Below the pieces are notes generated by a model, which had not been told where the DNA came from, searched no databases, and was given only the letters and a program-made list of their open reading frames with translations. A stretch of 64,000 nt of DNA from Gluconobacter aidae (GTDB lineage: Bacteria > Pseudomonadota > Alphaproteobacteria > Acetobacterales > Acetobacteraceae), in the NCBI RefSeq assembly GCF_009547075.1, contig NZ_WIPH01000002.1:1-64000 (forward strand). The letters are read 5' to 3'. A program made the position numbers and the translations under genes. This document shows, piece by piece, positions 1-64,000 of the stretch (its first letter is position 1; each line of letters opens with the position of its first letter).

Positions 1-940
1 TTACGGGCGTAAGCAGGGTTTTGTCGGTGAAATAGGCAATCAGGTTGTCCACGACCAGATTAGCCATGGCTGTTCTGGTTTCGTCTGTGGCCGACGCCTG
101 ATGGGCCTGCAGAACGGTGTTTGGCAGGCTTAGAAAAGCCGGGTTGATATTCGGTTCGTTCTGGAAAACGTCCAGCCCTGCGCCAGCGATGCGTTTTTCC
201 TGCAAGGCGCTCAGAAGTGCTGCTTCGTCAACCACTGTTCCTCTGGCGATATTGACCAGGAAACCGTCCTTGCCCAGAGTATCCAGGATGTCCCTGTCGA
301 TCATGTTGGCGGATCGTGGACCGCCTGAGACCGCCAGGATCAGGACATCGCACCAGGTTGCCAGCGCCTTCAGATCAGGCTCGAAGTGGTAGGTGCTTTC
401 AGGCCGGGCGTGTGAGTTGAAGTAGGCCACCTCCATTCCGAACGCCGAGATGCGTTTGGCAATCGCCTGGCCGATATGTCCGAATCCTGCGATGCCCACT
501 TTTTTCCGTGTCAGGCTTCGTCCGAGGGGAGGCGTGGCGGACGGCCATTTTCCAGCACGGACGAAGGCATCGTTCGTTACGATGCCCCGCATCATCGCCA
601 TCATCAGCGCGACGGCCATGTCGGCCACGTCGTCCGTCAGGGTGTTCTGGGTTGTGGCGACCCCGATATTGCGCCGTTTTGCCTCATCCAGATTGATGCG
701 GTCCGTGCCCACGCCGTTGACGGAAATGACTTCAAGATTGGGCAGGGCGTCCATGATTTCGGCAGGAACCCCGGATCCGCCACCTGTCGTAATCCCGCGA
801 ATGGCAGGAGCAATGTTCTTCAGATTTTCCAGTGATGTGTAGGGGTGAAGTGTAAACGATTTCTCCAGCCTTTCCTTCATGAGCGGCACGAGGGGATCAA
901 TTGTCAGAATGTCAGGTTTGGGGGACACGGAATTCTCCAT
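1..940 (-). CDS. D-isomer 2-hydroxyacid dehydrogenase, probable 2-ketogluconate/glyoxylate reductase type (3' end outside window)
   Basis: Cytosolic NAD(P)H-dependent reductase of 2-oxo acids. Read on the minus strand the frame is open for 313 codons from ATG at 940 and is still open at base 1, so the stop lies just outside; the family is about 310-320 residues, so only the last residues are missing. The Rossmann motif GFGHIGQAIAKR is followed by a basic segment (YFNSHARP) that favours NADPH. The catalytic Arg (VNIARGTVVDE), Glu (QNEPN) and His (LQAHQASAT) are all present. The start is supported by GAGGGA nine bases upstream. It follows the phosphatase gene by 25 bases and is probably its operon partner. 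The sequence resembles, from memory, the 2-ketogluconate reductase of Gluconobacter; the substrate is inferred. Confidence 0.85.
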   Translation of the reverse strand, partial: MENSVSPKPDILTIDPLVPLMKERLEKSFTLHPYTSLENLKNIAPAIRGITTGGGSGVPAEIMDALPNLEVISVNGVGTDRINLDEAKRRNIGVATTQNTLTDDVADMAVALMMAMMRGIVTNDAFVRAGKWPSATPPLGRSLTRKKVGIAGFGHIGQAIAKRISAFGMEVAYFNSHARPESTYHFEPDLKALATWCDVLILAVSGGPRSANMIDRDILDTLGKDGFLVNIARGTVVDEAALLSALQEKRIAGAGLDVFQNEPNINPAFLSLPNTVLQAHQASATDETRTAMANLVVDNLIAYFTDKTLLTPV

Positions 941-965
941 TTCTGTTTCCCTCAAGCTAGAAGCT

Positions 966-1433
966 TCAGGGACGGGGACCAAGAACTGTTCTGGCAAGGG
1001 CGGCACAAGCGGCTTCGACGTCTTCCCATGTCGTGATGAAGCCTTCATCCGGGCCGTAATAGGGGTCAATGACGTCCTGTCCGGCACGGGCGGGAATATG
1101 GTCCAGCATCAGGGAAAGGCGCGCTTTTGATTGATGAGGGCGCATCTGTCTGAGGATGGCGAGATGGGAATGGTCCATCGCAATGATGTGGTCAAACCGG
1201 TCGAAATCTTCTTTGGTGACAAGACGTGCCCGAAGCGGTGACGCATCCAGGCCCTGTCTGGATGCGACGACACGGGCACGGGGGTCAGGCGCCTCGCCGA
1301 GATTCCAGCGCCCGGTTGCCGCAGAATCGATATCAAGGGTCAGTCCGCGCAGGCTGGCTTCGCGACGCATGGCCAGTTCGGCCAGGGGGGAGCGGCAGAT
1401 ATTGCCTGTACACACGAAAAGAAAACTGGTCAT
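966..1433 (-). CDS. Low-molecular-weight protein-tyrosine phosphatase family protein
   Basis: Small cytosolic phosphatase that removes phosphate from tyrosine residues through a Cys-phosphate intermediate. The P-loop CTGNICRS (CX5R(S/T)) lies within the first 16 residues and the general-acid loop is DPYYG near the C-terminus, both diagnostic of the LMW-PTP family; 155 residues is the normal size. The ATG at 1433 overlaps the stop of the upstream carrier gene as ATGA, implying translational coupling; an in-frame ATG at 1448 is possible but less likely because the family begins two or three residues before the first beta strand. No tyrosine kinase gene is adjacent, so the target is unknown. Confidence 0.88.
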   Translation of the reverse strand: MTSFLFVCTGNICRSPLAELAMRREASLRGLTLDIDSAATGRWNLGEAPDPRARVVASRQGLDASPLRARLVTKEDFDRFDHIIAMDHSHLAILRQMRPHQSKARLSLMLDHIPARAGQDVIDPYYGPDEGFITTWEDVEAACAALARTVLGPRP

Positions 1434-2410
1434 GCACCTGTCAGCCAAATGAAAAATGCCATCGTGAAGATTGAACTTAACGTTCCGAAGAACAGAACGG
1501 ATGCAATTTCACGTTCCAGCACATGATAGCGCATGGCAAGGATGACGTTGATCGACGCACTGGGGATCGCCATCGTCAGGACGCTCTCCTGAAGTGCAGG
1601 CAGGGGAAGATGCCACAGACGGGCCAGCGCATAGATGATTCCGGGAATAATGACATTCCGGACACTGACGATCACGCCGACCAGAGGGCTGAATTTTACC
1701 TGACGCGTAAAGAGCACTACGCCTGATGCGAACAGCGCCGCGCCACCGGTTGTGCGGCCGAGCAGTTGAAGTGAGCCCTTGAGAAACTGTGGCAGGAAGG
1801 CGCCGATGCTGACCAGGACAAGCGCCATCATCGGAACCCAGACGACCGGCTCCCGGCAGGAATGCAAGAGGTGTCCCAGCAGCTCGCGGAGTTCGTTCCG
1901 GGTTTTCCCTTCAGTCTCGACCCGATGGCGGCTGCCACGGTCATGTCCCATCAGAATCAGGGTGATGGGAAGCTGAACCAGATTCATGGCCAGGGACGCG
2001 ATTGAAATCGGCACCGAACTGGCTGGACCGAAGATCTGTCCCAGAACCGGAATGCCGATGAAGGGAACGGAGGGACCCGTGATGGTCATAGCGATCAGGG
2101 CCGCTTCACCCAGACGGCGTTTGAGTAGCAGGCGCAGGATGGCGAAGATCAGGCCATAGCCACCGATCATGGCGAGCAGGATCAGAGCTGCGACCGGACC
2201 TGCTGCCAGAACCTGGTTGCGGGGTGTACTGAGGATGGACGCCAGCAGTTCCAGCGGAAGCGCGTAGAGCATGACCAGACGTGTCAGAACACCAGCCTGC
2301 TGGGCATCGAAATCCTTTCGGTATGCCGCGAAATATCCAAATCCCAGCGTTACGAGAATCGGGAGAATGGACTGAACGATCGTCAGCAGCAGGGCGGGCG
2401 AACTCGTCAT
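1430..2410 (-). CDS. Auxin efflux carrier (AEC) family transporter
   Basis: Inner-membrane secondary carrier of the AEC/MdcF/YfdV family, members of which export organic acids such as malonate or other carboxylates. The 326 residues form about ten hydrophobic segments in two blocks separated by a charged cytosolic loop near residues 155-190 (HDRGSRHRVETEGKTRNE), as usual for the family. The C-terminal segment carries the SASINVILAMRYHV pattern seen in these carriers. It is the first gene of a minus-strand group with the phosphatase (4-base overlap) and the 2-hydroxyacid dehydrogenase, so a role with a hydroxy- or keto-acid is plausible; the substrate cannot be read from the sequence. Confidence 0.82.
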   Translation of the reverse strand: MTSSPALLLTIVQSILPILVTLGFGYFAAYRKDFDAQQAGVLTRLVMLYALPLELLASILSTPRNQVLAAGPVAALILLAMIGGYGLIFAILRLLLKRRLGEAALIAMTITGPSVPFIGIPVLGQIFGPASSVPISIASLAMNLVQLPITLILMGHDRGSRHRVETEGKTRNELRELLGHLLHSCREPVVWVPMMALVLVSIGAFLPQFLKGSLQLLGRTTGGAALFASGVVLFTRQVKFSPLVGVIVSVRNVIIPGIIYALARLWHLPLPALQESVLTMAIPSASINVILAMRYHVLEREIASVLFFGTLSSIFTMAFFIWLTGA

Positions 2411-2519
2411 CGATGATCCATGTCAGAAAATCCGGTCAGGAAAGGATCACCTTTCGTAACGGTCGCTCCAACATTCGTCTATCCCCATGGCAGATGACAG
2501 TTGACCGGAGCCGCGGAGA

Positions 2520-2882
2520 ATGGCTTTGTGGAGTGATCTTGTCCTCTTTCAATCGGTGCCAGATCACGTGATGCAATCCATACTCGATACGTTGTGGGGC
2601 CTGATCCTGGGACTGCTGGGCGTGGTTGTGGCCGGTGTGGCGATCATCGAGGTCATGGCCCGCACCGTCCTGGCCAGTCTCGGGATACAGGGAAACTCAC
2701 AGACAGTGCTGCTGTTCCTGCTTCTGGGAGCGCTGATCGTGGCGTCGTTCAGGATTTTCGGACGGCTGTTTGCCGTGTTGCTGGTCGCGGCCATTTCCGT
2801 TTATTTCATGCATGTCGTCTTCGGGTTCCTGAGCGACGCGCTCATCCCGGTTCAGACATCGGGCGGCACGACCGATGTCTGA
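2520..2882 (+). CDS. Small integral membrane protein of unknown function
   Basis: 120 residues that I do not recognise. Three strongly hydrophobic stretches are visible (about residues 20-45, 60-80 and 83-105), with a short polar tail rich in Thr and Gly. ATG at 2520 has a GGAG nine bases upstream. A second start at the internal Met of HVMQSILDTL is also possible and would remove 17 polar residues. It is transcribed divergently from the AEC carrier and convergently with acetyl-CoA synthetase, whose stop lies 20 bases away, so it appears to be a single-gene unit. Function is not assigned. Confidence 0.6.
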   Translation: MALWSDLVLFQSVPDHVMQSILDTLWGLILGLLGVVVAGVAIIEVMARTVLASLGIQGNSQTVLLFLLLGALIVASFRIFGRLFAVLLVAAISVYFMHVVFGFLSDALIPVQTSGGTTDV

Positions 2883-2885
2883 ACC

Positions 2886-2901
2886 CTGTCAGGGCTGACA
2901 G
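2886..2901. terminator. Short hairpin between convergent genes
   Basis: CTGTCA-GGGC-TGACAG forms a 6-bp stem with a four-base loop in the 20-base gap between the membrane-protein stop and the acetyl-CoA synthetase stop. The stem is short and T-tracts are poor, so it is only a weak candidate for a bidirectional terminator. Confidence 0.35.
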
Positions 2902-2902
2902 A

Positions 2903-4810
2903 TCAGCTTTTCGGTACCTGGATCAGCGCGATCAGCGTTGCAACGATCTCAGGATCGGCAAGGGTGGAGAGGTCACCAAATCCTTCGGTCTCTCCGCAGG
3001 CAATCTTGCGAAGCAGGCGACGAACGCTTTTCCCCGAGCGGGTCTTGGGAAGATCCGGCACGACATGAATGCGTTCCGGCGCCGCATAGCGGCCCACTTT
3101 TGACGTAATGGCCTTCGCGGCCCGGACGTGAAGATCCTCCGGAGCGTTATCGCGCGGGACGACATAGACGACGATCCCCTGTCCCTTGAGGTCATGCGGG
3201 ACGCCGATCGCCGCACTCTCCGCAATGGCCAGTTCAGTCGCCAGCGCGTCTTCGATTTCTGCGGATCCGATCCGGTGACCGGAGACGTTGATCACGTCGT
3301 CAACGCGCCCGGTGATCCAGTAATACCCGTCCTCGTCACGCCGCGCGCCGTCACCCGTGAAATAGTAGCCGGGATAGGGCTGAAGATAGGTGCGCTCGAA
3401 AAGGGCAGCATCATTCCAGATCGTGAGCGCCCGGCCGGGCCACGAACCCCTGAGGCAGAGCACACCCTCCGTTGCGCCTTCTTTCGGAGCGCCGCGTTCG
3501 TCCAGAAGAACCGGATGGACACCGGGCAGGGGAAGCGTGGCGGAAGCCGGCTTCTCTCGGACGGCGCCCGGAACGGGCGAAATCATGATCCCGCCGCTTT
3601 CCGTCTGCCACCAGGTGTCGACGAAAGCGCAGCGCCCGCCGCCAACATGGTCATTGAACCAGGACCAGGCTTCCTGACTGATGGGCTCGCCGACAGTCCC
3701 CAGAACGCGCAGGGAGGAGAGATCATGACGCTGTACAACCTCGTCGCCTTCGCGCATGAGAGCCCGGATCGCGGTAGGAGACGTATAGAATGTCGTGACC
3801 TTATGGTCCTGAATGACGCTCCACCAGCGGCCCGGTCCCGGATAGGACGGCATGCCTTCGAACAGCAGAATCGTCCCGCCATTCAGCAGGGGGCCGTAAA
3901 CGCCATAGGTATGCCCGGTGATCCAGCCGATATCGGCGGTGCACCAGAAGATGTCGCCTTCCTGATGATCGAAGACCAGTTCATGGGTATAGGACGCCCA
4001 GACCAGATAGCCGCCCGTACCATGCACGATCCCCTTGGGCTTTCCGGTGCTGCCGGATGTGTACAGCAGGAACAGCGGGGCTGAGGCGGGCATGTCCTGC
4101 GCCGCGCAGTCGGCCGGTGCCTCGTTGAGGAGGGGCGTCAGCCACATGTCACGTCCCGTCGTCAGATCAACGTCGTCCTGCGTCACGCTCACGACCAGAA
4201 CATGCCTGACGGCGAGAGCTTCCAGACGGAGGTCCAGAGCGGCGTCCAGCGTCGTCTTGAACGGGATCCGTTTGGGACCGCGGCGTCCCATATTGGCGGT
4301 AATGACCAGAACCGCGCCACTGTCAGCCAGCCGGTCGGCAATCGCTTCCGGAGAAAACCCGCCGAAAAGAACCACGTGGATGGCCCCGATCCGCGCGCAG
4401 GCAAGCATGGCGATCAGACCTTCGGGGACGGACGGCAGGTGAATGGCAACCCGGTCTCCTGTCTGTACGCCCTGCTGGCGCAGCACGTTCGCCATGCGGC
4501 AGACGCGCTCGTGGAGCGTTCGGTAGGTGAAGGTCACAACCCGGTCGGTCTCTTCGGCCTGCCAGACAAGGGCGTGCTGATCGCCGCGCTTCTCGAGATG
4601 CCGGTCCAGACAGTTGACGCTCGCATTGAGCACTCCGCCCGGAAACCAGCCGTCTTTGGTGCAATGGGCCTGACTGGGGTTGGTGCTCCAGGTCAGCCGT
4701 GTGCTCTCACGCGCCCAGTACTGTTCAGGCGCGACAGTGGCCTGTTCCACTAGATGGCCATAGTCCGCCGGAGACAGGCGAAATGTATGAGGTTGGGAAG
4801 AAAGAGACAT
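2903..4810 (-). CDS. acsA: Acetyl-coenzyme A synthetase
   Basis: Cytosolic AMP-forming ligase that converts acetate, ATP and CoA to acetyl-CoA through acetyl-AMP, feeding acetate into central metabolism. The ANL-family P-loop YTSGSTGKPKG is near residue 250, the adenine-binding region contains DTWWQTESGG, the hinge and A8 motif are around YYWITGRVDDVINVSGHR, and the C-terminal PKTRSGK supplies the catalytic and normally acetylatable Lys. At 635 residues it is close to the 640-650 of the family. It stands alone, with an AT-richer 116-base gap upstream that should hold the promoter. In an acetic acid bacterium it allows re-use of excreted acetate. Propionate use is a possible side activity. Confidence 0.95.
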   Translation of the reverse strand: MSLSSQPHTFRLSPADYGHLVEQATVAPEQYWARESTRLTWSTNPSQAHCTKDGWFPGGVLNASVNCLDRHLEKRGDQHALVWQAEETDRVVTFTYRTLHERVCRMANVLRQQGVQTGDRVAIHLPSVPEGLIAMLACARIGAIHVVLFGGFSPEAIADRLADSGAVLVITANMGRRGPKRIPFKTTLDAALDLRLEALAVRHVLVVSVTQDDVDLTTGRDMWLTPLLNEAPADCAAQDMPASAPLFLLYTSGSTGKPKGIVHGTGGYLVWASYTHELVFDHQEGDIFWCTADIGWITGHTYGVYGPLLNGGTILLFEGMPSYPGPGRWWSVIQDHKVTTFYTSPTAIRALMREGDEVVQRHDLSSLRVLGTVGEPISQEAWSWFNDHVGGGRCAFVDTWWQTESGGIMISPVPGAVREKPASATLPLPGVHPVLLDERGAPKEGATEGVLCLRGSWPGRALTIWNDAALFERTYLQPYPGYYFTGDGARRDEDGYYWITGRVDDVINVSGHRIGSAEIEDALATELAIAESAAIGVPHDLKGQGIVVYVVPRDNAPEDLHVRAAKAITSKVGRYAAPERIHVVPDLPKTRSGKSVRRLLRKIACGETEGFGDLSTLADPEIVATLIALIQVPKS

Positions 4811-4926
4811 GGACCTGAAACCTTACGCACGAAAGACGAACGCCATATAGCGGGCGCATCGTTATATTTGGCTTGAGGGATCGGAAATAGAGGAAAATTA
4901 CTTATCCCCATTCCTGCCTGAACGGT

Positions 4927-5931
4927 TCAGGTCTTCCTGACGGTGCACAGAGAGGCGATATGCCGCCTGCACAGCGCCATGTCAGGGGATGCGCTCTGCT
5001 TGCAGGCCAGTTCGAACGCCTGCGTTTCCCAGGCCGCTGTGCTCAGAGCCGCAAGAGGCCACCGGTCGAGCGCCTGGTTGAAAGCCGCCGTCCGCTTGAA
5101 GAATACGGGGGGCCTGAGTGCCTTCATGGTCTCGGCCCGTCCCTGACCATCCTGCACGCCCTGCGCAACTTTCTGAAGCCGCACCAGAACGCCCAGAACG
5201 GTTCGTGCGACCGCCACGGGGTTGGCGCCATCGGCCAGTGCCCGCTCCAGAGCCTGATCGGCCATCATACGGTTTCCGCACAGCGCGGAAAAAGCGGCAT
5301 CTTCCAAGGAATTGCCGCCCGCATCGCCGACACAGTCCTGCACGGCCTGTAGATCGAGACGGCCCTTTTCGCCCGCATACAGAACAAGCTTCTCGATCTC
5401 GCCCCGCACGCCACCGCGGTCGGAGCCAAGCACGCCCATCAGCCAGGTCAGGGCATCGCGGTCGATCGTCACACCGGCTTGGCCGAGAGCATCCGTCACG
5501 GTCTGGGAGAGGGCGCGTCCTTCTTCGGGATAACAGGCGATGGACGCGACCTGCTTGTGGGCTTCGGCGAGGGCGCGCAGTTTCGAGCGCGCCGTAATTC
5601 CCGGAGCCTCGATAACGATCAGGGTTTCTGTTTCGGTCTCAAGCACCCGCTTGAACAGAGGGGCCAGACTGTCCTGAGCCTCACGCACCCAGACCACCCG
5701 TCGCCCGCCGATCAGGGAAAGTGCCGTGGCCTCTTCTTCGAGCCGGTCCTGCGTTTCCCGATCCAGCTGAGCCACCTGGAACGGATCATCCGTCGTCCCG
5801 GCCACCAGCCTGACCGCCTGCGCCGCACGTTCACGAATAAGACCGGTATCTTCGCCATGAAGCACGATGGCCCGCCAGGACCCGGCATCGGCCAGTGTCC
5901 GACTGATGCTTCGTGCGTCGATCTTCACCAC
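4927..5931 (-). CDS. holA: DNA polymerase III subunit delta
   Basis: Clamp-loader delta subunit, which opens the beta sliding clamp on DNA. The 334-residue protein has the family layout: an N-terminal AAA+-like domain beginning with IVLHGEDTGLIRERA and lacking a functional Walker A, a middle segment with VVWVREAQD, and an all-helical collar domain at the C-terminus. The start is GTG at 5931, immediately after the TAA of lptE (5932-5934), so there is no intergenic space; a second GTG follows directly. It is the last gene of the DUF3576-leuS-lptE-holA group, an arrangement common in alphaproteobacteria. Confidence 0.9.
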   Translation of the reverse strand: MVKIDARSISRTLADAGSWRAIVLHGEDTGLIRERAAQAVRLVAGTTDDPFQVAQLDRETQDRLEEEATALSLIGGRRVVWVREAQDSLAPLFKRVLETETETLIVIEAPGITARSKLRALAEAHKQVASIACYPEEGRALSQTVTDALGQAGVTIDRDALTWLMGVLGSDRGGVRGEIEKLVLYAGEKGRLDLQAVQDCVGDAGGNSLEDAAFSALCGNRMMADQALERALADGANPVAVARTVLGVLVRLQKVAQGVQDGQGRAETMKALRPPVFFKRTAAFNQALDRWPLAALSTAAWETQAFELACKQSASPDMALCRRHIASLCTVRKT

Positions 5932-6603
5932 TTACTGCGCAGACGTGCTGGTCGTGCTTCTGGACAGACGGCCCGTTGCGGAAGCCGGGAAGCCATCGAC
6001 ACCCGTCCGGTCGGTGGCGGCATTGCCGTTGTCATCCGGCATGCGGTCCGTGTTCAGATAGCGCGGCAGTTCATCCGTCGCGGCTTTCTCAGGCATGTTG
6101 TGATTGCGGAACCAGATTGCGATCTGCTGCGTCATGGTCTGCGCCAGCGTGTCCGAAACGCGTGCCTGAAGCGTTTCATCATTCAGGGTCTGGGCGAAAT
6201 ACTGCTCGAACGTGGTGTTGAAACCATCCAGCGTCGTTGCATCTCCCTGCGCCAGAAGGCGCGGATTCTGCTCGACGGTGATGAGCATCCAGTGCGCCGC
6301 TCCTGTGCTCCGGGTGCGGCCGGACGTATTGTCCTGATGGATGTCGATCGCTTCCTCGTTCATGCCGGAAGAGACTTTCAGCATGTATTTATGAGGGTCT
6401 TCCGGCCCGGCGCCGGCCAGATTTTTCTGCAGGGCCAGACGGAGTTCCTGGCCATAACGCCCCGGAATGTTGTCCACATAAATCTGTGCCAACTCTTCCG
6501 ACATGTCGGTTTTCGGGGTCAGCTTTCCATAGAGGGGAGAAAAACCACACCCCCCCAGCAGAAGGAAAGCCGTGAGCAGAAAGGCGCCGCGCCGGTCAGA
6601 CAT
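5932..6603 (-). CDS. lptE: LPS-assembly lipoprotein LptE
   Basis: Outer-membrane lipoprotein that plugs the LptD barrel and helps insert lipopolysaccharide into the outer leaflet. The N-terminus is a lipoprotein signal with lipobox LLGGC followed by GFSPLYGK, the signature start of alphaproteobacterial LptE. The middle shows the expected mixed alpha/beta pattern, and the C-terminal 40 residues are polar and Thr/Ser-rich (DNGNAATDRTG onward), a variable tail. The ATG at 6603 overlaps the leuS stop as TGATG, implying coupled translation; holA starts on the base after its stop. Confidence 0.88.
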   Translation of the reverse strand: MSDRRGAFLLTAFLLLGGCGFSPLYGKLTPKTDMSEELAQIYVDNIPGRYGQELRLALQKNLAGAGPEDPHKYMLKVSSGMNEEAIDIHQDNTSGRTRSTGAAHWMLITVEQNPRLLAQGDATTLDGFNTTFEQYFAQTLNDETLQARVSDTLAQTMTQQIAIWFRNHNMPEKAATDELPRYLNTDRMPDDNGNAATDRTGVDGFPASATGRLSRSTTSTSAQ

Positions 6604-9200
6604 CAGCTCGCCACCACGAAATTGACGATCCGGTTCGGAACATGGATTTCCTTCACCAGTCGTTTCCCTTCAAGCAGACGGGCCACGTTCGGCTCGCTCT
6701 TCGCTGCGGCCAGCACGTCTTCCTTCGGCGCATTGGGCGGAACTTCAATGGTTCCGCGCAGCTTGCCAAGGATCTGCACACCGATCGTCACACTCTGCAC
6801 GGCCAGCCATTTTTCTTCGGCTTCCGGCCAGGGACGCTCCACAACCAGCGCACTGCCCGGTTCCAGAACCGCCATCATGTCTTCCGCAAGATGGGGCATC
6901 ATCGGAGCCGTCAGCAGACACAGCACGCGGGCCGCCTCACGGCGCGCAGCGGCAATGCCGGCACCTTCAAGGCGCTCCGCATCTGCCAGAGCCGAGGTCA
7001 GTTCATGCAGACGGGCCACGGCAACATTCGGGGTGAAGGCTTCGAGAGCTTCACCGACGGCGGCAATGGTCCGGTGTGTGACACGGCGCAGGTCATCCCC
7101 CGCCACACCATGTGCACTGTCGGCTGCATCCCGTGTGGCCACGGAGGCCACGAGACGGTGCAGCCTCTGGCCAAAGCGGGCAGCAGCGGCAACGCCTGCG
7201 GCCGTCCATTCCATGTCCCTCTCGGGCGGACTATCGGAGAGAACGAACCAGCGGGCCGTATCCGCGCCATAACGCTCGATGATGTCGACCGGAGACACCG
7301 TGTTGCGCTTGGATTTGGACATCTTTTCCGAGCGTCCGACCTGAACCGGCGTGCCGGACTCACGGCGCACGACCTGATCGCCCTGCCGCTCGACCTCTTC
7401 GGGATACAGCCAGCCACTGTCGTCGCGGTAGCTCTCATGCGTTACCATGCCCTGGGTGAAGAGGCCGGCAAACGGCTCGTCCACATCCAGATGCCCGGTT
7501 TCATGCATCGCGCGGGTGAAGAAACGCGCATAGAGCAGATGCAGGATCGCATGCTCGATGCCGCCGATATACTGGTCCACCGGCAGCCAGCCATTCGCCG
7601 CCGCCGGAACCGTCGGAGTTTCGGCATGCGGACTGGTGAAGCGGGCGAAATACCAGGAACTGTCAACGAAAGTGTCGAAAGTATCGGTTTCGCGAACCGC
7701 AGGATTGCCGCAATGCGGGCAGTTGACGTGCTTCCAGGTCGGATGGTGATCGAGCGGATTGCCGGGACGATCAAATGTCACGTCTTCCGGCAGGATGACG
7801 GGAAGCTGCTCATCTGGCACCGGAACCGGGCCGCAGGTGTCGCAATGGATGATGGGAATGGGGCAGCCCCAGTAGCGCTGACGAGAAATGCCCCAGTCGC
7901 GCAGGCGCCAGTTCACGACGCCCTTGCCAGCCCCCAGACCTTCAAGACGCTCAATGACTTTCGTCCGCGCCGCAGCAGGATCCAGCCCATCGAGGAAACC
8001 CGAATTGAAAAGCGTCGCGTCGCCCGAAACCGCTTTCTTGCCCAGCACAAAAGTGTCGGCATCCTGCCCCGGGGGCAGCAGAACCTGCGGAACCGGCAGG
8101 TCGTATTTGCGGGCGAAATCGAGATCGCGCTGATCGCCACACGGGCAGCCAAAAACAGCGCCCGTGCCGTAATCCATCAGGACGAAATTGGCGATCCAGA
8201 CAGGCGCCGTTTTTTCGGGATCAAGCGGGTTGGCTACCCGCAGACCTGTGTCGAATCCGCGCTTCTCGGCAGCTTCGATCACTTCCTCGGACGTCCCGAG
8301 ACGGCGACATTCCCCAATAAAGGCAGCAGCCTGCGGGTTGCTTTCCGCAACCTTTCGGGCCAGCGGATGTTCCGCCGAAATCCCGATGAAGCTCAGGCCG
8401 AACAGAGTGTCAGGGCGCGTCGTGAAAACTTCGATGCTGTCGAGATCCTCGTCATAACCGACGGGCGGCTGATGCAGCGCAAAGCGGACCCGCGCGCCTT
8501 CCGAACGGCCGATCCAGCGCTCCTGCATTGTCCGGACGCGTTCGGGCCAGCGATCAAGCGTCTTCAGATCATCGAGCAGGGGCTGAGCGAATTTCGTGAT
8601 TTTCAGGAACCACTGGGAGAGCTTCTTCTTCTCGATCAGTGCTCCCGAGCGCCAGCCGCGCCCATCCACGACCTGCTCGTTCGCAAGAACCGTCTCGTCG
8701 ACCGGATCCCAGTTGACCAGAGAGTCCCGCCGCTCGACCAGACCGGCGGCCAGCATGTCGGTGAACAGCTTCTGCTGCTTGCCGTAATATTCCGGCAGAC
8801 AGGTCGCGATCTCACGGTCCCAGTCCAGCGAGAAACCCAGACGCTGCAGCGTGCCCCGCATGGTGGCGATGTTGTCCATCGTCCACTTGCCAGGATGGAC
8901 ATTGCGTTCACGGGCGGCATTTTCCGCCGGCAGACCGAACGCGTCCCATCCCATAGGGTGCATGACAGCGAAACCACGGGCCCGTTTGTAGCGCGCGACC
9001 ACATCCCCGAGCGTGTAGTTTCGGACATGTCCGACATGAAGCTGTCCCGACGGGTACGGGAACATCTCCAGCACATAGTATTTCGGACGATCGGCCGGGG
9101 GAACATCCGGAACCGCAAAGGTATTCCGCCGCTTCCATTCGTTCTGCCAGAATGGTTCGCGATTCTGGAAATCGAATGCGGGGGCTGTGGTATCGCTCAT
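6603..9200 (-). CDS. leuS: Leucyl-tRNA synthetase
   Basis: Class I synthetase charging tRNA-Leu, with a CP1 editing domain that hydrolyses mischarged products. HIGH motif: [16 protein letters not shown] near residue 50; KMSKS motif: EKMSKSKRN near residue 625. The editing domain carries [10 protein letters not shown] and [15 protein letters not shown] near residues 347-358. In this last motif the usual His before the Asp (pattern P-x-H-D-x-R-D) is Gly (G355), while the amino-group-binding Asp (D356) remains. The frame is open upstream to 9395, but ATG at 9200 is preferred: it gives 865 residues, the family length, and the extra N-terminal sequence is low-complexity and lies inside the DUF3576 gene. 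The gap to the upstream stop is only seven bases. Confidence 0.97.
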
Positions 9201-9207
9201 GTCTGAC

Positions 9208-9726
9208 TCAGTTGTCCCGCTCGCCATTTTCGGCACGCAGCTGACGTGCACGCGCCAGGATACGGGTGGTGATGTCGGAAGTGGTGGTGGCGGAAACAGG
9301 AGTGTCTTCCCACTGGCCGTCCTGCAGAACCTGCCGGAACACGGAAACCCGCAGGGCGTCCGAACGCAGGCGACGGTCCAGCACATAGGCTGCAATCTTG
9401 AACCGCTCGTTCTGGCTGGCGGACGGCTGATACCAGTCCGTCAGAATGACACCGCCCACGGCATCGGCAGAGGCCAGCGGCATGAAGGACAGGGTGTCGA
9501 TCGCTCCACGCCACAGATATGCGTTCACACCGCCGCGCAGTTCGTCAGCGCCACCTTCGGCGCCGCGATCCACTCCGAGAAGATGATTGCGGGGCGCGGT
9601 CAGGGTGCTGGGGTCACGCCCGCTGCCGCAGGCGGCAAGAGCGCCGAGCGCCAAAAAGCCCAGAGCAAGCCGGGTTGTCGGCTGGTGGAGGGGGCGAAGA
9701 ACGGTTAACTGGATGCGAGACATCAT
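9208..9726 (-). CDS. DUF3576 family lipoprotein
   Basis: Putative periplasmic or outer-membrane lipoprotein of 172 residues. The N-terminus has a basic region, a hydrophobic core ([14 protein letters not shown]) and a lipobox LAAC-G. The body contains [17 protein letters not shown], which I recognise as the DUF3576 pattern, and a conserved end ([14 protein letters not shown]). Function is unknown. Position immediately upstream of leuS and lptE is conserved in alphaproteobacteria and hints at an envelope role shared with LptE. Two adjacent ATG codons at 9726 and 9723 are equally good starts. Confidence 0.8.
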
Positions 9727-9861
9727 GTGTGGTCCTGCGGGCCGCGCCAGGGCCGGTCACAAGCAAGGATGCAGACTGGCGAGGCCTGCAGCCGGCAACT
9801 TCTGTTTGAGTGTTCATATCGTGCCGGCGGCAAGAGGCCAAGCACCTGAAGGAAGATGTTC

Positions 9862-11994
9862 TTATCCTTCAGCCAGGCCGGCCTCGCCCAGTGCTTCAGC
9901 CAGCCTCGTCAGTCGTGTCTTCCCCGCGCAAGGAAACCGGCTGACAGCTCTGGAAATGGTCAGATCCGGCACCAGACGAAGAAGGTGGCGGCAGACCTGA
10001 TGCATCTCTTCGGCACAGTCACCCACTTCAATCAGGGCGATGAGATAATAAACCAGAGAACTCGGGCAGGACGGATAAAGCCCGGACATCAACCGGCCCA
10101 TTGAGATTACTTCCTGATAGTCTTCCCCCAGGAGCAGGACCATCATGAAAACCGGTCGCAGGAGTTCAAGCAACTGTGAGCGATACTTGTTTTCCAATAG
10201 CAGATTCACTTTTTCGGCTGCTGCTTTCATATCTCCTCCGAGCAGGGCCAGAACAGTCTTCGCCATCAAAAGGTCTGGAGAATCCTCGTGAGGCCCCTTG
10301 ATCCGGGAGATTCCCTCGACCGCGGATCGGGCAACCGAGAGAGCGGTATTGTGCATGACAGGCTGATGCATCAGATACGCTGCGAGGAGAACTTCGACCG
10401 CATGCAAATCCGGCATCAGAGAAACGGCGGCACGAACGCTGCGAAGGCCATGGGCAAAAATAGCGTCGGCTTCAGGACTCCAGTCATTTAAGAAACGAAT
10501 ATAGCAATGCAGGGCATCAATGAGGGCAATTGTGCCGTCGTCTCCGTCCAGATCGACGGCACGTTCCAGTAGAAATCCAATTCTCCCGAAAAGCGAAGAA
10601 TCATGCCGCAGGAGTAGTATGAAAGCCCGCAATGCCATTCCAAGTGCTGAAAGTTCTGCGTCGGGACGGGCTGCAATCCGGCGGGCTTCGGTGATGAAGA
10701 TGCTCCATTGCATCGCCTGCGCGGGGGCCAGAAGGCTGTTTTTTGCTGTATCCGGGCCTGAGGACGGGAAATCGTAATGTGTTCCCCAGATGATGGTACC
10801 CCCGCGCCGGGCGTCCAGCACGCGGAGGATCAGCCGGTTTTCAGTTCCCTCAGGATCTGTCCGCAGATTTCCGGAAATGATGTAATCCACGCCGCAGGAT
10901 CGATAGATCGCGGCCGCACTCACAGAGTGGGGCTGGGAAAATTCAGGACGTGCAAGAATATCGAAAGCGCCCATATTGACGAATATGAGTTCCAGTTGAT
11001 CCCGCAGATTCCGGCCCTGTTCGGCAGGCGTTTCATCCGTACAGAAGGGAGGCAGGAAAAGCAGCGAGATTTTCCGGGGCTCCGCTGCGTCCGGATGCTG
11101 TGCGGCGTAATGCAGTGGCATGGCCAGCATCGGATCCGGACGCGGCACAGTGGCCATGAAAGGGGCTTCAGCCCCCCCGGCGGCCAAGGGTACTGAAGAG
11201 AAATCCTTTACCAGGTCCCTGCTCGGGTTTTCAGTCGGAATGCTCTTGATCAGTGCCTGCGTTGACGGAGTAAGGGAGGGGGTCTCCGCGTCTCCGAAAA
11301 GATGGGTCATCTGGTCAGCCAGCGCGGCTGCCCTCCCCTTGTCGCCACGATGCAGGGCCATCTGCACCCTGGCCCGCCAGGCAATCTCGTTCAGTCCGTC
11401 AAATTTCAACAGACGTTCGGCCACGTCCTCGATCTGATCCGGGTCCGTCAGTTCCTGAACGGCATTTTCATAAACTCGCTGGAGATGTGCCGAAAGGCGT
11501 TCCCTCTGCTGGATCAGCCATTCGTCCAGCGCCGGATCCACGCCGGTCAGTTCCCCAAGGAGAGGTTCGTCAGGCAGGGCCACACTGTCGATCGTCCGGA
11601 CACTGACAGTGAGCAGCCTTTCCGCATCCACCGAGGTGAGGGCGGGCTTCAGGGCCAGTGAGTGTCGCTGAACGTCGATGACATCCACCCCCAGTGGACT
11701 CAGTGCGTCCAGAAGACGGTGGATTTCCTGCCGCAGGGACGCGCGCGCCATTTCCTCGGGGCGCTGGCTCCACAACAGTTCCGCCAGCCGGGATCGGAGA
11801 ACCGGCTTTCGGTCAGAAAGAGCAAGAATGGCCAGAAGTGCCCGTGTTTTACCTCCGACCGGGAGCACGCTTTCGCCCGTGAGGGTTCTCGCCTCCATCT
11901 GCCCGATCAGTCGCATGCGCAGAAGGGTGGGATCGGTCTCGCGGATATGACGGGATGAACTGTCGACTATCTTCGTCGCCTCCACAATCAGCAT
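9862..11994 (-). CDS. SARP/BTAD-type transcriptional regulator with C-terminal repeat domain
   Basis: Large (710 residues) predicted DNA-binding regulator. Residues about 27-110 form an OmpR-like winged helix of the SARP type (MRLIGQMEARTL... KTRALLAILALS... LAELLWSQRPEEMARASLRQ), followed by a bacterial transcriptional activation (BTAD) helical domain to about 245. Around 300-410 is a segment resembling the TolB/adenylyl-cyclase-associated domain (KISLLFLPPF, GVDYIISGNLR), and the remaining 300 residues are helical, TPR-like. No transmembrane segment or kinase motif is evident. It is monocistronic, with a 438-base upstream gap. AAGGA abuts the ATG at 11994, which is too close to be ideal, so an internal start (Met27) is possible. 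Target genes and signal are unknown. Confidence 0.8.
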   Translation of the reverse strand: MLIVEATKIVDSSSRHIRETDPTLLRMRLIGQMEARTLTGESVLPVGGKTRALLAILALSDRKPVLRSRLAELLWSQRPEEMARASLRQEIHRLLDALSPLGVDVIDVQRHSLALKPALTSVDAERLLTVSVRTIDSVALPDEPLLGELTGVDPALDEWLIQQRERLSAHLQRVYENAVQELTDPDQIEDVAERLLKFDGLNEIAWRARVQMALHRGDKGRAAALADQMTHLFGDAETPSLTPSTQALIKSIPTENPSRDLVKDFSSVPLAAGGAEAPFMATVPRPDPMLAMPLHYAAQHPDAAEPRKISLLFLPPFCTDETPAEQGRNLRDQLELIFVNMGAFDILARPEFSQPHSVSAAAIYRSCGVDYIISGNLRTDPEGTENRLILRVLDARRGGTIIWGTHYDFPSSGPDTAKNSLLAPAQAMQWSIFITEARRIAARPDAELSALGMALRAFILLLRHDSSLFGRIGFLLERAVDLDGDDGTIALIDALHCYIRFLNDWSPEADAIFAHGLRSVRAAVSLMPDLHAVEVLLAAYLMHQPVMHNTALSVARSAVEGISRIKGPHEDSPDLLMAKTVLALLGGDMKAAAEKVNLLLENKYRSQLLELLRPVFMMVLLLGEDYQEVISMGRLMSGLYPSCPSSLVYYLIALIEVGDCAEEMHQVCRHLLRLVPDLTISRAVSRFPCAGKTRLTRLAEALGEAGLAEG

Positions 11995-12433
11995 TCCTTG
12001 CCGAAAAGCACGGAGACTCCAGACTTTTTCAGTAAATCGTTGTCAGCAACGCAGAGCATGGCAATTCTCAACCCAGTCAAACCTGCAAACCCCACAGAGG
12101 GGTATTGTGTAGGATGCCAGCTGCGAACGCGCTCTATCCTACTCAGGATTTGGTACTACCAGAAAAACAGATCACCTTTTTGATGGAAAAAAGATGTCGC
12201 GCAAGGCCGTAGCAGGAGCCTCGCTTATAAAGGCTAACCAGAAAAAGTTTAAATAGCATAAACGGGATATGTGATCTTCATCATCTAAGGATATGTCCTG
12301 TCGAGGGAGGCGATTTTTCTCGCTTCCTTCTGGCGCACGCTGGTTTGGAGGGAGAATTCCTGACATTTTTCATACTCGATGAAAACCGATGCGGTTGCAG
12401 CGATCATATAACTGCGATAGAATGAACTTGTTT
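11995..12433. other. Intergenic region between SARP-type regulator and tRNA-Arg
   Basis: Unusually A/T-rich for this window. It should hold the promoter of the minus-strand regulator (not pinpointed) and holds the tRNA promoter at its right end. A 64-codon minus-strand open frame at 12172-12366 has no ribosome site or recognisable content and is not annotated. Confidence 0.6.
12395..12423 (+). promoter_or_regulatory. Promoter of tRNA-Arg(CCU)
   Basis: TTGCAG (12395-12400) and TAGAAT (12418-12423) are separated by 17 bases, and the tRNA 5' end at 12434 lies 10 bases downstream, as expected for a sigma70-type promoter that starts transcription at or just before the tRNA. Confidence 0.65.
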
Positions 12434-12738
12434 GTCCGCGTAGCTCAGCAGGATAGAGCACAGGATTCCTAAGGTTTGAATTGGGCGCCATGATGGGAAA
12501 CCGCATGGTGGATTCGCTCAAATTCGGGGAACGCTCTGATCGTCTTGATCGTGCCAATCCCGAGCCAAGCTTTCCGGCTTGCCGGCGAGAAGGTGTAGAG
12601 ACTGTACGGGTGACACCTTGGCTTTCTGGCCATGGTGAAGAGACAGTCCAGACCACGAACATGCTTTTGGGCATGGCGGTGAAAACCGAAGTGGTAAGAA
12701 TCCTGGGGTCGGAGGTTCGAATCCTCTCGCGGACACCA
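12434..12738 (+). tRNA. tRNA-Arg (anticodon CCU), interrupted by a group I intron
   Basis: Two exons, 12434-12470 and 12699-12738, assemble a complete 77-nt tRNA. Acceptor strands GTCCGCG and CGCGGAC pair perfectly; the D arm is GCTC/GAGC; the anticodon arm is CAGGA-TTCCTAA-TCCTG, formed only after removal of 12471-12698; the T arm is GGAGG-TTCGAAT-CCTCT; discriminator A and CCA (12736-12738) are encoded. Anticodon CCT occupies 12468-12470, so the interruption lies between positions 36 and 37. It reads AGG codons. A plain pseudogene is unlikely because every stem is intact and the insert has a group I core. Confidence 0.93.
12471..12698 (+). ncRNA. Group I self-splicing intron (IC3-like) in tRNA-Arg(CCU)
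   Basis: 228 nt without a credible reading frame. The 5' exon ends in U (12470) and the intron ends in G (12698), the two bases group I splicing requires. Proposed helices: P1, guide GGGAA 12495-12499 with exon TTCCT 12466-12470, giving the obligatory U-G wobble at the splice site; P4, 12523-12529 with 12558-12564; P7, GACTGT 12600-12605 with ACAGTC 12643-12648; P8, CACCTTGGC 12614-12622 with GCCATGGTG 12629-12637 (one mismatch); P9, ACCAC 12652-12656 with GTGGT 12691-12695 enclosing hairpins CATGC/GCATG and CGGT-GAAA-ACCG. The core strings AGAGACTGTACGGG and AAGAGACAGTCC match the conserved R and S elements of tRNA group I introns. Such introns are known in tRNA-Arg(CCU) of some alphaproteobacteria. 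Confidence 0.9.
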
Positions 12739-13088
12739 CACAGACAAGCTGCCGTACAGGGATGACGTTGCTCGCTGACCAGTACGGGAATTGAGCGTGC
12801 CCTCTCTGGTGTGAATTCCGCCAATTGCCCGAAAATTGCGATCCTCAACGAAAGGAAGACGCTCGAAATTACGTCTCCAGGCACGATTTCTAATGGGGAT
12901 ACAACTTACAGGGCACTAAGCGGAAATGCGTATGCTGGTCTGTGGATAATCTGAACAGTGACAGGTGCAGTTCTTCAGAGATTCACGGAGACGGACCCGT
13001 ATTCTGTGATGCCGACAGGCGTCCGGGGTGCATTTGCCCGGACGCCTTGCTCAACTGTCATGCGGCGCTTCTCCGATGTAGCCGGCGC
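12739..13088. other. Intergenic region between tRNA-Arg and TonB receptor
   Basis: 350 bases in which I see no gene, no second tRNA and no T-rich terminator directly after the tRNA. The only clear structure is the hairpin at 13018-13046 near the end of the receptor gene. Confidence 0.6.
13018..13046 (-). terminator. Hairpin downstream of the TonB receptor gene
   Basis: GGCGTCCGGG (13018-13027) and CCCGGACGCC (13037-13046) form a perfect 10-bp stem 43 bases past the receptor stop. There is no run of T on either side, so termination would be weak or factor-assisted; mRNA 3'-end stabilisation is the alternative. Confidence 0.45.
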
Positions 13089-15593
13089 TTAGAAGCGCGC
13101 TGAAACATCCAGATAATAATACCCGCCATTCATGCCGAGCTGGGATGTGCTCATGTAATATTTGGGCACGCCCAGATAGCGGTTTCCTTCCGGCACGACG
13201 GACGGGAACTTGGCGAAGATGTTGTTCCCGCCGATCGTGGCGCTCCATTTGGGCGTAATGTTGTAGGTAACGGAGGCGTTCGTCGTCCATTTCGGCACAT
13301 TCTGGAACTCCAGGAAGTGGCTCGTGGAGTAGGTATAAGGCCCGGTGTAGTAGGTGAGCTGGGACGTTGTCTCGCCATAACGGATCTCATGGACGGAGAC
13401 GGCCCACTTGTTGCGGGCAGAGCGCCAGGTCCCACCGAAGATAATCTTGCTGCGGGGATATGCCGTAGTGAGATAGGCGATGTACTGGGCGTTCAGAAGG
13501 GCCGCTCCCGTCGTACTGGCCGCCTGATGGCGCAGACGTGTACGGTTCAGGTTGATCGCCACATCCCAGTCCGCATGACCATAACGACCGAAATCGGTTG
13601 GATAGGTCGCCGTCAGATCGAGGCCCTGAGTGCGGGTATTGGCGACATTGGCGAACCAGTGCGTGGCAAGCTGGCTTCCAGCCCAGTTTTCGGACCCTGC
13701 AGGCAGGTTGAAACCATCAGCCTGGAGCGCGCTGTACGCCTGCGATCCGTAGATCGTACCCCCTGGCATGATCCGGTCGCGCAGGTCGATCTGATATACG
13801 TCGACGGTGACGTGGAGCTTCTTGATCGGCTCGACGATGATGCCACCTTCCGCACTCGTGGAAGATTCCGGCTTCAGGGTCGAGGCGCCATTGGCGAGTG
13901 CGCCGGCGGAGTTCGCCGCAATGATGCCGCTGGCCGCGGTCGGAGAGACGGAGAGTGCGGAATAATGCTCCTGCGCCAGCGTCGGCGCATGGAAGCCATT
14001 GCTGAACGTGCCGCGGATGGCAAAGCGCGGGCTGAAATCGTAGCGGGTCGAGATCTTGCCGGTCTTGGTGTTGCCGACATCCGTGTAGTGCTCGACGCGG
14101 CCTGCCAGATCGATCTGCCAGTGCTTCATCAGGTTCGTGGAGATGTCGAGATAGCCCGCCGCAACGTCACGGGACCATTTGCCTGCATTGGCCGGGTTGG
14201 TGCCAGGAAAGCCATCCGAACTGGAATAGGTGTAGCTCGCCGGAGACCCGGTGCCGATGGCATAGGCCTCGTACCGATAGGACGCTCCCCCTGCGACGTT
14301 GATGGCATAGGGCCAGAAGGACGTGCGGAACTTGCGGCTCAGGTCGACGCTGTTCGTCCACTGAGTGTCGTTATAGGACTGTGCGGCGAAGGACGTCGGT
14401 GTTTGCCCCGTGGCCGTGTACAGACCCACATTCGTTGAGCTCTCGGTATCGAAGGCGTCGTAATCCCGCCCGAAAACCGAGGATACATCCCAGTGCCAGC
14501 CTGCCAGGGTCCCCTTGAAGCCGGCCGTCAGTTCGTAGTCGTCCTCGTTCAGGGCCTCAATGGGGGCGTAGCCGTATGGATAGATCGCGGCATAGCCGGG
14601 ATATTTGGCGAGCGTGGAGGCCAGTCGGTAGTTCTGATACGATTCCGCATGCCGGTGCGCATAGGTCGCGCTGGCATAGGCCTGCACATTATCGGTGATG
14701 TCGTAGCCGGCATTGATGGCGACGCTCTCACGGGTCTGTTCGGGCTGTCCGAGAAGCTGATTGACATAGGTGTTGGTCCGGTTGTCCGCCCCGGACCGGA
14801 CCGTATGGTCCTGATGCACGAAATCGCCGCCGATATGAACGAAGCCGCGATTGTTCAGATTCAGGCCACCATCAATGAACACGCCCTGCTGGAAACCATC
14901 GCCTTCGCTCGTGATTCCCGTGTTCGAGCGCATGGTCAGACCATGATTCTGCTTCTTCAGGATGATGTTGACGACGCCTGCAATGGCGTCCGAACCGTAC
15001 TGGGCGGATGCACCGTCCCGCAGGACCTCGATATGGTCGATCATGGACATGGGGATCATGTCGATATCGACAGGCGTGGACCCCTGCGCGGGACCTCCAT
15101 CCGCATAGATATTCGCTGTGGTATGGCGCCGCTTGCCGTCCACCAGAACGAGGGTCTCGTTGGGGTTGAGTCCGCGGAGCGAAATGGTGTCGGTCAGGGC
15201 GCCCGCATCAAAACCGCCTGTGGGAACGGTGAGGGACGGCAGCAACAGCGCCAGAGAGTCGCGGAGCGTGGGCTGGCCCGTGCCTGTCAACTGGCGATTC
15301 GTCACGATGTCGACAGGAGCAATCGAATCCCGCGCTTTCTTTCCGAACTCACGCGTTCCCGTCACAACGATCGCTTCACTACCCCCCGACACTTCCGACG
15401 GCGGTTTCGGAGCGGGGCGGGAGCCGACCTTCCGGGACGCGGGGGTTGCATGGGCCTGTTTGTGCTGAACCGGAACGGATTGCGTTGTCGCAGCCCGGCT
15501 TCCGTCCATCATCAGGACAAAGGCAGAGCCAAGAAGGGAAGTCCCCAGAAGGGTCACATGACGAAGGGAAAGCTGGGTCAGCACTTTTACCAC
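13089..15593 (-). CDS. TonB-dependent outer-membrane receptor
   Basis: Outer-membrane gated channel importing a substrate with energy from TonB-ExbBD. The 834-residue protein has an N-terminal signal peptide (hydrophobic core TLLGTSLLGSAFVLMM), a TonB-box-like EAIVVTGTRE near residue 73, a plug domain with the SLRGLNPNETLVLVDGKRR pattern, and a beta-barrel ending in the canonical aromatic LDVSARF. The start is GTG at 15593; ribosome-site support is weak and a further GTG lies three codons downstream. Substrate is not evident: no siderophore biosynthesis gene is near. An 8-bp inverted repeat 19-44 bases upstream of the start is a likely operator. Divergent from the royal-jelly-type gene. Confidence 0.92.
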   Translation of the reverse strand: MVKVLTQLSLRHVTLLGTSLLGSAFVLMMDGSRAATTQSVPVQHKQAHATPASRKVGSRPAPKPPSEVSGGSEAIVVTGTREFGKKARDSIAPVDIVTNRQLTGTGQPTLRDSLALLLPSLTVPTGGFDAGALTDTISLRGLNPNETLVLVDGKRRHTTANIYADGGPAQGSTPVDIDMIPMSMIDHIEVLRDGASAQYGSDAIAGVVNIILKKQNHGLTMRSNTGITSEGDGFQQGVFIDGGLNLNNRGFVHIGGDFVHQDHTVRSGADNRTNTYVNQLLGQPEQTRESVAINAGYDITDNVQAYASATYAHRHAESYQNYRLASTLAKYPGYAAIYPYGYAPIEALNEDDYELTAGFKGTLAGWHWDVSSVFGRDYDAFDTESSTNVGLYTATGQTPTSFAAQSYNDTQWTNSVDLSRKFRTSFWPYAINVAGGASYRYEAYAIGTGSPASYTYSSSDGFPGTNPANAGKWSRDVAAGYLDISTNLMKHWQIDLAGRVEHYTDVGNTKTGKISTRYDFSPRFAIRGTFSNGFHAPTLAQEHYSALSVSPTAASGIIAANSAGALANGASTLKPESSTSAEGGIIVEPIKKLHVTVDVYQIDLRDRIMPGGTIYGSQAYSALQADGFNLPAGSENWAGSQLATHWFANVANTRTQGLDLTATYPTDFGRYGHADWDVAINLNRTRLRHQAASTTGAALLNAQYIAYLTTAYPRSKIIFGGTWRSARNKWAVSVHEIRYGETTSQLTYYTGPYTYSTSHFLEFQNVPKWTTNASVTYNITPKWSATIGGNNIFAKFPSVVPEGNRYLGVPKYYMSTSQLGMNGGYYYLDVSARF

Positions 15594-15611
15594 GCGATAA
15601 GTTAGTAGTTT

Positions 15612-15637
15612 ATACGAAATACAGAGTTGTTTCGTAT
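15612..15637. promoter_or_regulatory. Inverted repeat, candidate operator of the TonB receptor gene
   Basis: ATACGAAA (15612-15619) and TTTCGTAT (15630-15637) are perfect 8-bp arms separated by 10 bases, located between the divergent starts at 15593 and 15771. The 18-base centre-to-centre spacing is near two helical turns, as for a dimeric repressor. The regulator is unknown. Confidence 0.45.
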
Positions 15638-15770
15638 TTGCGGAACGTCAACATCATTTTCCGGTTCCGGAAAAATTTCGATCACATTTTGGAGGGGCTG
15701 TGGCGTTCCTTACACGGTTGGGGCGTTATGGAAACGGTGTGTCTTGCAAATGGATTTCGGGAGTTTGTGC

Positions 15771-16967
15771 ATGAAGCGACGTTATTTCCTGCGGGTAGCC
15801 TCGACGACCCCAGCCTCTCTCGCGGTTTCTGCAGCACTGCCGGTTGCCCAGGCGCGTGCAGCCGGAAACGAGGATAGCGGCACGGGTCCTTACGGGGAGC
15901 TTGATATCGTTGCCGAATTCGATGGCCCTGGCCCGTCGGGGATCGTGGTTCTGCCGAATGGCAGAATTTTTGTCGGTTTTCCACGTCATGCCGTGGATCA
16001 TAAGGGAGCAACTCTCGGCGAACTGGTGGGTGGGAAGGTCATACCTTATCCTAATTCCGAAATGAGTCTACCGGGGAATGTTCCGGAAGAGTGTCTTGTT
16101 TCCGTTCACGGTATGACCCTGGACCGGAGCGGCAGGCTCTGGATCATCGATGACGGCAAGCGCGCCGGGCTTCCCCTGCGGCCGGGAGCAGCGAAGATCG
16201 TCTGCATTGATCCGGCAACGAACCGGGTCGTGCACAGGATCATCCTCAAGGCGCCGGTGCTTCTGCCGGACAGCCACATGAACGATCTGCGGGTGTCGCT
16301 GTCCCATGGAGCGCAGGGGACGGTCTTCGTGACCGATTCATCCTTCGGAACAAGCCCCGGACTGGTGATCGTCGATGTCGCGACCCAGCAGGCCCGTCGC
16401 GTGCTGACGACGCATCCCGCAATCCTTCCGGAAACCGGATTTCTGGCCATCGTGGAAGGCGAGCCCCGCCGCTATATCCCCGGTCATCCGCAGATGGTCT
16501 CAGGTGGCGTGGATGGGATTGCGCTAACGAAGGACGAAAAATGTCTCTATTTCGCTCCCTTGACCAGCCGCCGGCTTTACAGTCTGTCGGTGGATCTTCT
16601 CGTCGATCCCGCGTCGGATGATGCCGTTCTCGGCCCCGCCATTCGTGACGAAGGCGAGAAGGGGGTGGCGGATGGTCTGGCCCTGGATGACCAGAACCGG
16701 CTCTATACGACGAATTACGAACACGACTGCATTCTGCGGCGCGACCCGGATGGATCGTTCAAAATGATGCTCCGCGATCCGCGTGCTCTCTCACCGGACG
16801 GGATTTTCGCAACTGCGGATCATGTCTATTGCACGTTCGGGCAGTGGAACCGCCTCGCATCATTTAATGAGGGGACCGATCGCAGGGTCACGCCCTATCT
16901 TCTGATCCGCTTTCCGATCGAACAGCCGCAGCCTTACGACGCCCTGCCGCAGGGGCAGAAAACCTGA
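15771..16967 (+). CDS. Major royal jelly/yellow family protein with Tat signal
   Basis: Predicted periplasmic six-bladed beta-propeller protein of the MRJP/yellow family, a relative of gluconolactonases. The 398-residue protein opens with a twin-arginine-type signal (MKRRYFLRVAS, then a hydrophobic stretch ending AQARA), suggesting export of a folded protein. Family patterns include GELDIVAEFDGPGPSG, an HMNDLRVS segment and repeated blades such as GVDGIALTKDEKCLYFAPL. ATG at 15771 has GGGAG about ten bases upstream; the frame is open further upstream, but that extension would bury the signal. Enzymatic activity is unproven for bacterial members; lactone hydrolysis is only a possibility. A bidirectional terminator follows. 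Confidence 0.82.
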   Translation: MKRRYFLRVASTTPASLAVSAALPVAQARAAGNEDSGTGPYGELDIVAEFDGPGPSGIVVLPNGRIFVGFPRHAVDHKGATLGELVGGKVIPYPNSEMSLPGNVPEECLVSVHGMTLDRSGRLWIIDDGKRAGLPLRPGAAKIVCIDPATNRVVHRIILKAPVLLPDSHMNDLRVSLSHGAQGTVFVTDSSFGTSPGLVIVDVATQQARRVLTTHPAILPETGFLAIVEGEPRRYIPGHPQMVSGGVDGIALTKDEKCLYFAPLTSRRLYSLSVDLLVDPASDDAVLGPAIRDEGEKGVADGLALDDQNRLYTTNYEHDCILRRDPDGSFKMMLRDPRALSPDGIFATADHVYCTFGQWNRLASFNEGTDRRVTPYLLIRFPIEQPQPYDALPQGQKT

Positions 16968-16980
16968 CCGAGGATACGAA

Positions 16981-17012
16981 AAAGCCCCGATGGAATAATC
17001 CACTGGGGCTTT
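16981..17012. terminator. Bidirectional intrinsic terminator
   Basis: AAAGCCCC (16981-16988) pairs with GGGGCTTT (17005-17012), with an inner TGGA/TCCA stem; A-tract and T-tract flank both sides, between convergent genes ending at 16967 and 17040. Confidence 0.85.
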
Positions 17013-17039
17013 CTGCAGCTTCTTTGTAGAAGTTTGGCT

Positions 17040-17399
17040 TCAGGCCGTCGTAGAGGGCGCCTGACCGTCCGGCGTGTGCTTGTCCACGGCGGCGGGAAGA
17101 AGCTGCGCCAGTGCCGGCAGGATCGTGGCGGCGGGAAGGCCCGTCTTGGCGACGATCGTCTGGATCTGCTGATCCGTCAGGAGGCTGCGCAGCTCATCCG
17201 CCGTGATGGGCAGGTTCTCGCTGTGGCCGATCCAGGACTGGATCTTGTCGGTCAGGCCAGCGCTCTGGGCCTGGCTGATGAGCATATTCAGGCCATCTCC
17301 CTTGAGGAAATCGCCGATGCTGCCGCCAAACTTTTCGCCCAGCTGTCCACCAATGGCGTCGACAGCCTGATTCATGAGGTTTCCGAGAAAGCCGCTCAT
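17040..17399 (-). CDS. YidB-like (DUF937) family protein
   Basis: A 119-residue protein beginning MSGFLGNLMNQAVDAIGGQLG, with the helical pattern of the YidB/DUF937 family and the conserved core IQSWIGHSENLPITADELRS. Function in the family is unknown; the protein is probably cytosolic and soluble, with a disordered C-terminal tail. It lies 86 bases downstream of minE on the same strand and could be co-transcribed with the Min genes, though the gap leaves room for its own promoter. It ends at the bidirectional terminator. Confidence 0.8.
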   Translation of the reverse strand: MSGFLGNLMNQAVDAIGGQLGEKFGGSIGDFLKGDGLNMLISQAQSAGLTDKIQSWIGHSENLPITADELRSLLTDQQIQTIVAKTGLPAATILPALAQLLPAAVDKHTPDGQAPSTTA

Positions 17400-17485
17400 C
17401 CGTATTGTTCCGTCTTTTGCAGATGCGGCATCAGGGCCGCAGCCGGTATTTTTAAAACTGGGTTATATCCGGAAAAGGCTCCGGA

Positions 17486-17764
17486 TCACGAACCCCGCTT
17501 GCCACTGAGTTCCTGGGGAACCTCGACATCGATTTCGAGCATGGAGCAGCCGCTGCCACGGTCGACCTTGATCTGGACCTTGTCCTGATCAACGGCGACA
17601 TGCCGCGCAATCACTTCCATGATCTCTTTGTGAAGCTGGCGGATCAGATCGGACTCACCTGCCTCACCCGCGCCGCGTTCATGCGCAAGCAGGATCTGCA
17701 GACGGTCCTTGGCGACGCTGCTGGACTGCTGGCGTCGGGCGAAGATGTTTGAGAGAAAACTCAT
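17486..17764 (-). CDS. minE: Cell division topological specificity factor MinE
   Basis: Drives pole-to-pole oscillation of MinCD by stimulating MinD ATPase, so that FtsZ rings form at mid-cell. The 92-residue protein starts [13 protein letters not shown] (the membrane/MinD-contact helix), continues with [13 protein letters not shown], the MinD-binding anti-MinCD region, and ends in the dimeric beta domain [14 protein letters not shown] at 17764 is four bases from the minD stop at 17769; the frame extends upstream, but family alignment favours this start. Confidence 0.95.
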
Positions 17765-17768
17765 GAAT

Positions 17769-18581
17769 TCATGCGTCCCTCTTGAAGAGCCAGTCAAAGA
17801 AACCGCGCTTCTCGACGGGAACCGAGACCTCGAGCTTCTCGCCGCTCAGGCGACGGGCTGCTTCGAAATAGGCGCGGGCAGGAAGGCTCGTAGGCGCAGT
17901 CAGCGTGACGGGCGCACCGACATTGGAAGACTTCAGCACATCCTCGCTTTCGGGCACGATGCCGAGCAGCGGGATGGACAGGATTTCGAGAACGTCCTCG
18001 ACGCTCAGCATTTCCTTGCGCGCGGCGCGGGCAGGGTCATAGCGTGTCAGGAGCAGGTGCTTTTCGACCTTCTCGCCCTGTTCGGCCTTCTGGGTCTTGC
18101 TGTCGAGCAGGCCGATGATACGGTCGGAGTCACGGACCGAACTGACTTCCGGATTCGTGACGATTACCGCCATGTCGGCGTGATACATGGCCAGTTGCGC
18201 GCCACGCTCGATCCCGGCCGGACTGTCGCAGATGACCCAGTCGAACTTCTCGCGAAGCTCGTCCATCACGCGGGCGACGCCCTCGGAGGTCAGCGCGTCC
18301 TTGTCACGGGTCTGGGATGCCGGGAGGATGGACAGCGTTTCGCAGCGCTTGTCCCGGATCAGGGCCTGCGACAGGCGGGCATCGCCCTGCACGACGTTAA
18401 TGAGATCGAAAACCACCCTGCGTTCGGCACCCATGACCAGGTCGAGGTTGCGCAGCCCGACATCGAAATCAACCACCACCACATTCTGCCCGCTCTGAGC
18501 GAGAGCGGCGCCGAGCGCGGCGGTCGATGTCGTCTTGCCGACGCCACCCTTGCCGGAAGTGACAACCAGAACCTTGGCCAT
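17769..18581 (-). CDS. minD: Septum site-determining protein MinD
   Basis: Membrane-associated ATPase that recruits MinC to the cell poles and is released by MinE. It starts [20 protein letters not shown] with the deviant Walker A (KGGVGKT) of the ParA/MinD group, has the switch region [12 protein letters not shown] and DSPAGIE, and ends in an amphipathic membrane-targeting helix ([13 protein letters not shown]). At 270 residues it is the family length. It is between minC and minE in the canonical order minC-minD-minE. Confidence 0.97.
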
Positions 18582-18723
18582 GAATACTCCAAAAAAACGT
18601 CTCTGCGGTCGGCGTCTGCCTATGACGGGTTACCGCAACCGGTTTCCCATTCTATGAAAGTTTTATACCCCGCGGCAACCTGCGAATAGGGGCGCTTTCG
18701 TGGCAGACCCATCAATTCGCAGT

Positions 18724-19452
18724 TCACGGCATCAGAGGCAGGACCCGGACGCGGTCCTCGTCCAGGGTAGCCTGCGCGGCCTGCCCGAGGATCGCGGGAT
18801 CGATGTCTTCCGTCACGGCATAATACCCGTCGAGGGCCAGCAGTTCGGCCAGCATCCGGCTTGCGAAAATCCGGCTCTGGGACTGTCCGCCCACTCCCGC
18901 GATCGCCCGGCCCCGCAACGTTCCGTATACGTGAATGGACCCCGCGGCCACGATCTCCGCGCCGGACGAGACCGATCCAAGGATGATTACGTCGCCCTGC
19001 ATGTGCTGGATGCTCTGCCCTGAACGGACGGTCTGCTCGATGATGAGTGTCCCGCCACCGGATACCGGCCCCGCCGCGCTGGCAGCAGGATCTTCCGGGA
19101 TCTCGACTTCCCCGGCCGGGCGGCCACCGTCGAGCGTTTCGGGCCAGTCCCAGTGCGCGACGGCCTGCCAGTGACGGTTTCCCCCCTCGATGCCGATGAT
19201 CCGTACACCGCGCCTGCGGATATCTTCCAGAAGTGTTGTGAGGTCCGGCGTGGTTTCGCTGACAAGGCTGAGGTCCAGAATGACCGGTTTTCCGGTGAAA
19301 AGGCCGCCTGAGCGGGCGATCTGATAGTCGAGACCTTCCAGCCAGAGGGGGAGGGGCGCCTCGGGGGACAGGACGAGCGCCAGGAAGGAGCGGCCGCGCG
19401 CACGGATGCGCATGGGGGTGTTCGAAGAGGGTGCGGAAACGGGATCGGGCAT
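18724..19452 (-). CDS. minC: Septum site-determining protein MinC
   Basis: Inhibitor of FtsZ polymerisation, delivered to the membrane by MinD. The N-terminal FtsZ-acting domain starts near MRIRARGRSFLALVLSPE; a Pro/Ala-rich linker near residues 125-140 leads to the C-terminal beta-helix with repeating turns (GDVIILGSVSSGAEIVAAGS, HVYGTLRGRAIAG) that binds MinD and itself. ATG at 19452 gives 242 residues; the frame is open to 19554, but that would overlap the divergent gene at 19530. A 142-base gap separates it from minD. Confidence 0.93.
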   Translation of the reverse strand: MPDPVSAPSSNTPMRIRARGRSFLALVLSPEAPLPLWLEGLDYQIARSGGLFTGKPVILDLSLVSETTPDLTTLLEDIRRRGVRIIGIEGGNRHWQAVAHWDWPETLDGGRPAGEVEIPEDPAASAAGPVSGGGTLIIEQTVRSGQSIQHMQGDVIILGSVSSGAEIVAAGSIHVYGTLRGRAIAGVGGQSQSRIFASRMLAELLALDGYYAVTEDIDPAILGQAAQATLDEDRVRVLPLMP

Positions 19453-19529
19453 CGTGAAAATCGTCGGACCTGTGTCGGGCAGTCGGTGAGGCTCTTGTGA
19501 GCGGGTATCGGCTGACTTAGAAAGTGGCA

Positions 19530-20198
19530 ATGCGTATCCTGCATCACCTTCCACTTTCTCCGCAATGCCGTCTCGTGAGGCTTGCCCTCAGCGAGAAGCG
19601 ACTCCCGTTCGAACCCGTCATCGAGCGGGTCTGGGAACAGCGTGAGGAATTCCTGCATCTCAATCCCGCGGGCGAGGTTCCCGTGCTGGTTGAGGAAAAT
19701 GGTCTGGCCGTGCCGGGCGGGCGTGTCATCTGCGAATATCTCGAAGACGCCTATCCCGATACACCGCTTCTGGGGCGTACCTTTGCCGACCGCGTCGAGA
19801 CGCGGCGCCTTGTGGACTGGTTCGACACCCGCTTTGCACAGGAGGTCACCCGCAACCTGCTTGGCGAAAAGGTCGACAAGCGCCAGTTCGGACGCGGCCA
19901 TCCGGACGGCAATGCGCTGCGGGCCGGCTATGCGAACATGCGCTTTCATCTCGATTATATCGGGTGGCTGGCGGAGACGCGGTCTTGGCTTGCGGGGCCT
20001 GCGCTGTCGCTCGCTGATTTCGCGGCCGCGGCCCATCTGTCAGCGCTGGATTTCATCGGGGATGTGAACTGGTCCAAGGCGCCTGCCGCGAAGGACTGGT
20101 ATGCGCGGGTGAAGTCGCGGCCCTGTTTCCGGGGGCTGCTGTCTGACAAGGTCAGTGGCATCACGCCGCCGGCGCATTACGCCAATCTGGATTTCTGA
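19530..20198 (+). CDS. Glutathione S-transferase family protein
   Basis: A 222-residue two-domain protein: N-terminal thioredoxin-like domain (MRILHHLPLSPQCRLVRLAL, with the cis-Pro region GEVPVLVEENGL and the gamma-glutamyl site ICEYLEDAYPD) and an all-helical C-terminal domain containing LSLADFAAAAHLSALDFIG, the N-capping box of GST folds. A Ser-Pro-Gln-Cys segment replaces the CPxC of glutaredoxins. ATG at 19530 is preferred over an in-frame GTG at 19524. It is followed after eight bases by the flavoprotein gene, so the two are likely one transcript. The substrate is unknown. Confidence 0.88.
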   Translation: MRILHHLPLSPQCRLVRLALSEKRLPFEPVIERVWEQREEFLHLNPAGEVPVLVEENGLAVPGGRVICEYLEDAYPDTPLLGRTFADRVETRRLVDWFDTRFAQEVTRNLLGEKVDKRQFGRGHPDGNALRAGYANMRFHLDYIGWLAETRSWLAGPALSLADFAAAAHLSALDFIGDVNWSKAPAAKDWYARVKSRPCFRGLLSDKVSGITPPAHYANLDF

Positions 20199-20206
20199 GA
20201 GCCGCC

Positions 20207-21385
20207 ATGATGAACCCCGATGTGATTGTGCTCGGAGCCGGTGCAGCGGGGCTGATGGCTGCGGCGACGGCCGGTCAGAACGGGGCGCGGGTTCTGGTTC
20301 TGGATCACGGTCCGGAACCGGGGCGCAAGATCCTGATTTCGGGCGGCGGCCGGTGCAATTTCACGCATCTTGAGACCGGGCCCAACTGTTTCATCTCGCA
20401 GAACCGCCATTTCGCGCGTTCCGCACTGGCGCGATACACGCCACAGGATTTTCTCAAGCTGGTGAACCGCTACGGTATTGCCTGGCATGAGAAGGCGCGG
20501 GGGCAGCTTTTCTGTGATGGCTCGGCCGGGCAGATCGTGGATATGCTGGTCTCGGAATGCCGGACCGCCGGATGTGAGTTGCGGATGCAGACCCGCATTC
20601 TGGATGTGCGGCAGGCGGAGCACGGCTTCATCGTCGTCACGGATGGGGGCGAGATCCGGACCGGGGTGGTGATCCTCGCGACGGGCGGGCTGTCCATTCC
20701 CAAGCTCGGAGCGTCCGACCTGTCGTTGCGGCTGGCACGGAAATTTGGTCTGCGGATTGTGTCGCCAGCACCCGCGCTCGTGCCGCTGGTTCTGGCGGAT
20801 GCCGATCCGGAGCTTGCGGGCGTGTCGCTGCCGATCGTGGCGCGCGTGGGCAAGAAGGGGCCGCGGTTCGAAGACGGGATGGTCTTCACCCATCGCGGGG
20901 TTTCAGGCCCCGCGATTTTGCAGATTTCGTCCTATCTTGAAAACGGCGAGGCAGCGCAGATTGATCTTCTGCCGGGGCAGAATGCACTGAATATGCTGCT
21001 GAAGGTCAAGAAAGACCGCCCGAAAGCCCTGCCGCCGAGGCTTCTGGAAGCGCTGCCCCAGCGGCTGGCCCGCGTTCTGGCCGTGGGCATGGGGGATACG
21101 ATGCTGGCGAACCAGCCGGATCGGGCGATCAAGGCGCTGGCCGAGAGGGTGTCGAACTGGCAGCTTCGCCCCGCCGGGACGGAAGGCTATGCCAAGGCGG
21201 AAGTCATGCGCGGCGGAATCGATACGCGGGATCTGTCGTCCCAGACGTTCGAAGCCCGGGATGTTCCGGGACTTTATGCGATTGGGGAGGCCGTGGATGT
21301 GACGGGCTGGCTGGGTGGCCATAACTTCCAGTGGGCCTGGGCGAGTGGTGTTGCGGCAGGGCAGGCGGCGGCCGGACATCGCTAG
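20207..21385 (+). CDS. HI0933/YhiN-type NAD(P)/FAD-dependent oxidoreductase
   Basis: Flavoprotein of the HI0933-like family (392 residues). The N-terminal FAD-binding fold has VIVLGAGAAGLMAA with GxGxxG, followed by the family signature KILISGGGRCNFTH. The C-terminal motif GLYAIGEAVDVTGWLGGHNF closes the FAD site. The family includes aminoacetone-oxidase-like and BaiN-like enzymes, and a physiological substrate is not established. Two consecutive ATG codons at 20207 and 20210 are both possible. It is eight bases downstream of the GST-like gene. Confidence 0.88.
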   Translation: MMNPDVIVLGAGAAGLMAAATAGQNGARVLVLDHGPEPGRKILISGGGRCNFTHLETGPNCFISQNRHFARSALARYTPQDFLKLVNRYGIAWHEKARGQLFCDGSAGQIVDMLVSECRTAGCELRMQTRILDVRQAEHGFIVVTDGGEIRTGVVILATGGLSIPKLGASDLSLRLARKFGLRIVSPAPALVPLVLADADPELAGVSLPIVARVGKKGPRFEDGMVFTHRGVSGPAILQISSYLENGEAAQIDLLPGQNALNMLLKVKKDRPKALPPRLLEALPQRLARVLAVGMGDTMLANQPDRAIKALAERVSNWQLRPAGTEGYAKAEVMRGGIDTRDLSSQTFEARDVPGLYAIGEAVDVTGWLGGHNFQWAWASGVAAGQAAAGHR

Positions 21386-21508
21386 TCGCTCTTTGCCACA
21401 GGATTGCCATCCTGACGTCCGATCACGCGGCAACCGATAAGGTGGTGATCCGTTTTCCGCTTTTCCAATTCCGGTTTTCTGAAACTGGCCGTTCAAGGAC
21501 ACATCGAA

Positions 21509-21754
21509 ATGTCTCGTTCCGTTTTCCGTCATGTTCTGCGTGCTGCTGCCGGTCTCTCCTTTCTGGGGCTTGGCGCCTGTGTCGGCACGGCGGCTTCCGG
21601 TCCCGTCGCGCCGGGCACACCGATCGCGGGGTATGGCTATACCTGCAAGGCGGGGATCTACACCTGCAAGATGCCGACGCAGGTTCCGCTTGGCGCGCCG
21701 TGTTCGTGCCCGGGTCTTGGTGCCGCGTCTTACGGGAATATCCATCAGCCGTAA
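21509..21754 (+). CDS. Small cysteine-rich lipoprotein of unknown function
   Basis: An 81-residue protein with an N-terminal lipoprotein signal (RAAAGLSFLGLGAC, lipobox LGAC) and a mature part of about 55 residues bearing four more cysteines in the order YTCKAGIYTCKMP and PCSCPGLGAASYGNI. The paired cysteines suggest disulfides in the periplasm. AAGGA lies nine bases before the ATG. I recognise the PLGAPCSCPG pattern as recurring in short alphaproteobacterial exported proteins, but no function is known. It is flanked by same-strand genes at moderate distance and is probably a separate unit. Confidence 0.65.
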   Translation: MSRSVFRHVLRAAAGLSFLGLGACVGTAASGPVAPGTPIAGYGYTCKAGIYTCKMPTQVPLGAPCSCPGLGAASYGNIHQP

Positions 21755-21800
21755 GACAGACGGCATTGGCCCCGTTGTGCTGAGGGGGTAGGACTGCGCC

Positions 21801-23033
21801 ATGCAGGAGAATATTTCCGGAATGGCGCAGTTTTTTCCCTGGATCGTGGCGGCTGTAGCGTTACTGGTCGCATTTCTGGCTGTGCTGCGGGGCGGCAATG
21901 GCGGTGGCCGGTTCGAGCGCCTGCTTGAGCGCGAGGCGCAGGAGCGCTCACAGGACGTCGAATATCACCGGGCACATCTGTCGGAAGTCGAGCGCGTCCT
22001 GTCGGGGCGACTGGATCAGTTCCGGCTGGAGACCAGCGAGCGGCTGAGTACGCTGGCGCGTAATCTGGGTCAGGATCAGGCCGAAGGGCGGCTCCTGCTG
22101 TCCGATGCGCTGCGCGAAATGGCGCAGAACCAGAACGAACAGATCGAACGGATCCGTGCGACCGTGAACGAACAGCTTCATGGCGCTGTCGAAAAGCAGA
22201 TGCAGACCAGCTTCCAGCGTGTGGTGGAGCAGTTCAGCGCCATGCAGAAGGCGCTGGGCGAGGTTACGAGTGTCACGGCGCAGATCGGGGACCTGAAGCG
22301 GCTGTTTTCCAATGTGAAGACGCGGGGAGGCTGGGGCGAAGCGCAGTGCCGGGCCATTCTGGACGATATCCTCCCCGAAGGCAGCTACGATACGAATTTC
22401 CGTCTGGGGACGGCCGGGGAGAATGTCGAATTCGCCGTGAAGATGCCGGTGCGTGGGACGGAGGCGCCGCCGCGCCTTGCGATTGACAGCAAGTTCCCGA
22501 CCGAAGCCTATGAACGGCTGCTGAATGCCGCGGAAGCGGGAGACGCGCTGGCTGAGCGTCAGGCGCGGCGGGAGCTTGAAAACGTCATCCGGTTCGAGGC
22601 GAAGAAAATCGCCTCCAAATACATCCTGCCGCCGGTGACGGTCGAATTTGCCGTGCTGTATCTGCCGACGGATGGGCTTTATGCTGAAATTGCCCGGATG
22701 CCTGGCGTGATTGACGAGATCGGCCGGTTGTATCGGGTGATGGTGATGGGGCCATCACTGCTGCCGGCGATGCTCCGGACCGTTCATCTGGGATATGTCA
22801 CGCTGACGCTTGAGGAGCGGACGGAAGCGATCGCCGGGCTTCTGGGGGCGACGCGGCAGGAAATGCTGCGGATGGATCAGGTTCTGGAAAAGCTGCATCG
22901 TAACGCCGGGACCATGGGCAACACGATCGAGGAGGCGCGTCGTCGGACGCGTGTGCTCGGGCGGCGGCTGAGGGCTCTGGACGGAACGGCTGATGAAATG
23001 GAAGAAGCTCTGGAGGAACCGGCCAGCTCTTGA
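21801..23033 (+). CDS. rmuC: DNA recombination protein RmuC
   Basis: Predicted nuclease-fold protein limiting inversion-type recombination at repeats. It has one N-terminal membrane segment (PWIVAAVALLVAFLAVL), a long coiled coil at about residues 40-140, and the conserved RmuC domain with GGWGEAQCRAILDDILPEG, PRLAIDSKFPTEAYERL and the late motif LPAMLRTVHLGY. At 410 residues it is typical. The C-terminal part is helical and charged. It is 46 bases after the small lipoprotein gene and 70 bases before the response regulator. Confidence 0.92.
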   Translation: MQENISGMAQFFPWIVAAVALLVAFLAVLRGGNGGGRFERLLEREAQERSQDVEYHRAHLSEVERVLSGRLDQFRLETSERLSTLARNLGQDQAEGRLLLSDALREMAQNQNEQIERIRATVNEQLHGAVEKQMQTSFQRVVEQFSAMQKALGEVTSVTAQIGDLKRLFSNVKTRGGWGEAQCRAILDDILPEGSYDTNFRLGTAGENVEFAVKMPVRGTEAPPRLAIDSKFPTEAYERLLNAAEAGDALAERQARRELENVIRFEAKKIASKYILPPVTVEFAVLYLPTDGLYAEIARMPGVIDEIGRLYRVMVMGPSLLPAMLRTVHLGYVTLTLEERTEAIAGLLGATRQEMLRMDQVLEKLHRNAGTMGNTIEEARRRTRVLGRRLRALDGTADEMEEALEEPASS

Positions 23034-23103
23034 ACACTTTACGCCATTAAGACCGATTTTAATTGGATGACATGGGGACGTGCCTCATGTGAGGATCATG
23101 ACC

Positions 23104-23829
23104 ATGACGTCCATACAAGAACATGGGGCGCCCGAGCGCACTGTCGGATCCTCTCCCCGGCTTCTGCTGATCGAGGATGACGATAGCATTGCGGCCGAGG
23201 TTGCCGAGGAACTCACGACCCGTGGCTATGAGGTCACGCGCGCCGCGACAGGGCGTGAGGGGCTGGATCAAGCCTGCACGGGTCAGTTCGATCTGATGAT
23301 CGTGGACCGTATGCTGCCGGAACTGGACGGGCTGACCGTTATTGAAAGTGTCCGGGCACAGCGGATCAACATTCCCGTTCTGGTGCTCTCTGCACTTTCG
23401 GCGGTGGATGACCGCGTGAGCGGTCTCAAGGCAGGTGGGGATGACTACCTGACCAAACCCTTCGCCATGGAAGAGCTTGCCGCGCGTCTGGAAGCGCTGC
23501 TGCGTCGTCCGACGGACAGCCGCGTGACGATGCTCCGGGTCGGCCCGCTTGAAATGGATCTGATCGAGCGCCGGGTGTTCCGTAACGGACAGGAAATCGA
23601 GCTTCTGCCGCGCGAGTTCCGTCTGCTGGAATACATGATGCGCCGTCCCGACACCGTGCTGACGCGCACCATGCTGCTTGAGGATGTGTGGAATTACCGG
23701 TTCGTTCCGCAGACGAATCTGGTGGATGTCCATATCGGGAAGCTGCGTCGCAAGATCGACGTGCCCGGCGAGCCGCCGCTCATTCACAGCATTCGCGGTG
23801 CCGGGTTCAGTCTGCGTGTCCCGGGCTGA
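23104..23829 (+). CDS. OmpR-family response regulator
   Basis: Two-component regulator: receiver domain (LLLIEDDDSI, phospho-acceptor Asp in DLMIVDRMLP, switch residues in PVLVLSALSA, Lys in DYLTKPFAMEEL) and a C-terminal winged helix (ELLPREFRLLEYMMRRPDTVLTRTMLLEDVW, given here in part: RPDTVLTRTMLLEDVW). ATG at 23104 has GAGG nine bases upstream; ATG at 23098 or GTG at 23080 are in frame but poorly placed. The cognate kinase starts inside its last codons, and the RND pump genes follow, so the pump is the likely target. Confidence 0.93.
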   Translation: MTSIQEHGAPERTVGSSPRLLLIEDDDSIAAEVAEELTTRGYEVTRAATGREGLDQACTGQFDLMIVDRMLPELDGLTVIESVRAQRINIPVLVLSALSAVDDRVSGLKAGGDDYLTKPFAMEELAARLEALLRRPTDSRVTMLRVGPLEMDLIERRVFRNGQEIELLPREFRLLEYMMRRPDTVLTRTMLLEDVWNYRFVPQTNLVDVHIGKLRRKIDVPGEPPLIHSIRGAGFSLRVPG

Positions 23830-25246
23830 CCCGCGTCTTTCCGAACTCTTCCGGGCTGATCTTTTCCGAACGGCAACGTTTAGGCTGACCCTGGCCTTTG
23901 TCGTGGCGATCATCGCGGGAATGGCGCTGCAGTTCGGGCTCGTTTACGGCCAGATGAGCGGATACGAGCAGCAGCGCTCGACGGATCTGCTCCAGCGTGA
24001 GGCCGCGCTGCTGGTTCACGAAACGCCGGCCCAGCTTGAATATGAAGTCCGCGAGCGCAGCAAGACCGATCTGCGCGTGATCCTCAACGGGGCGGCCCTG
24101 TTCGACATGAGTCGCAACCGGATTGCGGGTGACATCAAGAAATGGCCGGTCGGGCTTGAGGTCTCGCCCAAGACGCAGCGCCTGTGGGATGCCCCGCCGG
24201 GGGATACGCCCTACGAAATGCGGTATCTGGCCGTCGAGGTCGAGGGGGCGAACGGCAACCGCGACCGTATTCTCGTTCTGGCCCGCTCGCTGCACATGGC
24301 CAATGAGTTACGTTATATCACCAAGCGCGCGGCGCTGATGTCCGTCGTCCCGGTCGTTGCGTTTGCCCTGATGGCAGGGGTTTTCCTGAGCCACCGCGCA
24401 CTGGGGCGGATCAAGGACATGCATGAGGCGATTGACCGCATCATGGACGGCGATCTGCATGAACGTCTCCCGACTGGACGGGAGCGCGACGATATCGAGC
24501 GGCTGGCGGTCTCGGTCAACCGCATGCTGGACCGCCTGGAACATCTGCTGGACGAGATCCGGGACGTGGGTAATGACATTGCTCATGATCTGCGGACCCC
24601 TCTGGCGCGGGTGAAAGCCCGGCTGGAGCGTGTTTCGGCCATCACGAATGATCCGTTGGCGCTCCAGGGGGCGATTGAGCGCGCCACGCTGGATCTTGAA
24701 CAGTGTTTTTCCGTCATTACGGCCCTGCTGCGGATCGGCGAGATCGAGAATGGTCGCCGCCGGGCGGGATTTGCCATGCTCGATCTGCGTGAATTGATGG
24801 TCGGCGTGGTGGATTTGTACGAACCCATCGCCGAGACCGAAGGTGTCATGCTGGAGGTGCTGGATTCGGACGAACCGGTGCCGCTTTTCGGGGACAAGGA
24901 TCTGCTGAATGAGGTTCTGGCCAATCTCGTGGACAATGCGATCAAGTTTACGCCTGAGCCGGGAACCGTCCGGCTGAGTGCGGGGCAGGCGCCAGACGGG
25001 GCGACCTGGCTTCAGGTTGCTGATACGGGAATCGGTATTGCCGAAGACGAGCGCAAGGCCGTTATGGGCCGGTTCTATCGTTCGGATAAAAGTCGCCATG
25101 TCCCGGGAAGCGGGCTTGGACTAAGTCTGGTATCGGCGATCCTGCGGCTGCACGGAGCGTCAGTAGATATCGTGTCCACCCATCCCGGTCATACGCTGCC
25201 CGGAGCGGTTTTCACTATTCATTTCGCACCACCGGTCTCTGTGTGA
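23816..25246 (+). CDS. Sensor histidine kinase
   Basis: Inner-membrane kinase partner of the adjacent regulator, 476 residues from the GTG at 23816. Two transmembrane segments (FRLTLAFVVAIIAGMALQF and MSVVPVVAFALMAGVFL) enclose a periplasmic sensor domain of about 120 residues, followed by HAMP, the H-box NDIAHDLRTPLARVK, and ATPase boxes N (NLVDNAIKFTPEPG), G1 (DTGIGI) and G2 (GSGLGLSL). The GTG start overlaps the regulator stop by 14 bases; the frame is open further upstream, but that part would be entirely within the regulator gene. The signal is unknown; the pump downstream suggests an envelope or drug stress. Confidence 0.92.
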   Translation: MSRADPRLSELFRADLFRTATFRLTLAFVVAIIAGMALQFGLVYGQMSGYEQQRSTDLLQREAALLVHETPAQLEYEVRERSKTDLRVILNGAALFDMSRNRIAGDIKKWPVGLEVSPKTQRLWDAPPGDTPYEMRYLAVEVEGANGNRDRILVLARSLHMANELRYITKRAALMSVVPVVAFALMAGVFLSHRALGRIKDMHEAIDRIMDGDLHERLPTGRERDDIERLAVSVNRMLDRLEHLLDEIRDVGNDIAHDLRTPLARVKARLERVSAITNDPLALQGAIERATLDLEQCFSVITALLRIGEIENGRRRAGFAMLDLRELMVGVVDLYEPIAETEGVMLEVLDSDEPVPLFGDKDLLNEVLANLVDNAIKFTPEPGTVRLSAGQAPDGATWLQVADTGIGIAEDERKAVMGRFYRSDKSRHVPGSGLGLSLVSAILRLHGASVDIVSTHPGHTLPGAVFTIHFAPPVSV

Positions 25247-25416
25247 AAAAAGGTTGATTGTACCATACTGTGTCAATGTTTTCTGTGTGTCTTGATATTT
25301 AAATAGAATTTTCCTTGTCGTCTGGGTCTCGATGGATATGACTCGGATCAATTTGCAAGGGGACGCCCGTTGAGATTGACCGGACCAAGAAGAGCCCCAA
25401 GGGGTTGTCTGACCGC

Positions 25417-28400
25417 ATGAATGCTATTGTCGTTACCGCACTGAAGCGGCCTTATACCTTCGTTGTTCTGTCGATCATGATCCTGATCTTCGGAGTCAGG
25501 GCCATTGTTTCCACGCCGACGGACGTCTTTCCTTCGATCAAGATCCCGATCGTGGCTGTCATCTGGTCCTATACTGGGCTGATGCCCGATGACATGTCCG
25601 GACGTATCGTCTATTATTATGAACGCGCCCTGACAGCGACCGTCAGCAACATCGAACATATTGAAAGCTCGTCCTATTACGGGCGCGGCATCGTGAAGAT
25701 CTTCTTCCAGCCGGGCACCAATACGGCGGTGGCGCAGACGCAGATCACGTCGGTTTCCCAGACTGTCATCAAGCAGTTGCCGACCGGCGCTACGCCACCA
25801 CTGATCCTGGCGATGGATGCGTCTTCCGTTCCGGTCCTTACGCTACAGGTCAACAATCCGACCATGTCCGGGTCGGAAATCTACAACATGGCGTCCAACC
25901 TGATCCGGCCAGAGCTGATTTCCGTGCCCGGGGCGGCCATTCCCAATCCCTATGGTGGTTTGGCTCCGGATATCATGGTGGATCTTGATCCAGTCAAATT
26001 GCTCGCGCATCGCCTGTCACCCGAAGATGTGGCAGCAGCGTTGAACCTGCAAAATATCGTTCTCCCGGCGGGTGACCAGCGGATCGGCCAGCTCGACTGG
26101 ATGGTAAAGACGAACTCGACGCCTCTTGATCTGGCAGTGTTCAACAAAATGCCAATCAAGCAGGTCGGCAATTCCGTAATCTATCTCCGGGACGTTGCCT
26201 GGGTGCATCGCGGTGGGCCGCCACAAATGAATGCCGTGCTCGTGAAGGGGCAGCAGGCGGTACTGATCGTCGTTCTCAAGAGTGGTGATGCATCCACGCT
26301 TTCTGTTGTGAGCGGAATCAAGAAGCTCCTCCCGCAGGTCGAGACCACGCTGCCGGCCGGGACGACCGTCAATGTTCTGACCGATGCGTCGAGCTTCGTG
26401 AAAGAATCGGTTATGGATGTGGTGCGTGAGATGATCACGGCTGCCATCCTGACCAGTCTGACGGTCATGCTGTTCCTGGGGTCGTGGCGCTCGACAGTCA
26501 TTGTGGCGACGTCCATTCCACTCGCGATGCTGTGCTCGATTATCGGGTTAAGCATCGCGGGTCAGTCCATCAATGTCATGACATTGGGTGGGCTGGCGTT
26601 GGCGGTAGGTATTCTCGTCGATGATGCGACCGTCATGATCGAGAACATCGATGCGCATCTCGAGACCGGAAAGGATCTGGAGGATGCGATCATTGATGCG
26701 GCGAACCAGATCGTCATTCCGACTTTCGTGTCCACGACCTGTATCTGCATCGTATGGCTGCCGCTGTTCGAACTGACGGGGATTTCGGGCTGGCTGTTCA
26801 TGCCGATGGCCGAGGCGATCATCTTCGCCATGATCGCGTCCTTCATCCTGTCGCGGACGCTGGTCCCGACGATGGCGAACTGGATGCTGGCAGCTCAGGT
26901 CCGGATGCATCGCGATCCTGAATGGCATAATCGCAAGCTGAGTGTTTTTGGCCGGTTTCAGCAGGGGTTTGAGGCACGCTTCACCAGCTTCCGCGAGCAC
27001 TACAAATCCATTCTCGAAACCCTGATCTCGATCCGCGGTCGTTTCGTGACGCTGTTCCTGCTCGCGGCTATCTCATCCATGGCATTGCTGCTGTTTATCG
27101 GGCAGGATTTCTTTCCCGAGATTAAGTCGGGGACGATTGAGATGCACATGCGTGCCCCAATCGGTACGCGACTTTCAGAGACGGGCAAGATCGTCGGGCT
27201 GGTTGAGAGACGAATTCGTAATCTGCTGCCTGGGCAGGTCGTCAATGTTGTGAACAACTGTGGCCTGCCGCGCAGTCAGTTGAACCAGGCCATGATTCCG
27301 TCCCCGACCGTTGGAACGCAGGACTGCAATATTACCATCCAGCTCAGGGACGCGGAAAGCCCGATCTCCGAATTCCGGCGGCGGCTGCGCAAGGGGCTGA
27401 CCAATGATTTCCCGGGGACCATCTTCACGTTCCAGCCGGGCGATTTGACCGCGAAGATCCTGAACTTCGGCCTGCCGTCACCTATTGACGTGCAGGTGGT
27501 GGGACGTGATCTGACCGACAACTTCCGCTTTGCTACGCAGCTCGCCAAGAAACTGCGCCATATTCCGGGCATTACGGATGTCTCCATCCAGGAGCCGATG
27601 ACGCAGCCGACCATCATGGTGAACAACCGCCGAAGCTTTGCACTCGGAACGGGCATCACCGAGCGGGATGTCGCGCTGAATGCGCTGGTCACGCTGTCCG
27701 GTAGTGGCCAGGTCGGTCAGACCTATTACCTGAATGCGCAGGGCACATCGCAGCTGATCGACGTTCAGGCGCCTGCGAACTACTTGCAGACCATGAACGA
27801 TCTGGAAATCCTTCCGATCGACAAGGGGGATGGCAACCCGACCAATCGGACGCCGCAGCTTCTGGGTGGACTGAGTGAGCTGGTACAGACCGGAACACCT
27901 GCGGAAATCGCGCATTACAACATCATGCCGGTCTTCGATATCTATGCGGCACCTGAAGACATGGATCTGGGGACAGTCTCGCGTGCGGTGAACCGGATCG
28001 TGGATCACGAGCGCAAGCTGCTGCCGCATGGGTCGAGCATGGTGGTCCGCGGTCAGGCCGTGACGATGAATGACGCCTATGTCCAACTGATTGGCGGCCT
28101 CGCGCTCTCGATCGTGCTGGTCTATCTGATCATTGTCGTGAACTTCCAGTCCTGGCTCGATCCGTTCGTCATCATCACCGCCCTGCCGGGCGCTCTGGGC
28201 GGCATTTCCTGGAGTCTCTTCCTGACACACACCTCAATGTCTGTCCCGGCGTTGACCGGTGCAATCATGTGCATGGGAACGGCTACAGCCAACGCCATTC
28301 TCGTGGTGTCGTTCGCCCGTGAGCGGATGGACCATCATGGTGATGCCATTACGGCGGCGCTGGAAGCTGGTTATGAACGTATCCGCCCGGTTCTGATGAC

Positions 28401-28584
28401 GGCGCTGGCGATGATGATCGGTATGATCCCGATGTCCATCAGCAATTCCGACAATGCGCCGCTGGGTAAGGCGGTGATCGGCGGGCTTCTTGTGGCAACT
28501 GTTGCCACCCTGCTTTTTGTTCCCTGCGTTTTTGCCCTTATTCATTACAAGCGGCCTGCTGGGCCTGAAGGAGACCGCGCGTGA
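25417..28584 (+). CDS. RND efflux pump permease
   Basis: Proton-driven inner-membrane transporter of the AcrB/HAE class, 1055 residues. It has twelve predicted transmembrane segments in the usual 1+5 twice pattern. TM4 carries GILVDDATVMIENID with the paired Asp of drug-type pumps (metal-type pumps have a single Asp). Porter-domain repeats and C-terminal TM10-12 (VNFQSWLDPFVIITALPG, GMIPMSISNSDNAPLGKAV) are present. ATG at 25417 is preferred; a TTG 12 bases earlier is possible. It is first in the operon, ahead of the adaptor, which is the reverse of the common adaptor-permease order. The 170-base AT-rich gap upstream should hold a promoter. Confidence 0.93.
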   Translation: MNAIVVTALKRPYTFVVLSIMILIFGVRAIVSTPTDVFPSIKIPIVAVIWSYTGLMPDDMSGRIVYYYERALTATVSNIEHIESSSYYGRGIVKIFFQPGTNTAVAQTQITSVSQTVIKQLPTGATPPLILAMDASSVPVLTLQVNNPTMSGSEIYNMASNLIRPELISVPGAAIPNPYGGLAPDIMVDLDPVKLLAHRLSPEDVAAALNLQNIVLPAGDQRIGQLDWMVKTNSTPLDLAVFNKMPIKQVGNSVIYLRDVAWVHRGGPPQMNAVLVKGQQAVLIVVLKSGDASTLSVVSGIKKLLPQVETTLPAGTTVNVLTDASSFVKESVMDVVREMITAAILTSLTVMLFLGSWRSTVIVATSIPLAMLCSIIGLSIAGQSINVMTLGGLALAVGILVDDATVMIENIDAHLETGKDLEDAIIDAANQIVIPTFVSTTCICIVWLPLFELTGISGWLFMPMAEAIIFAMIASFILSRTLVPTMANWMLAAQVRMHRDPEWHNRKLSVFGRFQQGFEARFTSFREHYKSILETLISIRGRFVTLFLLAAISSMALLLFIGQDFFPEIKSGTIEMHMRAPIGTRLSETGKIVGLVERRIRNLLPGQVVNVVNNCGLPRSQLNQAMIPSPTVGTQDCNITIQLRDAESPISEFRRRLRKGLTNDFPGTIFTFQPGDLTAKILNFGLPSPIDVQVVGRDLTDNFRFATQLAKKLRHIPGITDVSIQEPMTQPTIMVNNRRSFALGTGITERDVALNALVTLSGSGQVGQTYYLNAQGTSQLIDVQAPANYLQTMNDLEILPIDKGDGNPTNRTPQLLGGLSELVQTGTPAEIAHYNIMPVFDIYAAPEDMDLGTVSRAVNRIVDHERKLLPHGSSMVVRGQAVTMNDAYVQLIGGLALSIVLVYLIIVVNFQSWLDPFVIITALPGALGGISWSLFLTHTSMSVPALTGAIMCMGTATANAILVVSFARERMDHHGDAITAALEAGYERIRPVLMTALAMMIGMIPMSISNSDNAPLGKAVIGGLLVATVATLLFVPCVFALIHYKRPAGPEGDRA

Positions 28585-29873
28585 ACCATTCTACGGATCA
28601 GGGGCAGGTGCCTCCGGTAAACCATCCGGTACGCGCGGGTTCTGGAGCACGTGGCAAGCTTATTCTGCTGCTGGTGATCCTGGTGGCGATCATACTGGCG
28701 GCCTGGGGGATCGTACAGCGGGGAGCGCATTATCATTCCCTGACCAGCGCGACAGAGGACGCGGCCATTCCGCCCGTTACCCTGATTACGCCGCAGCCAG
28801 GCCCGAAGACGCGGCAAGTTGATCTGCCAGCCAATCTCGCAGCCTGGTACGAGGCACCGATTTATGCGCAGGTCTCGGGTTATGTGAAGATGTGGTACAA
28901 GGACTATGGTGCCCGGGTGAAACGCGGCGATGTTCTGGCTGAAATCAGTACTCCGAGCATCGACGCCCAGTTCGAGGCGGCCAAGGCGCATTACAACGTC
29001 ATTCTGGCGCGGTACAATCTGGCCCTGATCACGACCAAGCGCTGGACGGCTCTGAAGGGGACGCAGGCCGTGTCACGTCAGGAAGTGGACGTGCAGGCCG
29101 CAAATGCCGCTGCCCAGAAAGCCGAACTGGAGGCCGCGCACCATGATGTGGATCGTTTTCAGGCGCTTGAGGACTTCAAGAAGATCGTCGCTCCATTTGA
29201 CGGAATCGTGACGTCCCGCCTAGTGAATGTGGGCGATTATGTGAATGCGGGCGGTGGGAACGTGAATTCCCGTGGTGCGGCATCCGAGCTGTTTTCGGTG
29301 GCTGATATTCACCGGATGCGCGTATTCGTCTCGGTGCCGCAGGATTTCGCGAGTGTCATTTCTCCGAAGATTGAGGCTGAACTCACGGTGCCCCAGTATC
29401 CTGGCAGCCGCTTCCGGGCGACATTCCTCGCAACGGCTAACGCCTTCAATGCCGCGACCCGTACGGTTACGACCGAGCTGACGCTGGATAACAGCGATAA
29501 TCTGCTGTGGCCGAACTCCTATGCGACGGCGCATATTTCGGCCCCGGGCAATCCGAACATCCTGATCCTGCCGGAAGGTGCGATCATCTTCCGGGCCGAA
29601 GGGACGCAGGTGGCCAAGGTTATCAATAACCACGCCCATCTGGTGAATGTGAAAGTCGGCATCAACTTTGGCACGACAGTGCAGGTCCTCAGCGGTATTA
29701 CAAAAGACGACCGTGTGGTTGCCAACCCTACTGCTGATCTGCTGGAAGGGGATGAAGTCAAGATCGTCCCGACCACGCCGGGATACAACACGCCGAGCAA
29801 AGCGCAGCAGGATGCGGATCAGCAGCCTGCCCGTCAGCATGATGCAAACCCTGAGGAGGCCGGATCTCGCTGA
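28581..29873 (+). CDS. RND pump periplasmic adaptor (membrane fusion protein)
   Basis: Links the permease to the outer-membrane channel. The 430-residue protein has a short cytosolic N-terminus, one membrane anchor (LILLLVILVAIILAAWGIV), lipoyl halves (PIYAQVSGYVKMWYKDYG and KKIVAPFDGIVTSRLVNVGD) flanking an alpha-hairpin, then beta-barrel and proximal domains. The C-terminal tail is Gln/Asp-rich and probably flexible. The start is GTG at 28581, overlapping the permease stop as GTGA, with GAAGGAG just upstream. Confidence 0.93.
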   Translation: MNHSTDQGQVPPVNHPVRAGSGARGKLILLLVILVAIILAAWGIVQRGAHYHSLTSATEDAAIPPVTLITPQPGPKTRQVDLPANLAAWYEAPIYAQVSGYVKMWYKDYGARVKRGDVLAEISTPSIDAQFEAAKAHYNVILARYNLALITTKRWTALKGTQAVSRQEVDVQAANAAAQKAELEAAHHDVDRFQALEDFKKIVAPFDGIVTSRLVNVGDYVNAGGGNVNSRGAASELFSVADIHRMRVFVSVPQDFASVISPKIEAELTVPQYPGSRFRATFLATANAFNAATRTVTTELTLDNSDNLLWPNSYATAHISAPGNPNILILPEGAIIFRAEGTQVAKVINNHAHLVNVKVGINFGTTVQVLSGITKDDRVVANPTADLLEGDEVKIVPTTPGYNTPSKAQQDADQQPARQHDANPEEAGSR

Positions 29874-31543
29874 TGAAACCGGAATGTTCCCAGTCGTCCC
29901 CGCTCCACTCATCCCCATCCGCCGTGGCTTCTTCCAGATGTAACCGTTCCAGATGGCGAATCACGACGGCGCTGGCCGGCGTGTTTTCAATCGGACTGGC
30001 GTCATGTGACCTGTCGCCTGAATATCATCCCCAGAAATTCCTCTACCCCGAAGGATGGGAAGGGAAGGGAATGATGGGCAATGCGCAGCCCGCGGATGGC
30101 ATTGTCCGCAGTGACTGGTGGACCATGTTCAACGATCCCATTCTCGATGGGCTTGAAAAGCGCATGCTGGCCGTCAATCCCGATCTGCAGGCCGCGGCGG
30201 AAGCCTTCACGCAGGCCCGCGATGTGGCCCGCGAGACGGAAAGCCGTCTTTATCCGCAGGTGACCGGCGCGGCCCACATGAGCGACAACAAGGGCTCGCT
30301 CGGCCGGTTGTATAACAACCCGGCCACGAGCAGAAGTCTCGTCTATGAGTCCAATCAGGCCTATAGCGGTGCTGCGACCTGGGAGCCGGATTTCTGGAAC
30401 TCGATCCGTAACACCACGCGGATGCAGAAAAACCTGGCGCAGGCGTCGGCGGCTCAGTACGCGCTGGCCAGGCTGAGTCTGGAAGCGGAACTGGCGTCCG
30501 ACTACATCGCCCTGCGCGGACTTGATGCCCAGAACGCGGTTTATGATGACTCCATCCGTTACTTCCGTGCCGCGGTCGAGATCACGGAACTGCGTCAGGC
30601 AGGTTCGATCGGTGCCGGCCTGGATGTCTCGCGTGCGGAGACCCAGCTCTATTCCGCGCAGGCCGGCAAGAGCAATCTGATCGCCCGACGCAACGTCATG
30701 GAGCACGCGATTGCGGTCCTGCTCAACACGGCTCCCGCAGGCTTCCATATCGCGCCCGTCAAGGACGTGAAAATGCATTTCGGGGTCGTGAAGATCAATG
30801 AGGGACTTCCTGCGTCGCTTCTTGAGCGCCGCCCGGATATCGCCATTGCCGAGCGGCAGATGGCCGCGTCGGCCCGGGCCATCGGTGTGTCACGTGCCGC
30901 GTTCTACCCGCATATCACGTTCAGTGCCGAAGGCGGTTTCGAGGACGGTGGTTTCGATCTCGCCAGCATCTCCCGGGCATTCTGGAAGATCGCGGTTCAG
31001 GCGGTCGAGCCGGCCTTTACCGGTGGTCTGCGGCGTGCAGCGCTCCAGCGCTCCTGGTCGCAGTACCGGAGCATGGTGGACAACTACCGGTCCGTCGTCC
31101 TGTCCGCGTTCCAGGATGTCGAAGATGGCCTGACGCAGACACGCCAGTTCAAGATCGCACAGGATCAGCAGCAGAAGGCCGTGGATGCGGCGCTGCGCAC
31201 GCAGAGCATGACCATGGCGCTCTATACGGGCGGCCTGTCGAACTATCTTGATGCTCTTGTGGCCCAGCAGGATGCCCTTCAGGCGCGTCTGGCCGAGGTC
31301 GAGGTCCAGACGGCGCAGGTCCAGTCCTCCGTGCGTCTGGTCCGTGCCCTGGGTGGTGGTTGGAGCACCGCTGACCTGCCGGGCATCAAGCAGATCGATC
31401 CGTTTGGCCCGCTTCAGTATAACAATCTGCGGACTCCAAAGCCGGTCAATGGCATCGATAACCATGCCAAGCCGCTGGACAATGATCTGCGCGGCGATCG
31501 CGTGTCGGAGAATGTCCCGCAAGGCTTGACGGGGCGGCCCTGA
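29873..31543 (+). CDS. RND pump outer-membrane channel (NodT/OprM type)
   Basis: TolC-like trimeric outer-membrane lipoprotein completing the pump; 556 residues. The N-terminus carries ITTALAGVFSIGLASC with lipobox LASC, preceded by an unusually long polar stretch of about 26 residues. The two internal repeats contain AATWEPDFWNSIR, LERRPDIAIAERQMAASARAI and the late ASISRAFWKIAVQAVEPAFT block typical of NodT-family channels. It overlaps the adaptor stop as TGATG with GAGGAGG 14 bases upstream. The final 60 residues (PFGPLQYNNLRTPKPV onward) form a polar extension. A candidate rplK promoter overlaps its last codons. Confidence 0.92.
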   Translation: MKPECSQSSPLHSSPSAVASSRCNRSRWRITTALAGVFSIGLASCDLSPEYHPQKFLYPEGWEGKGMMGNAQPADGIVRSDWWTMFNDPILDGLEKRMLAVNPDLQAAAEAFTQARDVARETESRLYPQVTGAAHMSDNKGSLGRLYNNPATSRSLVYESNQAYSGAATWEPDFWNSIRNTTRMQKNLAQASAAQYALARLSLEAELASDYIALRGLDAQNAVYDDSIRYFRAAVEITELRQAGSIGAGLDVSRAETQLYSAQAGKSNLIARRNVMEHAIAVLLNTAPAGFHIAPVKDVKMHFGVVKINEGLPASLLERRPDIAIAERQMAASARAIGVSRAAFYPHITFSAEGGFEDGGFDLASISRAFWKIAVQAVEPAFTGGLRRAALQRSWSQYRSMVDNYRSVVLSAFQDVEDGLTQTRQFKIAQDQQQKAVDAALRTQSMTMALYTGGLSNYLDALVAQQDALQARLAEVEVQTAQVQSSVRLVRALGGGWSTADLPGIKQIDPFGPLQYNNLRTPKPVNGIDNHAKPLDNDLRGDRVSENVPQGLTGRP

Positions 31544-31555
31544 CTGGTCTAGGGG
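31526..31555 (+). promoter_or_regulatory. Candidate promoter of the rplK cluster, inside the upstream gene's 3' end
   Basis: TTGACG (31526-31531) and CTAGGG or TAGGGG (31549-31554 or 31550-31555) are separated by 17-18 bases. The -10 is non-canonical, but the box pair resembles the rpsL promoter in this window (TTGACT, 17, TAGGTT). It lies 88-117 bases before rplK. Confidence 0.45.
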
Positions 31556-31642
31556 TCCGCCTCACTTCGAACGCGGGAGGAGGAGGCGTGGCCGACTCCG
31601 TTGAACCGCGGTTCGGGAACGACAAACAGGGGAGTCCCGGAT

Positions 31643-32077
31643 ATGGCCAAAAAAGTTGTTGGCTACATCAAGCTTCAGATTCCGGCTGGTAAAGCCAATC
31701 CTTCTCCGCCGGTTGGTCCGGCTCTGGGTCAGCGCGGCCTGAACATCATGCAGTTCTGCAAGGAGTTCAACGCCAAGACGCAGCAGCTCGAGCCCGGCAT
31801 GCCGATCCCGGTGGTCATCACCGCCTATGCGGATCGCACGTTCTCCTTCATCACGAAGACGCCGCCGAACACGTACTTCCTGCTGAAGGCCGCCAAGATT
31901 TCCAAGGGCAGCCAGACGGTCGGCAAGTCCGCTGCGGTTGGTTCCGTGACGACGGCTCAGCTTCGCGAGATCGCTGAGACGAAGTTCAAGGACATGAACG
32001 CCAACGACATTGACGGCGCCGTGCGCATGCTCGCCGGTTCCGCCAAGTCGATGGGCCTGAACGTGGTGGAGGGCTGA
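31643..32077 (+). CDS. rplK: 50S ribosomal protein L11
   Basis: Binds 23S rRNA at the GTPase-associated centre together with L10-L7/L12. The 144-residue protein starts [20 protein letters not shown], has the [11 protein letters not shown] motif with the hinge prolines, and ends with the rRNA-binding domain ([20 protein letters not shown]). ATG at 31643 follows GGGGAG by eight bases; the frame is open 42 bases further upstream without family support. It is the first gene of the large cluster; nusG and secE, usual upstream neighbours, are not there. Confidence 0.97.
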
Positions 32078-32081
32078 TATC

Positions 32082-32774
32082 ATGGCCAAGAACAAGCGTC
32101 TGACCGCCGCACAGGCAACTGTCGAGCGTAACAAGCCGTATGGTCTGTCCGAGGCCGTCGCTCTGGTGAAGAGCAACGCCAAGGCAAAGTTCGACGAGAC
32201 GATCGAAATCTCGCTGAACCTCGGCATTGATCCGCGTCATGCTGACCAGATGGTCCGTGGTCTGATCTCCCTGCCGAACGGCACGGGCAAGACCCTTCGC
32301 GTTGGCGTTTTCGCCCGCGGCCCGAAGGCTGAAGAAGCCCTGGCGGCCGGTGCGGAAGTTGTCGGTGCGGAAGATCTGGCTGAAAAGATCCAGGCTGGCG
32401 AAATCGATTTCGACCGCTGCATCGCAACGCCGGACATGATGGCTCTCGTGGGCCGTCTGGGTAAGATCCTCGGCCCGCGTGGTCTGATGCCGAACCCGCG
32501 TCTCGGCACGGTGACCATGGACGTCAAGGGTGCCATCACGGCAGCCAAGTCCGGTCAGGTCGAATACCGCGCCGAGAAGGCCGGTATCATTCATGCCGGC
32601 GTCGGCAAGGCTTCCTTCGATGAAGCCAAGCTGGTCGAGAACATCAACGCTCTGGTCGATGCCGTTCAGAAGGCTCGTCCGACGGGTGCCAAGGGTACGT
32701 ATCTGAAGAAGGCAGCCCTGTCTTCCACGATGGGTCCGGGCGTTCGCGTTGACGTTGCGAGCTTTGAAGCCTGA
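32082..32774 (+). CDS. rplA: 50S ribosomal protein L1
   Basis: L1-stalk protein that helps release deacylated tRNA and, in other bacteria, represses its own rplK-rplA mRNA. It is 230 residues with domain I and II motifs [37 protein letters not shown] and the end motif [15 protein letters not shown]. It starts four bases after the rplK stop. A 9-bp hairpin begins seven bases past its stop. Confidence 0.98.
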
Positions 32775-32780
32775 TTGACA

Positions 32781-32808
32781 GGTGGTCTTCCTTCTGGGAA
32801 AGACCACC
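32781..32808 (+). terminator. Hairpin after rplA (attenuator or processing site)
   Basis: GGTGGTCTT (32781-32789) and AAGACCACC (32800-32808) form a perfect 9-bp stem with a ten-base loop. No T-run follows, so partial attenuation or RNase processing between rplA and rplJ is more likely than full termination. Confidence 0.5.
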
Positions 32809-33083
32809 ACGAAATGACGTCACGCCTTCGGGTGCGACGGCTAAGGGGTAGGCCGCTTCGGTGGGCTGCTTCCAAACCTGTCCAAGACCGCACGTGGACC
32901 TTCGGGGCCTTAAGGATCTTCCGGGATCGCGGGCGTCAGACGGGGCGACGGTATTTTTGTGGCTCTGCTGCGATGTGCTGGGTTCGCTCACTTCTGTGGA
33001 CAGGCGAGCGGGACCGCTTCGAAAGAAGCTGGTTCCATGGGTAACCTAGTTCGGTGAAAGCCGGACTGACGAGGAGACAGGTT
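32809..33083 (+). promoter_or_regulatory. Long rplJ leader, candidate L10 autoregulatory RNA
   Basis: About 275 non-coding bases precede rplJ, far more than between most genes of this cluster. In many bacteria the rplJ leader folds into a kink-turn structure bound by the L10-(L7/L12) complex, which represses translation. Several G/C-rich complementary stretches are present, for example near 32880-32960. I have not resolved a consensus fold, so this rests mainly on position and length. Confidence 0.5.
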
Positions 33084-33608
33084 TTGGACCGTACGGAAAA
33101 ACGGGCCTTTGTTGAGTTCCTCGCCGATGTGTTTGGCAGCACGTCCATGGTTGTCGTCACCCAGAACAAGGGTCTGACGGTTGCTGATGTGACGGAGCTG
33201 CGTCGACGCATTCGTGCGGCAGGGGCGACATACAAGGTTGCGAAGAACCGGCTGGCCAGCCGTGCTCTGGATGGGACCCAATTCGACGGCATCGCGCCGC
33301 TGCTCAAGGGACCGACCGCGCTTGCGTGGTCTGAAGACCCGGCATCGGTGGCAAAGGTGATCGTCGAGTTCGCCAAGACGAACGACAAACTGGTGGTGCT
33401 TGGTGGTGCCCTCGGTTCCCAGACGCTTGGCGTCGATGGAATCAAGGCCCTTGCCGAGCTGCCGTCGCTGGACGAGCTGCGCGCAAAGCTGGTGGGTATG
33501 ATCAATACCCCGGCCACGCGTATCGCAGGTGTTGTCCAGGCGCCGGCTGGCCAGCTTGCTCGCGTCTTTGGTGCCTATGCCAAGGCCGGCGAAGCAGAAG
33601 CCGCCTGA
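33084..33608 (+). CDS. rplJ: 50S ribosomal protein L10
   Basis: Base of the ribosomal stalk; its C-terminal helix binds dimers of L7/L12. The 174-residue protein begins at a TTG codon (33084) preceded by GAGGAG at a good spacing, giving [18 protein letters not shown]. An in-frame GTG at 33054 would add ten residues without ribosome-site support. The family core ([32 protein letters not shown]) is intact. A rare start codon after a long leader fits tight translational control. Confidence 0.96.
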
Positions 33609-33675
33609 GAATGAAGGTCTGCGCTGCGGCGTAGGCTTTAACCTGATCAACAGTACATCAATTTAGGATAAGACC

Positions 33676-34050
<375 letters not shown>

Positions 34051-34062
34051 TTCACTGACTTC

Positions 34063-34088
34063 AGACTGCTCCGTTCGCGGAGCAGTCT
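34063..34088 (+). terminator. rplL-rpoB intercistronic hairpin (attenuator or RNase III site)
   Basis: AGACTGCTCCG (34063-34073) and CGGAGCAGTCT (34078-34088) form a perfect 11-bp stem with a TTCG loop, 13 bases after rplL. No T-run follows. In E. coli this junction holds a partial attenuator and an RNase III site, which lowers rpoBC relative to rplJL. Confidence 0.65.
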
Positions 34089-34137
34089 CTGCCTGGCAGA
34101 CAGATGGGGCGGGGATCGCATGCGGTTCCCGCCCGAT

Positions 34138-34166
34138 TTGCCGTTGGAGCAAAACAGGTGTATAGT
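34138..34166 (+). promoter_or_regulatory. Candidate rpoBC promoter
   Basis: TTGCCG (34138-34143), 17 bases, TATAGT (34161-34166). It lies between the rplL-rpoB hairpin and rpoB and would allow rpoBC expression independent of the ribosomal protein genes. Confidence 0.6.
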
Positions 34167-34290
34167 GCGCGGCTCGCCACGTACTGAAAATTTCATAATG
34201 GCCGGTCGTTCCGGTCGTCCGCAATGCTGGGGGCAGATTTCCAGCGCCGTTTGCGGGCGACTCGAAGGTCTGGTGCAGAGGGCAGAAGAG

Positions 34291-37200
34291 ATGAACGCGA
34301 TCACCAAATCGTTCACGGGACGCAAAAGGATCCGCAAAAGTTTCGGGCGTATTCCCGAAATTGCGCCGATGCCCAATTTGATCGACGTGCAGCGCGCCTC
34401 CTATGAGGCATTCCTGCAGATGAACGTGAGCCCTGACAGCCGGCAGGATGCCGGGCTTCAGGAAGTCTTCCGTTCGGTTTTTCCGATCAACGATTTTGCG
34501 GGTCGCGGTCGTCTGGACTTCATGTCCTACGAATTCGAAGATCCGAAATATGACGTCGAAGAGTGCATTCAGCGCGGTCTGACCTATGCAGCGCCGCTGA
34601 AGGTCATTCTCCGTCTGACGACGTGGGACATTGACGAGGATACGGGGTCGCGCTCGATCCACGACATGAAGGAACAGCCGGTTTATATGGGCGACATGCC
34701 GCTCATGACCGATAACGGCACCTTCATCATCAATGGTACCGAGCGTGTCATCGTCTCCCAGATGCATCGTAGCCCGGGCGTGTTCTTCGATCACGACAAG
34801 GGCAAGACGCATTCTTCGGGCAAATACCTCTTTGCTGCCCGCGTCATTCCGTATCGTGGTTCCTGGCTCGATTTTGAGTTCGACGCCAAGGACCTGATCT
34901 ATGTCCGCATCGACCGCAAGCGCAAGCTGCCGGTCACCACGCTTCTTTATGCGCTTGAGGGGGCAAACTACCTCGCTCAGCGTGAGCAGAAGATTGCGGA
35001 AGGTGGCGATGTCGAGGGGCTCGACATTCGTGGTATGGATCAGGATGAAATCCTGTCCTACTTCTACGAGGCTGTGCCGTTCACCCGTCTGGGTGGCGAA
35101 TGGGCGCGTCCGTTCGATCCGGATGCATTCCGTGGTCTGAAGTTGCTCAGCCCGCTGGTGGATGCTGATACAGGTGAAGTGGTCGCCGAGGCTGATGCCA
35201 AGCTGACAGCGCGTATGGTCCGCAAGATCGCGGAAAAGACCCGTGTCGTGCAGGTCGGTCGCCTCGATATTCTTGGGCGCTTCCTGGCCTATGACCTCGT
35301 GAACGAGAACACGGGCGAGATCTACGGCGAAGCTGGCGAAGAACTGACGGAAGATCGCCTTGCCGCGCTTGAGGAAATGGGGATCACGGAACTGCCGCTG
35401 CTGTCCGTTGACGGTTCGCACGGACCCTGGATCCGTAACACGCTGGCTGCCGACAAGAACAGCTGCCGTGACGAAGCCCTGATCGATATTTACCGCATCA
35501 TGCGTCCAGGTGAGCCGCCGACCAAGGAAACGGCGGAAGCCATGTTCCATGGCCTGTTCTTTGACCAGAGCCGCTATGATCTGTCTGCTGTCGGCCGTGT
35601 GAAAATGAACATGCGTCTGGATGTCGATGCTCCGGATACACTTCGTGTCCTGCGCAAGGAAGATATCCTGCGGACGATCAAGATCATGGTCGATCTCAAG
35701 GACGGCCGTGGGCAGATCGACGATATCGACAATCTCGGCAACCGTCGTGTCCGCTCTGTCGGCGAACTGATGGAAAACCAGTATCGCGTCGGTCTGCTGC
35801 GTATGGAGCGCGCCATCCGCGAGCGTATGGGTTCCGTCGACATCGATACGGTGATGCCGCATGATCTCATCAATGCGAAGCCGGCTGCCGCTGCTGTGCG
35901 TGAGTTCTTCGGCTCCTCGCAGCTCAGCCAGTTCATGGATCAGACGAACCCGCTTTCCGAAGTGACGCACAAGCGTCGTCTTTCGGCGCTTGGCCCGGGC
36001 GGTCTGACCCGCGAGCGTGCAGGCTTCGAAGTCCGTGATGTTCATCCGACGCATTACGGCCGTATCTGCCCGATCGAGACGCCGGAAGGCCCGAACATCG
36101 GTCTGATCAACTCGCTGTCGACCTATGCCAAGGTGAACAAGTACGGCTTTATCGAGACGCCGTATCGTCTGGTGGAAGAAGGCGTTCTTCAGGATGGCTG
36201 GAAATATCTTTCCGCCATGGAAGAAGAAAAGCTGGTCGTTGCCCAGGCCGATGCCAGGCAGGACGATCAGGGGCGTCTGACGGAGGAGCTGGTTTCCGTT
36301 CGCCGTTCGGGTGACTTCCGCGTTGTTCCGCCGGATCAGGTCACGGCCTGTGACGTTTCGCCGAAGCAGCTTGTGTCCGTTGCCGCCGCGCTCATTCCGT
36401 TCCTTGAGAACGATGACGCCAACCGTGCGCTGATGGGCGCGAACATGCAGCGTCAGGCCGTGCCGCTGGTGAAGGCTGACGCCCCGCTGGTCGGTACCGG
36501 CATGGAAGCTGCTGTTGCGCATGACTCCGGTGCGACCATCGTTGCCAAGCGTCGTGGTGTCATCGACCAGATCGATGGTGCCCGTATCGTGGTACGTGCC
36601 ACGGACGAGGCTGGTGCCACGCAGGGTGTGGATATCTACCGTCTGCGCAAATACATGCGCTCCAACCAGTCCACATGCATCAACCAGCGTCCGTTGGTGA
36701 AGGTCGGCGATACGGTTCATGCCGGCGACATCATTGCTGATGGTCCCTCCACTGAGCTCGGTGAACTGGCTCTGGGCCGTAACGTACTCGTCGCGTTCAT
36801 GCCCTGGAACGGTTACAACTTCGAAGACTCCATTCTGATCTCCGAGCGTATTGCCCGTGATGACGTCTTTACTTCGATTCATATTGAAGAGTTTGAAGTC
36901 ATGGCTCGTGATACGAAGCTGGGTCAGGAAGAAATCACGCGTGACATTCCGAACGTCGGTGAGGAGGCCCTGCGTAACCTCGACGAGGCCGGTATCGTGT
37001 ATGTCGGCGCCGAAGTGAATCCAGGCGATATTCTGGTCGGTAAGGTGACGCCGAAGGGCGAAAGCCCGATGACGCCGGAAGAAAAACTTCTGCGCGCCAT
37101 TTTCGGCGAAAAGGCTTCCGACGTTCGCGACACGTCTCTGAAGCTGCCGCCCGGTACGACGGGCACGATTGTCGACGTTCGCGTCTTCTCCCGCCGTGGC

Positions 37201-38463
37201 GTGGATAAGGACGAGCGTGCGATGGCCATCGAACGCGCCGAAATCGAGCGTCTCACCAAGGACCGCGACGACGAACGTGGTATTCAGGAGCGCAGCTTCT
37301 ACAACCGTCTGCGTGAGCGTCTGATTGGTCAGACGGCCGGTGTTGGCTTCAAGGGCATCCGCTCGGGTACGCCGATTACGGAAGAGGTTCTGGACGAGCA
37401 TCATCGGACAACTTGGGCTACCATCACGGTCACGTCCGATGAGGTCATGGCGGAGCTTGAAAAGCTGCGTGGCGAGTTCAAGGAAGCGACCCGCCGGATC
37501 GATGCGCGTTTCGACAGCAAGGTCGAGAAGCTGCAGCGGGGTGACGAACTGCCGCCTGGCGTGATGAAGATGGTCAAGGTCTTCGTCGCCGTGAAGCGCA
37601 AGCTTCAGCCGGGTGACAAGATGGCTGGCCGTCACGGTAACAAGGGTGTCGTCTCCCGTGTTGTTCCGGTCGAGGACATGCCGTTCCTTGAGAATGGCCA
37701 GGCCGTCGACATCGTGCTGAACCCGCTGGGTGTGCCGTCGCGCATGAACATCGGTCAGATCCTCGAGACCCATCTGGGCTGGGCCTGTGCGAATATCGGC
37801 GCAAGCATCGGCGATATGGTGGACGAGTATCAGCGGACCGGTGAACGCAAGCAGGAGCTTCTGGATCGCCTGCACGAAGTCTATGGTGATGCGATCTTCA
37901 ATGACGATGTCGCGACCCTGCCGAACGAGCAGCTGATTGAGCTTGCGAACAACCTTCGCAAGGGTCTGCCGATCGCAACGCCGGTGTTCGACGGTGCCTC
38001 CATCCCGGACATCGAAGAGATGCTCGAGAAGGCCGGTGTCAACAAGTCGGGCCAGTCGCAGCTGATCGATGGTCGTACGGGTGAGCCGTTCGAGCGTCAG
38101 ACGACGGTTGGCTATATCTACATGCTGAAGCTGCATCACCTTGTCGACGACAAGATCCATGCCCGTTCGATCGGTCCTTACTCGCTCGTCACGCAGCAGC
38201 CGCTGGGTGGTAAGGCGCAGTTCGGCGGTCAGCGCTTCGGTGAAATGGAAGTCTGGGCCCTTGAGGCATATGGTGCAGCATACACGCTGCAGGAAATGCT
38301 GACGGTGAAGTCGGATGACGTGTCCGGCCGTACCAAGGTCTATGAGGCAATCGTTCGCGAACAGGACGATTTCGAAGCCGGTATTCCGGAGAGCTTCAAT
38401 GTTCTGATCAAGGAACTGAAGTCGCTCGGCCTGAATGTCGAACTCGAGCAGAGCGGGCTTTAA
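34291..38463 (+). CDS. rpoB: DNA-directed RNA polymerase subunit beta
   Basis: Catalytic beta subunit of RNA polymerase, 1390 residues. The rifampicin-binding region reads [20 protein letters not shown] and then [18 protein letters not shown], with Asp, His and Ser at the positions where resistance changes arise, so the enzyme looks rifampicin-sensitive. Other landmarks are [34 protein letters not shown] and the C-terminal [21 protein letters not shown] at 34291 gives the family start [19 protein letters not shown] after GCAGAAGAG; the upstream extension to 34120 would run through the promoter. Confidence 0.98.
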
Positions 38464-38543
38464 TTGTCCGCTCCTTCCTTCTCGTTACGGTTCATTTTTA
38501 AGGTGTCCGCGGTACGCCGCGGAACACATTGGGGTTTCGGCGC

Positions 38544-41500
38544 ATGAACGAACTCATGAAGATCCTGGGTCAGACCGGCCAGTCGGTGACCTTCGACCAG
38601 ATCAAGATCCAGCTCGCGTCCAGCGAGCAGGTGCGGTCATGGTCTTACGGCGAAATCAAGAAGCCGGAGACAATCAACTACCGTACGTTCAAGCCTGAGC
38701 GTGACGGTCTGTTCTGTGCGCGTATCTTTGGCCCGATCAAGGATTACGAGTGCCTCTGCGGCAAGTACAAGCGGATGAAGTTCCGCGGTATTGTCTGCGA
38801 AAAGTGCGGTGTGGAAGTCACGCTGGCCAAAGTGCGTCGTGAGCGCATGGGCCATATCGAACTGGCTTCCCCGGTTGCCCATATCTGGTTCCTGAAGTCC
38901 CTGCCGAGCCGCATCGCCACGATGCTGGATCTGCCGCTCAAGGACGTCGAGCCGGTTCTGTACTTCGAGAAATTCCTGGTGCTCGACAAGGGCGTCTGTG
39001 AATCCGACCAGATCGATTCCTACAAGAATGGCAAGAAGCGCGATCAGTACCTGCTGGACGAAATCCGCTGCGAAGACCTGCTGGATGAATATCCGGATGC
39101 CGGTATCGATGTCGGAATCGGTGCGGAAGCCATCAAGCGCGCGCTGTCCAGCTATGACTGGGGTATTCCGAACGACCAGGAGCGTGAGCTGAGCCTCGCG
39201 GCGAAGGAAAAGGGCCTGCCCGATCCGTTCGACTATGACGCTGATGTCATGGAAGGCGATTCCGAGAAGACCATGATGCGCAAGAAGCTGCGCAAGGCAA
39301 CCTCGGAAGCCGCGCGCAAGAAGCTCGTCAAGCGCCTGAAGCTGGTCGAAGCCTTCGTGGAAAGCGGCTCGCGCCCGGACTGGATGATCATGGACATCGT
39401 GCCGGTCATTCCGCCGGAACTGCGTCCGCTGGTGCCGCTGGATGGCGGTCGTTTCGCGACGTCCGATCTGAACGACCTGTATCGCCGCGTCATCAACCGT
39501 AACAACCGTTTGAAGCGGCTGATTGAGCTGCGTGCGCCTGACATCATTGTCCGCAACGAAAAGCGCATGCTGCAGGAAGCCGTTGACGCCCTGTTCGACA
39601 ATGGCCGTCGTGGTCGCGCCATCACGGGTGCCAACAAGCGTCCGCTGAAGTCGCTGTCCGATATGCTGAAGGGCAAGCAGGGCCGCTTCCGTCAGAACCT
39701 GCTCGGAAAGCGCGTCGACTATTCCGGCCGTTCGGTCATCGTGGTTGGTCCGGAACTGAAGCTGCATCAGTGTGGTCTTCCGAAGAAGATGGCGCTCGAA
39801 CTGTTCAAGCCGTTCATCTACTCGAAGCTCGAGAAGTACGGTCACGCGACCACCATCAAGGCTGCAAAGCGCATGGTGGAGAAGGAGCGTCCGGAAGTCT
39901 GGGATATCCTCGAAGAGGTGATCCGCGAGCATCCGGTCATGCTGAACCGGGCGCCGACGCTTCACCGTCTGGGGATTCAGGCGTTCGAGCCGACGCTGAT
40001 CGAGGGCAAGGCCATCCAGCTTCATCCGCTGGTCTGCACCGCGTTCAACGCCGACTTCGACGGTGACCAGATGGCCGTTCACGTGCCGCTGTCGCTTGAG
40101 GCCCAGCTTGAAGCCCGCGTACTGATGATGTCCACGAACAACATCCTCAGCCCCGCGAATGGCAAGCCGATCATCGTGCCGTCCCAGGATATCGTTCTGG
40201 GTCTGTATTATCTGAGCCTTGAAGTTCCGGAATACCGGGAAACACCGGATGAAGCGGTCATCAAGGACGGGAAGGTGGTTACGGCTGCTCCCCCAGCCTA
40301 TTCTGACGTCGCCGAGATCGAGAATGCCATGCTTTCGGGTTCCCTGAAGCTGCATGACAAGATCCGTCTGCGTCTGCCGACGATCGATGCAGAGGGCAAG
40401 TCGGTCCGCCAGACGATCGTGACGACGCCGGGTCGTGCGTTGATTGCGCAGATCCTGCCGAAGCATCAGGCTATCCCGTTCAGCCTGATCAACAAGCAGT
40501 TGACGAAGAAGAACGTGTCTGACGTGATCGACACGGTCTATCGTCACTGTGGGCAGAAGGAAGCCGTGATCTTCTGTGACCGCCTGATGGGGCTTGGTTT
40601 CCGTCATGCGGCTCGCGCAGGCATTTCCTTCGGCAAGGATGACATGATCATTCCGGAAGCCAAGGCAACGCTGGTCGGCAAGACTTCGGAAGAGGTCAAG
40701 GAGTTCGAGCAGCAGTATCAGGACGGTCTGATCACGGCTGGCGAGCGCTACAACAAGGTGGTCGATGCCTGGTCACGCTGCACGGACGAAGTCCAGGCCG
40801 CGATGCTCAAGGAAATCTCCAAGCAGGTCATCGGCAAGCCGACGAACTCGGTCTGGATGATGAGCCATTCCGGTGCCCGTGGGTCGCCGGCCCAGATGAA
40901 GCAGCTCGCCGGTATGCGCGGCCTGATGGTGAAGCCTTCGGGCGAAATCATCGAACAGCCGATCATCGCGAACTTCAAGGAAGGTCTCTCGGTTCTCGAT
41001 TACTTCACGTCCAGCCACGGTGCCCGTAAGGGTCTCGCGGATACGGCGCTGAAGACCGCGAACTCGGGTTATCTGACGCGTCGTCTCGTCGACGTGGCGC
41101 AGGACTGCATCATCGTCGAGCCGGATTGCGGCACGGAACGCGGCCTGACGGTCCGTGCGGTCATGGATAGCGGCGAGGTCGTCGCTTCCCTGTCCGAGCG
41201 TATTCTGGGTCGTACCCTCTCCAAGGATGTGATCCATCCGGTGACGCAGGATGTCATTCTGCCGCGCAACACGCTGATCGAGGAAGCCGAGGCCGAGCTC
41301 ATCGAGAAGGCTGGCGTGGAAAGCGTCGATATCCGCTCTGTCCTGACGTGTGACAGCCGCGTCGGTATCTGCGCTCACTGCTATGGCCGTGATCTGGCCC
41401 GCGGTACACCGGTCAATATCGGTGAGGCTGTCGGTGTTATCGCTGCCCAGTCCATCGGTGAGCCGGGCACCCAGCTGACGATGCGTACCTTCCATATCGG

Positions 41501-42863
41501 TGGTGCGGCGACGCGTGGCGCCGAGCAGTCCATGGTCGAGGCGTCCCGCGACGGTATCGTGACGATCAAGAACCGTAACGTCGTCGAGAACTCTCAGAAG
41601 GTTCTGGTCGTGATGTCGCGTAATTGCGAGATCCTGCTGACCGACGAAAACGGTGTGGAACGTGCCCGCTATCGTGTGCCTTACGGTGCACGTCTGATGG
41701 TCTCGGAAGGTGAAGCGGTGACGCGGACCCAGAAGATGGCCGAGTGGGACCCGTACACCCTGCCGATCATCACCGAGCAGGCTGGTACCGTCGAATATCT
41801 CGATCTGATCGACAGCATCACGCTCGTTGAGCGCATGGATGAAGTCACGGGTCTGAGCTCGAAGGTCGTCGTTGATTACAAGCAGGCCGCCAAGGGTGTG
41901 GATCTGCGTCCGCGCCTGCAGCTCAAGGATGCTTCCGGCAACGTCGTCAAGCTCGCCAATGGCAATGACGCCCGCTACTTCCTCTCTCCGGACAGTATCC
42001 TGTCGGTGGAGAACGGAGCCGAGGTCAATGCCGGTGACGTGCTGGCCCGTATTCCTCGCGAAGGGTCCAAGACGCGTGACATTACGGGTGGTCTGCCGCG
42101 TGTGGCGGAACTGTTCGAGGCACGTCGTCCGAAGGATCATGCGATCATCGCCGAAGGCGAGGGCCGTATCGAATTCGGAAAGGACTACAAATCCAAGCGC
42201 TGCGTCATCGTCAAGAACGACGATACGGGTGAAGAGACGCAGTACCTCATTCCGAAGGGCAAGCACGTTTCCGTTCAGGAAGGCGACTTTGTCCAGAAGG
42301 GTGATCCGCTGGTCGACGGTCCGCGCGTGCCGCATGACATTCTCAAGGTCATGGGCGTCGAGGCTCTGTCCGACTATCTCGTCAACGAGATCCAGGACGT
42401 CTATCGACTGCAGGGCGTGAAGATCAATGACAAGCACATCGAAGTCATTGTCCGTCAGATGCTGCAGAAGGTGGAGATTCTCGAGCCGGGTGATTCGACC
42501 TACCTGATCGGCGAGACGGTGGATCGTATCGAGTATGAGGGCGAAAACCAGCGTCTCATGGAGAACGGGGATACACCTGCAAAGGCCATGCCGGTTCTGC
42601 AGGGCATCACCAAGGCGTCCCTGCAGACACAGTCCTTCATCTCGGCGGCTTCCTTCCAGGAGACCACACGTGTCCTGACGGATGCGGCGACGTCGGGCAA
42701 GGTGGATACCCTCAACGGCCTGAAGGAGAACGTGATTGTCGGGCGTCTGATCCCGGCAGGAACGGGCAGTGTGATGAACCGTCTGCGGGGCATCGCTGCC
42801 AGCCAGGATCGTCAGCGTGTCGGTGGAACGTCTCCGAAGGCCGTCGAAGACGCAGCGGAATGA
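38544..42863 (+). CDS. rpoC: DNA-directed RNA polymerase subunit beta'
   Basis: Catalytic beta' subunit, 1439 residues. The N-terminal zinc site is [20 protein letters not shown]; the Mg-binding catalytic loop is [12 protein letters not shown]; the trigger-loop region contains [10 protein letters not shown]; and the second zinc site includes [16 protein letters not shown] at 38544 ([10 protein letters not shown]) follows GGGG by nine bases. It is 80 bases after rpoB and is followed by two stacked hairpins. Confidence 0.98.
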
Positions 42864-42868
42864 GAAAG

Positions 42869-42939
42869 GGATCCCCGCTTTTGAATGAGGCGGGGATCCG
42901 GTGCGCCCGATTCCGGAAACTTTCTTTGCAGAATCGGGC
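42869..42939 (+). terminator. Two consecutive hairpins ending the rpoBC unit
   Basis: GGATCCCCGC (42869-42878) pairs with GCGGGGATCC (42890-42899), and GCCCGATTC (42905-42913) pairs with GAATCGGGC (42931-42939). Both stems are perfect. The first starts six bases after the rpoC stop. T-tracts are weak, but a new promoter lies directly downstream, which supports a transcript end here. Confidence 0.7.
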
Positions 42940-42956
42940 CATTTCGGCTGAACCAC

Positions 42957-42985
42957 TTGACTTGGCGTCGAACCCTTCGTAGGTT
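42957..42985 (+). promoter_or_regulatory. Promoter of the rpsL-rpsG-tuf unit
   Basis: TTGACT (42957-42962), 17 bases, TAGGTT (42980-42985), immediately after the rpoC hairpins. Confidence 0.65.
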
Positions 42986-42989
42986 CCGC

Positions 42990-43238
42990 GCCCTCGGCTA
43001 CTGCCTTCCCGGAAGGCTGAAAAAGCCGACGAAGTTTAAAGAATCGCATGCGGTGCCGCTATTCTCTCAGGAGAAAATGCCAAGGCCGCACGCTAAAGAG
43101 AGAAGGGAACAGTTCAGGCTGTTTCCTTTTCACGATGTGGAAATGGCAGGCGGTCCTACCGCATGTCGGTTGGAACAAATGTCACGACAGAAACAGTAAT
43201 GTTGCTGTCTGAAATAGGACAAGGATTGGGAAGGGCGC
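42990..43238 (+). other. Long 5' leader of rpsL
   Basis: About 250 bases between the predicted promoter and the rpsL ATG with no credible gene. Complementary stretches such as TTCCCGGAA near 43010 and GGCT/AGCC near 43015-43030 suggest structure, which would suit autoregulation by S7 or S12, but no known leader fold was identified. AAGGATTGGGAAGGG before the ATG is a strong ribosome site. Confidence 0.45.
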
Positions 43239-43610
43239 ATGCCGACCATCAACCAGTTGATCGCGAACGGCCGTGAGCCGGCCGCAAAGCGGAACAAGGT
43301 CCCCGCACTGCAGGGCTGCCCGCAGAAGCGCGGCGTTTGCACGCGTGTGTATACCGTAACGCCGAAGAAGCCGAACTCCGCTCTGCGTAAGGTCGCCAAA
43401 GTGCGTCTGACCAACGGGTATGAGGTCGTGAGCTACATTCCGGGTGAAGGCCACAACCTTCAGGAACACAGTGTTGTTCTGATCCGTGGTGGCCGCGTGA
43501 AGGATCTTCCTGGCGTCCGTTATCACATCCTGCGTGGTGTGCTTGATACACAGGGTCTCGCCAAGCGTCGTCAGCGTCGTTCGCTGTATGGCGCGAAGCG
43601 TCCGAAGTAA
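43239..43610 (+). CDS. rpsL: 30S ribosomal protein S12
   Basis: Decoding-centre protein, 123 residues: [20 protein letters not shown] start, [16 protein letters not shown] and [17 protein letters not shown]. Lys at both classical streptomycin-resistance positions (KPNS and VKDLPG) is wild type, so the sequence predicts streptomycin sensitivity at this protein. First gene of the str unit. Confidence 0.98.
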
Positions 43611-43622
43611 GAGGTATTTGGA

Positions 43623-44099
43623 ATGAGTCGCCGTCACCGCGCTGTAAAGCGCGAGATCCTTCCCGATCCGAAGTTCGGAGACGTCGTCATTACGCGCTTC
43701 ATGAATGCGCTGATGTACGATGGTAAGAAATCCACTGCCGAAGGCATCGTTTATGGTGCTCTCGAAGTCATGCGCCGCCGCGGCGGCGCGACTGCAGATC
43801 CGGTGGCCATGTTCCACTCGGCTCTGGACAACGTGAAGCCTGCGGTTGAAGTCCGCTCGCGTCGCGTCGGTGGCGCAACCTATCAGGTTCCGGTTGAAGT
43901 CCGCGCCGAGCGCCGTCAGGCTCTCGCGATCCGCTGGCTGATCGATGCCTCCCGCAAGCGTGGCGAGAACACGATGCAGGAGCGTCTGTCCAACGAACTG
44001 ATGGATGCGGTCAACAACCGTGGCTCCGCTGTCAAGAAGCGCGAAGACACGCACCGCATGGCTGAAGCCAATAAGGCATTCAGCCACTATCGCTGGTAA
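43623..44099 (+). CDS. rpsG: 30S ribosomal protein S7
   Basis: 16S rRNA head-assembly protein, 158 residues: [20 protein letters not shown] start, [20 protein letters not shown], and the end motif [21 protein letters not shown]. It starts 12 bases after rpsL. The next gene is tuf, not fusA: the 115-base gap contains no fragment of an elongation factor G reading frame. Confidence 0.98.
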
Positions 44100-44214
44100 T
44101 CAGAACCGGTTAAAGGGCTTCCGGCAGTGTGTCGATCTCAGGATCGTGCACTGACTGGTTTGAACTTTCAGTCTTACTCCCGTTCCAGGTGGAGCGGGGT
44201 TTTGGAGAAAGACG

Positions 44215-45405
44215 ATGGCAAAGGCTAAATTCGAGCGGACGAAGCCGCACTGCAACATCGGCACCATCGGTCACGTCGATCACGGCAAGACCTCGCTGAC
44301 TGCTGCAATCACCAAGACGCTGGCTAAGACCGGCGGCGCCACCTACAGCGCGTACGACCAGATCGACAAGGCTCCGGAAGAGCGCGCTCGTGGTATCACC
44401 ATTTCCACGGCTCACGTTGAGTACGAGACGGCTGACCGTCACTATGCTCACGTCGACTGCCCGGGCCATGCTGACTACGTGAAGAACATGATCACGGGTG
44501 CAGCTCAGATGGACGGCGCGATCCTCGTCGTGTCCGCTGCTGATGGTCCGATGCCGCAGACCCGCGAGCACATCCTGCTTGCCCGTCAGGTTGGCGTGCC
44601 GGCACTGGTCGTGTTCCTGAACAAGGTTGACCAGGTTGACGATCCGGAGCTGCTCGAACTCGTGGAAATGGAAGTTCGTGAGCTTCTGTCTTCCTATCAG
44701 TTCCCGGGCGACGATATCCCCATCGTCAAGGGCTCCGCTCTTGTGACGCTGGAAGATGGCGATCCGTCCATCGGTGAAGACCGCGTTCTCGAACTGATGA
44801 CGCAGGTTGACGCCTACATCCCGCAGCCGGAGCGTCCGGTTGACCGTCCGTTCCTGATGCCGATCGAAGACGTGTTCTCGATCTCTGGTCGTGGTACGGT
44901 TGTCACGGGCCGTGTCGAGCGCGGCGTTGTCAACGTGGGTGACGAAGTCGAAATCGTCGGCCTGAAGGACACCGTCAAGACGACCGTTACGGGCGTCGAG
45001 ATGTTCCGCAAGCTGCTCGATCGCGGTGAAGCCGGTGACAACATCGGTGCGCTGGTTCGTGGTACGAAGCGTGAAGACGTCGAGCGTGGCCAGGTTCTGG
45101 CAAAGCCCGGCTCCATCACGCCGCACAAGAAGTTCAAGGCTGAGGCTTACATCCTCACGAAGGAGGAGGGTGGCCGTCACACGCCGTTCTTCACGAACTA
45201 CCGCCCGCAGTTCTATTTCCGTACGACCGACGTCACGGGCGTCGTGACGCTGCCGGAAGGCACGGAAATGGTCATGCCGGGTGACAACGTTGCCATGGAT
45301 GTGGAGCTGATCGCTCCGATCGCCATGGACGAAGGCCTGCGCTTCGCTATCCGCGAAGGTGGCCGTACCGTGGGTGCCGGTGTGGTTTCTTCCATCACCG
45401 CCTAA
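44215..45405 (+). CDS. tuf: Elongation factor Tu
   Basis: GTPase that delivers aminoacyl-tRNA to the ribosome, 396 residues. G1 is [11 protein letters not shown], the switch I region contains [14 protein letters not shown]3 is DCPGHADY and G4 is FLNKVD; domains 2 and 3 are complete and end [10 protein letters not shown]. It is the only copy in the window. A strong terminator follows, so tuf closes the rpsL unit. Confidence 0.98.
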
Positions 45406-45434
45406 GTCCTGCGTTTAGCCGTTGGCTTTGACAG

Positions 45435-45461
45435 CCCCGGTCAGATTTTTTCTGACCGGGG
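45435..45461 (+). terminator. Intrinsic terminator after tuf
   Basis: CCCCGGTCAGA (45435-45445), loop TTTTT, TCTGACCGGGG (45451-45461), then TTCCCTTT. A perfect 11-bp stem 30 bases after the tuf stop. A TTGACA hexamer (45428-45433) abuts it but has no matching -10, so the start of the S10 operon transcript is unclear. Confidence 0.8.
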
Positions 45462-45524
45462 TTCCCTTTCAGGGGCAATGGCAGTAGGACGACACCCGAA
45501 TTTTTGAGTTGGACGAACAAGAAC

Positions 45525-45833
45525 ATGGACAACCAGAACATCCGCATTCGCCTTAAGGCGTACGATCATCGCGTGCTGGACAACAGCACCAAGGAGATCG
45601 TAAACACGGCGAAGCGTACGGGTGCGCGGGTTCGGGGTCCGATCCCGCTGCCGACGCATATCGAACGGTTCACGGTGAACCGCTCGCCACACGTGGATAA
45701 GAAAAGCCGCGAACAGTTCGAAATTCGGACTCACCGCCGGCTGCTCGACATTGTCGAGCCGACCCCGCAGACCGTGGACGCCCTCATGAAGCTCGACCTC
45801 GCCGCTGGCGTGGACGTCGAGATCAAACTCTAA
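45525..45833 (+). CDS. rpsJ: 30S ribosomal protein S10
   Basis: 102 residues, first gene of the S10 operon and also a NusB partner in antitermination. It starts [20 protein letters not shown] at ATG 45525; an in-frame TTG at 45504 adds seven unsupported residues. Contains [20 protein letters not shown] and ends [12 protein letters not shown]. The ribosome site is weak. Confidence 0.97.
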
Positions 45834-45843
45834 GGTCCAGACG

Positions 45844-46527
45844 ATGCGAACCGGATTGATTGCAAAGAAGCTGGGAATGACCCGGCTGTTTAAGGAAGAT
45901 GGCACGCATGTGCCTGTGACGGTCCTTCACCTCGACAATGTCGAGGTTGTGGATGCCCGCACGAACGAGCGCGATGGCTATACCGCCATTCAGCTCGGAC
46001 TTGGTAATGCCAAGGTGAAGAATGTCACCAAGGCGAACCGTGGCCATTTCGCCCGGACCAAGGTCGAGCCAAAGAAGCATCTGGCAGAGTTCCGCGTCTC
46101 TGAAGACGCCCTGCTGGAAGCTGGAACCAAGCTGTCCGCTGCTCACTTCGTTGTGGGGCAGAAAGTTGACGTCACGGGCCAGAGCAAGGGCAAGGGTTTT
46201 GCGGGTGTTATGAAGCGTCATAACTTCGCAGGTCTCGAAGCGTCCCACGGCGTCTCCATCAGCCACCGTTCCCATGGTTCTACGGGCCAGCGCCAGGATC
46301 CTGGCAAGGTCTTCAAGGGAAAGAAGATGGCAGGTCACATGGGTGACGAGCGTGTTACCACGCTGAACCTTGAGATCGCTGCCGTGGATGAAGAGCGTAA
46401 CCTGATCATGGTCAGGGGTGCAATTCCTGGTGCGAAGAACGGCCTTGTGCTGATTCGCGATGCAATCAAGAAGGCTCGCCATGCTGATGCGCCGTATCCG
46501 GCAGCAACAGTGGCGGCCGCCGGTTGA
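45844..46527 (+). CDS. rplC: 50S ribosomal protein L3
   Basis: 227 residues near the peptidyl-transferase centre: [20 protein letters not shown] start, [18 protein letters not shown], and [19 protein letters not shown], the segment carrying the Gln that is often methylated. Starts 11 bases after rpsJ. A Pro/Ala-rich tail extends beyond the usual end. Confidence 0.98.
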
Positions 46528-46538
46528 GGACGAGGGGC

Positions 46539-47153
46539 ATGGAATACGATATCAAGACCCTCGATAATGGTAGCGCAGGCTCTGTCGCGCTTCCGGAAGA
46601 GATTTTCGCGGTCACTCCGCGCTCTGACATCATGGCACGTGTTGTGCACTGGCAGCTCGCAAAGCGCCGTGCCGGTACGCACCGTACGAAGGGCATGGGT
46701 GAGATTTCTGGCACGACCAAGAAGCCTTACCGCCAGAAGGGTACGGGTTCTGCCCGTCAGGGTTCCCTGCGCGCGCCGCAGTTCCGTACGGGTGGTGTTG
46801 TCCATGGTCCGGTCGTTCGTGACCACGGCTATGACCTCCCCAAGAAGGTCCGTCGTCTTGGCCTGATCTGTGCCCTGTCGCAGAAGGCAGCCGAGGGCAA
46901 GCTGATCGTTCTCGATGCAGCCAACGGTGTCACCAAGACCCGTGAAGCCGCAGCGAAGATCAAGGCCCTGGGCTGGACGTCCGCGCTGATCGTTGATGGC
47001 GCTGTTGACGAGCAGTTCGCTCGCGCAATCGCCAATCTGCCGAAGATCGACGTTCTGCCGACCATTGGTGCAAACGTCTATGACATCCTCAACCACGACG
47101 TGCTGGTCATCACCCGCGCCGGTCTTGAGGGTCTTAAGGAGCGTCTGGCATGA
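46539..47153 (+). CDS. rplD: 50S ribosomal protein L4
   Basis: 204 residues; exit-tunnel protein that in E. coli also represses the S10 operon. Tunnel loop: [23 protein letters not shown] at 46539 gives [10 protein letters not shown] after GAGGA; the frame is open 15 bases further upstream. Its stop overlaps the rplW start. Confidence 0.97.
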
Positions 47154-47491
47154 CCATCAATACCGTCATGAACGCACACAAGACAGCACAGAACATGTCG
47201 CAGGAAGCCCTGTACGACGTGGTCCGTGCACCGCTGATCACCGAAAAGGCGACGCTTCTTTCCGAGCGTAACCAGGTGGTGTTCAAGGTCGCTCCCGGTG
47301 CGACGAAGCCCCAGATCAAGACTGCGGTTGAGAAGCTCTTCAACGTGAAGGTAACCGGCGTGAACACGCTGGTCCAGAAGGGCAAGATCAAGCGCGTCAA
47401 GGGTCGTCCTGGCCGTCGCTCGGACATCAAGAAGGCGTATGTACAGCTTGCTGAAGGTCAGTCCATTGACCTTACAGCCAAGCTGGGCTGA
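47150..47491 (+). CDS. rplW: 50S ribosomal protein L23
   Basis: Exit-site protein that docks trigger factor and SRP. With ATG at 47150 (ATGA overlap with rplD) it has 113 residues, about 15 longer at the N-terminus than the usual start; an internal ATG at 47195 ([20 protein letters not shown]) would give the normal length. The [20 protein letters not shown] core is clear. Confidence 0.95.
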
Positions 47492-47507
47492 CGCGGGGTA
47501 GGATACC

Positions 47508-48338
47508 ATGGCACTCAAGCACTTTAATCCCACGACGCCGAGCACGCGCGGCACCGTGCTGATTGATCGCAGCGAGCTCTTCAAGGGCAAGCCGGTCAAG
47601 CAGCTGACGGAAGGCAAGAACAAGTCCGGTGGCCGTAACAATCACGGTCGTACGACAGTTCGGTTCCGTGGCGGCGGGCATAAGCAGTCCTATCGTTATG
47701 TCGACTTCAAGCGTCGCAAGTTCGATGTGGCCGCTACGGTCGAGCGTCTCGAATATGATCCGAACCGCACCGCGTTCATTGCGCTGATCAAGTATGAAGA
47801 TGGCGAACTCGCCTACATCCTTGCTCCGCAGCGCGTGAAGGTTGGCGATCGCGTCATTTCTGGCGCCCATACGGACGTCAAGCCTGGCAATGCCATGCCG
47901 CTGGGTGCAATGCCGGTCGGAACGATCGTGCATAACATCGAGCTGAAGCAGGGCGCCGGTGGCAAGCTGGCCCGTTCTGCTGGCACCTATGCGCAGCTGG
48001 TCGGCAAGGACGCCGGCTACGCGCAGATCAAGCTGCAGTCCGGTGAGCTGCGTCTTGTTCGTGGTGAATGCATGGCAACCGTTGGTGCCGTGTCCAACCC
48101 GGACAACATGAACCAGCACATGGGCAAGGCCGGTCGTTCCCGCTGGCTCGGACGTCGTCCGCATAACCGTGGCGTTGTCATGAACCCGGTTGACCATCCG
48201 CATGGTGGTGGTGAAGGCCGGACCTCTGGTGGCCGTCATCCGGTTACGCCGTGGGGTGTTCCGACCAAGGGTTATAAGACACGTGTTAACAAAAAGACGG
48301 ATAGCCTGATCATCCGTCGCCGTAAGTCCGGCAAGTAA
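47508..48338 (+). CDS. rplB: 50S ribosomal protein L2
   Basis: 276 residues, required for subunit association and peptidyl transfer. Starts [15 protein letters not shown]; contains [19 protein letters not shown] and the conserved [20 protein letters not shown] with the catalytic-site His. Starts 17 bases after rplW. Confidence 0.98.
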
Positions 48339-48354
48339 GAGGGGGCAAACAGAG

Positions 48355-48633
48355 ATGGCACGTTCCGTCTGGAAGGGCCCGTTCGTTGACGGGTATCTGT
48401 TCGGCAAGGCTGAAGCGTCACGCGCTTCGGGTCGTAATGAAGTGATCAAGATCTGGTCGCGTCGTTCGACGATCCTTCCGCAGTTCGTTGGACTTACGTT
48501 CGGCGTCTATAATGGTCACAAGTTCCTGCCTGTGCAGGTCACGGAGAACATGGTCGGTCACAAGTTCGGTGAGTTCTCGCCGACGCGGACCTACACCGGT
48601 CATGGCTCTGACAAGAAGTCGAAGCGGGGCTGA
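48355..48633 (+). CDS. rpsS: 30S ribosomal protein S19
   Basis: 92 residues: [20 protein letters not shown] start, [19 protein letters not shown] and [17 protein letters not shown]. Binds S13 in the 30S head. Two bases separate its stop from rplV. Confidence 0.98.
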
Positions 48634-48635
48634 AA

Positions 48636-49064
48636 ATGAGCAAGCCGAAGCACATCCGCACGCTCGCTGATACGGAAGCGCAGGCAGTTGCCCGCAACAT
48701 CCGCGTCAGCCCGCGCAAGCTGAATCTGGTCGCGGCAATGATCCGCAACCAGCCGGCTGACAAGGCTATCGCCGCTCTGACCTTCTCGCGTCGTCGTATC
48801 GCGCAGCAGGTCAAGAAGACTCTTGAGAGCGCCGTGGCCAACGCTGAGAACAATCATCAGCTCGATGTCGATCAGCTGGTGGTCAAGACGGCAGAAGTGG
48901 GCAAGTCCATCGTCATGAAGCGTTTCCACGCTCGTGGCCGTGGCCGTTCTGCTCGCGTCGAGAAGTTCTTCAGCCACCTGAAGATTGTTGTTGCCGAGCG
49001 TGCAGAAGCACCGGAAGAGACGAAGCCGTCTCGCGGAACCAACAAAGAGCAGAAGGCAGCCTGA
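48636..49064 (+). CDS. rplV: 50S ribosomal protein L22
   Basis: 142 residues; tunnel-constriction protein. Contains [20 protein letters not shown] and the loop [20 protein letters not shown]. Longer than the roughly 110-residue E. coli protein through an acidic/polar C-terminal tail ([18 protein letters not shown]). Confidence 0.97.
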
Positions 49065-49067
49065 TCC

Positions 49068-49745
49068 ATGGGACACAAGGTCAATCCGATCGGGCTTCGG
49101 CTCGGCGTCAACCGTACCTGGGACAGCCGCTGGTACGCCGGTCAAGACTACGCACGTCTGCTGCATGAAGATCTGAAACTTCGTGCATTTCTGCGTCGCA
49201 AGCTGTCCGGCGCAGGCGTGTCCCGCGTTGTTATCGAGCGTCCGGCCAAGAAGCCCCGCGTGACGATCTACGCTGCCCGTCCGGGCGTCGTGATCGGCAA
49301 GAAGGGTCAGGACATCGACGCGCTCCGCAAGGAACTGAGCCGTATGGCGAAGACCGACGTGGCGCTGAACATCGTCGAGATCCGCAAGCCGGAAATCGAT
49401 GCGACCCTCGTTGCCGAGAACATTGCTCAGCAGCTGGAACGTCGTGTTGCATTCCGTCGTGCCATGAAGCGCGCAATCCAGTCCGCAATGCGTCTTGGTG
49501 CCCAGGGCATCCGGATCACCTGCGGTGGACGTCTGGGTGGTGCTGAAATCGCTCGTGCCGAAAAGTATCGTGAGGGACGCGTTCCCCTGCATACGCTTCG
49601 CGCGGATATCGATTACGGTACGGCAACCGCCAAGACAACGTATGGCACCTGCGGTGTGAAGGTATGGATCTTCAAGGGTGAGATCCTGGCTCATGACCCG
49701 CTGGCACAGGATCGTCGTGCTGCGGAGCAGGCTCCCCAGCGCTAA
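49068..49745 (+). CDS. rpsC: 30S ribosomal protein S3
   Basis: 225 residues with a KH domain ([20 protein letters not shown]) and mRNA-entry helicase residues. Starts [20 protein letters not shown] three bases after rplV. A GAAA-capped hairpin begins two bases after its stop. Confidence 0.98.
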
Positions 49746-49746
49746 G

Positions 49747-49768
49747 ACTGTGAGCGAAAGCTCACAGT
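49747..49768 (+). terminator. GAAA-tetraloop hairpin between rpsC and rplP
   Basis: ACTGTGAGC-GAAA-GCTCACAGT, a perfect 9-bp stem with a GNRA loop in the 57-base gap. T-run is weak; it may mark processing, stabilise the upstream mRNA or attenuate. Confidence 0.5.
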
Positions 49769-49802
49769 TCCATTGCTGGTGCTGATTTGAGGATTTAACA
49801 AC

Positions 49803-50219
49803 ATGCTTTCCCCGAAGCGGACAAAGTTTCGTAAGGCCCACAAGGGCCGCATTCACGGTCTGGCGAAAAGCGGAACCCAGTTGAACTTCGGTGCCTTCGG
49901 CCTGAAGGCGCTGGAGCCGGAGCGGATTACCGCGCGTCAGATCGAAGCCTCCCGTCGTGCGATCACGCGTGCCATGAAGCGTGCCGGTCGCGTGTGGATT
50001 CGTATCTTTCCGGACACTCCGGTCTCGACAAAGCCTGCAGAAGTGCGTATGGGCTCCGGTAAGGGTAACCCCGAGTACTGGGCCGCACGTGTTAAGCCGG
50101 GTCGTATCCTGTTCGAGATCGAAGGCGTTCCGCCTGAGGTCGCCAAGCTGGCCCTGAGCCTGGGTGCTGCAAAGCTTCCGATCAAGACCAAGTTCGTTCA
50201 GCGTATCGGAGACGCGTAA
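49803..50219 (+). CDS. rplP: 50S ribosomal protein L16
   Basis: 138 residues: [20 protein letters not shown] start, [20 protein letters not shown] and [20 protein letters not shown]. Organises the A-site region of 23S rRNA. Stop and rpmC start share a base (TAATG). Confidence 0.98.
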
Positions 50220-50452
50220 TGGCCGACACGTACAAGCCTGCCGATCTGCGCGCGAAGAGCGAGGACGAGCTGAACGCTCTTCTGCTCGATCTCAAGCGCG
50301 AACAGATCAACCACCGTTTTTCGGCTGCCACCGGGCAGTCGGAGAACACAAGCCGCGTCAAGGTCGTGCGCCGTGCAGTAGCACGTATCAAGACACTGGC
50401 TCATCAATCGAAGAACCGTGCGGGCGCCAAAACGTCCGCCGCTAAGTCCTGA
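50219..50452 (+). CDS. rpmC: 50S ribosomal protein L29
   Basis: 77 residues, two-helix protein near the exit tunnel: [20 protein letters not shown] and [11 protein letters not shown]. Overlaps rplP by one base. The Ala/Lys tail is slightly longer than in E. coli (63 residues). Confidence 0.96.
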
Positions 50453-50465
50453 GAGGAGACGGACG

Positions 50466-50738
50466 ATGCCAAGGCGCGTCCTGACGGGTAGGGTCACGAG
50501 CGACAAGATGGACAAGACGGTTACCGTTCTTGTCGATCGTCGCATCATGCATCCGCTCTACAAGAAGTTTATTCGCCGCTCCAAGAAGTATGCGGCTCAT
50601 GACGAAGAGAACGTCTGCCAGACGGGTGATCTGGTCCGCATTGAAGAATGCGCACCGATCTCCAAGCGCAAGACGTGGTCTGTCGTGTCGCGCAACGGAG
50701 AGGACTTGGCATCTGCCTCCTCTTCCGTCAGCGCATAA
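50466..50738 (+). CDS. rpsQ: 30S ribosomal protein S17
   Basis: 90 residues: [20 protein letters not shown] start, [23 protein letters not shown] at 50466 with GAGGAGACGG upstream; an in-frame start 48 bases earlier lies inside rpmC and is not needed. OB-fold 16S rRNA binder. Confidence 0.97.
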
Positions 50739-50750
50739 GGGGGTAGGCAC

Positions 50751-51119
50751 ATGATTCATCCCGAGACCAACCTGGACGTCGCCGACAACTCCGGCGCACG
50801 TCGGGTGCAGTGCATCAAGGTGCTGGGCGGTTCCAAGCGGAAAACTGCCTCGGTCGGCGACGTCATTGTCGTGTCCGTCAAGGAAGCAATTCCTCGCGGC
50901 AAGGTGAAGAAGGGTGACGTCCATCAGGCCGTTATCGTTCGCACCTCCTACCCGGTCCGTCGTGCAGATGGCTCCGCCATCCGCTTCGACAAGAATGCTG
51001 CCGTTCTGCTGAACAAGCAGCAGGAGCCGATTGGTACGCGTATCTTTGGCCCGGTGGTTCGTGAGCTGCGTGCGCGCAAGTTCATGAAGATCATCTCGCT
51101 GGCTCCGGAGGTGCTGTAA
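50751..51119 (+). CDS. rplN: 50S ribosomal protein L14
   Basis: 122 residues: [20 protein letters not shown] start and [13 protein letters not shown] near the end. Contacts 16S rRNA across the subunit bridge. The stop and rplX start share a base (TAATG). Confidence 0.98.
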
Positions 51120-51439
51120 TGGCTGCTCGTATCAAGAAGGGTGACCAGGTTCTGGTCCTCTCCGGCAAGTCCCGTGGCGTTCGTGGCGAAGTTCTCGCCG
51201 TGATGCCGAAGGCCGAGAAGGCTGTTGTGCGTGGCGTGGCAGTTGCCAAGCGCCACACGAAGCCCAACCGCATGGGCGGAGAAGGTGGGATCATCGAGCG
51301 CGAAATGCCGATCCACCTGTCCAACCTGAAGCTGGTTGATCCGAAGAGCGGCAAGCCGACGCGTGTCGGTTTCCGTGTTCTGGAAGACGGTCGCAAGGTT
51401 CGCGTTGCCAAGGCAACCGGCGAAGTGATCGAAGGCTGA
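51119..51439 (+). CDS. rplX: 50S ribosomal protein L24
   Basis: 106 residues with the KOW motif [20 protein letters not shown] and [20 protein letters not shown]. Early 50S assembly initiator. Overlaps rplN by one base. Confidence 0.98.
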
Positions 51440-51450
51440 GGAGCGCAACA

Positions 51451-52014
51451 ATGAGCGAATATAAAAACGCTTTGCCGCGTCTGCACCAGCGCTACGAAGA
51501 CGTTCTGAAGAAGCAGCTGCGTGAGCAGTTCGGTTATGCTAACGAACTCCAGGTTCCCAAGCTCGAGAAGATCGTGCTGAACATGGGTGTTGGTGAAGCC
51601 GCTGGCGACCAGAAGAAGCTTGATGCTGCTGTTGCGGAAATGACCGTCATTTCCGGTCAGAAGCCCGTCAAGACCCTTGCTCGCAAGGCTATTGCCGGCT
51701 TCAAGATCCGTGAAGGTCTGCCCATCGGCTGCAAGGTCACGCTCCGTCGTGCCCGCATGTACGAGTTCCTTGACCGTCTGGTGACGATCGCCATGCCGCG
51801 TATCCGCGATTTCCGCGGTCTGCCGGCAAACAAGGGCTTTGATGGACATGGCAACTTTGCCATGGGCATCAAAGAACAGATCGTGTTTCCTGAGATCGAA
51901 TATGACAAGATCGATGCCGTTCGCGGCATGGACATCATTTTCGTGACCAGCGCCAAGTCTGATGCTGAAGCAAAGGCCCTGCTGAAGGCCTTTGATCTGC
52001 CGTTCAACGGCTGA
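51451..52014 (+). CDS. rplE: 50S ribosomal protein L5
   Basis: 187 residues, 5S rRNA and P-site tRNA contact protein: [40 protein letters not shown] and [12 protein letters not shown] terminator-like hairpin follows in the 132-base gap before rpsN, the largest gap in the spc operon. Confidence 0.98.
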
Positions 52015-52054
52015 TCTATAATTTTTCAGACCGATCACGGTTAAAATCTGGATT

Positions 52055-52075
52055 CGGCCTTCCATTGGAAGGCCG
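52055..52075 (+). terminator. Hairpin in the rplE-rpsN gap (attenuator)
   Basis: CGGCCTTCC-ATT-GGAAGGCCG, a perfect 9-bp stem followed by CTTTCCTTT, 41 bases after rplE. It has the form of an intrinsic terminator; since downstream genes are essential, read-through or a further promoter must exist. Confidence 0.6.
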
Positions 52076-52146
52076 CTTTCCTTTATAGACACGCTGATTG
52101 GAAAACCGTCGGGATAGGCCTGACAGGTTCCGGGAGAAAATTCGAG

Positions 52147-52452
52147 ATGGCGAAGGTCTCAGCGGTAAACCGTAATAACCATCGCGCTGCCCTGGTGAAG
52201 CGCGATAAGGAAAAGCGGACCGCTCTCAAGAACATCATCAAGGATCGCACTCTGTCGGTTGAAGACCGCTTTGATGCGACCCTCAAGCTGGCCCAGATGC
52301 CGCGCAATGGATCCGCCACGCGCGTCCGCCTGCGTTGCAAGCTTTCTGGTCGTCCCCGTGCCAACTATCGCAAGTTCGAGCTGAGCCGTATCGCTCTGCG
52401 TGATCTTGCCTCCGCCGGCCAGATTCCTGGCATGGTCAAGTCGAGCTGGTAA
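52147..52452 (+). CDS. rpsN: 30S ribosomal protein S14
   Basis: 101 residues, the long zinc-free form (no CxxC pairs): [20 protein letters not shown] start and [20 protein letters not shown]. The 101-residue C-minus type matches the alphaproteobacterial pattern. Confidence 0.97.
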
Positions 52453-52464
52453 AGGGTAGATCGA

Positions 52465-52863
52465 ATGTCTTTGTCTGATCCACTGGGCGATATGCTGACC
52501 CGGATCCGCAATGCGCAGCGTGCCCGTCATGCTGTCTGCGTTGCACCTGCATCTAAGCTGCGCGCAAGCGTGCTGGAAGCTCTGAAGCGTGAGGGCTACA
52601 TCCGTGGTTTCGCCGCTGAAGAACTCCGCAAGGGTGTTGCACAGCTCCGTATCGAGCTGAAGTATGTAGAAGGCCAGCCGGTCATCAAGGAAATCCATCG
52701 CGTTTCCAAGCCCGGCCGTCGCGTCTACTCGAAGATCAAGGAACTTCCGCGCGTTTATGCCGGCCTTGGTGTGTCGATCCTGTCCACCCCGCGTGGCGTC
52801 CTGTCGGACGTCGAGGCCCGCGCTGCCAACGTTGGCGGCGAGGTCCTCTGCCGCGTCTTCTAA
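52465..52863 (+). CDS. rpsH: 30S ribosomal protein S8
   Basis: 132 residues; 16S assembly protein and, in E. coli, repressor of the spc operon. Starts [20 protein letters not shown] and ends with [20 protein letters not shown]. Strong GGAGG follows its stop for rplF. Confidence 0.98.
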
Positions 52864-52873
52864 GGAGGATCGC

Positions 52874-53410
52874 ATGTCTCGCGTAGGTAAATATCCCGTC
52901 GAAGTTCCGGCTGGCGTGCAGGTTTCTCTTGCTGATGGCCTTTTTAAGGCCAAGGGCAAGCTGGGTGAACTGACCGTGCCCGTTTCTCGTCATGTGGAAG
53001 TCAAGATCGAAGGCAGCAACGTTTCCGTCGCTCCTGTCGGTCGTCGCTCCCGCGAAAACTGGACCATGTGGGGAACAACGCGCGCTCTGATCGCCAATAC
53101 GGTGAAAGGCGTGTCAGACGGTTTCTCCAAGGGGCTTGAAATTCAGGGTACGGGTTTCCGTGCTGCTGTTCAGGGCTCCAACCTGGTGATGAACCTCGGT
53201 TTCTCGCATGATGTTGTCTATCCGATTCCGGAAGGCATCAAGATCACCACGCCGCGTCCGACCGCGATTGTTGTTGAAGGTAACGACAAGCAGCGTGTCG
53301 GTCAGGTTGCGCTCGATATTCGCAGTTTCCGCAAGCCGGAGCCCTACAAGGGTAAGGGCGTTCGGTACGAGACCGAGGTTCTGCGTCGCAAGGAAGGTAA
53401 GAAGAAGTAA
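52874..53410 (+). CDS. rplF: 50S ribosomal protein L6
   Basis: 178 residues, two-repeat protein near the sarcin-ricin loop: [20 protein letters not shown] start and [20 protein letters not shown] end. ATG at 52874 follows AAGGAGG by seven bases; the frame is open upstream into rpsH but without support. Overlaps rplR by one base. Confidence 0.98.
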
Positions 53411-53772
53411 TGGCAACGCAGCAAGGATTGCAGGAACGCCGCCGTCAGCGGCTGCGCTTCCAGCTTCGTCGCAAGAGCGGCGGCCGGCCGCGTCTGTCGG
53501 TCTTTCGTTCCAGCAAGCACATTCACGCCCAGATCATCGACGATGCGCAGGGTCGTACGCTCGCCAGCGCCTCTACGCTGGAAAAGACGCTTCGCGATGC
53601 TGGCAAGACCGGTGCCGACGTGTCTGCGGCTACGGTTATCGGCAAGCTGATTGCCGAGCGCGGTGTTGCAGCTGGCGTCAAGACCGTCGTGTTCGACCGC
53701 GGCTCTTATCTGTATCATGGCCGGGTCAAAGCCCTGGCAGAGGCTGCCCGTGAGGGCGGACTCTCGTTCTAA
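53410..53772 (+). CDS. rplR: 50S ribosomal protein L18
   Basis: 120 residues; binds 5S rRNA. Contains [19 protein letters not shown] and the end motif [25 protein letters not shown] overlap with rplF. Confidence 0.97.
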
Positions 53773-53784
53773 GGAGGATCACAC

Positions 53785-54360
53785 ATGGCACGTGAGCCAA
53801 GAGAAGGCGGCCGTGGTGGTCGTGAGCGCGAGCAGGGCGATGATCTGGTCGACAAGCTCGTAACCATCAACCGTGTCGCCAAGGTCGTGAAGGGTGGTCG
53901 CCGTTTTGCGTTCGCTGCCCTCGTGGTTGTTGGCGACCAGAAGGGACGCGTTGGTTACGGTGCGGGCAAGGCCCGTGAAGTTCCCGAGGCGATCCGCAAG
54001 GCAACCGAGCGCGCCAAGCGCACGATGATTCGCGTACCGATGAAGGAGGGTCGCACCCTTCATCACGATACGTTCGGTCACTACGGCGCCGGCAAGGTTG
54101 TTGTCCGTGCGGCTGAAGCCGGTACGGGTATCATCGCCGGTGGTCCGATGCGTGCGGTGTTTGAAAGCCTCGGCGTCAATGATGTTGTGGCCAAGAGCCT
54201 CGGTACGCGGAACCCGCACAACATGATCAAGGCGACGTTTGCTGCGCTTGAGAAGGCCAGCAGCCCGCGTCATGTTGCTTCCCGTCGCGGCAAGAAGGCT
54301 GCAGAACTGTTTGGCAAGCGCGAGCAGGGCCAGACAGAAGCGGAGGTGACAAATGGCTGA
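53785..54360 (+). CDS. rpsE: 30S ribosomal protein S5
   Basis: 191 residues, fidelity and mRNA-entry protein. Core: [40 protein letters not shown], and [20 protein letters not shown]. The N-terminus is extended by a Gly/Arg/Glu-rich stretch ([16 protein letters not shown]). Strong AAGGAGG ribosome site; overlaps rpmD by eight bases. Confidence 0.97.
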
Positions 54361-54541
54361 GAACGGCAAGACCGTCCAGGTTACGCAGATCGCATCGGTC
54401 ATCGGTCGTAAACCGGGCCAGGCTGAGACCATCACCGGTCTTGGTCTGCGTGGAATTGGTTCCACGCGTACGCTGGAGGATACTCCGGCCGTGCGTGGAA
54501 TGATCCGCAAGGTTGCCCACCTCATCAAGGTGGAGGGTTGA
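54353..54541 (+). CDS. rpmD: 50S ribosomal protein L30
   Basis: 62 residues: [19 protein letters not shown], then [20 protein letters not shown]. Starts within the last codons of rpsE and ends one base before rplO. Confidence 0.96.
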
Positions 54542-54542
54542 A

Positions 54543-55031
54543 ATGAACCTCAACGAACTGCGCGATAACGAGGGTTCCCGTTATCGCAAGAAGCGTCTCG
54601 GACGCGGCATCGGGTCCGGCAAGGGCAAGACGTCGGGTCGTGGCGTCAAGGGACAGAAGGCTCGTGAGGGCGTGTCCCTCAACGGCTTCGAGGGTGGCCA
54701 GCTTCCGCTGTACCGTCGTATGCCGAAGCGTGGCTTCGTGAACATCTTCCGCAAGGAATATGCTCCGGTGAACCTTGGTGCGATCTCCAAGGCCATCGCA
54801 AGCGGAAAGCTGGACAAGGCTGCAACCGTCAATGAGGAGTCCCTGCGCAAGGCGGGTCTCGTCAACGGTAGCAAGCTGGCCGGTGTCCGTCTTCTTGCCC
54901 ATGGTGAGCTTTCGCATGGTGTGGCCATCGAAGTGGCTGGCGCTTCCGCTGCGGCTCTGGCTGCGGTCGAGAAGGCTGGCGGTACCATCAAGGTGCTCGA
55001 AACCAAGAAGGAAGCTCAGGCTGACGCCTGA
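54543..55031 (+). CDS. rplO: 50S ribosomal protein L15
   Basis: 162 residues: [20 protein letters not shown] start and [20 protein letters not shown], the Gly/Lys-rich rRNA-threading segment. ATG at 54543 after GGAGG in the rpmD tail; the upstream open frame is unsupported. Two hairpins separate it from secY. Confidence 0.97.
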
Positions 55032-55040
55032 TATTTCTTC

Positions 55041-55058
55041 TCCGGGCTTCGGCCCGGA
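55041..55058 (+). terminator. UUCG-capped hairpin after rplO
   Basis: TCCGGGC-TTCG-GCCCGGA, 7-bp stem with the extra-stable C(UUCG)G tetraloop, ten bases past the rplO stop. Likely mRNA stabiliser or part of the attenuator that follows. Confidence 0.5.
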
Positions 55059-55075
55059 ATAGGGTTGGATAGTGA

Positions 55076-55112
55076 ACAGCGTCCCGTGCTCTCGTGCGGC
55101 GACGCTGTTTTC
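55076..55112 (+). terminator. Terminator-like hairpin just before secY
   Basis: ACAGCGTC (55076-55083) pairs with GACGCTGT (55101-55108), a CCG/CGG-bearing loop lies between, and the stem runs into TTTTC. It sits about 20 bases before the secY ATG and its 3' arm is near the ribosome site AAAGGA, so it may tune secY expression. Confidence 0.55.
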
Positions 55113-55128
55113 ATGAAAGGACAGGTGG

Positions 55129-56502
55129 ATGGCTTCCGCAGCAGAGCAGCTCGCCGCCAATCTCAATATGAGTTCGTTTTCCAAGGCGACCGAACTCAAG
55201 AAGCGCATCTGGTTCACCCTGGGTGCGCTGATCGTCTATCGACTTGGCACGTATATTCCGGTTCCCGGCGTCGATGCGACCGTGATGGGGCAGCTTCTGG
55301 CCCAGCATCAGGGTGGTATCCTGGGAATGTTCGACATGTTCACGGGGGGTGCGCTCGGGCGTATGACCGTGTTCGCGCTGAACATCATGCCGTATATCAG
55401 TGCTTCGATCATCATTCAGCTTCTTTCCACGGCGCTTCCGTCCATGGAAGCAATGAAGAAGGAAGGTGAGGCGGGTCGTAAGAAGCTCAATCAATATACG
55501 CGCTATCTTACGGTTTTCATCGCCCTTTTTCAGGCCTATGGCATTGCTGTGGGGCTTGAGAACATGACGGCGCACGGTGCGACTGCTGTGGTGGCCCCGG
55601 GGATGTTCTTCATTGCATCCTGCGTCGTGACGCTTGTGGGCGGCACGATGTTCCTGATGTGGCTTGGAGAGCAGATCACGTCCCGAGGTGTTGGAAACGG
55701 GATTTCCCTCATCATTTTCGCGGGTATCGTGGCGAACCTGCCGCATGCTCTGGCCAGTCTTTTCGAACTGGGACGGACAGGGGCTCTTTCGCCCATTTTC
55801 GTTGTGATCTTCCTTGTTCTGGCGATCGTAGTCATCGGCTTCATCGTCTTCATGGAACAGGCACAGCGCCGCGTCGTGATCCAGTATCCGAAGCGCCAGG
55901 TTGGAAACCGTATTTTTGGCGGCGACTCCACTCACATGCCGCTGAAGGTCAATACGGCCGGCGTCATTCCGCCGATCTTTGCATCCTCCGTTCTTCTGAT
56001 TCCGGTGACCATCTCCGGCTTCATGAACGGGCATTCGATGCCGGGATGGCTCTCGGTTCTGGGGCAGCAACTGGGGCAGGGACAACCGCTGTACATGCTG
56101 TTCTATGCAGCGATGATCCTGTTCTTCTCCTATTTCTATGCGGCGATCACGTTCAATCCCGAAGAAACGGCGGAGAACCTGCGTAAGCAGGGAGGCTTCA
56201 TCCCTGGCATTCGTCCTGGCGCAAGCACTGCAACGTATTTCGACAAGATCCTGTCCCGTCTGACGGCGATCGGTGCGATGTACCTCGTGGGGGTCTGCCT
56301 GTTGCCGCAAATCCTGATCAGCAAATATAACGTGCCGTTCTATTTCGGTGGCACCAGTCTGATCATTATCGTATCGGTCACGATTGATACGGTGACACAG
56401 GTTCAGTCCCATCTGGTAGCGCACCAGTATTCGGGCCTGATCCGCAAACAGCGTAGCCGCGGTTCCCGTGGTGGTATTCCGGGAGGCTCGAAGCGTCGAT
56501 GA
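55129..56502 (+). CDS. secY: Protein translocase subunit SecY
   Basis: Central channel of the Sec translocon, 457 residues with ten predicted transmembrane segments. Landmarks: [60 protein letters not shown] (near TM5) and [20 protein letters not shown], the cytosolic loop contacted by ribosome and SecA. The C-terminus ends [11 protein letters not shown]. The stop overlaps the adk start as ATGA. Confidence 0.98.
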
Positions 56503-57080
56503 ACATCATTCTTCTTGGCCCCCCGGGGGCAGGCAAGGGAACTCAGGCCAAACGTCTTGAAACTCTCTATGGCTTCAAGCAGATTTCCACTGGCGATATG
56601 CTGCGGGCGGAAGTCGCTGCTGGTTCGGCGATTGGCAACGAAGCCAAGGCGATCATGGAGAAGGGACAGTTTGTTCCTGATCCGATTATCGTTGCCATGA
56701 TCCAGAACCGGATTGCACAGCCGGACTGCGAGCGGGGCTTCATTCTTGATGGCTTCCCGCGGACCGAAAGTCAGGCCGAGGCGCTGGACACCATGCTGTC
56801 CGCACGCGGCCTGACAATCGATGCCGTTATTCTTCTGGACGTCAACGAAGAAGAACTCGTTGAGCGGATCGCCAGCCGTCGTGGTGAAGATGGTACGCGG
56901 CGTCCGGATGACAACCCTGATGTGGTCCGTGCCCGTCTGGATGTCTACCGCAAGCAGACCGCGCCGATCCTTCCTTATTATGAGAAGGCCGGGCGTCTGC
57001 TGCATGTTGATGGCATGAAAGACGTTGAGAGCGTTGGCAAAGAGATCGATGCCATCGTTGCGACAGCGAAGAAACACTGA
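56499..57080 (+). CDS. adk: Adenylate kinase (short LID form)
   Basis: Interconverts ATP + AMP and 2 ADP. The 193-residue protein has the P-loop [18 protein letters not shown]-site [11 protein letters not shown] and [14 protein letters not shown], and a short LID (near [20 protein letters not shown]) without the zinc-binding cysteines of longer forms. Translationally coupled to secY. A hairpin follows, so it ends the spc transcript. Confidence 0.97.
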
Positions 57081-57087
57081 GTATTCT

Positions 57088-57116
57088 GATAGAATCACGA
57101 AAAAGTGATCTCTATC
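57088..57116 (+). terminator. Hairpin after adk
   Basis: GATAGA-ATCAC (57088-57098), loop GAAAAA, GTGAT and TCTATC (57105-57109, 57111-57116) with one bulged C. It lies seven bases after the adk stop and directly before the next promoter. Confidence 0.65.
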
Positions 57117-57118
57117 AT

Positions 57119-57146
57119 TTGACTCAGGTAGGGTGGGCAGTATATT
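57119..57146 (+). promoter_or_regulatory. Promoter of the alpha operon (rpsM-rpsK-rpoA-rplQ)
   Basis: TTGACT (57119-57124), 16 bases, TATATT (57141-57146), the best match to the sigma70 consensus in the ribosomal cluster. Confidence 0.72.
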
Positions 57147-57296
57147 GCGCGCCCTCGACACAGGTGCAGTCAGGTCGTGTATGCGCATGCCGGAATCGGC
57201 AGGTGACAGGCCCGGCTGCGAGATAATCGACCTGGCCACGGCCGGGCACGTAACAGTCTGGTACGGCCCCGAGCCGTTCCAATGGGAGTAACAGGC
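57147..57296 (+). other. Structured rpsM leader
   Basis: About 140 bases of G/C-rich leader with several complementary blocks (for example GCCGG/CCGGC near 57190-57240 and CGGCCGGGC near 57238-57246). Alpha-operon leaders in other bacteria bind S4, but rpsD is not in this operon, so the regulator is unknown. Confidence 0.4.
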
Positions 57297-57674
57297 GTGG
57301 CACGTATTGCCGGCGTAAACATTCCGACCAACAAGCGGGTCGTCATTGCCCTGCGTTATGTCTACGGCATCGGCCCGTCGACGGCGCAGTCCATCTGCAA
57401 CAAGCTCGAAATCCCCGATGCCAAGCGCGTCAACGAGCTGTCTGACGATGAAATCGTGAAGATCCGCGAGCTGATCGATTCCGAACTGCGCGTTGAAGGC
57501 GACCTCCGTCGCGAAACCGCAATGAACATCAAGCGTCTGATGGACCTCGGTTGCTACCGTGGTCTTCGTCACCGTCGTGGCCTGCCGGTCCGCGGTCAGC
57601 GCACGCACACGAACGCCCGTACCCGCAAGGGCAAGGCCGTGGCGATTGCTGGCAAGAAGAAGGTTACGCGCTAA
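57297..57674 (+). CDS. rpsM: 30S ribosomal protein S13
   Basis: 125 residues in the 30S head: [20 protein letters not shown] start, [18 protein letters not shown], and the basic tail [23 protein letters not shown] at 57297 is chosen because GGGAG lies eight bases upstream and the family begins at this residue; an ATG at 57282 would overlap that site. Confidence 0.96.
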
Positions 57675-57731
57675 TCCGCGCCTGACATCTTCATCGACGT
57701 TTTTCGTTAAACTTTTAGGACGACCTCTCTC

Positions 57732-58124
57732 ATGGCCAAGGCCGCTGCTCCGCGTATCCGTAAAAAGGAACGCAAGAATATCATTTCCGGTGTTGCTCAC
57801 GTGCTTTCCACGTTCAATAACACCATGATCACCATTTCTGACGCACAGGGCAACGCGATTGCCTGGTCGTCGTCGGGTGCGCAGGGCTTTAAAGGCTCCC
57901 GTAAGTCCACGCCGTATGCTGCTCAGGTCGCTGCAGAAGATGCCGGCCGCAAGGCACGCGAGCATGGCATGGAAACGCTTGAGATCGAGGTCTCCGGTCC
58001 GGGTTCGGGGCGTGAAAGCGCTCTCCGTGCCCTTCAGGCCGTAGGGTTCAACATTACGTCCATCCGCGACATGACGCCCGTGCCGCACAATGGCTGCCGT
58101 CCCCGGAAGCGTCGTCGCGTCTGA
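57732..58124 (+). CDS. rpsK: 30S ribosomal protein S11
   Basis: 130 residues on the 30S platform: [40 protein letters not shown], and [20 protein letters not shown]. Two hairpins follow before rpoA. Confidence 0.98.
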
Positions 58125-58134
58125 GTGATGCTTT

Positions 58135-58160
58135 GCTGCGTATCGTGCGCGATACGCAGC
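58135..58160 (+). terminator. Hairpin between rpsK and rpoA
   Basis: GCTGCGTATCG-TGCG-CGATACGCAGC, a perfect 11-bp stem starting ten bases after rpsK; the flanks GATGC/GCATC may extend it. T-run is absent. Confidence 0.55.
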
Positions 58161-58184
58161 ATCTGTAAGTGATTGCATCTTTTG

Positions 58185-58201
58185 CCGCACCTTCGGTGCG
58201 G
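58185..58201 (+). terminator. Second hairpin before rpoA
   Basis: CCGCACC-TTC-GGTGCGG, 7-bp stem, about 55 bases before the rpoA TTG start. With the preceding hairpin it may slow or process transcripts ahead of rpoA. Confidence 0.45.
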
Positions 58202-58256
58202 GCCCAGGTGCCGCCAATTTCTCTTGGCGTGCTTCGTTGTTTGAAAGGCCACGACC

Positions 58257-59276
58257 TTGGTTCTCCAGAAAAACTGGCAGTCCCTCATCAAGCCGGAGAA
58301 GCTTGAAGTCGAGCCCGGACCGGTTGCCTCGCGCATCGCCACTGTCGTGGCCGAGCCTCTGGAACGCGGCTTCGGCATGACGCTCGGTAACGCACTGCGT
58401 CGTATTCTCCTGTCGTCGCTGCAGGGCGCTGCCGTGACCGCTATCCAGATCGATGGCGTGCTGCACGAGTTCTCCGCCGTGCCGGGTGTTCGCGAAGACG
58501 TCACGGACATCGTCCTGAACGTCAAGCAGCTCGCCCTGCGCATGCATGGTGAAGGCCCCAAGCGCATGATCCTGACGGCCACGGGCCCGGGTGAAGTGAC
58601 GGCTGGCCAGATCCAGGCGGGTCATGACATCGAGATCATGAACCCCGATCTCGTGATCTGCACGCTCGATGACGGCGTGAAGCTCGGCATGGAATTCACC
58701 GTCAATATGGGCAAGGGCTATGTTGCAGCAGCAGCAAACCGTCCGGAAGATGCCCCCATTGGCCTGATTCCCATCGACGCGATCTATTCGCCGGTGCGTC
58801 GGGTTTCCTACAAGATCGAGCAGACGCGTGTAGGTCAGGTCACTGACTATGACAAGCTGCTGCTGACGGTTGAGACCAACGGTGCGGTGACGCCGGAAGA
58901 CAGCCTGGCTCTTGCAGCCCGGATTCTTCAGGATCAGCTGCAGCTGTTCATCAACTTCGATGAGCCGCGTCCGGTCCAGCATGAAGAGCCGCAGGATGAC
59001 CTGCCGTTCAACCGCAATCTTCTCCGCAAGGTTGACGAGCTCGAGCTGTCGGTGCGTAGCGCCAACTGCCTCAAGAACGACAACATTGTCTATATTGGCG
59101 ATCTGGTGCAGAAGTCCGAACAGGAAATGCTCCGTACGCCCAATTTCGGGCGCAAGTCGCTCAACGAGATCAAGGAAGTTCTCACCGGTATGGGGCTGTC
59201 GCTCGGCATGAGCGTCCCGGCCTGGCCGCCCGAGAACATCGAGGATCTGGCCAAGCGTCTCGACGAGACGTTCTGA
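58257..59276 (+). CDS. rpoA: DNA-directed RNA polymerase subunit alpha
   Basis: Assembly platform of RNA polymerase and activator/UP-element contact; 339 residues. The N-terminal domain has [20 protein letters not shown]; the C-terminal domain contains [19 protein letters not shown] and [20 protein letters not shown]. It begins at a TTG codon (58257) preceded by GAAAGG, giving (M)[18 protein letters not shown]; no ATG or GTG fits. A weak start codon, with two hairpins before it, may lower its output relative to the ribosomal proteins. Confidence 0.97.
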
Positions 59277-59303
59277 GAACTTTCAAGGTAAGGAAAACTA
59301 GCA

Positions 59304-59726
59304 ATGCGTCATGGTGTGAGCGGGCGTAAGCTCAACGTCACCTCTTCTCACCGCGCTGCCATGTTCCGCAACATGGCCGTGGCTCTCATCAAGCACGAGC
59401 AGATCACGACGACGCTGCCGAAGGCGAAGGAACTTCGCCCGGTGGTCGAGAAGCTGATCACGCTCGGCAAGCGTGGCGATCTGCACGCCCGTCGTCAGGC
59501 TTTCGCACAGCTGCGTGACGACGCCGTCGTGACGAAGCTGTTCTCGGCTGTTGCCGAGCGCTACAAGGGGCGTGCCGGTGGCTACTCCCGTGTCCTGAAG
59601 GCCGGCGTCCGTTATGGCGACAATGCCGATATGGCCGTGATCGAGCTGGTCGATCGTGATGTCGCTGCAAAGGGCCAGGATAGCGGACCGAAGCAGAACG
59701 TTGCAGAAGAGCAGGAAGCCGCCTGA
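59304..59726 (+). CDS. rplQ: 50S ribosomal protein L17
   Basis: 140 residues: [20 protein letters not shown] start, [19 protein letters not shown], and [20 protein letters not shown]. Last gene of the cluster; a strong terminator follows its stop by 22 bases. Confidence 0.98.
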
Positions 59727-59748
59727 GCTTTCTGTTTTCGAAGCTTTG

Positions 59749-59783
59749 AAAAAGGCCGGGGCAGGAATGCCTCGGCCTTTTTT
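59749..59783 (+). terminator. Intrinsic terminator of the ribosomal cluster
   Basis: AAAAAGGCCGGGGCA, loop GGAA, TGCCTCGGCC and TTTTTT: a long G/C stem with one wobble followed by a six-base T-run. The strongest terminator in the window. Confidence 0.92.
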
Positions 59784-60063
59784 GATTCGTGGTTTCTTTG
59801 CCACGAAGTTGTGTGATATGCAGTCCCCACTCTTTGCAGACCCATTCCTGTCCTGTGTCGGGACAGCGTGAAATTCCGTTTCCTCACGCGAGCGGTTCCC
59901 GCCCTTTTGGAGAATGTTTCGCCCTCCTTCGCGGTGGGTCTGCACAATTCTGAGAAACAGGTCCGAGCACTCTCGTAGGGCCTGCCACGACGCATCGAAT
60001 ATGTATCCCGGCAATGAGGCCCGGATGGGTTCGTGATGCGTCCAGCGTTTGGAGAGCGTTATA
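59784..60063. other. Intergenic region before the MFS carrier
   Basis: 280 bases with no gene. It should contain the carrier's promoter, which I cannot fix. An imperfect inverted repeat, GACGCATC (59989-59996) and GATGCGTC (60035-60042), flanks the area upstream of the ribosome site and could be an operator. Confidence 0.5.
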
Positions 60064-61374
60064 ATGTCCGAATCTTCCCCCCCCAAGCACGGGCTTGCGG
60101 AAGCCCTTGGGATACCCAGAGCCCTGTTCTGGGCATTTGTGGGACAGCTCCTGTTCATGGTCGGTGATGGCGTGGAGGCGGGGTATCTCGATACCTACAT
60201 GCTTCATCACGGCCATACGCAGGGTTTCGTGAACGAAATGTTCACTTTCTACGGCATCACCGTGATGATTGCCGCCTGGTTCTCCGGGCCGCTGTCGGAT
60301 CTCATGGGGCCAAAGAAAGTCATGTGGCTTGGTCTCATTCTGTGGGCCATTCTTGAAGTGGGCTTCCTGTCCCTGGGTCTTGGACCCAACAGCGGGCCGA
60401 TGATCCTGCTTTTCTATACGCTTCGCGGCTTTGCCTATCCGCTCTTTGCGTATGGTTTTCTTGTCTGGATTGCCGCCGCCACGCCGACCGCCATGCTGGG
60501 TTCGGCGGCAGGCTGGTTCTGGTTTTCCTTCTCTGCCGGCCTGCCGACGCTTGGCTCGCAGTTCGCACGGTTTGCCATTCCCCAGATCGGCGAGCTTCGG
60601 ACCTTCTGGTGCTCCCTCGGACTGGTGATCATTGGCGGTCTTGTCGCCCTGCTGTTTACGCATGAGCCGACCGGCAAGAAGCGCCTTCTGCCAGACCATG
60701 TGCCGACCAAGGACATTTTCTTCGGTTCCATGAGCATCATGTGGCGTGAACCCAAGACGCTGATTGCCGGTATCGTCCGTGTGATCGACACGTCTTCGGA
60801 ATATGCCTTCCTGGCGATCATGCCGGCGTTCTTCGTCGACCATCTCGGGTTTTCCCTCGGGCAGTGGCTGAACCTGCTGTCGCTCATCTTCCTGAGCAAC
60901 ATTCTGTTCAATCTTGTCTCGGGTATGGTGGCGGACAGCCTTGGGCACCGCTTCGTTGTCGCCGTGTTCGGTGGGATTGGCGGGTTTATCGCAATTCCAC
61001 TGTTCTATTATGTGCCGCTGTGGTTCCCCGGAAACTTCTGGGCCGTGGCCGCCGCAGGCATCTTCTATGGCGCGACCGTCGCAGCGTTCGTTCCGCTGTC
61101 CGGCCTGATGCCGCAGATCTGCCCGCGTGAAAAAGCTGCTGCCCTCTCCATTCTGGGGCTGGGGGCGGGGGCGTCCACCTGGGTTGGCCCGGCAGTTGTG
61201 GCTGGCTGTGAGGCCGTCTTTGGTCCGGGCATGCAGTATGTGATCTGGACCTTTGCCGTGATCTATCTGGCCTCTGCCGGCATGACGATGGCTCTGACCA
61301 TCTCGCCGGAAGCACGTCGCTACAGCGAAGAAGCTGCGGCGCGGGGCGAGAGCGCTTCAGTGGTTGGGCACTGA
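60064..61374 (+). CDS. MFS transporter, RbtT/DalT/CsbX-like (probable polyol carrier)
   Basis: Inner-membrane carrier of 436 residues with twelve predicted segments. GDGVEAGYLDTYML in TM1, and GPLSDLMGPKKVMWLGLIL, the A-motif after TM2, match the ribitol/arabitol (RbtT/DalT/CsbX) branch as I remember it. A second A-motif copy, GMVADSLGHRFVVAVFG, starts the second half. ATG at 60064 follows GGAGAG by seven bases; a TTG at 60049 is in frame but overlaps that ribosome site. No polyol dehydrogenase gene is adjacent, so the substrate is inferred from the family and the likely lifestyle. Confidence 0.85.
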   Translation: MSESSPPKHGLAEALGIPRALFWAFVGQLLFMVGDGVEAGYLDTYMLHHGHTQGFVNEMFTFYGITVMIAAWFSGPLSDLMGPKKVMWLGLILWAILEVGFLSLGLGPNSGPMILLFYTLRGFAYPLFAYGFLVWIAAATPTAMLGSAAGWFWFSFSAGLPTLGSQFARFAIPQIGELRTFWCSLGLVIIGGLVALLFTHEPTGKKRLLPDHVPTKDIFFGSMSIMWREPKTLIAGIVRVIDTSSEYAFLAIMPAFFVDHLGFSLGQWLNLLSLIFLSNILFNLVSGMVADSLGHRFVVAVFGGIGGFIAIPLFYYVPLWFPGNFWAVAAAGIFYGATVAAFVPLSGLMPQICPREKAAALSILGLGAGASTWVGPAVVAGCEAVFGPGMQYVIWTFAVIYLASAGMTMALTISPEARRYSEEAAARGESASVVGH

Positions 61375-61411
61375 GTTCAGGGCATTCCGTCATCGTCCTG
61401 ACGCTGTAAAA

Positions 61412-61445
61412 GAAGGGGGCAGTCCGGGATCGGGCTGCCCCCTTC
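61412..61445 (+). terminator. Intrinsic terminator after the MFS gene
   Basis: GAAGGGGGCAG (61412-61422) and CTGCCCCCTTC (61435-61445) form a perfect 11-bp stem 38 bases past the stop. Confidence 0.78.
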
Positions 61446-61480
61446 CGCGTTGGGAGGCAGTCACGTCAAGGAGAATAGCT

Positions 61481-61705
61481 ATGGACGCCGATCTGGAACA
61501 GTATCTGGAGGCAGGAGTAGGGCGGTTGCAGGAGGATGCCGGCGTCTGTCCCTGGATGAACGGTCTTGATAAAAAAGTTTCCAGTGCGGCAAGAGAAACA
61601 GAGGCACTTGTCAGCGATTTGATGGTGGATCAGCCACTGTTCTGGTTGCTGACCTCGTTTTTCATCGGGATTTTGTTGGGAAAAGGTCTTTTTCGGAAAA
61701 GTTAA
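61481..61705 (+). CDS. Small ElaB/YqjD-like membrane-anchored protein
   Basis: 74 residues: a polar, probably helical region (MDADLEQYLEAGVGRLQEDA, KKVSSAARETEALVSDLM) followed by one C-terminal transmembrane helix (PLFWLLTSFFIGILLGKGLF) and a basic end (RKS). This layout resembles ElaB/YqjD/DUF883-type tail-anchored proteins that bind ribosomes in stationary phase, but the similarity is of architecture only. AAGGAG before ATG 61481 is a strong ribosome site. A DUF1328 gene follows after 61 bases. Confidence 0.65.
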   Translation: MDADLEQYLEAGVGRLQEDAGVCPWMNGLDKKVSSAARETEALVSDLMVDQPLFWLLTSFFIGILLGKGLFRKS

Positions 61706-61766
61706 ACTTCCGCAGGCGCGTCACGTTACGACATGACCACGAACTCTTGGGCGAGGAGCCTGCGTC

Positions 61767-61937
61767 ATGCTGCATTATGCGATTGTTTTCTTTATCATTT
61801 CCATCATTGCCGGTGTTTTCGGCTTTTCCGGTATTTCGGCGGCAACGGCTGGGATCGCCAAGCTGTTCTTCATCATCTTCCTTGTTCTGGCAGTGCTGGC
61901 CATTCTCGCAGGGGTGGCGGGGCTGCACGCTCTCTGA
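61767..61937 (+). CDS. DUF1328 family small membrane protein
   Basis: 56 residues, [20 protein letters not shown] then [20 protein letters not shown] and a third hydrophobic run. The [15 protein letters not shown] pattern is that of DUF1328 (YtjA-like) proteins, which have two membrane helices and are often linked to envelope stress responses; function is unknown. GAGGAG lies eight bases before the ATG at 61767. It pairs with the upstream tail-anchored gene and ends 20 bases before a strong terminator. Confidence 0.82.
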
Positions 61938-61957
61938 TCCCGGCAGACGGGGATATG

Positions 61958-61990
61958 AAAAGGGCGGGTGCCGTTGGCCCCGCCCTTTTT
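61958..61990. terminator. Bidirectional intrinsic terminator
   Basis: AAAAGGGCGGG and CCGCCCTTTTT arms (61958-61968, 61980-61990) between the DUF1328 gene and the convergent channel gene; A- and T-runs serve both strands. Confidence 0.88.
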
Positions 61991-61997
61991 CTGTGCT

Positions 61998-63542
61998 TCA
62001 GTTTCCGTTCTTGTCCCTCTGAATGAAGGACGGAAGCAGCGGATTGTCCGTCTGGAGCGAATTTTTGCTGGGAAGCTGCTGCGTGGTCCAGCCACCGCCA
62101 AGATCCGTTATCAGCTTTACTTCGGCAAGGAACTGCTGCTGCCGCACGCTGAGCTGGGTTTCCTGATATTGCAGGGCGTTCTGCTCGGCCGTGATGACGG
62201 TCGTATAGATCTGCGTTCCGGCAAGATATTCGTTCATCGAAACCTGAACCGCGGCTTCGGCGGATTTTACGGCGGCGTTCTGCAGGGCCAGCTGCTGATC
62301 GAGATAATGCAGGCCCGACATCTGATCTTCGGTATCCTGAAGCGCAGCGAGAACGGTCTGGCGGTAGGTGGCAACGGCATTATCGTAGTCTGCTTCGGCA
62401 CTGCGGACGGCCGCGGAACGCGAGCCCCCTTCGAAAATGGTTTCCGTAGCTGCTGCACCGAGGCTCCATGTCCGCGTTGCCGTCTGGATCAGCTGCTGGA
62501 GCGGATTGCCGCTATAGCCATAGGATGCGGAGAGGGTGACCTGCGGGAAGAAAGCGCCGATTTCGTAACCGATCTCCGCATTATAGGCTTCCATATTGCG
62601 TTCGGCCTGCGCCACATCCGGCCTGCGTTCCAGCAGCATGGAGGGTACGGCGACAGGTGCGGCCGGGATTGTTGCGGGGAGCGGCGAGGGGGGCAGCGTA
62701 AGCTCTGCCGGTGCGCGGCCTGTCAGCATGGCAATGGCATGTTCATACTCCGCGCGCGCGATATGAGCGTTTGCCAGATTGGCCTGCGTGGACTGCAACA
62801 GATAACGGGCCTGCAGAACGCTTGTCGGATCCGCAACGCCGGCATCAAGCTGGTTCTGGAGGATTTCCAGATTGTGGCGATACAGCTCCACATTGCGGGC
62901 ATAGAGTGCGATCAGACTGTCCTGATAGCGCAGGTCGAAATAGTCCTGGGCCAGCTGCAGCTGATAGGACAGGCGCATATTCGCAACGAGCGCTGCATCT
63001 GCCTGCGTTGCGGCGACCTGTTCCTGGACCTGACGGCGGATCATGCCCCAGACGTCCACGGTCCAGCTTGCGGACGGCCCGGTCGTCCAGGTGTTCGTGG
63101 TGTAGGACTGCGTGGAGGTGTAGGTGAAGCCGCCACTCGTATTCTGGGCACTGCTGCCCTGCGCATACCGGTTGAAGCTGAACTTGCCGCTCAGGGTCGG
63201 GAAAAGCTGGGCACGGATCGAATCAATCGTCGCGGCAGCCTTGCGGTATTGCGCCTCGTATTCCTTCAGGCTCTGGTTGGATCTGGCGACACGTTCTTCA
63301 AGATCGTTCAGAACGGGGTCGTTAAAGACCGTCCACCAGTCACCCTTGGGCATTTTGGCAAGGTCCGGTGCGGCCATCTGCCAGCCTGGCGGTGGTGGGG
63401 CTTCCTTGAATTTCGCAGAGATGATGGCCTTCGGGCGATGATAGTTCGGCCCGACCATGCCGCCGATGCAGCCGCTCAGGAAAGGCAGGGTTGCTGCCCC
63501 CAGCAGGGTATTGCGCAGAGTAGACTTACGGAGGGCGGTCAT
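61998..63542 (-). CDS. RND pump outer-membrane channel (OprM/NodT type), second pump
   Basis: 514-residue TolC-like lipoprotein. N-terminal signal NTLLGAATLPFLSGC with lipobox LSGC, then GPNYHRPKA, the usual start of the mature NodT-family protein. Repeats include SWTVDVWGMIRRQVQ, LERRPDVAQAERNMEAYNA and EIGYEIGAFFPQVTLSASYG. ATG at 63542 overlaps the permease stop as TGATG. It is clearly a different protein from the channel at 29873-31543, with a shorter N-terminus and different loops. Confidence 0.92.
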   Translation of the reverse strand: MTALRKSTLRNTLLGAATLPFLSGCIGGMVGPNYHRPKAIISAKFKEAPPPPGWQMAAPDLAKMPKGDWWTVFNDPVLNDLEERVARSNQSLKEYEAQYRKAAATIDSIRAQLFPTLSGKFSFNRYAQGSSAQNTSGGFTYTSTQSYTTNTWTTGPSASWTVDVWGMIRRQVQEQVAATQADAALVANMRLSYQLQLAQDYFDLRYQDSLIALYARNVELYRHNLEILQNQLDAGVADPTSVLQARYLLQSTQANLANAHIARAEYEHAIAMLTGRAPAELTLPPSPLPATIPAAPVAVPSMLLERRPDVAQAERNMEAYNAEIGYEIGAFFPQVTLSASYGYSGNPLQQLIQTATRTWSLGAAATETIFEGGSRSAAVRSAEADYDNAVATYRQTVLAALQDTEDQMSGLHYLDQQLALQNAAVKSAEAAVQVSMNEYLAGTQIYTTVITAEQNALQYQETQLSVRQQQFLAEVKLITDLGGGWTTQQLPSKNSLQTDNPLLPSFIQRDKNGN

Positions 63543-64000
63543 CAGGACTGTGTTTCCCGGGATGAAAGATGGAAGAAGGAGGCGAGATGGGCCCGCAGAC
63601 GGCCCATGGCGCGCCCGAACCGGTCGAGATACAGGAAAATGACGGGGGTGCTGTAGAGCGTCAGAAGCTGGCTGACCACCAGGCCGCCGAGGATGGCAAT
63701 GCCCAGCGGGCGCCGCAGTTCACAGCCATATCCGTTGCCGATAATCAGGGGGACGGCGCCGAAAGCCGCGGCGAGGGAAGTCATGAGGATCGGACGAAAG
63801 CGCAAATGGCTCGCCTGACGGATGGCATCCATGGCGGACATCCCCTCACGCTGCGCCACCAGGGCGAAGTCGATCAGCATGATGGCGTTCTTCTTGACGA
63901 TACCGATCAGCAGGATCACGCCGATCATCGCCATGAGGGAAAATTCCTCTCCACAGATCTGAAGGGCCAGGATGGCGCCCACACCCGCGGACGGCAGGGT
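63542..64000 (-). CDS. RND efflux pump permease, C-terminal part (5' end outside window)
   Basis: The last 153 codons of an MdtB/MdtC/AcrB-type permease; the frame is open through the right edge. Visible features are the [12 protein letters not shown] segment before TM10, [20 protein letters not shown] (TM11 region), [20 protein letters not shown] (TM12 entrance) and a final amphipathic tail. [20 protein letters not shown] is characteristic of the MdtBC branch. Its channel partner follows with a two-base overlap; the adaptor would be expected further right. Confidence 0.92.

Follow-up and report, generated by a model that had tools for sequence, protein, structure and literature searches.

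A group I intron in the anticodon loop of tRNA-Arg(CCU) of Gluconobacter aidae and its homologs in other bacterial tRNA genes

The tRNA-Arg(CCU) gene of Gluconobacter aidae (NZ_WIPH01000002.1) is interrupted in its anticodon loop by a group I intron. We consider it very likely, with a probability of about 0.96, that this gene is split after anticodon base 36 by a small, endonuclease-free group I intron which splices to give a tRNA that reads AGG. Homologous introns occupy many tRNA hosts, mostly with guides that match them. The locus lies in the window, the whole stretch of 64,000 nucleotides that was analysed, which is part of contig 40 of a draft genome of 3.0 Mb in 127 contigs and has a G+C content of 59.4%.

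Results

A tRNA gene in two halves

When the two exons (Table 1) are joined, ARAGORN calls a perfect tRNA-Arg(cct) of 77 bases, just as the first-pass annotation of this DNA had claimed for the gene without its insert. It had also warned that tRNA finders may miss such a gene and that reverse-strand frames cross it, and both remarks hold: at default settings ARAGORN reported zero tRNAs in the window, with introns allowed it named tRNA-Arg(cct) at 12434 to 12738 with an intron of 228, and open frames on the reverse strand span the locus (e.g. 12469-12747 and 12285-12884). The single listed forward frame over the intron (12481-12765, 94 aa) continues through the 3' exon and looks spurious. No endonuclease is encoded in the 228-nt intron, which is too short for a homing-endonuclease gene. 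Most columns of the 5' exon are invariant among 30 aligned loci.

Table 1. Coordinates of the split tRNA gene, its intron helices and its neighbours in the window
Feature	Position	Strand	Description
ORF	9862-11994	reverse	long; neighbour of the split tRNA gene
5' exon of tRNA-Arg(CCU)	12434-12470	+	tRNA positions 1-36; 37 nt; ends ...GATTCCT, last base U36
Group I intron	12471-12698	+	228 nt; between tRNA positions 36 and 37; last base G
Internal guide GGG (P1)	12483-12485	+	pairs with anticodon CCU at 12468-12470: U36.G, C35-G, C34-G
P2	12487-12492 with 12504-12509	+	GAAA loop caps it at 12497-12500
P3	12514-12519 with 12608-12613	+	double changes at 5/6 pairs; 98.9% of cells paired
P4	12524-12529 with 12558-12563	+	99.4% of cells paired; mostly invariant
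P5	12533-12534 with 12553-12554	+	100% of cells paired; mostly invariant
P6	12564-12566 with 12592-12594	+	100% of cells paired; mostly invariant
P7	12600-12605 with 12643-12648	+	pseudoknotted with P3; 12600-12604 with 12644-12648 conserved
P8	12614-12617 with 12634-12637	+	four pairs in 30/30 introns, three with double changes
P9	12652-12656 with 12691-12695	+	94.7% of cells paired
P9a	12660-12664 with 12671-12675	+	90.4% of cells paired
P9b	12677-12680 with 12685-12688	+	100% of cells paired
omega-G	12698	+	last intron column G in 30/30 (ends set by tRNA exons)
3' exon of tRNA-Arg(CCU)	12699-12738	+	40 nt; position 37 to the encoded CCA
ORF	13089-15593	reverse	neighbour; putative TonB-dependent receptor, as its sequence reads

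The insert has a group I fold

The Rfam covariance search that had been proposed as a check, run on 3 kb with RF00028, matched 12466-12671 with 47.3 bits (E 3.1e-10) over the full 253 positions of the model, just under the gathering score of 50; genome-wide, the window intron is the only match. The fold was then examined in an alignment of 30 introns from several host tRNAs, the window's included, with ends set by the tRNA exons. A structure of 52 pairs including the P7 pseudoknot has 88.6% of its cells paired in this alignment, against 27.9-40.2% in slid versions. Changes on both sides occur at 31 of the 52 pairs (shuffled mean 18.4; 0 of 500 shuffles as high), and no shuffle of 500 equals the real alignment on any of five measures. 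Covariation is found in P3, the P7 pseudoknot, P8, P9a and P9b; in this mixed-host alignment P2 has double changes at all six pairs, yet only 72.2% of its cells are paired, and it is not uniform across hosts.

The window intron thus contains the group I core of P3-P4-P5-P6-P7-P8 with the P3/P7 pseudoknot. P4, P8 and P9, all named in the first-pass annotation, are largely or fully paired across the 30 introns, P8 as four pairs proper (with its extension 75.2% of cells are paired, and the extension beyond four pairs is not general). The six-pair P7 described there needs trimming: the helix is real and five pairs are conserved, with double changes at two of them (U-A/C-G and G-C/A-U/U-A), but the sixth pair is made in only 4 of the 30 introns. 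At the splice sites a U precedes the intron and a G ends it, U36 and G12698 both being as claimed, and the guide pairs with the 5' exon through a U.G. A covariance model built from the 30 introns, R2, scores the window intron at 205.9 bits, its own sequence being inside the model alignment.

That the insert is something other than group I, either a protein-spliced intron or a chance insertion, might be argued from the sub-threshold Rfam score and the silence of ARAGORN at default settings, but the full-model match at E 3e-10, a pseudoknotted P7 with compensatory changes and guides that match exons across hosts make this hardly credible. The RF00028 match, the covariation and the rejoining exons all agree with the original reading of the insert as an anticodon-loop group I intron of tRNA-Arg(CCU).

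A three-base guide pairs with the anticodon

The first-pass annotation had taken GGGAA (12495-12499) for a guide pairing with exon TTCCT. We reject this candidate, which is part of P2 at its end with the GAAA cap: GGAAA is also present at this place in introns from Leu, Thr and Lys tRNAs, and two same-genus relatives have TTGGAAAC there while keeping GGG at the guide. The guide is instead the GGG of Table 1. The column of G12483, which faces the U of the splice site, has a G in 127 of 131 introns, and the bases that follow track the host tRNA (Table 2). Since the guide column starts at G12483 and tracks the host exon, P1 has three pairs in the window intron. Using the first three guide bases, at least three guide-exon pairs form in 125 of 130 introns, compared with a mean of 72.2 and a maximum of 83 when exons were dealt at random among introns in 1000 trials (131 introns were aligned, one of them gapped there; 11 hand-set loci used the typical exon of their host). 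Of the five introns that fall short, one lies in Lys(CUU), two in Leu(CAA), one in a CAU tRNA and one in Asn(GUU). A putative P10 between A37, A38 and U39 and 12480-12482 is possible.

From this arrangement a standard route can be proposed for the transcript. The pre-tRNA would fold so that the guide GGG pairs with the anticodon CCU in three pairs, with the U.G at the splice site; a guanosine cofactor would attack after U36, and the freed U36 would attack after the last G of the intron, joining the exons into the 77-nt tRNA, which would read AGG. We infer transcription, splicing, charging and decoding of this tRNA from the DNA sequence.

The tRNA complement of the genome

RF00005 found 43 tRNAs in the genome, the split gene not among them. 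ARAGORN, run on all 43, identified no second CCU tRNA in the 3.0 Mb draft; the Arg anticodons were tct, ccg and acg (twice), with no cct. A query with the joined exons gave seven matches in its own genome, the best two of the seven being the halves of the split locus. An uninterrupted tRNA-Arg(CCU) elsewhere, which would have spoken against the first-pass interpretation, was therefore not found among the 43 tRNAs of the draft. These 43 also include neither tRNA-Ala(UGC) nor tRNA-Ile(GAU), which may reflect rRNA operons that are absent from the assembly or collapsed in it; since these two are lacking from the 127 contigs, the draft seems to be short of some tRNA genes, and another CCU copy is conceivable.

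The further claim that this is the only tRNA reading AGG stands in part: it is the only CCU tRNA found in the draft, but tRNA-Arg(tct) is present. A tRNA-Arg(UCU) can also read AGG by ordinary wobble rules, and AGG reading may therefore not depend on splicing alone. This leads to an alternative in which the intron is degenerate and no longer splices, the tRNA gene is dispensable and AGG is read by tRNA-Arg(UCU). Besides the presence of the tct gene itself, AGG accounts for few codons (72 of 17,296 in 34 long window ORFs, not all of which are necessarily genes), and a crude scan of 12200-12950 found no sigma-70-like promoter. Every core helix of the intron is intact, however, the exons form a perfect tRNA, and the core is conserved among relatives of the same genus and family, so that we regard a degenerate intron as very unlikely and favor one that splices.

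Distribution of the Arg(CCU) intron in the family

By hand count, 58 of 150 family genomes, including that of G. aidae, have a tRNA-Arg(CCU) intron at the same site. The number equals the 71 genomes with R2 matches minus 13 with introns solely in other tRNAs; 56 match nearly the full query, one (G093) matches in two pieces and one (G048) from query position 46 with a separate exon half. A contiguous, junction-spanning match of at least 87% to the spliced tRNA was counted, also by hand, in 44 of the 150 genomes among the matches listed, the match across the junction, rather than a reading of each anticodon, being the criterion. No genome belongs to both groups. The remaining 48 have matches that are weaker or not among the matches listed. 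At least three genera (g50, g64 and g76) contain one intron-bearing and one contiguous genome each. Such a sporadic distribution is the pattern named in the title of Paquin et al. 1999.

Related introns in other tRNAs

In partly overlapping samples, and counting a few weak matches, R2 matched 71 of 150 family, 51 of 385 class and 44 of 398 phylum genomes; in the G. aidae genome it matched the window intron only. We read the host tRNA from the exons at 139 loci, 87 and 39 from the R2 searches and 13 found earlier; the best-scoring were taken first, which makes this a non-random sample. Labels could be given to 131 of the 139 (Table 2). Two others (L173, L178) are cut by contig ends, each after a Thr(GGU) 5' half, and L174, L177, L179, L180, L181 and L221 are likewise unlabelled. 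The host rules gave L122 a wrong label and put the 5' splice site of L182 and L183 in the wrong place; eleven loci, L122 among them, were assigned by hand. The insertion sites of the homologous introns are mostly after U33, U34, U35 or U36. Many of the labels that the intron mode of ARAGORN gave to 20 relatives (L078-L097; Phe, Ser, Ile, SeC and others) were discarded once the exons had been read; 11 of these 20 are tRNA-Leu(UAA).

Table 2. Host tRNAs, insertion points and guides of the labelled introns
Host tRNA	Insertion point	Introns	Guide	Remarks
Leu(UAA)	after U34	49	GAGU or GAGC (49/49)	one on a plasmid (L032)
Arg(CCU)	after U36	38	GGGC (37) or GGGT (1) (38/38)	plus one with a different body
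Thr(GGU)	after U36	10	GCCU or GCCA (10/10)	L086, L087, L088, L090, L096, L121, L125, L158, L162, L169
Lys(UUU)	after U35	6		Lys(UUU) and Lys(CUU) loci: L079, L122, L123, L127, L156, L157, L163, L165, L166, L167, L168, L172, L175
Lys(UUU)	after U34	3		
Lys(CUU)	after U35	4		
Leu(CAA)	after U33	4		
Leu(CAA)	after C34	3		
CAU tRNAs	after U33	3		
CAU tRNAs	after U36	2		
Thr(CGU)	after U36	2	GCGU (2/2)	
Arg(UCU)	after U34	2		
Arg(UCU)	after U36	1		
Leu(UAG)-like gene		2		
Asn(GUU)		1		

The exact Thr(GGU)-junction pattern occurs in 36 stretches among 84,980 species, and all 36 have an R2 match over the whole model. The species include Crenalkalicoccus roseus, Roseicella frigidaeris, Roseomonas acroporae, Paracraurococcus ruber, three Acuticoccus species, Pseudaestuariivita rosea and Alkalilacustris brevis. 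In none of the ten genomes where a Thr(GGU) intron was labelled did we find a complete uninterrupted Thr(GGU) gene. An uninterrupted Thr(GGU) query gave 23 matches in these genomes, of which 15 are halves beside introns and six are other tRNAs (three Val, and one each of Ile, Gly and Ala). The last two (L261 and L263) are both in one Roseicella genome (G024), on contigs 10 and 23: a 5' piece of an intronless Thr(GGU) just upstream of the intron-bearing gene, and a 3' piece with an intronless anticodon loop on the other contig. The two pieces share anticodon-loop bases, and ARAGORN found no complete tRNA at either. They look like the two ends of an intronless Thr(GGU) copy split by another insertion, perhaps an element that integrated into the anticodon loop. 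For Lys(UUU), a query in one genome (G079) gave five matches, namely the two halves and tRNA-Asn, tRNA-Lys(CUU) and tRNA-Phe.

Several loci depart from the common pattern. In three tRNA-Leu(CAA)-like hosts from non-alphaproteobacterial Proteobacteria (L200, L210, L214) the base before the intron is C rather than U, which gives a C-G pair at the splice site. The Leu(UAG)-like hosts (L091 and L095, from two genomes of genus g25) have a joined anticodon loop without the normal seven-base form with U33. One genome (G076) has related introns in both its Arg(UCU) and its Arg(CCU) tRNAs (L089, L148).

Plasmids also carry such introns. On pCTX-M3 (L032, 3982-4194) a group I intron lies in a tRNA-Leu(UAA) gene, the tRNA having been read at this plasmid locus only, and in all five plasmid loci examined (L032, L033, L034, L259, L260) resistance genes of the aac(3)-II type lie near the intron, at a distance of about 0.7 to 2.2 kb. 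Part of the window tRNA-intron query is matched by 1262 of 72,556 plasmid records; beneath 19 of the 20 listed plasmid matches no gene is listed, in a gene table that contains no RNA genes. In the tree of intron cores, L032 clusters with Leu(UAA) introns of Alphaproteobacteria (94/85), a grouping that may hint at the origin of the plasmid segment.

Phylogeny of the intron cores

A first tree was made from 131 intron cores cut at the first GAAA-like motif, which excludes the guide from nearly all rows (it remains in at least one, L148). On a single branch (100/100) lie 36 of the 38 Arg(CCU) introns, and the window intron, beside its two same-genus relatives, shares both this branch and the insertion point with them, pointing to common ancestry. 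The branch also contains two long-branch CAU introns that are probably misplaced; the two Arg(CCU) introns outside it (L155, L124) may be misplaced as well, since they were flagged for odd composition. The host-site labels need at least 25 changes on this tree, the minimum possible being 15. Among the well-supported groupings that mix hosts, one joins Lys(UUU) introns from both insertion sites to two Lys(CUU) introns (97/94), another unites Thr(GGU) and Leu(UAA) introns (96/80), and a third places Leu(CAA) introns inside Leu(UAA) ones (100/83).

In a second tree, from which nine rows with long or doubtful branches were removed to leave 122, the labels need at least 18 changes (minimum possible 12); the Arg(CCU) introns need four changes, three of them forced by well-supported branches. 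Bootstraps are not fully settled in either tree. Single clades of all Thr(GGU) (p-AU 0.23) or of all Arg(CCU) introns (p-AU 0.43) are not rejected, although the trees split them, and we have dropped the claim of repeated independent entry into the same tRNA.

Discussion

The kind of intron found in tRNA-Arg(CCU) is already known; its relatives across several other tRNAs are more unusual. That guide and exon match in 125 of 130 introns suggests that the introns moved from one tRNA to another through retargeting of the three-base guide. We lean toward the reading, with more confidence than doubt, that one endonuclease-free intron family has spread ectopically among proteobacterial tRNA anticodon loops, entering after U33-36 by guide change; its hosts would be Arg(CCU), Arg(UCU), Leu(UAA), Leu(CAA), Thr(GGU), Thr(CGU), Lys(UUU) at two sites, Lys(CUU) and CAU-reading tRNAs. 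At each new host a guide of three or four bases would be altered, and the simplest route would run from reverse splicing into the tRNA through reverse transcription to recombination. According to a passage of a 2014 review (PMC3984707), reverse splicing has been proposed as a means by which group I introns spread ectopically, but direct evidence is lacking and rDNA introns make the best case. Horizontal transfer of whole tRNA loci may alternatively account for the mixture of hosts.

If ectopic spread is the right reading, true group I introns would gain Thr(GGU), Thr(CGU), Lys and Arg(UCU) as new hosts in bacteria, and the reading of ACC would depend on a ribozyme in the Thr(GGU)-intron genomes, in all ten of which no complete uninterrupted copy was found. 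Among the papers listed in searches of the open-licence literature, we recognised no report of group I introns in bacterial Thr or Lys tRNAs besides PMC5733544, and none in which the true group I type was described for Thr(GGU), Thr(CGU), Lys or Arg(UCU) of bacteria. The intron family constitutes a natural series in which a single ribozyme sits in many tRNAs, most of them with a matching guide, and would allow ectopic spread by reverse splicing to be tested in bacteria.

The window locus is one more tRNA gene missed by default tools, and explains the apparent lack of tRNA-Arg(CCU) in such genomes. tRNA inventories easily miss genes of this type: at its gathering score RF00028 matches only two of eight stretches with related introns, and the window intron falls below it. 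tRNAscan-SE 2.0, as a passage of its description states, was not designed for finding such introns (PMC8450103). The tRNA gene of the self-splicing tRNA-Arg(CCU) group I intron BbgpI of Bartonella bacilliformis was likewise unannotated, and tRNAscan-SE detects it only after removal of the intron (PMC7717549).

BbgpI bears out the first-pass statement that such introns are known in alphaproteobacterial tRNA-Arg(CCU). Likened by description rather than by sequence, it and the window intron share host tRNA and intron class, in different bacterial families. Further tRNA-Arg(CCU) introns, in Agrobacterium and others, go back to Reinhold-Hurek and Shub 1992 and Paquin et al. 1999, as cited in PMC7717549. 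Closer to G. aidae, a Table 1 footnote (PMC4596401) records a tRNA(Arg) of Asaia bogorensis interrupted by an insert with homology to a group I intron; going by that description, the two acetic acid bacteria have the same kind of insert in a tRNA for the same amino acid.

Beyond tRNA-Arg, there are two points of comparison. The Azoarcus intron is of the same size class as the window's, with a GAAA-capped P2 and a three-base guide next to P2, and a tRNA-Leu(UAA) intron is also present in a gammaproteobacterium. The host of the Azoarcus intron, named in a passage of PMC3984707 as tRNA-Ile, differs from that of the window intron. A passage of another 2014 review (PMC4033280) lists tRNAs with group I introns for cyanobacteria and for alpha- and betaproteobacteria, and places tRNA-Leu(UAA) group I introns in cyanobacteria and plastids. 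Like the window intron, the tRNA-Leu(UAA) introns are group I introns of an anticodon loop, inserted in their case after U34 and guided by GAGU or GAGC, and those of alphaproteobacteria match the same covariance model, R2, as the intron of G. aidae.
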